22,426 nt of DNA from a bacterium (GTDB taxonomy: Bacteria > UBP15 > UBA6099 > JAJRTR01). This document shows, piece after piece, positions 1 to 22,426 of the stretch (position 1 is the stretch's first letter; each line of letters opens with the position of its first letter). The notes under the pieces are model-generated. The model searched no databases, was not told the origin of the DNA, and saw only the letters and a list, made by a program, of their open reading frames with translations. The DNA is taken from contig JAJRTR010000096.1 in NCBI GenBank assembly GCA_024278215.1, positions 1 to 22,426 on the forward strand, read 5' to 3'. The position numbers and the translations under genes are program-made.

Positions 1-157
1 CACGCGCGCCCTCGAGCGGTTTGTCCGGGCCGTATTTCTCCCTCGTGGCCATCAGGCCGGGCATCTCGTGCTCGGCTATCGCTATTTCTTTCCTGCCGAA
101 TTCGGCAAGCGCTATATCCTTAATAACGTAATCCTCTTTTGTCGATGTTGTCGCCAT
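1..157 (-). CDS. ahcY: S-adenosylhomocysteinase, N-terminal part (runs off left edge)
   Basis: This is the first 52 codons of a minus-strand gene cut by the window edge. The translation begins [20 protein letters not shown] and continues with [17 protein letters not shown] and an REKYGP segment. That pattern (KDI.LAE.GRKEI.IAE.EMPGLM) is the conserved N-terminus of S-adenosylhomocysteine hydrolase, which splits SAH to adenosine and homocysteine in the cytoplasmic methylation cycle. The ATG at 155-157 follows a strong GGAGGG ribosome site (165-170) at good spacing. The catalytic and NAD-binding parts lie outside the window. The gene is preceded by an unusually structured leader (189-300) and lies downstream of the XRE-cyclase gene on the same strand, so the two could share a transcript. 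Confidence 0.9.
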
Positions 158-188
158 TCGTATTCCCTCCGTTTTATTATTTACTGAT

Positions 189-300
189 CTTGTGCGAATA
201 CAGATGTTTTGTAAGAATTTCGGGGATATGACCGGAATTTGCCCTTTAATTCCGGATCGCGTCCCCAGAAAATTCTGCACATGTTTCAATAACGCACAAG
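189..300 (-). promoter_or_regulatory. Long interrupted hairpin in the ahcY leader; candidate structured RNA
   Basis: Four nested perfect pairings are visible. CTTGTGCG (189-196) pairs with CGCACAAG (293-300). AGAATTT (214-220) pairs with AAATTCT (270-276). GGGGA (222-226) pairs with TCCCC (262-266). CCGGAATT (232-239) pairs with AATTCCGG (248-255) around an 8-nt loop. Together they make 28 base pairs broken by internal loops. The structure starts 6 nt after the stop codon of the XRE-cyclase gene and ends about 20 nt before the ahcY ribosome site. No U-run follows, so it is not a classical intrinsic terminator. A cis-acting leader is my inference from position. It does not match the SAH or SAM-I riboswitch sequences I can recall, and a palindromic mobile repeat is the alternative. 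Confidence 0.5.
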
Positions 301-305
301 TTCCA

Positions 306-1067
306 TTATTTACACTGGCCGGGTACGCCGGTGTCTGAAGTCCCTTTCGGCTCGAATATCTTCACCGGGTTTCGAGCACCGCGGATTACGGCCTCGCCGC
401 ACTCTTCAAATCTCTCTGCCCCTGCCCGGTCGGCGACTTTCTCCGTAACGCCGATGCCGCCCGCACATTTCTCCGCGATCCATTGCATTGCGATAAACGC
501 CGTGTTCACAGGTTCGCCGATAATGTCTGTATTCGAATAGTCGGGATGCCCGATGATGCCGAGAAATATTTCACCCGTATTCAGGGAAACGACAAGGTCG
601 GGCTGATCGAGTATCTTTTTCGCATAGAGCGCCGCGTCGACGGCGCGTCCGGAATGCCGGGCTCCTGTAAAGAAGCCCAGGAATCCGTCGCCGACATATT
701 TCACCGGCACACCGTCGAACCGCATCACGGCTTCCGTGATCGGGGAAAAAATGCTGTTCACCCAGTCGGCCACCTCGCGCGGCGGCATAGTCGCCGCCCT
801 TACAGCGAAACCGTTGAGCGTGGTGCAGAAAACCGTTGCCTCGAACGTGTCTGTGTGAGCGGAAGTGCCGCCGAGCAGCCATTCGATGCTGACGCCCAGC
901 AGCCCGGCAAGGTCCACAAGCATGGCGATGTCGGGGGCATTTCCACCGCGCTCCCACTTGGAAACCGCCTGCGCGCTTATCTGCAACGCCCTCGCGATGT
1001 CCGACTGCCTGAGCCCGAGTATCTCACGTCTCGATTTTATTCTGGAGCCGAGTTTAGCGATGTCCAT
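306..1067 (-). CDS. XRE-family HTH regulator fused to a degenerate class III nucleotidyl cyclase domain
   Basis: Starting at the ATG at 1065-1067 the product is 253 aa. Residues about 7-60 form a Cro/C1-type helix-turn-helix ([20 protein letters not shown], then KWERG). Residues about 78-245 resemble an adenylate/guanylate cyclase domain: [44 protein letters not shown]. The adenine-contacting Lys (K123) and Asp (D181), one metal-binding Asp (D127) and the catalytic Asn (N188) are present. The first metal Asp is replaced by Thr (T83), and the transition-state Arg by Ile (I192). By the known chemistry of the family it should be poorly active or inactive, so the domain may sense a nucleotide. 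An in-frame ATG at 1187 would add 40 residues, but these run back through the promoter, so I reject it. Confidence 0.8.
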
Positions 1068-1073
1068 GCTTTT

Positions 1074-1103
1074 ATTGTACAGAGTGCCTGTTACATATTG
1101 CAA
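1074..1103 (-). promoter_or_regulatory. Probable promoter of the XRE-cyclase gene with overlapping palindrome
   Basis: On the minus strand a TTGCAA -35 box (1098-1103) and a TACAAT -10 box (1074-1079) are 18 nt apart. The -10 lies only 6 nt before the ATG, so transcription would start at or next to the start codon, giving an essentially leaderless mRNA. A perfect 10-bp palindrome, TATTGCAATA (1096-1105), covers the -35 box and is a plausible operator for the encoded regulator itself; that is inference. Confidence 0.4.
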
Positions 1104-1105
1104 TA

Positions 1106-1344
1106 ACCGGGTGGTTGAATCAGGTGGCGCAGTTGTTGACAAATGTGGGGCACCCGGGAAGCAAGTTGGTGGATACCATACATTCATAGTATCTCATCAG
1201 AGCCTTGTTTACCCTGCATATTTCACCGATACGGGCTAAAAATCGGGAGAAAGCCATTAATACAAGGCACGGCAAGTGAGTGGTGAGGGAGCATACTGCA
1301 TGTATGTGCCCGATCCCGAAGCGCCTCCGCAACGCAGTAAAATA
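1106..1344. other. Gene-poor stretch upstream of the decayed element
   Basis: No convincing gene is visible. The stretch contains an imperfect hairpin around CATAC-TGCAT-GTATG (about 1288-1302). It also holds most of a 14-mer, ACGCAGTAAAATAG (1332-1345), found again at 4089-4102. A long minus-strand reading frame crosses it, but it has no family resemblance and no ribosome site. It is probably the degraded 5' side of the mobile-element remnant that follows. Confidence 0.35.
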
Positions 1345-1406
1345 GATGTTATCACGATTTTCCGGATTTCTTTGTGAGAAATCCGGGTTGCAAACCGGGC
1401 GCTTCG
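1318..1406. repeat. Nested inverted repeats (strong hairpin)
   Basis: CCGGATTTCT (1362-1371) and AGAAATCCGG (1377-1386) form a perfect 10-bp stem with a 5-nt loop. Outside it, GAAGCGC (1318-1324) pairs with GCGCTTC (1400-1406). No T-run follows on either strand, so it does not look like an intrinsic terminator. It overlaps the decayed protein fragment and may be part of a palindromic repeat inserted there. Confidence 0.5.
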
Positions 1407-1605
1407 CAGCTTCATGCCAGGCAAAACCAGCGTCCAGGTCGGCAGAATCATTAAAAGACTCAGAACCCACGGTATCGTCAAAAAAATCTGCAAGCGTTAC
1501 AAATGCTATCTCACCAGGCTCGGTCTTCGTGTTGTTACTACCACTCTCAAGCTCAGAGAAACTGTTGTCATTCCTTTTCTTAATCTTTTTGGCGCTACCG
1601 TGTGA
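1345..1605 (+). pseudogene. C-terminal remnant of a mobile-element-type protein with a winged-helix-like end
   Basis: Reading from about 1345 gives a frame interrupted by TGA at 1375-1377 and then open to the TGA at 1603-1605. The open part contains VGRIIKRLRTHGIVKKICKR, YKCYLTRLGLRVVTTTLKLR and ETVVIPFLN. This strongly resembles the last 70 residues of a roughly 450-residue, high-copy family whose ends read like RLRTHGLIKKIGHTYKYYLT. Those proteins are usually annotated hypothetical, MarR-like or transposase-like. The N-terminal 380 or so residues are absent, so this is a dead fragment. The family assignment is from memory of the pattern and is moderately sure. No ribosome site precedes the internal ATG at 1414. 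Confidence 0.55.
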
Positions 1606-1623
1606 TTCTATTTTCTTTATCAT

Positions 1624-1657
1624 CTTGCGTAGAATTTCAGTCGCAAGACACTATAAT
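1624..1657 (+). promoter_or_regulatory. Candidate promoter/operator before the GNAT gene
   Basis: A perfect TATAAT (1652-1657) lies 55 nt before the GNAT start codon. Just upstream is an inverted repeat, CTTGCG (1624-1629) with CGCAAG (1642-1647), spaced like an operator. No good -35 box lies at 17 nt, so any promoter here may need an activator. Low confidence. Confidence 0.25.
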
Positions 1658-1712
1658 ATAGGAAACGACCTTATGATTGAATTATAAGGCAGCATGTTAA
1701 GAGGAATATATA

Positions 1713-2330
1713 ATGGCACCAAGTTTAAGAAAATGGTTGACACAGACCATAACTGTCTCACAAAAGCATGAGTTTGCGGAAGGATATGAGCCGCCATTAC
1801 CCGCAACCGCGAACTATCCATTTCAATATATCAAGGAAGTTGAAGTGCACGGTAGAAAAATGAGGTTCAGACCTGTCAGGTCCGACGACGACGACCTGAT
1901 GCTGAATCTTTTCACTACATTTTCAGAGGAAACGATATATCACAGGTTTTTCACTCACGTTACGATGACGCCTTCAAGAGTTAAGCGGTTTACGCATATA
2001 GACTACAGGGATCAGATGGCGATTGTAGCAGTGCATAAAAACGACGGTGAAAGGCAACTTCTGGGCGTAGTCAGATATGCCGCGATGAGAGAGAAAAAAG
2101 GATGGGCGGAAATGGCGATTGTTGTCGGCGATCCGTGGCAGAGGATGGGGATCGGTTCCCGGCTGCTGCGGTACCTGGTAGAAGTTGCCAGGAACGAAGG
2201 TTATGAGGGATTGATCGGATTCGTTCATTACGAAAATCAGGGCGTTGATAAATTGTTCAGGAAGCTTGATATGCCTTTCAAGGAAAAAGATACCGGCACA
2301 GAAGTAATGTATGAAATTCCATTGAAGTAG
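1713..2330 (+). CDS. GNAT-family N-acetyltransferase (Pat-like)
   Basis: This 205-aa protein carries a GCN5-related acetyltransferase fold from about residue 50. Visible marks are RFRPVRSDDDDLMLNLF, the TIYHRFF segment, MAIVVGD and the acetyl-CoA pyrophosphate loop Q143-R-M-G-I-G148, followed by the helix SRLLRYLVEVAR. The order RP..D...L..LF..ETIYHRFF, then HIDYRDQMAIVA, resembles the acetyltransferase domain of bacterial protein acetyltransferases of the Pat/PatZ group, here without the acyl-CoA synthetase part. A protein-lysine substrate is therefore possible but not shown. The first 45 residues are not recognised. GAGGAATATATA before the ATG gives a reasonable ribosome site. The gene ends 3 bp from the convergent hydrolase gene, leaving no room for a separate terminator. 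Confidence 0.8.
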   Translation: MAPSLRKWLTQTITVSQKHEFAEGYEPPLPATANYPFQYIKEVEVHGRKMRFRPVRSDDDDLMLNLFTTFSEETIYHRFFTHVTMTPSRVKRFTHIDYRDQMAIVAVHKNDGERQLLGVVRYAAMREKKGWAEMAIVVGDPWQRMGIGSRLLRYLVEVARNEGYEGLIGFVHYENQGVDKLFRKLDMPFKEKDTGTEVMYEIPLK

Positions 2331-2333
2331 AAT

Positions 2334-3314
2334 TCAATAATCTATTTTATATGTTGTCATGACACCGAGATGGTCAGAAGGGTAGAGCGCATCGGAGTTT
2401 GGCTGGTTGAAACATACGACCGAATCGAGGATTTTTACTTTTATATTGCTTTCCGGTAACCTGTAAAATACAAAATCTATGCGGTTGCGAAAATCCTGTG
2501 TGAAGTCTCCTTTAACCATGCTGACCGGCGATGTATTGCCGTGTTTTTCCGTGTACTCCGCGCCGTGCAGCGTTTTGTACGAGTCGATGAATCCGGCGTC
2601 TTCAATAATATGTATTGTTTCCGAATCGTCGCTGGAGTTCATGTCGCCGGTGAGAAAAGTCAGCAGACCCGCATCGAGTTTATCCGCCATCTCGACAATC
2701 ATACGAGCCTGCGGAGCGCGCACTTCGTCGCCGCCCCTGTTGTGCAGATGAGTGTTGTACATGTCGACGCTGAGTCCTTCGCCGATCTTCACCCGCGCAA
2801 GTAACACAATTCTTCCTTCGTTGATGGCTCTCGATGATTTCTTTTCAATCGGATAGCGGCTGAATATTGCGATTCCTTCTCCATTTATTGCATGAAAACC
2901 TGTCTTGAGTTTTTCATAGAAAGTGTAATGGAGACCTTTTTCGGGTCCGCCTCTTTTATTGATCAACCCCAGCAGGGTTCGCGACTGTCCGATGCCGATG
3001 AGGACCTCTTGCAGCCCGATCAGGTCCGGCTCGAGCCTGACTATTTCATCTGCTATCATGGGAAACCGTTCTTCCCAGTAGTCTTTGTTGTGGCGGATAT
3101 TTATCGTCATAACCTTCAGCGTCGCGGAGTGCGCATTGATTTGTGAAGCAGGATCCCGGGCCGCATTTGCCGTTGCCGAAACAAGCGGAATAAACATCAG
3201 CATCATAATAAATGCGGAAGACATGAAAATATTTTTGACAATTGGCAATGGGAACTGCTTGATAATGTCTTCACGACTTAACGTGTGCAAGTTCGGGATG
3301 TTATCCTTTTTCAT
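2334..3314 (-). CDS. Exported endonuclease/exonuclease/phosphatase (EEP) family hydrolase
   Basis: The 326-aa protein has the full set of EEP-fold motifs: TINIRH (N72), LQEV (E103), YNTHLHN (H189), TGDMNS (D224, N226), RIDFVF (D280) and SDHLGV (D314, H315). These are the metal and catalytic residues of the DNase I/sphingomyelinase superfamily, so it should be a Mg-dependent phosphodiesterase or phosphatase. A hydrophobic stretch at 31-50 ending SATANA looks like a signal peptide, which suggests a periplasmic or secreted enzyme; an internal ATG at 3224 would start exactly at it. Neither start has a clear ribosome site. The 3314 ATG overlaps the upstream gene by 14 nt, consistent with translational coupling. 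The substrate (nucleic acid, lipid or inositol phosphate) cannot be told. Confidence 0.8.
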   Translation of the reverse strand: MKKDNIPNLHTLSREDIIKQFPLPIVKNIFMSSAFIMMLMFIPLVSATANAARDPASQINAHSATLKVMTINIRHNKDYWEERFPMIADEIVRLEPDLIGLQEVLIGIGQSRTLLGLINKRGGPEKGLHYTFYEKLKTGFHAINGEGIAIFSRYPIEKKSSRAINEGRIVLLARVKIGEGLSVDMYNTHLHNRGGDEVRAPQARMIVEMADKLDAGLLTFLTGDMNSSDDSETIHIIEDAGFIDSYKTLHGAEYTEKHGNTSPVSMVKGDFTQDFRNRIDFVFYRLPESNIKVKILDSVVCFNQPNSDALYPSDHLGVMTTYKIDY

Positions 3315-4038
3315 CGTTTCCGGGGAGGTAAAGGATTCGACCGCAACGCTGGCATTTTACTATTTCGTCGTTATATTTGAGACGCTCTATTGTCGCCGCG
3401 CTGACCTCGACGAAACAGCCGTCGCATACGTAATCGTCAACCGAAGCAATCGCGACACCATCGTTTTCCTTCTGTAGTCTCTGGTACAGAGCGAGTAGTT
3501 TCTTATCCTCGAAATTCTTAAACTTCATTCTTTCTTTTTTCAGTTCATCAATCCTTGTGGTGAGTGTTTTCTTTTCTTCTTCTCTTTCCCTGGTAATGTT
3601 CTCGAATTCCTCCTGTATTTCCTCGAGTTGCGCGATGATATCTCTTTTCTTTGTTTCGATATTGTCGAGTTCGATCTGTTTCATTATCTTCTCGTCCTCG
3701 TGTTTTTTCATCAGTTTGCCGATCTGTTCGCGTTTCACCTGAAGTGCCTGAAGCATTTTCGGGTCGGAACTCGACTCGGGCGAAAAGAGTTTTTCCTCGC
3801 AATCTTTTCTGTCCTCGAGATGTTTAACATTTTCGGCGTCAAGCATTTCGATGTCTTTCTTTATCGGTTCTTGTTCCTTATTGTGCTTTTCAAGTCTCGC
3901 TGTCAGCATCTTATGCTTTTTCTGGATAGGAGATTCTTCTTTCTGCAGGATTCTGACTCTCCTGAGATTCTCGATTATCTCATTATCCAGCAACTGCAAC
4001 TCATAAAGTTTCGAAAGCTTCTCTGTCATAGTCGGCAT
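3301..4038 (-). CDS. Coiled-coil protein with C4 zinc ribbon (COG1579/zf-RING_7 type)
   Basis: This 245-aa protein is almost entirely charged alpha-helical coiled coil over residues 5-190, rich in Glu, Lys and Arg. It ends in a zinc ribbon with Cys205-x2-Cys208 and Cys229-x2-Cys232 (YVCDGC and CQRCGRILY). That architecture matches the widespread CT398-like C4-type zinc ribbon family. Its role is poorly defined, and nucleic-acid-linked functions have been suggested. A clear ribosome site (GGAGG, 6 nt before the ATG) and a good promoter at 4113-4141 support the start. It is the first gene of a two-gene minus-strand unit with the EEP hydrolase. Confidence 0.85.
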   Translation of the reverse strand: MPTMTEKLSKLYELQLLDNEIIENLRRVRILQKEESPIQKKHKMLTARLEKHNKEQEPIKKDIEMLDAENVKHLEDRKDCEEKLFSPESSSDPKMLQALQVKREQIGKLMKKHEDEKIMKQIELDNIETKKRDIIAQLEEIQEEFENITREREEEKKTLTTRIDELKKERMKFKNFEDKKLLALYQRLQKENDGVAIASVDDYVCDGCFVEVSAATIERLKYNDEIVKCQRCGRILYLPGNDEKG

Positions 4039-4112
4039 GTTGTTTCCTCCATAGAAACCGCCGGTGGTGTATGTTAACCGCCCGGGTGACGCAGTAAAAT
4101 AGCGTGATCTAA

Positions 4113-4141
4113 AGTATAGTTCTTTAAGGTGTCCTTTTCAA
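4113..4141 (-). promoter_or_regulatory. Sigma-70-type promoter of the zinc-ribbon/EEP operon
   Basis: On the minus strand TTGAAA (4136-4141) and TATACT (4113-4118) are separated by exactly 17 nt. Transcription would begin near 4106, giving a leader of about 67 nt. The 5' end of that leader contains the 14-mer ACGCAGTAAAATAG (4089-4102, plus-strand reading), shared with the gene-poor region near 1332. Confidence 0.5.
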
Positions 4142-4178
4142 TGTTGCGATTTTACATAATCATAAAAGAAAATATTCG

Positions 4179-4207
4179 TTGTCAACAGACGTGGAATGTG
4201 GTAAAAT
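4179..4207 (+). promoter_or_regulatory. Sigma-70-type promoter of the envelope operon
   Basis: TTGTCA (4179-4184) and TAAAAT (4202-4207) are separated by exactly 17 nt, which places the transcription start near 4214. This puts the possible TTG start codon at 4179 inside the -35 box and the ATG at 4212 at or before the transcription start, so it fixes the FliD-like gene start at 4230. It diverges from the zinc-ribbon promoter about 40 bp away. Confidence 0.5.
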
Positions 4208-4229
4208 CCAAATGGGAGAATATACCGTT

Positions 4230-5543
4230 ATGAATCTTATGTCAATAGTGCCTCAATCATTTTTCAGCTTCGGTGATGTACTGTCGGGCGACAGGTCTAT
4301 GACAGGAATTTTCTTCCATGCTTCGCAACAACTTGCTCATCGAAAAGAAACGGACAGGAACGACCTCTTTGTCAACAGAATCAATGCGAGAGTAAGTGAT
4401 CTGAAGGATAAGGCTACAGAGATGTACGATGGGAACCCGGGCAGGAAGCTGTTCGAGGCGCGGGCGGTAAGTTCAGCCAACAACAGGGTAGTCACGGGCG
4501 AGGCGCGCGACAGCGCTTTCCTGTCGAGATTCAATATCAAAGTTAAAAGGACAGCCACATCGCAGGCTGTGGTTTCAGACGTTTTTAAGCGCAGTGAATC
4601 CATGGGCCTGACACGCACCTTCTACGATTTCTCCGTCAACAGGGGCTACGGCGACAGCGAGCGGATACGTGTCAATATCAGGCTGGACGATACGAATAAA
4701 GAGGTTCTGAACAAAGTCGCAGATGCGATAAACGATGCAGGCATAGGGATTTCCGCGGAAGTGCAGGAGAACTTTCAGGCACGCACAGTACGTCTCGAGA
4801 TCGAGGGCATCGACCGGTCGGAAATGAGTTCCATCGCGCTTAAAGACGAAAGCGGCGACCTGCTGAAACGCCTGGGTATCAGCACCAGCCAGTACTCGGA
4901 CAACTCGACCGGTGGCCTGAACCCCGTTGTCGGCGATGCGCTCGTCGAGATAAACGGTCAGGAGTTCACAAGCGATTCCAACAGGATTTATCTGTACGAC
5001 GGCACACTGATATACAATGAAGACTTGGTTTCCACGAAAAATGCGGAAGGCGGTTTCAGAGGCAACTACAGGGCAACATTTGATCTCAAGGGCACCAATA
5101 TTGAAGATATACAGACCGATATCACGAAAGACAACGATAAGATCGCGGCAGGTATTGAAGACTTCTACGGCTCTTTCAACCGGACAATTGATACAATGGA
5201 TTACTCGCCCGTGTTCGCTTACGCGTCGACTTCGAATTATCTCAACAACATTATGGAACGCAACGCGAACGACCTGGCCGACGCCGGAGTGACGAGCGAA
5301 CAGATAAGTGAAAAAGAAAAGGAATACCGCGTGGGAAGTGAGAAGCTTCTCGACAGTTTACGAAACAACTTCAGTGACCTGAAAGATTTATTTGCCGGTG
5401 CAGGTGGAATTGCTCAGAAATCGCTTTTCGGCATCGATAAGCTTACCTTTGCGCCCATGATCGGGTTCAGCATTTTTGAAGCGGACGCAAAACCGACGAA
5501 TTATTTCTACGCTTCGGGATTTCTTTTCGACGGCCACTTCTGA
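4230..5543 (+). CDS. FliD-like (flagellar hook-associated protein 2-like) protein
   Basis: The product is 437 aa from the ATG at 4230, which follows GGGAGA (4213-4218). Several segments match the order of FliD. INARVSDLKDKATEMYD (52-68) is like the first coiled part. SSANNRVVTGEA (81-92), then RFNIKVKRTATSQAVV (100-115), is like the ATSS..V..A..TYTIKV..LA stretch. NKVADAINDAG (161-171) is like LA.AIN. KEYRVGSEKLLDSLRNNFSD, then LKDLFAGAGG (364-393), is like the KL..AL..NP..V..LF.G end. FliD caps growing flagellin filaments. No flagellin, fliS or other flagellar gene is nearby, and the usual N-terminal GLD...LV..LM motif is missing. The last 40 residues are aromatic-rich and unlike FliD. It may be a repurposed surface-filament cap or adhesin. 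No signal peptide is obvious. Confidence 0.6.
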   Translation: MNLMSIVPQSFFSFGDVLSGDRSMTGIFFHASQQLAHRKETDRNDLFVNRINARVSDLKDKATEMYDGNPGRKLFEARAVSSANNRVVTGEARDSAFLSRFNIKVKRTATSQAVVSDVFKRSESMGLTRTFYDFSVNRGYGDSERIRVNIRLDDTNKEVLNKVADAINDAGIGISAEVQENFQARTVRLEIEGIDRSEMSSIALKDESGDLLKRLGISTSQYSDNSTGGLNPVVGDALVEINGQEFTSDSNRIYLYDGTLIYNEDLVSTKNAEGGFRGNYRATFDLKGTNIEDIQTDITKDNDKIAAGIEDFYGSFNRTIDTMDYSPVFAYASTSNYLNNIMERNANDLADAGVTSEQISEKEKEYRVGSEKLLDSLRNNFSDLKDLFAGAGGIAQKSLFGIDKLTFAPMIGFSIFEADAKPTNYFYASGFLFDGHF

Positions 5544-5660
5544 TTTTTCAACTCTATCAAAATTCCATTGAAAAACATGAAATTATTTTATGCGTCGAAG
5601 TGTCGCGATTCAGTATCTCTGGGTATTGTATCCAAAACGGGTCGACCGGAGTTTTATTAC

Positions 5661-8093
5661 ATGATGAATGAGGGCAACGAGATAAACGAACACAAAGCCG
5701 TTCCGCGGGAGCAGACGCATGGGCCGGCCCGGCTGATCCATATCATGATCCCGGTCTTCTGTTTTCTCGTCACCACGGTCTTCCTTGCGAGCGCACTGAA
5801 CCCGTTCCTGCCGGTGAAAACATTTCTGCTTCAATTGACAGTTGTGGGAGGCCTGCTGGTGTGGGCCTACGAAGCCCTGCTCGAGGGGCGGCTCAGGGTC
5901 GTCAGGACTCCGGTTGATATTTTTTTAATCATTTTCCTTCTGTGGATCGGCATCACAGGCCTCTATGCGGCGAACCGTCCGCTGTGGCTCGAACAGTTGA
6001 CACTGCAATTGTGCGGAGCGGCGCTTTTCTATTTCATCGTTTTCTATTTTCGAGACAGTCTTGCTGTCGAAAAACTGATTTTCTATATGCTGATACCAGT
6101 TTTCGTAGTGGGCGCACTCGCGATATTTGATCTTAAAGCAATGAGTTTTTTTCCATGGGATTTGCTGCTTGTCAACAATCATTACTCGGTTTTTAAGTTG
6201 CTTGGAGTAGACGGTACGGTGCCTGGCACATGGGACGGCAACTTCGACGGGCGCGTATCGGCGAGTTTCGGCAACCCGGTGTATCTGGCGGGGTGGGTTG
6301 TGCTGATGCTGCCCGCGGCCTGGTCTGTCTACAAATCTTCGGAGTCACCGGTGCGAAGGACCGTATCACTCGCCGCGGTTGTGGTTCTCCTTTTCCTGCT
6401 TATCGTTACATTCACGAGAAGCGCATGGGGCAGCGCACTGATTTCGCTGGCTGTGTACAGGCTGTTGACGAGACGCCGCCGCCACAGCCGTTGCGCCGAA
6501 CCGTCGCGCCAGCTCGGCACTGTTGTAATTGTGATCGCACTCATTTTCTTTGCGCTGATGTTTGCGAAGAAAGGTGTGTTTAATCCCAACTTCTCGATCG
6601 CCGGGAGACTGTCGAGTATCGTGAAGACGGGCGACGAAAGCCAGTTGCAGCGTGCACTGATATGGAAAACCACCTGGGAAACGATAAAAGACAATCCGCT
6701 CAAGGGCGTGGGGCTGGGCAACTACCAGGTGTTTCACCCATGGTACCAGACACAATTCTTCAAAGACGGATTCTGGCGCGAATATGTAAGTTTTCCGGAG
6801 CGGGTGCATAACGAGTACATGGAATTGACCGCCGAAACAGGCGTGCCGGGACTGATCCTGTACATCGCATTAATAGCCGCGATTATCCGAACAGGGTTTA
6901 AAGCACTGTCGAGCGAAGGCCGCCGGGGCGAACTTGCTACCGGCATACTTTCCGGTTTTGTGGCGCTTCTGCTGTACGCGCTGTTCCAGTTTCCGATGCA
7001 CATTGTGCCGGTTCACAGCTATTTCTGGATAATGGCCGGTGCGCTGGTTGTGCTGGGGCATGGCGACAGTCTTTGCCCATCCTTAATCGTCATAAGAACT
7101 CCGGGTCGCAGCCGCGAAAAAGTCATTGCTATGGTTACATTCACTGTGATGTTCCTTCTCTGCGCATGGAGCCTCTTTACACCGACCCTGGGTCATATTT
7201 CCTTTTTCAGGGGAATAAGAGCTGAAAATACGGATGATATAAATAGGGCGGCGCGCCTTATGGAAAACGGCATCGCGTCCAACCCCGGCAGCAGGGAGAT
7301 GTATATCAGGTATGGCGCAAAACTGAACGCGTTCGCCGACAGTACGCAGGGAACCTGGGAACGCAAAATGTTGTTGGAGAAAGCAAGGAACATGTCTATT
7401 CAGGGAATGAAATATCATCCCTACGAAGAGAGACTGTACCTGAACGCCGGTGCGGCGTCGATATCGCTGGGAGAACCTGAAAAAGCCAGGCTGATGCTTG
7501 AATATGCAACCGTTTTGAATCCATCGGACCCGGTTGCTATTTACAATCTGGGGATTGCCTATTACATGATGTCAATGTATAATAACGCGAAATATATATA
7601 TGGTAAAAGCATTGAAACGGGAACCGTAGTGCCGGGCGCGTACCTGAATCTGGGACGTGTCCACAGCGCGTTGGGGGAACACAAAGAGGCACTCGAAGCA
7701 TATCGCAAAGCATTAGAAGAACAGGGCGTTTCCGGGGATGTCTACTACAGTATGGGGCTGTCCTACTCGGCAATGGGCAACAGAGAAGAAGCTGTCTCCT
7801 GCTACAGAAAAGCACTTGCCGCCGATCCTGACAACATGGACGCTCTTGGTAATCTTGGCATTGAGAAACTGGAATCGGGCGATTACGACGGGGCTTTGCG
7901 CGACCTCGGAAAGGTGCTCGGCTCGCGACCTGATTCCGGTATTGCTATGTACCACATCGGACGAGCATACTACCGTATGGGGAATATGAACGCGGCGGAA
8001 ACCTGGCTGAAAAACGCGGCGGTTGAACTGCCCGGACATGAAGGAATAAATAAGTTGCTGAACAGTATCGTAAGAAAGGGAATAAGTGAATGA
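5661..8093 (+). CDS. O-antigen ligase/oligosaccharyltransferase-type membrane protein with C-terminal TPR repeats
   Basis: From the ATG at 5661 (GGAG at 5648-5651) the product is 810 aa; an upstream ATG at 5568 adds 31 residues but has no ribosome site. The first 510 or so residues hold about ten to twelve hydrophobic membrane segments, with FTRSAWGS (about 251-258) and a large extracytoplasmic loop carrying RVHNEYMELTAETGVPGLI (about 381-399). These are the hallmark Arg and His positions of the Wzy_C family, which includes WaaL ligases, Wzy polymerases and PglL/PilO-type protein O-oligosaccharyltransferases. Residues about 520-800 form TPR repeats (YLNAGAASISLGEPEKARLM, YLNLGRVHSALGEHKEALEA, YYSMGLSYSAMGNREEAVSC). 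TPR-tailed members may act on protein acceptors. Which reaction it performs is undecided. It overlaps the secretin gene by 4 nt (ATGA). Confidence 0.8.
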   Translation: MMNEGNEINEHKAVPREQTHGPARLIHIMIPVFCFLVTTVFLASALNPFLPVKTFLLQLTVVGGLLVWAYEALLEGRLRVVRTPVDIFLIIFLLWIGITGLYAANRPLWLEQLTLQLCGAALFYFIVFYFRDSLAVEKLIFYMLIPVFVVGALAIFDLKAMSFFPWDLLLVNNHYSVFKLLGVDGTVPGTWDGNFDGRVSASFGNPVYLAGWVVLMLPAAWSVYKSSESPVRRTVSLAAVVVLLFLLIVTFTRSAWGSALISLAVYRLLTRRRRHSRCAEPSRQLGTVVIVIALIFFALMFAKKGVFNPNFSIAGRLSSIVKTGDESQLQRALIWKTTWETIKDNPLKGVGLGNYQVFHPWYQTQFFKDGFWREYVSFPERVHNEYMELTAETGVPGLILYIALIAAIIRTGFKALSSEGRRGELATGILSGFVALLLYALFQFPMHIVPVHSYFWIMAGALVVLGHGDSLCPSLIVIRTPGRSREKVIAMVTFTVMFLLCAWSLFTPTLGHISFFRGIRAENTDDINRAARLMENGIASNPGSREMYIRYGAKLNAFADSTQGTWERKMLLEKARNMSIQGMKYHPYEERLYLNAGAASISLGEPEKARLMLEYATVLNPSDPVAIYNLGIAYYMMSMYNNAKYIYGKSIETGTVVPGAYLNLGRVHSALGEHKEALEAYRKALEEQGVSGDVYYSMGLSYSAMGNREEAVSCYRKALAADPDNMDALGNLGIEKLESGDYDGALRDLGKVLGSRPDSGIAMYHIGRAYYRMGNMNAAETWLKNAAVELPGHEGINKLLNSIVRKGISE

Positions 8094-9481
8094 GAAGTAA
8101 AAATCTCTTTCCGGCATTTTTATTTTTGTTGCTTGTGCTTCTATTTAACTTCGGGATTCGTGCGGCACAGGCTTCCGATATAAATTATGACCAGAAAATA
8201 ACGCTTAATTTAAAAAACGCCGAAATAACGGACGTATTCAGACTGATTGCCGAACAGAACGATCTGAACATAGTTGTATCCCCGTCCATAAAGGGGCGAA
8301 TCAGCCTCAGACTTTCAGATGTAACACTCCGGGAAGCTATCGATGTAATACTTGATGCTGTCGGCGCAAGGATAGAAGAAACCGAAAATATCATGCACAT
8401 TTACTCCATCGGCGAACGCGACGCGCTGGACACCAAAAAGGGCCAGATGGTCACCGAGATTTTCACGGTAAACTATATAAAAGTATCCACGCTTCTTTCA
8501 ATCATACAGGATTTCCTCAGCATCGAAGGCAAAGCAAAGTCCTACAAGCGGGCGAAAGGCAGCAACCCGCCTATGATTATTGTTCAGGATTACCCTGAAA
8601 AAGTCGAAGCGGTAAGAAAACTGTACGAAAAACTCGACACGGAAACACGGCAGGTAATGATCGACACGAAAATCATAGAAACCGGTTTCCAGAATGTTGA
8701 CTTGAAGGGAGTCGACTGGACAATCGGCGCGTCATTCCAGGGGTCACCTGTAGGGATAGACACGAAATATGGAGGTGCCTCCGGGAAAATCGACTACGGA
8801 ACCCTCAGCTTCAGCGCATTCAATGCGGTGTACCAGAGATTGATGGAAGACAACAGCACAAATGTTCTTTCCGACGCAAAGCTGGCAGTCCTCGACGGCG
8901 AGAACTCCCACATTCATGTTGGCGATACAATACCTGTAGGGCTCAACACAATAAGCTCCGGCGCAGGCGGTACGGTGAACTACGGAACCACAAATATACA
9001 GAAATGGGAGATCGGAGTTACCGTCGATGTGACACCCACAGTGATCGACAACAACCTCATAAGGATGAAAATCCAACCGGAAGTCAGCAGTTTGCAAGGG
9101 TATAACAACACAGGCCAGAATCAGGACAACTACAATAACAACACCACCAACAATTCAAATGCTCCTATCACCTCGTCGCGTTATGTCGACACCCAGATTA
9201 TCATCCGGTCGGGCGAAACAATCGTCATCGGCGGCCTCGTCCAGGATTCCGTGTCGACACGCGAAAGGAAAGTTCCGGTTCTCGCCGAGTTACCGCTGAT
9301 AGGCAGCGTTTTCAGAAGAAAAGATGTTCAGAAGAGAAAAACGAACATGATCATATTCATAACCGGCAGGATTATCGCGCTCAAGGGCGATGCCTATACC
9401 CGGCCTGAAGACACACAATACAAGCCCGCTGCCGGCGAGAACGACAGGGAGGCTCTGGATAAATTCCTCGAATACAAATGA
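8090..9481 (+). CDS. Short secretin (PilQ/GspD superfamily outer-membrane channel)
   Basis: The 463-aa protein starts with a signal peptide (about 1-28). It then has an STN/secretin N-terminal domain (about 36-108: NLKNAEITDVFRLIAEQNDL, then NIVVS), an N1/NolW-like domain (about 122-185: FTVNYIKVSTLLSIIQDFL) and a C-terminal secretin domain (about 187-430). The signature VPVLAELPLIGSVFRRKDVQ (395-414), followed by NMIIFITGRII, is the classic secretin end. Secretins form 12-15-mer gated channels for type II/III secretion or type IV pili. An Asn-rich loop (about 339-356) lies inside the barrel domain. It lacks AMIN domains and pilMNOP or gsp neighbours, so the system it serves is unknown. ATGA overlaps on both sides show tight coupling with the ligase-like gene and the lysine-rich gene. 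Confidence 0.9.
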   Translation: MRSKNLFPAFLFLLLVLLFNFGIRAAQASDINYDQKITLNLKNAEITDVFRLIAEQNDLNIVVSPSIKGRISLRLSDVTLREAIDVILDAVGARIEETENIMHIYSIGERDALDTKKGQMVTEIFTVNYIKVSTLLSIIQDFLSIEGKAKSYKRAKGSNPPMIIVQDYPEKVEAVRKLYEKLDTETRQVMIDTKIIETGFQNVDLKGVDWTIGASFQGSPVGIDTKYGGASGKIDYGTLSFSAFNAVYQRLMEDNSTNVLSDAKLAVLDGENSHIHVGDTIPVGLNTISSGAGGTVNYGTTNIQKWEIGVTVDVTPTVIDNNLIRMKIQPEVSSLQGYNNTGQNQDNYNNNTTNNSNAPITSSRYVDTQIIIRSGETIVIGGLVQDSVSTRERKVPVLAELPLIGSVFRRKDVQKRKTNMIIFITGRIIALKGDAYTRPEDTQYKPAAGENDREALDKFLEYK

Positions 9482-11832
9482 TGATATCTAAATTTGCAAA
9501 AACAGTTTTCTTATTACTTTCCTTCCTGATTTTCATTGCCTCCGCGACACCTGCCGCCCCCGCATCCATAGATATTGTTTCCGCTTGGGACAAATACTAC
9601 GGCCTTGTATATTCGGGAGTACCGGACGGGCTGAAAGAAGGCCAGGTATATGAAGTATGGCGCAATGGAGAGAAAATCGGCACATTCAAATTTATGCAAG
9701 TTGATCAGTCGTTCTCCAAAGGACAGTTTTTCCCTGACAGCGATCAGCTCATACTAAAGAAGAAGGATAAATTACAACTTGTCGCGGAAGGTCTTAACCC
9801 GCCGCTGAAAAAAACTGAAGAAAAAAAGAAGGAAAAGACCGAACCACAGAAAACGGTTTCACCAAAAACAACCTCAACCGAGGGGAAAGAACAAAAAGCG
9901 AAAAACAGGAAGATCAGGAAATCTCCCAAAAAAGCGGTCCGTGTCAAAAAGAAAAAGCACAGCGCAACGAAAAAACAGACTGTGCCGCCGTCGGCTGAAA
10001 AGCCGGAAAAGAAACAACTTGAAGAAAAAGAATCATTTTCACTTGTCAGGGAGCAGGATATAATAAAAAAGGATAAAGAGAAAAAAGCGAATGAATCAAG
10101 CCGCTATTCGAGCAGGATACTGACATACAGTGATACCGATTCGGATGACGACAAGAAGTTGAATAAGGAATCAACCGCAAAAGAAGTAACGGATTCGAAA
10201 AAGAAAACAAGCAGGTTCGGACATATTATTATCGAGAAAACGTCTGAAAGAGCTATAGAAGCACCGCCCGAGAAAACGACGGCGGCAAAACCTGAAAAAC
10301 AGAATGTCTCAAAACATAAAGTTGCTAAAAGGAATCCGTCGTCAAGAAAAACACCTGCCGGAAAACGTCATAAGAAACAGACCTCGCCGGAAATGGCGGA
10401 AGCGGCCGTATCTGAAAAAAAGACGCAGGAAGAAAAAACGAGCAAGCCCGTGGAGAAAAAGCGCACAGATCGTGTTGCGAAAACGCAATATAAGCAGCCG
10501 GCACGGAAAAAGCATGAAACGGCCAATACTGAAAATAAATCCAAAAAAGCAAAACTCAAAGTCGCAAAGAAAATATCCGGGCCTGTAAAAAGCAAACCTG
10601 TAAAAGCTAATAAAGATGGTTATGATGTGAATGAGGCAATGACCGTCAGTCAGCACCTGAACGCCGGCGACAGGCTGATGGCCGAAAACAAATATCAACA
10701 GGCTTTAAAGCATTATCTCGCGGTTATTGCTGAAGAGCCGGGAAACGAAATCGCGAAAAAGAAAATCGTTCTGGCAATGCGTAGCATGGATATACTGTCC
10801 CCTGACAAAAAAGAGACCTCCAATTCGAGAAAAACATCGAACAGGTTCGGGCACATAACTATTGAAAAAGTTTCTGAAACCGGCAATGAGCAGTTGCCTG
10901 AAGAAAAAACTGAAAGGCTGGTGAAAAAAGAAAAGACTGCTCGAAAAGTTACAGTTGCAAAAAAACCGGCGAAAAAGAAGGCCGCACGTGCAGCGAAAAA
11001 AGAAACTGCACACGAGGGATCGAAGGCGAGTAAAAAGAAAATAGAAAAAAAGAAGTTCGCTGAAAAGACCGTCGTCTCCGCCGGAACCGAAGAAAAGATA
11101 AAGAATAATAACACAGCGAAACGGGTGAAGAAAAAGAAGAAAGCTGTCCGCGCGGCGAAAAAGAACCGCAAAAAGGGGAAAGCAAAGTCCGGAGACAACG
11201 CAAGGAAACAACAGGTGGCAAAGAAGAAGTCTGAACCTGAAAAGAGTGAACCTGTAAAGATAAAAGGCAGCTATGATGAAGAAGTTTTCATGACCATAAA
11301 TCGGCATCTGGAAGCCGGAAACAGCTATATGGTCGAGCGAAAATATCCTGAGGCATTGAAACATTATTCGGCTGTGATTGCGATGGACCCGGAAAATGTT
11401 ATTGCAAGAAAAAATATGGTTCTGGCAATGAGGAAACTTGATATACTGCCGGCTGACGCGGCAGCTACTTATGATGAATGGAAAGAGCATCAGTATAAAA
11501 AGGATATGGGGAAGAATTTCAACAAGGAATATCCCGCAGTCGAACAGGTAATGGATGTCTCTCAGATGGAGAATAATTACGGCGTATTCATGGTTGGGCA
11601 GGGCAAGTACGAGGAAGGCATATTATGGCTCACGAAAGCAATAAACGGAAATTCTCAAGTTGCGGAATATTATCGCAACCGGTCTGTAGGCTATTTCTAT
11701 AATGGTGAGCTGTACAAAGCCGTGGACGATGCGAAAAAAGCGCTTGATCTTGGAGACAGCAAGGCCAGAAACTTGCTGCTGACCATACGTGACCGAATCA
11801 TCGCAAAAGGCCTCGAAGCACAGAACCGATAA
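9478..11832 (+). CDS. Secreted lysine-rich protein with SH3-like N-terminus and duplicated RFGHI-TPR modules
   Basis: The 784-aa protein has a signal peptide (about 1-29, ending PAAPAS). An all-beta SH3-like domain follows (about 31-103), reminiscent of the FlgT C-terminal fold. Two tandem modules come next, each a short RFGHI(I/T)IEK(T/V)SE motif (246-256 and 456-466), a long Lys/Ala/Glu-rich low-complexity linker, and a TPR-like unit (382-440 and 599-657). The two TPR units align: HLNAGDRLMAENKYQQALKH with HLEAGNSYMVERKYPEALKH, and IVLAMRSMDIL with MVLAMRKLDIL. Two or three further TPR-like helices close the protein (690-775). The linkers resemble histone H1 tails and would bind polyanions such as acidic polysaccharide, LPS or peptidoglycan-linked polymers. 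I do not recognise the whole protein. Its place between the secretin and HtrA suggests a periplasmic or surface role with the secretin. Confidence 0.75.
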   Translation: MMISKFAKTVFLLLSFLIFIASATPAAPASIDIVSAWDKYYGLVYSGVPDGLKEGQVYEVWRNGEKIGTFKFMQVDQSFSKGQFFPDSDQLILKKKDKLQLVAEGLNPPLKKTEEKKKEKTEPQKTVSPKTTSTEGKEQKAKNRKIRKSPKKAVRVKKKKHSATKKQTVPPSAEKPEKKQLEEKESFSLVREQDIIKKDKEKKANESSRYSSRILTYSDTDSDDDKKLNKESTAKEVTDSKKKTSRFGHIIIEKTSERAIEAPPEKTTAAKPEKQNVSKHKVAKRNPSSRKTPAGKRHKKQTSPEMAEAAVSEKKTQEEKTSKPVEKKRTDRVAKTQYKQPARKKHETANTENKSKKAKLKVAKKISGPVKSKPVKANKDGYDVNEAMTVSQHLNAGDRLMAENKYQQALKHYLAVIAEEPGNEIAKKKIVLAMRSMDILSPDKKETSNSRKTSNRFGHITIEKVSETGNEQLPEEKTERLVKKEKTARKVTVAKKPAKKKAARAAKKETAHEGSKASKKKIEKKKFAEKTVVSAGTEEKIKNNNTAKRVKKKKKAVRAAKKNRKKGKAKSGDNARKQQVAKKKSEPEKSEPVKIKGSYDEEVFMTINRHLEAGNSYMVERKYPEALKHYSAVIAMDPENVIARKNMVLAMRKLDILPADAAATYDEWKEHQYKKDMGKNFNKEYPAVEQVMDVSQMENNYGVFMVGQGKYEEGILWLTKAINGNSQVAEYYRNRSVGYFYNGELYKAVDDAKKALDLGDSKARNLLLTIRDRIIAKGLEAQNR

Positions 11833-11836
11833 ATTT

Positions 11837-13333
11837 ATGACAAAACCACACAACATTATACGAATGTTCATCGTATGCTTGATTTTCCTGGGCACTGGAA
11901 TAATAGTCGGCGTCTACCTGAGTTCGGACCACCGCGGCGCATTTTCAAAGTCTGACGGCGGCGATGCGGAGATACAGATTGCAGGCGAGCGGGCCTTTGC
12001 ATCGGAATCCGCCGACAGAGAACCCGACGATTCCGTATCTTTACGCCGCACCCCGGTCGTCCGGGCTGTAGAAGAAGTGGGACCGGCAGTCGTGAACATC
12101 AGTACAGAAAAGATTGTCACACGTCATGTAAACCCTTTCGGCGGATTCAGCAATAGTTTCTCTAACGATCTGTTCGACCGGTTCTTCGATAGATATTACA
12201 CCAGGAATTACAAGCAGCAAACTCTCGGTTCCGGGGTAATTATCGATCCGCGCGGCTACATTCTCACAAACGACCATGTGATACTTCGCGCATCCGAGGT
12301 GACGGTAACACTTCCGGGCGACGAGGAATATGACGCGAAGATCATAGGTGCAGACCCGAGGTTCGACCTTGCCATACTGAAGATCGAAGCGGGCGAGGAA
12401 CTGCCCGCGGCCAGCACAGGCGACTCCGACAGTCTCATGATCGGTGAAACGGTTATTGCAATCGGCAATCCTTTCGGCCTCAGCCATACTGTCACTACCG
12501 GTGTGCTCAGCGCCGTGAACAGAACTATAAAAACACAGGAAGGTAAAATATTCAACGACTTCATACAGACCGACGCTTCCATTAACCCGGGAAACAGCGG
12601 CGGGCCTCTCGTAATCCTCACCGGCGAAGTAATAGGTATAAATACCATTATTTATGAAAATGCCGAGGGCATAGGCTTTTCTATCCCGATAAACAGGGCG
12701 ATGCGTGCCGTGAGCGAGCTCATACAGTTCGGAGAAATCAAGAAAACATGGACCGGACTTCGAGTGCAGGAAATGAATAGGGCACTGGCTCGTCAATTCG
12801 GATTGTCGAAAGTTCAGGGCGCGCTGGTTTCGCATGTTATAAGCGGCAGTCCCGCCGCTCGCGCGGGAATCCGCGAAGGTGATGTCATTCTTGAGGTTAA
12901 TGGAAAGAACCTGAAATCGGCTGATGAATTCATGGAAAAAACAGGAGCGTCGATAGCAGGCGAAACCATAGATATATTACTGCTGCGCGATGGTAACGAC
13001 AAAAACATATCACTCAGGATGGAAGCCCTGCCCATCGACCGCGCCGAAGAACTCGGCCGCGAACGGTTCGGTGTGAAAGTCGACTCCATTACACGCACAT
13101 ATATCCGCCGCTACAATCTGCGCACCGACCGCGGTGTCATCGTCCTGAAAGTCGACAGCGGCAGCCCGGCAGACGAGATCGGCATCACCACCGGTGACGT
13201 CATAAGAAAAATCGGTGTGCGTGAAATTGTCGGCATCGACGACTACAGAGAAACCGCTGTGCAGGCCGCCGAGCGCGAGTCTGTTTTCATGGTCGTCCAG
13301 CGCGGCTCCTACCTCTACAACATCAGACTCTGA
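11837..13333 (+). CDS. DegP/DegQ-type (HtrA) periplasmic serine endoprotease
   Basis: From the ATG at 11837 (498 aa) an N-terminal hydrophobic segment (about 9-28) acts as signal or anchor. A trypsin-like protease domain follows, with the catalytic triad His147 (LTNDHVI), Asp177 (FDLAIL) and Ser254 (NPGNSGGPL). Two PDZ domains come next: WTGLRVQEMN...GALVSHVISG and FGVKVDSITR...GVIVLKVDSG. HtrA proteases degrade or refold damaged envelope proteins. The gene begins 4 nt after the lysine-rich gene, with no promoter in between, so it is the last gene of the envelope operon. A GTG at 11789 would extend it by 16 residues into the upstream gene, but those residues precede the hydrophobic segment and have no ribosome site. 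Confidence 0.92.
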   Translation: MTKPHNIIRMFIVCLIFLGTGIIVGVYLSSDHRGAFSKSDGGDAEIQIAGERAFASESADREPDDSVSLRRTPVVRAVEEVGPAVVNISTEKIVTRHVNPFGGFSNSFSNDLFDRFFDRYYTRNYKQQTLGSGVIIDPRGYILTNDHVILRASEVTVTLPGDEEYDAKIIGADPRFDLAILKIEAGEELPAASTGDSDSLMIGETVIAIGNPFGLSHTVTTGVLSAVNRTIKTQEGKIFNDFIQTDASINPGNSGGPLVILTGEVIGINTIIYENAEGIGFSIPINRAMRAVSELIQFGEIKKTWTGLRVQEMNRALARQFGLSKVQGALVSHVISGSPAARAGIREGDVILEVNGKNLKSADEFMEKTGASIAGETIDILLLRDGNDKNISLRMEALPIDRAEELGRERFGVKVDSITRTYIRRYNLRTDRGVIVLKVDSGSPADEIGITTGDVIRKIGVREIVGIDDYRETAVQAAERESVFMVVQRGSYLYNIRL

Positions 13334-13372
13334 CCTAATTTCTCTCATCCGCGCTCAGCGTACCCGGTAAAA

Positions 13373-14137
13373 CTACATTCTTGCGCCGCCGTCTATCGTT
13401 ATTGTCTGCCCGGTGATGAATTTCGACTGGTCGGACGCAAAGAACAGTACTGCATCCGCGACTTCATCAGCATCCGCTATGCGCCCCATCGGCGTAACTT
13501 TCGTGACTTCGTTCAGTATTACATCGCTGCTCCAGAGCGCTTAGCTGAACTTTGTTTTTACGACACCCGGACAAACGGCGTTCGCGCGCACTCCGGCCGA
13601 ACCCCATTCGTTGGCGAGCACCTTTGTAAGCATGATCAGAGCCGATTTGCTCACGGAATAAAGCCCCATACCCATGGCGGGTGCAAGTCCGGCTGTCGAG
13701 GCGACATTGATAATGCTGCCTTTGCCTTCTTTCAGCATAAGTTTTCCGAGTTCCAGACATAAAAGATACGGACCTTTAAGATTTGTGGCGATAATCTTTT
13801 CCAGCGCCCATTCCTCGGAGTTCAGGATCGGCCCGAAAATCGGGTTTGTCGCCGCGTTATTAACGAGTACATCCACGAATCCCCATTTATCGACAACCTG
13901 CCCGACGAATTCCTTTATCTGATCCGTTTTCCCGACGTGGCACTGGACCACGAGCGCTTCACGCCCCTTATCCCTGATCTCGGCTGCCACTTCATCGAGT
14001 GTTTCCGTGTGCCTGCTGCAAATCGCAATGTCCGCGCCGGCTTCCGCCAGTGTGAGCGCGATTGCCTTTCCGATGCCGCGGCTCGCTCCGGTTACGACCG
14101 CCTTCTTCCCTTCCAGATTGTATCGCGTGTATGCCAT
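13373..14137 (-). pseudogene. Short-chain dehydrogenase/reductase interrupted by one in-frame stop codon
   Basis: The frame begins at the ATG at 14135-14137 (GGGGGT ribosome site). It encodes a classical SDR: TGASRGIG (16-23), NNA (93-95), catalytic Ser147, Tyr160 and Lys164 (YSVSK) and CPGVVKTKFS. A TAA at 13541-13543 (codon 199) then stops it. Beyond the stop the same frame continues for 55 codons with a perfect SDR ending ([20 protein letters not shown], then [11 protein letters not shown]) to TAG at 13373-13375. Relatives usually have Glu at the stop position, so GAA to TAA is the simplest change. The 198-aa product would keep the catalytic residues but lose the last helix and strand used in folding and oligomer contacts. 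It is either a fresh pseudogene or a sequencing or assembly error. Substrate unknown; the 3-oxoacyl-ACP or alcohol type is possible. Confidence 0.85.
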
Positions 14138-14162
14138 TAGATTACCCCCAAAAGATGATTGC

Positions 14163-14228
14163 CTGTAACACTTTAGTAGCCATCTGAATTAAAGCCGTGG
14201 AATTCTTCACCTGGCTAAAGTGTTACAG
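14163..14228. repeat. Short inverted-repeat element upstream of the SDR gene
   Basis: The left arm begins CTGTAACACTTTAG at 14163 and reaches GCCA at 14182. The right arm, TGGCTAAAGTGTTACAG (14212-14228), is its reverse complement except for a 3-nt TAG insertion in the left arm. About 29 nt lie between the arms. The whole 66-bp unit looks like a solo IS-end pair or tiny MITE, or a large operator. It sits 25 bp before the SDR start codon. Confidence 0.45.
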
Positions 14229-14284
14229 TTCCCTATATATTATACTAAACCTGTGTGTTTTTGAATCGAAAAGGACTCTCCGAT

Positions 14285-14462
14285 GAGCCAATTGCAAAAT
14301 TATGTTCGTAGCGAGGTCGAACAAAATTTTCAGAAGCAAGGCGGAGGTGTAAAATCCTCACAGGCGTACTTGTAAAGTACGTCGAGGACGATTTCGCGCC
14401 GACAACGCAGCTATGGACAATAGCAGCCGACCGCGGCAGAATCAGAATTTTTCAATCGGCTC
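14285..14462 (+). mobile_element. MITE-like palindromic element, full-length copy
   Basis: The 178-bp unit starts with GAGCCAATTGCAAAATT (14285-14301) and ends with AATTTTTCAATCGGCTC (14446-14462), terminal inverted repeats matching at 15 of 17 positions. CGAT flanks both sides (14281-14284 and 14463-14466), which looks like a 4-bp target duplication. Inside are a hairpin of 12 paired positions out of 13 (14296-14330, around TGTTCG and CGAACA) and a second hairpin around CGTACTT-GTA-AAGTACG (about 14375-14391). It has no coding capacity, so any transposition would need enzymes supplied from elsewhere. Partial copies are at 15841-15897 and 19543-19621. Confidence 0.65.
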
Positions 14463-14824
14463 CGATGTAACCGGGGTAGAAGAAGCCATGTGTGCCCTGT
14501 TTGTCAAGCGGTTTTGGGAATCAGTCATCTTTGGCTTACAAGTTCTGGTATGGAAAAAAGAGTTGCCATGAGAACGTCGCGTTGCCCCGGGTGTGGGGGG
14601 GGACGAGCACGAAGCGCACGGGCCGTCCATCGGGCCGCCACAGAAGGACGATCACGCAGGTTGTCGGCATACTTACTGAACGAAGTGAAGTATCGCGTTA
14701 TTCAAAAACACATAAGTCCAATTACTTCAAATAATGCGCTTACACAGAAATGCTCCCGATCATTATTACCTGACACTGTTTACAACTCCACACCATAACA
14801 TTATATTATCCTAAAATCTTTCGA
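14463..14824. other. Intergenic stretch with no recognisable gene
   Basis: No gene, RNA or terminator is convincing here. Two short plus-strand frames start near 14490 but have no ribosome site or family resemblance. The stretch contains a run of eight G (14595-14602), a likely place for sequencing or replication slippage. Its base composition shifts to AT-rich before the glycosyltransferase start, and TATTATC-like sequences near 14800 could hold its promoter. Confidence 0.4.
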
Positions 14825-15793
14825 ATGCCCGCCTGCAAAATGGTCGATCTCACAATTTCAATTATCAGCAATAACAACAGGGCCCTTATAAAACGCTGCC
14901 TCGAAACCATATATGAAAATACAAAACTTGTGTCATTTGAAATTATTGTTGTCGACAACTGCTCGCGCGACGGTAGCGCGGAGATGATAAGAAACAATTT
15001 TCCCGGTGTAAGGCTCATTGAAAACAGCGAGCCGGACGGCTTCTCGGCAAACCATAACCGGGCTTTGCGTGTCATGAGTGGAAGGTATGTGGTAATACTT
15101 AACGACGACACGGAAGTGCTGCCCGGATGTTTCGACAAAATGTATGATTTCATGAAGTCAAACCCCGATGTCGGTTGCCTCGGGTGCAGGATACTTTGTC
15201 CCGACGGCTCTCTCCAGCAGTCGGTTTACAGGATGCCGACTCTTTCGGTTTTGTTCTATCACGCATTCTTCCTGAACAGCATTTTCCCAAATAGCATACG
15301 GATTGCCAGTTATCGAAACTGGCCCCATAATACCGAAACTGATGTCTCTTTCGTAATCGGCGCATGTATGATGTTTCCATCGGAACTGATAAGAAACATC
15401 GGTTTGCTGGACGACACGTATTATATATATTTCGAGGACGCGGATATATGCAAAAAGGTGCTCGACGCAGGCCGGCGTGTAGTTTTTTTCCCGGGTGCGG
15501 AAATCATCCACCACGGCGGTGCGTCTATGAAGCAGGTCGGAGAAATAGCGCTGCATAACGCGTATCGAAGCAAACTTATTTTCTACAGAAAACATTACGG
15601 CGCTCACACACTGCCTCTGGTCGCGGCTCTGGATGTTATCGGTGCTGCAAACAGGATTGCCGCATGGAGCCTGCTCAAGATAATCCAGCCCGGACAGCGA
15701 AAACATTATGACGAGCGAATCGGCTATTTCAAAAGAGTCGTCAAATGGTATTTTATGCGCAAAAACAGGCTTCCCCCACGGCTTGATTCATAA
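14825..15793 (+). CDS. GT2-family glycosyltransferase (rhamnosyltransferase-like)
   Basis: The 322-aa protein has a GT-A fold. The start is LTISIISNNNRALIKRCLET, followed by EIIVVDNCSRDGS (39-51), the metal/nucleotide-binding NDDTEV (93-98) and a long conserved block GACMMFPSELIRNIGLLDDT followed by YYIYFEDADICKK (197-210). GAEIIHHGG comes later. This block is typical of WbbL-like rhamnosyltransferases and related GT2 enzymes that extend O-antigen or other surface glycans from nucleotide-sugar donors at the cytoplasmic face. Donor and acceptor are not determinable. An ATG at 14840 is an equally good start; neither has a clear ribosome site. It is convergent with the following GT4 gene. Confidence 0.85.
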   Translation: MPACKMVDLTISIISNNNRALIKRCLETIYENTKLVSFEIIVVDNCSRDGSAEMIRNNFPGVRLIENSEPDGFSANHNRALRVMSGRYVVILNDDTEVLPGCFDKMYDFMKSNPDVGCLGCRILCPDGSLQQSVYRMPTLSVLFYHAFFLNSIFPNSIRIASYRNWPHNTETDVSFVIGACMMFPSELIRNIGLLDDTYYIYFEDADICKKVLDAGRRVVFFPGAEIIHHGGASMKQVGEIALHNAYRSKLIFYRKHYGAHTLPLVAALDVIGAANRIAAWSLLKIIQPGQRKHYDERIGYFKRVVKWYFMRKNRLPPRLDS

Positions 15794-15840
15794 TGGAGGC
15801 TATTTGAATATGTGGATGCGGTATCAGCGGATACAATGTT

Positions 15841-15897
15841 GAGCCGATTGAAGTATTCTGATTTCGCCGTGGTCGGCTGCAATCAGCTCTGTTGTTT
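15841..15897 (-). repeat. Partial, diverged copy of the MITE-like element
   Basis: The plus strand begins GAGCCGATTGAAGTATTCTG and continues through GGTCGGCTGCAAT, which is the right end of the full-length element in inverse orientation. About 37 of the first 43 positions match the reverse complement of 14420-14462. A deletion of roughly 8 bp follows before the GTTGTT end. It lies between the convergent GT2 and GT4 genes and stops at the GT4 stop codon. Confidence 0.6.
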
Positions 15898-15899
15898 TA

Positions 15900-17132
15900 C
15901 TATTTCCGCGTTATAAGTTTTTCTATAAGTTCGAGATATTTCTCCGCGAGGACATCGCGATTGTAATTCTTTTTGACATACCTGTGTCCGTTGTCGCCGA
16001 GTGTTCGTGTCAACTCGGGATCGTCGGCCAGAGTTACAACAGCGTCAGCGAGCCGGCCCGGATTCTCCGGCTCGACGCATATACCTGCTTGAGCTTTTTT
16101 TATCAGTTCCTCGGCATCGCCCTCGACACCCAGTATAACAGGCTTTCCCATCGCTGAAGATTCAAATATTTTCGATGGCAGTACGGATTGGAACAGTTCG
16201 TGCTTCTTCAAATGCGCGATGCAGGCATCACTTACGGAGATAAAAGACGGCATCATTTTTTTCTCCTGGAGCCCCGTATAAATGATGTTTTCGAGCCCCA
16301 TTTCCTTCGCCTCGTTCTCGAGTCGCTCCTTGACCGCGCCGTCGCCGACAACAAGTATCTTTATGTCGTTCCTGTTTCTATCTCTCAGTTCTGCCGCCAT
16401 ACCGTTTATGACTTCCAGGCACGAACACAGCCCGATCGTGCCGATGTATGCGCAGGTAAAATGATCGTTCAGTCCGTATCTGTCACAAAGAACACTATCG
16501 GGCGGCATGGGCGCGAACATATCCATGTCTGCGCCGTTTGTGATTATCGTTATCTTTTCAGGCGGCACACCTTTGCCGGCGATGTTTGCTTTGTAGCCTT
16601 CGCCGACTGCCACAATGTGATGCGCGCAGGCATACATTTTCTTTTCGAGGAACTCGAGGAAACGCAGTGCCGCTCGGTTGCCCATAGCGCTTGCGGCTTC
16701 GATCGACTCCGGCCATATATCGCGAATCTCAAGTATGCACGGACTTCTCTTGAACCAGCCGGATAATATGCCGGCCCATCCGCAGAAGAACTGCGGCGAT
16801 GTCGAGATAATTATGTCGGGTTTCTTCTGCAACAGCGAGATCAGGAATGCCATTATCATATAAGAAAAGTAATTCATCACCCGCCTGATGAAACCGCGGT
16901 TGGCTGCGAGATACGTCCATATTCGTATCACATTTATCCCGTCGATCTTTTCGCGCTGGTACAGTTTATTTCGATAACCTTCGTATACAACACCGCTCGG
17001 GCAGTTAGGTGCACATGTTATCACAGTCACCTTGTGGCCTGCCCTGACCCATCTCTTGCAGTGGTCATAAGTCCGCGTCGCAGGCGCGTTCACTTCAGGC
17101 GGGAAGTAATGTGAGAAAAAAAGTATGTTCAT
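15900..17132 (-). CDS. GT4-family glycosyltransferase (WbuB/WcaI-like)
   Basis: The 410-aa protein is a GT-B fold enzyme. The N-terminal part reads MNILFFSHYFPPEVNAPATR, and the later RDIWPESI (137-144) is characteristic of the WbuB group. The C-terminal half has VVGDG (261-265), YTGLQEKK and the nucleotide-sugar-binding segment KIFESSAMGKPVILGVEGDA (321-340) with Glu324. Enzymes of this group transfer sugars such as fucose or N-acetyl-fucosamine during O-antigen or capsule synthesis. The donor here is unknown. It is followed upstream in the same orientation by the two-domain dehydrogenase (39-nt gap), so the two are probably co-transcribed in the order dehydrogenase, then GT4. Confidence 0.88.
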   Translation of the reverse strand: MNILFFSHYFPPEVNAPATRTYDHCKRWVRAGHKVTVITCAPNCPSGVVYEGYRNKLYQREKIDGINVIRIWTYLAANRGFIRRVMNYFSYMIMAFLISLLQKKPDIIISTSPQFFCGWAGILSGWFKRSPCILEIRDIWPESIEAASAMGNRAALRFLEFLEKKMYACAHHIVAVGEGYKANIAGKGVPPEKITIITNGADMDMFAPMPPDSVLCDRYGLNDHFTCAYIGTIGLCSCLEVINGMAAELRDRNRNDIKILVVGDGAVKERLENEAKEMGLENIIYTGLQEKKMMPSFISVSDACIAHLKKHELFQSVLPSKIFESSAMGKPVILGVEGDAEELIKKAQAGICVEPENPGRLADAVVTLADDPELTRTLGDNGHRYVKKNYNRDVLAEKYLELIEKLITRK

Positions 17133-17171
17133 CGTCGCAATCTGTGTTTCAAACCTATAATTGCACGGCTG

Positions 17172-19304
17172 TCACAGCTCGATTGTTTTTCCGCTCCGGG
17201 CAGACTCGACTGCCGCAAAACTCGCCAGCGTCACATTCCTTAGTTCAGCAAACGGTATCATCTGACCGCCGCCGGCCGCGATCCTTTTAATAAACGTGTC
17301 CAACTCGACAGTGTGTCCTTTATCCTGACGCGGAGTCCTGAAACTTTTAAAGCCCGGTACGCCATAAGCTCTTGTCGTGCGGAAATTTTCGATTCTGAAA
17401 ACACGCCCTTCGCTGAAAACTTCTATCATTTCTTTGGGATAAGCGCCCGATCCGTTTGCAAAATAATTTACAGTGCCTATGGAGCCGTCGGCGAAACCAA
17501 GCACGATAGACATTCGATCTTCGCGCGCGCAGGCGGCGTCCGTCGCCATTATCGCCGACACTTTTTTCACACTGCTGCACGCAAAAAAACACATCAAGTC
17601 GATGAAGTGGCACGCTTCGCCGATTATCCTGCCGCCGCTGCGCTCGAAGTCCAGCATCCAGTGGTCCGGCGGCAGGGCTCCCGCGTTTATAGTCATATTC
17701 ATGCAAAGGGGCTCACTTCTGCTTTTTAGGACATTCATAATTCTCGCGACATGCGGACTGAACCGCCTGTTGAAACCGACCATCAACAGTCTGTCCGGTG
17801 CGACCGCCACCGATTTCTCGATTGCATCAAGTTCGTCGCGGTTCATCGCGAGCGGCTTTTCGACGAACACATGCTTGCCGGCCTCGAGCGCGGCGCATGT
17901 CATTTTCGCATGAACATTATTCGTGGCGACCACAAATACCGCGTTCACTTCAGGATCGTCAAGTATTATCCGGTAGTCGGTTATCGCGCTGCCGATATTG
18001 AATTTCACCGCCGCGTGTTTTGCCGCCGCGGCATTCACGCCGGCTGCGATATACGCAATTTTCGCGCTGGTTTTCTTCAGTTCGGGCAGCAGTATGTTTT
18101 TCGAGAATATCCCGGCGCCGACTATCCCGACTACCGGCATGCCGATCCCCGAAAAGGCTGTCTGCGTTACTTCCGTCCATCTCCTCTTTTCGACTTTTTC
18201 GGGATAATCCAGTATCACACCGAGTGTTCCCGAATCCGATTTTATTTTTTCGTAAGCCGCGCCCGCGTTGCTTATATCGAACCTGTCCGAAATAAGTTGT
18301 TTCGCTCTGAGCGAACTGTTGCGCATAGCGTTCAGCACAGCATCGAAGTTACGCTGCTCGGTCCAGCGCACGAATCCAGGCGGGTAATCGTTCCCCTTGA
18401 GTTCGTAGGAATCGTCGTATCGGCCCGGCCCGTAGGAACACGACACCTGGAAAGTTATTTCCTTTTCGTAGAAATCACTTCTCTGAAGATTCAGCCCGAC
18501 GACCCCGACGAGTATTATTCGCCCGCGCTGCCTGCAAGCCTGCGCCGACTGGTGCATGATCTCATTCGTTTTCGCGGACGCCGTGACAAGCACTCCGTCG
18601 ACACCCCTGCCCGCCGTCCACGCATTCGCCGAAGCAACGACATCGCCCGACGAGGCTGCACTTATCACTTTCGCGCCCAACGATTCCGCAAGGGCAAGCC
18701 TTTTCTCATTTATGTCTATTGCCGCCACTTCGCAACCGTTGGCTTTCAGCAACTGCACTGCAAGCAGCCCGACAAGGCCGAGTCCGAACACAATAAATTT
18801 TTCTCCGAAAGCAGGTGCGGCCAGACGCATGCCCTGAAGCGCCACCGCGCCGAGCACTGTGAATGCCGCCTCGTCGAACTCAACTTCATCGGGAATCTTC
18901 GCGACAAGATTTCGAGGCACACACACGATTTCCGCGTGAGGTCCGTTGCTGACCACCCTGTCGCCGGGCAGCAGGTCCAACACGCCGCTGCCTGTCTCCA
19001 GCACCACACCCGCATTGCAGTACCCGAGCGGCACAGGCTCGTCGAGCCTGCGGAATACAGCCTCCACGGTCGGCATGATTCCGTCTGTACGCAGTTTTTC
19101 GAGAACCTGTCTGACCTTGTCCGGCTGCTGCCTGACCTTCTGCAGAAGATTCGCCTGCCCAAACTCGACAAGCATACGCTCCGTTCCCGCGGAGATTAAC
19201 GAAGCGCGTGTTTGAATGAGTATCATCCCATGCCCCACCCTGGGACACGGCACGTCTGCAATTTCCAGTTCTCCACTTTTCAGATGCTGCAATATCTGTT
19301 TCAT
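17172..19304 (-). CDS. Bi-domain oxidoreductase: zinc-type dehydrogenase (MDR) fused to Gfo/Idh/MocA domain
   Basis: In this 710-aa fusion, residues 1-370 form a medium-chain dehydrogenase with the NAD(P) motif GLGLVG (174-179) and PLGYCNAGVV. At the usual catalytic-zinc cysteine region it reads SLISAGTE, lacking the Cys, as is normal for this subgroup. Residues 388-710 form a Gfo/Idh/MocA dehydrogenase with VGIVGAGIFSK (391-401) and the signature VEKPLAMN (481-488), then GEACHFIDL. Such fusions are recurrent in surface polysaccharide loci and are thought to make unusual sugars by oxidising and reducing nucleotide-sugar or heparosan-like substrates. The exact reaction is unproven. It sits directly before the GT4 gene on the same strand. 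Ribosome site: weak GAAGA before the ATG. Confidence 0.88.
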   Translation of the reverse strand: MKQILQHLKSGELEIADVPCPRVGHGMILIQTRASLISAGTERMLVEFGQANLLQKVRQQPDKVRQVLEKLRTDGIMPTVEAVFRRLDEPVPLGYCNAGVVLETGSGVLDLLPGDRVVSNGPHAEIVCVPRNLVAKIPDEVEFDEAAFTVLGAVALQGMRLAAPAFGEKFIVFGLGLVGLLAVQLLKANGCEVAAIDINEKRLALAESLGAKVISAASSGDVVASANAWTAGRGVDGVLVTASAKTNEIMHQSAQACRQRGRIILVGVVGLNLQRSDFYEKEITFQVSCSYGPGRYDDSYELKGNDYPPGFVRWTEQRNFDAVLNAMRNSSLRAKQLISDRFDISNAGAAYEKIKSDSGTLGVILDYPEKVEKRRWTEVTQTAFSGIGMPVVGIVGAGIFSKNILLPELKKTSAKIAYIAAGVNAAAAKHAAVKFNIGSAITDYRIILDDPEVNAVFVVATNNVHAKMTCAALEAGKHVFVEKPLAMNRDELDAIEKSVAVAPDRLLMVGFNRRFSPHVARIMNVLKSRSEPLCMNMTINAGALPPDHWMLDFERSGGRIIGEACHFIDLMCFFACSSVKKVSAIMATDAACAREDRMSIVLGFADGSIGTVNYFANGSGAYPKEMIEVFSEGRVFRIENFRTTRAYGVPGFKSFRTPRQDKGHTVELDTFIKRIAAGGGQMIPFAELRNVTLASFAAVESARSGKTIEL

Positions 19305-19370
19305 TTGATCTTCAGGCTCTTGTTTCCAATGTCGTTTTTACTTTCACACTATGATTGACCGTACTATCCG

Positions 19371-19397
19371 CATCGACACCCGGACATTTATTATAAT
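19371..19397. repeat. Direct repeat copy 1 (promoter-like)
   Basis: The 27-bp sequence ends in CCGGACATTTATTATAAT and recurs at 19651-19677 with 4 differences. It overlaps the probable promoter of the bi-domain oxidoreductase on the minus strand. Confidence 0.5.
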
Positions 19398-19418
19398 ATC
19401 ATTTAAGCACGTTATCAG
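19390..19418 (-). promoter_or_regulatory. Candidate promoter of the bi-domain oxidoreductase/GT4 unit
   Basis: On the minus strand CTGATA (19413-19418) and a perfect TATAAT (19390-19395) are 17 nt apart, leaving a leader of about 80 nt before the ATG at 19304. Confidence 0.35.
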
Positions 19419-19542
19419 TTTTCCTCGCAAATGATGTAAAATGTAATTGTATTTTATCCGATCATATTGAACAACCAAAACTATTTCCTCAATATCCTGA
19501 ACTTGTGCGTTTTTATATGAGAGTAGTGCCATGTCAACAAAG

Positions 19543-19621
19543 GAGGATGATTTTGTGCCGACAACGCAGCTATGGACAATTGCAGCCGACCGCAGCCGAA
19601 TCAGAATTTTGCAATTGGCTC
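19543..19621 (+). repeat. Right-half copy of the MITE-like element
   Basis: These 79 bp match 14384-14462 with about 8 substitutions and no gaps. They include the right terminal repeat AATTTTGCAATTGGCTC (19605-19621), here a perfect match to the reverse complement of the full-length element's left end. The left half is absent. Confidence 0.65.
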
Positions 19622-19648
19622 TTTAGAATATCTTTATTATCCACTTAC

Positions 19649-19677
19649 TTCATAAACAGCCGGACACTTATTATAAT
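19649..19677 (+). promoter_or_regulatory. Candidate promoter of the helicase gene
   Basis: TTCATA (19649-19654) and a perfect TATAAT (19672-19677) are 17 nt apart, about 45 nt before the helicase ATG. The -10 lies inside direct repeat copy 2. Confidence 0.35.
19651..19677. repeat. Direct repeat copy 2 (promoter-like)
   Basis: The 27-bp sequence ending CCGGACACTTATTATAAT repeats 19371-19397. The two copies bracket the partial MITE-like copy and lie in front of the two divergent genes. Confidence 0.5.
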
Positions 19678-19722
19678 TTGTCATTGTGTCAAATCAGGAA
19701 ATAAACTGTTGAGAAAAACATT

Positions 19723-22062
19723 ATGCAATTTAAAGGACTTACGCTCGACCCGTTTCAGGAAGAAGCAATTCGCGCGGTGGATGCGAACCATTCGGTAATC
19801 GTAGCCGCGCCGACCGGAGCCGGAAAAACGGTTATCGCCGAATATGCGATTGAAAAAGCTATCAAAAATGACAGGCAGATAATATACACTGCGCCGATCA
19901 AAGCGCTGAGCAACCAGAAATACCGCGACTTTTCGCGCGATTATCCCGACAAGATCGGCATTATGACAGGCGATGTAATACTTAATCCGGAAGCGCCGAT
20001 CCTGATTATGACTACTGAAATATTCAGGAACATAATCTTCGACGCGGGCGCGAGCAGGCTTAAGGAAATCGAATCCGTAATATTCGACGAAATACATTAT
20101 ATAAACGACATCCAGCGCGGTACGGTGTGGGAAGAAAGCATAATTTTCGCGCCGCAGCACATTACGTTTATCTGCCTCAGCGCCACGATACCCAACTTCG
20201 ACGAGTTCGCGGACTGGATGCGCAGTGTGCGTGATAAGCCGATTCAGTCGGTAGTCGAGAAGCACCGTCCCGTGCCCCTCAAGATACATATATGGATACC
20301 CGGATTCGGATTCAGGGACATAAACTTCATCAAAAAGCTCGAGAAGGAAAAAAACAAATACAAGCGCTCGCGCAGGGCGACGAATGTTGATCTTGTATAC
20401 CACCTTCGGCGCGAGAAACAACTGCCGTGCCTGTATTTCCACTTCAGCAGGATAGGCTGCGAGGAGTATGCGCAGCATTTCAGGGGCATCAACCTGCTCG
20501 ATCATGACGAGCGGCGGCAGGTACTGTCTATATATGACGAGCTTTGCAAGCAATTCGGCGTGAGTCTCCGGGGGCAGGCGAACCTGATGCGAAACCTGCT
20601 GAAATCCGGTGTGGCGTTTCATCATGCAGGAGTGCTGCCCTCGCTCAAGGAGATACTCGAGCGCCTGTATACGATGGGCCTGATAAAACTCCTTTTCACA
20701 ACCGAAACATTCGCGGTCGGGATAAATATGCCGGCGCGCGCCGTGATCTTCAACAATATAATGAAGAACGACGGCATATCGTTTCGCTATCTCACAGCCC
20801 GCGAATTCCAGCAGATGTCGGGACGCGCAGGACGCAGGGGCATCGACGATGTCGGCTATGCCTACGCCTGCATCCAGCCGCGCGACGCCAACTACAAAGG
20901 TGTGCGGCAGTGCATGTCCAAAGACGCGGAGGACATTCAATCGCAGTTCAGCCTTTCATACTCGAGCATCCTGAATCTCTACGACACATTCGGCGACGCC
21001 GTCTATGAAGTCTGCGAGATGAGTTTCAACAATTTCAAAACCATCGCCCAGGTAAAGGGAATCAGGAAACACGCGGCAGGTGTCAGCAAACAGATCGACC
21101 GCCTGAAGCATTTCGATTGCCTGCACGGAGATTTCTCCGCACACTTCATGCCGTATATGGAAATTCGAGACCGATTCTTAAAGCTGGAAAAGAAAATCAA
21201 GATGCGGAAGAAAAAAAATAAGCCGCCGCGTTTCGAAGACATCGAACGGCTCAAGCAGATCAAGCATGAACTTGAAAATACTGCCTGCATGGCATGTAAG
21301 AAACGGAAAGTCTGCCTGGGTATTCACAAAAAGATCAAAAGGCATGAGCTGCAACTCAAGGATTACAACGACGAGATATACGAAGTCGAAAACTCACAGA
21401 AGAGCATACTCGAGCGGCGCGTCAACTTCCTCAAAAAACTCGGCTATGTCGACGACAAGGGCCTTCTGCCTCGCGGTCGTATAGCATCGCAGATATTCGG
21501 CTATGAGATAGTATTCACCGAACTTTATTTCGACGGCATATTCGAGGTGCTGGACGAGCGCGCTATGAATGTCCTCGTATGCTCGATAGTGTTCGAGTCG
21601 CGCCGCGGGGCAAAATATCGGAAGCTCAACGACCAGGTTATCGCGGCAAAGCTCCGCAGGGCCGAGGACACTGTAAGCTGGCTCATGCGCAAAGAGATGG
21701 AAGAAGATGTGCCCGGCCTGATCAAGCCGCTCGACCCAAAACTTAATAAGGCTGTTTACGAATGGTCTTCAGGGTGCAGTTTTGAAGACCTTAAGAAGTT
21801 CACATCCGGCGACGAAGGCGATCTCGTAAGGTCGTTCCGGCTGATTGTGGACTTCCTGCGACAACTCAAACGGGCGATAAACGAACCGATCTTCAGGACG
21901 AAAGTCGACAAGTGTGTCGCGCTTATGTACCGCGATGTGGTCGATGCCGAAGCGCAACTTAAAACAGACCTTAAAACGGAAGACAGGCAAGAATCAACGC
22001 ATGAGGAAAACAGGATACGGGAATTATCCGCAGGTGAAGCGAAAAAAAGCGAAAACAGATAA
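19723..22062 (+). CDS. Ski2-like superfamily 2 RNA/DNA helicase (DEAD/DEAH box) with DSHCT-like C-terminus
   Basis: The 779-aa protein has all SF2 core motifs: Walker A APTGAGKT (29-36), TAPIKALSNQK, MTTEIFRN, DEIH (122-125), SAT (153-155), FHHAGVLPSLKE (299-310), TTETFAVGINMPA (326-338) and QMSGRAGRRG (364-373). These define the Ski2/Mtr4/HelY group, ATP-driven RNA unwinding enzymes; a role in RNA turnover is inferred. A charged coiled region (450-570) carries C522-x2-C525-x5-C531-x3-H535, a candidate metal site. The last third resembles a DSHCT domain. The final 40 residues are polar and variable. The ATG follows TTGAGAAAAACATT, a modest ribosome site. The downstream nuclease gene overlaps or closely follows it. 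Confidence 0.9.
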   Translation: MQFKGLTLDPFQEEAIRAVDANHSVIVAAPTGAGKTVIAEYAIEKAIKNDRQIIYTAPIKALSNQKYRDFSRDYPDKIGIMTGDVILNPEAPILIMTTEIFRNIIFDAGASRLKEIESVIFDEIHYINDIQRGTVWEESIIFAPQHITFICLSATIPNFDEFADWMRSVRDKPIQSVVEKHRPVPLKIHIWIPGFGFRDINFIKKLEKEKNKYKRSRRATNVDLVYHLRREKQLPCLYFHFSRIGCEEYAQHFRGINLLDHDERRQVLSIYDELCKQFGVSLRGQANLMRNLLKSGVAFHHAGVLPSLKEILERLYTMGLIKLLFTTETFAVGINMPARAVIFNNIMKNDGISFRYLTAREFQQMSGRAGRRGIDDVGYAYACIQPRDANYKGVRQCMSKDAEDIQSQFSLSYSSILNLYDTFGDAVYEVCEMSFNNFKTIAQVKGIRKHAAGVSKQIDRLKHFDCLHGDFSAHFMPYMEIRDRFLKLEKKIKMRKKKNKPPRFEDIERLKQIKHELENTACMACKKRKVCLGIHKKIKRHELQLKDYNDEIYEVENSQKSILERRVNFLKKLGYVDDKGLLPRGRIASQIFGYEIVFTELYFDGIFEVLDERAMNVLVCSIVFESRRGAKYRKLNDQVIAAKLRRAEDTVSWLMRKEMEEDVPGLIKPLDPKLNKAVYEWSSGCSFEDLKKFTSGDEGDLVRSFRLIVDFLRQLKRAINEPIFRTKVDKCVALMYRDVVDAEAQLKTDLKTEDRQESTHEENRIRELSAGEAKKSENR

Positions 22063-22078
22063 TCCTGACCCGGTTCTT

Positions 22079-22426
22079 ATGAGTATGTATGATGCGATGC
22101 TCGGATGTTTCGGGCCGCGCAACTGGTGGCCGGCGCGAACAAATTTCGAAGTATGCGTCGGTGCGATACTGACGCAGAATACCGCGTGGCGCAACGTCCG
22201 GCGGGCGATCGCGAATATTCGGGCCGACAAATCTCTCAATCTTAAAAGAATAAACGAGATGCCTGCTGATGAACTCGCACGGCTTATTGTGCCCGCGGGC
22301 TACTACAATATCAAGGCCCGGCGGCTGAAAAACTTCACTGGAATGGTCACTGAAAAATACGGCGGCTCGCTTGCGAAACTTTTTAAATTGCCGGTTATGC
22401 AGTTGCGCGAAGAACTGCTCGCTGTA
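22079..22426 (+). CDS. Endonuclease III-family DNA glycosylase, N-terminal part (runs off right edge)
   Basis: From the ATG at 22079 the frame stays open to the window end (116 codons). It reads YDAMLGCFGPRNWWPARTNF, GAILTQNTAWRNVRRAIANI and a helix-hairpin-helix approach, LIVPAGYYNIKARRLKNF. FGP..WWPA plus GAILTQNTAW is typical of the endonuclease III/3-methyladenine glycosylase III-like HhH-GPD branch, base-excision repair enzymes that remove damaged bases. The catalytic residues and any FeS cluster lie beyond the edge. In-frame ATG 22001 and GTG 22034 would overlap the helicase gene by 62 or 29 nt, so the true start is uncertain. The gene is probably co-transcribed with the helicase. Confidence 0.82.
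   Translation, partial: MSMYDAMLGCFGPRNWWPARTNFEVCVGAILTQNTAWRNVRRAIANIRADKSLNLKRINEMPADELARLIVPAGYYNIKARRLKNFTGMVTEKYGGSLAKLFKLPVMQLREELLAV

Follow-up and report, generated by a model that had tools for sequence, protein, structure and literature searches.

What does the 784-aa protein encoded between a secretin gene and an HtrA-type protease gene do in this bacterium? The window analyzed here is the whole 22,426-nt stretch (JAJRTR010000096.1; contig C67 of the source genome, hereafter G000). An initial annotation, made from the letters alone, read the protein as a polycationic secreted protein built from duplicated RFGHI-linker-TPR modules. The genomic context, which that annotation did not use, points instead to a partner of the adjoining secretin. 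The features discussed below are as follows.

5568 to 8093, forward strand: Wzy_C/O-antigen-ligase-like membrane protein with C-terminal TPRs, same operon
8090 to 9481, forward strand: secretin of about 460 aa, GspD/PilQ type, with N0, STN and secretin domains; 4-bp overlap with the 784-aa ORF
9464 to 9478, forward strand: FLEYK, the last five secretin codons, proposed ligand of the TPR block
9478 to 11832, forward strand: FlgT_C-like/linker/TPR protein, 784 aa, predicted to be exported (ORF, Pfam, self-alignment, orthologues)
9478 to 9564, forward strand: signal-peptide-like N-terminus without lipobox, residues 1–29 (direct reading)
9562 to 9789, forward strand: six-strand beta domain like the FlgT C-terminal domain, residues 29–104 (model and fold match)
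9790 to 10212, forward strand: linker 1, Lys-rich and of low complexity
10213 to 10239, forward strand: RFGHIIIEK, motif copy 1, residues 246–254
10252 to 10620, forward strand: linker 2, Lys-rich
10621 to 10797, forward strand: TPR unit copy 1, residues 382–440, a lineage-specific duplicate
10843 to 10869, forward strand: RFGHITIEK, motif copy 2, residues 456–464
10882 to 11271, forward strand: linker 3, Lys-rich
11272 to 11448, forward strand: TPR unit copy 2, residues 599–657, the copy common to orthologues
11548 to 11829, forward strand: C-terminal TPR pair and capping helix, residues 691–784, the best conserved helical part
11837 to 13333, forward strand: HtrA/DegQ-like serine protease with two PDZ domains, starting 4 bp past the 784-aa ORF

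The composition and architecture of the protein were examined. By residue count it carries a net charge of +77, with 18.6% Lys and no Cys. Its N-terminus resembles a type I signal peptide by direct reading, which supports the earlier claim of export, and the architecture is indeed unusual. Pfam TPR_2 matched three stretches (E 6e-13), and the structure model of the TPR region was helical with TPR-like pairs. The C-terminal TPR pair (residues 691–784) lies outside the duplicated unit and had been missed by the initial annotation. The duplication itself is real: behind each RFGHI motif come a Lys-rich linker and then a TPR unit, in two copies, and self-alignment of the protein halves scored 330, whereas the highest of 500 shuffles reached 116. 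The motif segments are identical at 10 of 15 positions (67%) and the TPR copies at 34 of 59 residues (58%; 118 of 177 DNA positions), while the linkers are 31.7% identical, compared with 30.3% for shuffled linkers, confirming that the motif was kept while the linker drifted. None of 20,000 shuffles of the G000 linker contained two or more RFG[HY] motifs. A search of G000 for the RFGH pattern gave 11 DNA matches versus 6 with the reversed control; on inspection, none of those outside this ORF lay in a likely gene.

Orthologues were compared in order to see which of these features are kept. They were confined to this phylum, sampled by seven genomes; none was found in 53 genomes outside it, and the search of genome contigs returned them from these phylum genomes only and none from viral contigs. 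They lie in bacterium ADurb.Bin236 (G003; MWCD01000053.1, contig C53), RA.bin91 (G005; JAKLIR010000184.1, contig C95) and USCA_metabat.19 (G006), the last in two pieces. The comparison rests on three independent lineages and one outgroup, whose genome is 78% complete. The full-length orthologues are 27–29% identical overall and about 38–45% in the end domains, and all three lack Cys. What stays constant across these sequences is an N-terminus resembling a signal peptide, then a FlgT_C-like beta domain, a linker of low complexity and TPRs at the C-terminus; Cys is absent throughout, and the gene keeps its position between secretin and HtrA in an operon linked to GspL/GspM/GspC-like genes.

The RFG motif behaves differently. 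It occurs twice in the G000 linker, five times in that of G005 (locus L029; RFGY, RFGH and RYGL forms with a single TPR block) and is absent from the G003 orthologue (locus L028); RFGH is common to the G000 and G005 proteins. Moreover, the G000 TPR copies are closer to each other (58% identical) than to the orthologues (34–39%), indicating that the RFGHI-bearing duplication belongs to the G000 lineage. The three-part module was rejected as a conserved unit: real as it is in G000, one orthologue has five motifs and no extra TPRs and another has no motif, which, by the initial annotation's own standard that homologues should not lack the motif, tells in part against its reading. RFG is, on this evidence, a genuine short linear motif, real but not universal, and RFG[HY] is regarded as a putative accessory docking motif in the linker. 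A RYGRxDPFAP stretch (RYGRPDPFAP or RYGRSDPFAP) was observed in GspC/PilP-like proteins (L028 16292–16954, L102 12625–13497 and L103 1886–2743); its likeness to RFGH is probably a coincidence.

The linkers also bear on the reading, drawn from the initial annotation, that RFGHI modules and Lys-rich linkers bind anionic polymers such as LPS, peptidoglycan or an acidic polysaccharide. The sugar-ligase-like gene in the same operon and the linker net charge of +78 in G000 would fit such a role, but the charge falls to +24 in G005 and to 0 in G003, the orthologue without the RFG motif, and linker length varies as well. The polycationic character thus stands for G000 and is lineage-specific; a conserved polycation was ruled out, which argues against binding of these polymers as the core function and leaves this explanation unlikely.

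The domain called SH3-like in the initial annotation holds as a six-strand beta domain, and the model built from 12 sequences was confident (pLDDT 92.6). In this model it shares the fold of the FlgT C-terminal domain of the flagellar H/T ring (3w1e, 8z5n), with Z 11.0–11.3 and rmsd 1.5–1.7 over 72–74 residues at 12–14% identity; the next unrelated matches were F1-ATPase barrels (Z 8.8). The Foldseek E-value against FlgT, 7e-3, is weak on its own. In contrast to FlgT, the 784-aa protein had no Pfam match to FlgT_C (PF16538), its paralogues scored 16.0 and 14.1 bits against a gathering score of 27, and the locus is not flagellar. Within the phylum the domain has expanded to between four and eight matches in each genome; outside it, occurrence is sporadic (26 of 283 genomes). 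The paralogues L034, L035, L036, L037, L039 and L040 (also L032 and L033) combine it with a low-complexity linker that is Lys-, Ser- or Arg-rich, and by direct reading the C-terminal segment of most is a probable outer-membrane barrel, which makes an envelope location of the 784-aa protein plausible. A 715-aa secretin elsewhere in the genome (L111 6212–8359, contig C176) has an N-terminus that reads FlgT_C-like; only its secretin domain was confirmed.

The ligase-like gene, the secretin, the 784-aa ORF and HtrA overlap or abut within 4 bp, and the neighborhood was followed across the phylum. In G000, G003 and G005 the gene is flanked immediately by the same secretin (46–50% identity) on one side and the same HtrA (53–54%) on the other, and in G006 both junctions, secretin/TPR and TPR/HtrA, are present on separate contigs. 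The G003 operon runs through GspL-like (PilM and PilN domains), GspM/PilO-like, GspC/PilP-like, ligase-like, secretin, TPR protein and HtrA genes; the GspL/M/C-like genes of G000 are on contig C180. The ligase-like gene sits between the GspC-like and secretin genes in G003 and beside the secretin in other phylum genomes. In G002 the GspL/M/C-ligase-secretin genes are present, and the secretin is followed by a glutamyl-tRNA synthetase gene on the opposite strand. Neither the GspL-like gene nor the TPR protein nor the HtrA orthologue had a match in G001, a congener of G003 with a 97% complete genome, which retains a different HtrA as well as other secretins and PilM proteins. The genes for canonical type IV pilus PilM/PilQ, for a Tad secretin and for one more secretin lie away from the operon. 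A dedicated GspE ATPase was considered and rejected: the GspE/PilB-type genes found are unlinked to the operon and also occur in G001, where the GspL-like gene and the TPR protein had no match.

Other observations were made in the window and the genome. Just upstream of the operon, an ORF at 4179–5543 (forward strand) gave weak FliD_N and FliD_C matches. At 306–1187 (reverse strand) an XRE-type helix-turn-helix is fused to a weak nucleotidyl cyclase match (PF00211, E 3e-4, just under the cut-off), an unusual combination, and 19723–22062 (forward strand) encodes a Ski2/Mtr4-like DEAD-box helicase with a DSHCT domain. On contig C200 of G000, five tandem type IV pilin-like genes lie beside PilB/PilC-like genes (L135 554–2626).

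The C-terminus of the secretin was then compared among these genomes. The four genomes that carry the TPR protein all have secretins ending in FLEYK, preceded by a diverged tail. Within the last 30 residues, seven columns were invariant across three lineages, including all of the last five (hypergeometric P 1.5e-4). The orthologous G002 secretin, which has no TPR gene adjacent, ends before the tip. The HtrA orthologue persists in G002, behind metK in an unrelated location, indicating that presence of the tip tracks the TPR protein and not HtrA. The co-occurrence of FLEYK and the TPR protein is a correlation seen in few lineages.

The tip might be conserved for reasons other than binding the TPR protein: translation may be coupled to the start codon that follows, or the HtrA PDZ domains may recognize the secretin C-terminus. 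PDZ domains bind C-terminal peptides, the HtrA has two of them, and all four genomes share the 11 bases leading up to the overlapping stop/start. The Glu, Tyr and Lys codons, DNA-identical in these genomes, may thus be kept by selection acting on the start region of the gene downstream. Against coupling, the Phe and Leu codons vary synonymously with the residues unchanged, and no clear Shine-Dalgarno run was read in the shared bases. A role as HtrA signal is disfavored by G002, which has the HtrA orthologue without the tip, and a terminal Lys, as in FLEYK, is atypical among PDZ ligands. We regard either explanation of the tip as improbable.

A precedent is found in the Tad system, where the TPR groove of TadD binds the four C-terminal residues of RcpA and the secretin requires these residues to assemble (PMC10499894). 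As in our locus, a TPR protein is paired there with a secretin whose unstructured tail ends in a short conserved tip, and it is mainly because of this precedent that a TPR-tip mechanism is proposed. From the sequence anatomy, the fold model, the synteny with secretin and HtrA and the joint occurrence of protein and FLEYK tip, all established by computation, we propose, with a probability of roughly 0.5, that the 784-aa protein is an unlipidated, periplasmic, pilotin-like TPR partner of the upstream secretin whose TPR block captures the tip. The protein would be exported by Sec to the periplasm, where the C-terminal TPR block would capture the free tip and thereby stabilize the secretin or promote its assembly, much as TPR pilotins and docking proteins such as TadD and PilF/PilW act. 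The FlgT_C-like domain may contact another part of the envelope complex, with the long low-complexity linker as a flexible tether between the beta domain and the TPR block. The RFG[HY] motifs in the linker may serve as accessory docking points, multiplied or lost among lineages.

The proposed partner differs from known TPR pilotins. TadD is a lipoprotein without an N-terminal beta domain or long linker, whereas the 784-aa protein is Cys-free and adds the FlgT_C-like domain and the RFG motifs. PilF, PilW and Tgl of type IVa pili share TPRs with it; unlike them, it has no lipobox, and the canonical pilM...pilQ locus of G000 lies elsewhere, on contig C109. The literature describes TPR pilotins as lipoproteins (PMC4311626). 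The TIGR02521 (pilW) model scored 22.6 bits against a cut-off of 154, a weak match of the C-terminal TPR pair (E 6.3e-5). Membership in the TadD/PilF/PilW/Tgl lipoprotein families was rejected and the protein was not filed as a TPR pilotin, because it lacks the lipobox Cys and falls far below the cut-off of the pilW model. Since both Cys and lipobox are absent, piloting to the outer membrane by a Lol-type route is not expected. TadD and PilF were not among the 50 listed Foldseek matches of the C-terminal model, which is uninformative because the link between the TPRs was modeled with low confidence.

The nearest positional analogue is MshN of the MSHA pilus locus, where a TPR gene, a secretin and GspL/PilO-like genes share an operon, as here in G003. 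There an ExeA-like ATPase gene, mshM, lies between the secretin and TPR genes (PMC4624765), whereas in G000 the TPR gene overlaps the secretin by 4 bp, with no mshM between them, and is followed by HtrA. Deletion in Vibrio of mshN, the TPR gene in the operon of the secretin MshL, left surface pili unreduced (PMC4624765), so a TPR protein linked to a secretin is not necessarily an assembly factor. The 784-aa protein could be a MshN- or FimV-like scaffold of the same secretion system, linking the inner-membrane GspL/M/C-like parts, HtrA or the cell wall, with no binding of the secretin tip and no part in secretin assembly. MshN, which shares its operon with MshL and the GspL/PilO-like MshI/MshJ and is dispensable for pili, fits this explanation, as do the same synteny and co-loss data and the derivation of the FlgT_C-like fold from a flagellar envelope ring. 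It leaves unexplained why the secretin tip is present only alongside the TPR protein, and we consider it possible but doubtful. That the protein is a substrate leaving through the secretin, rather than a machine part, appears very improbable: it is encoded beside the secretin, exported and has a fast-evolving linker, but TPR domains and this operon position are typical of machine parts, and its N-terminal domain is common to proteins apparently anchored in the outer membrane.

The protein is most readily viewed as a new form of secretin-associated TPR protein, so far restricted to one small phylum. A wider reading, more tentative than capture of the tip, is a class of secretin partners in which an unlipidated TPR protein holds the tip while the separate FlgT_C-like domain and a varying number of RFG[HY] motifs, carried on a disordered linker, recruit a further envelope partner; if true, multivalent docking would replace lipid anchoring, so far in one tiny phylum. 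Little is known of how bacteria outside Pseudomonadota assemble and hold their secretins, and searches for pilotins usually target lipoproteins. If the proposed secretin partner is right, it would provide a concrete case of a five-residue secretin tip paired with a TPR block that has no lipid anchor, as well as an example of a repeated-motif linker evolving fast beside conserved end domains.
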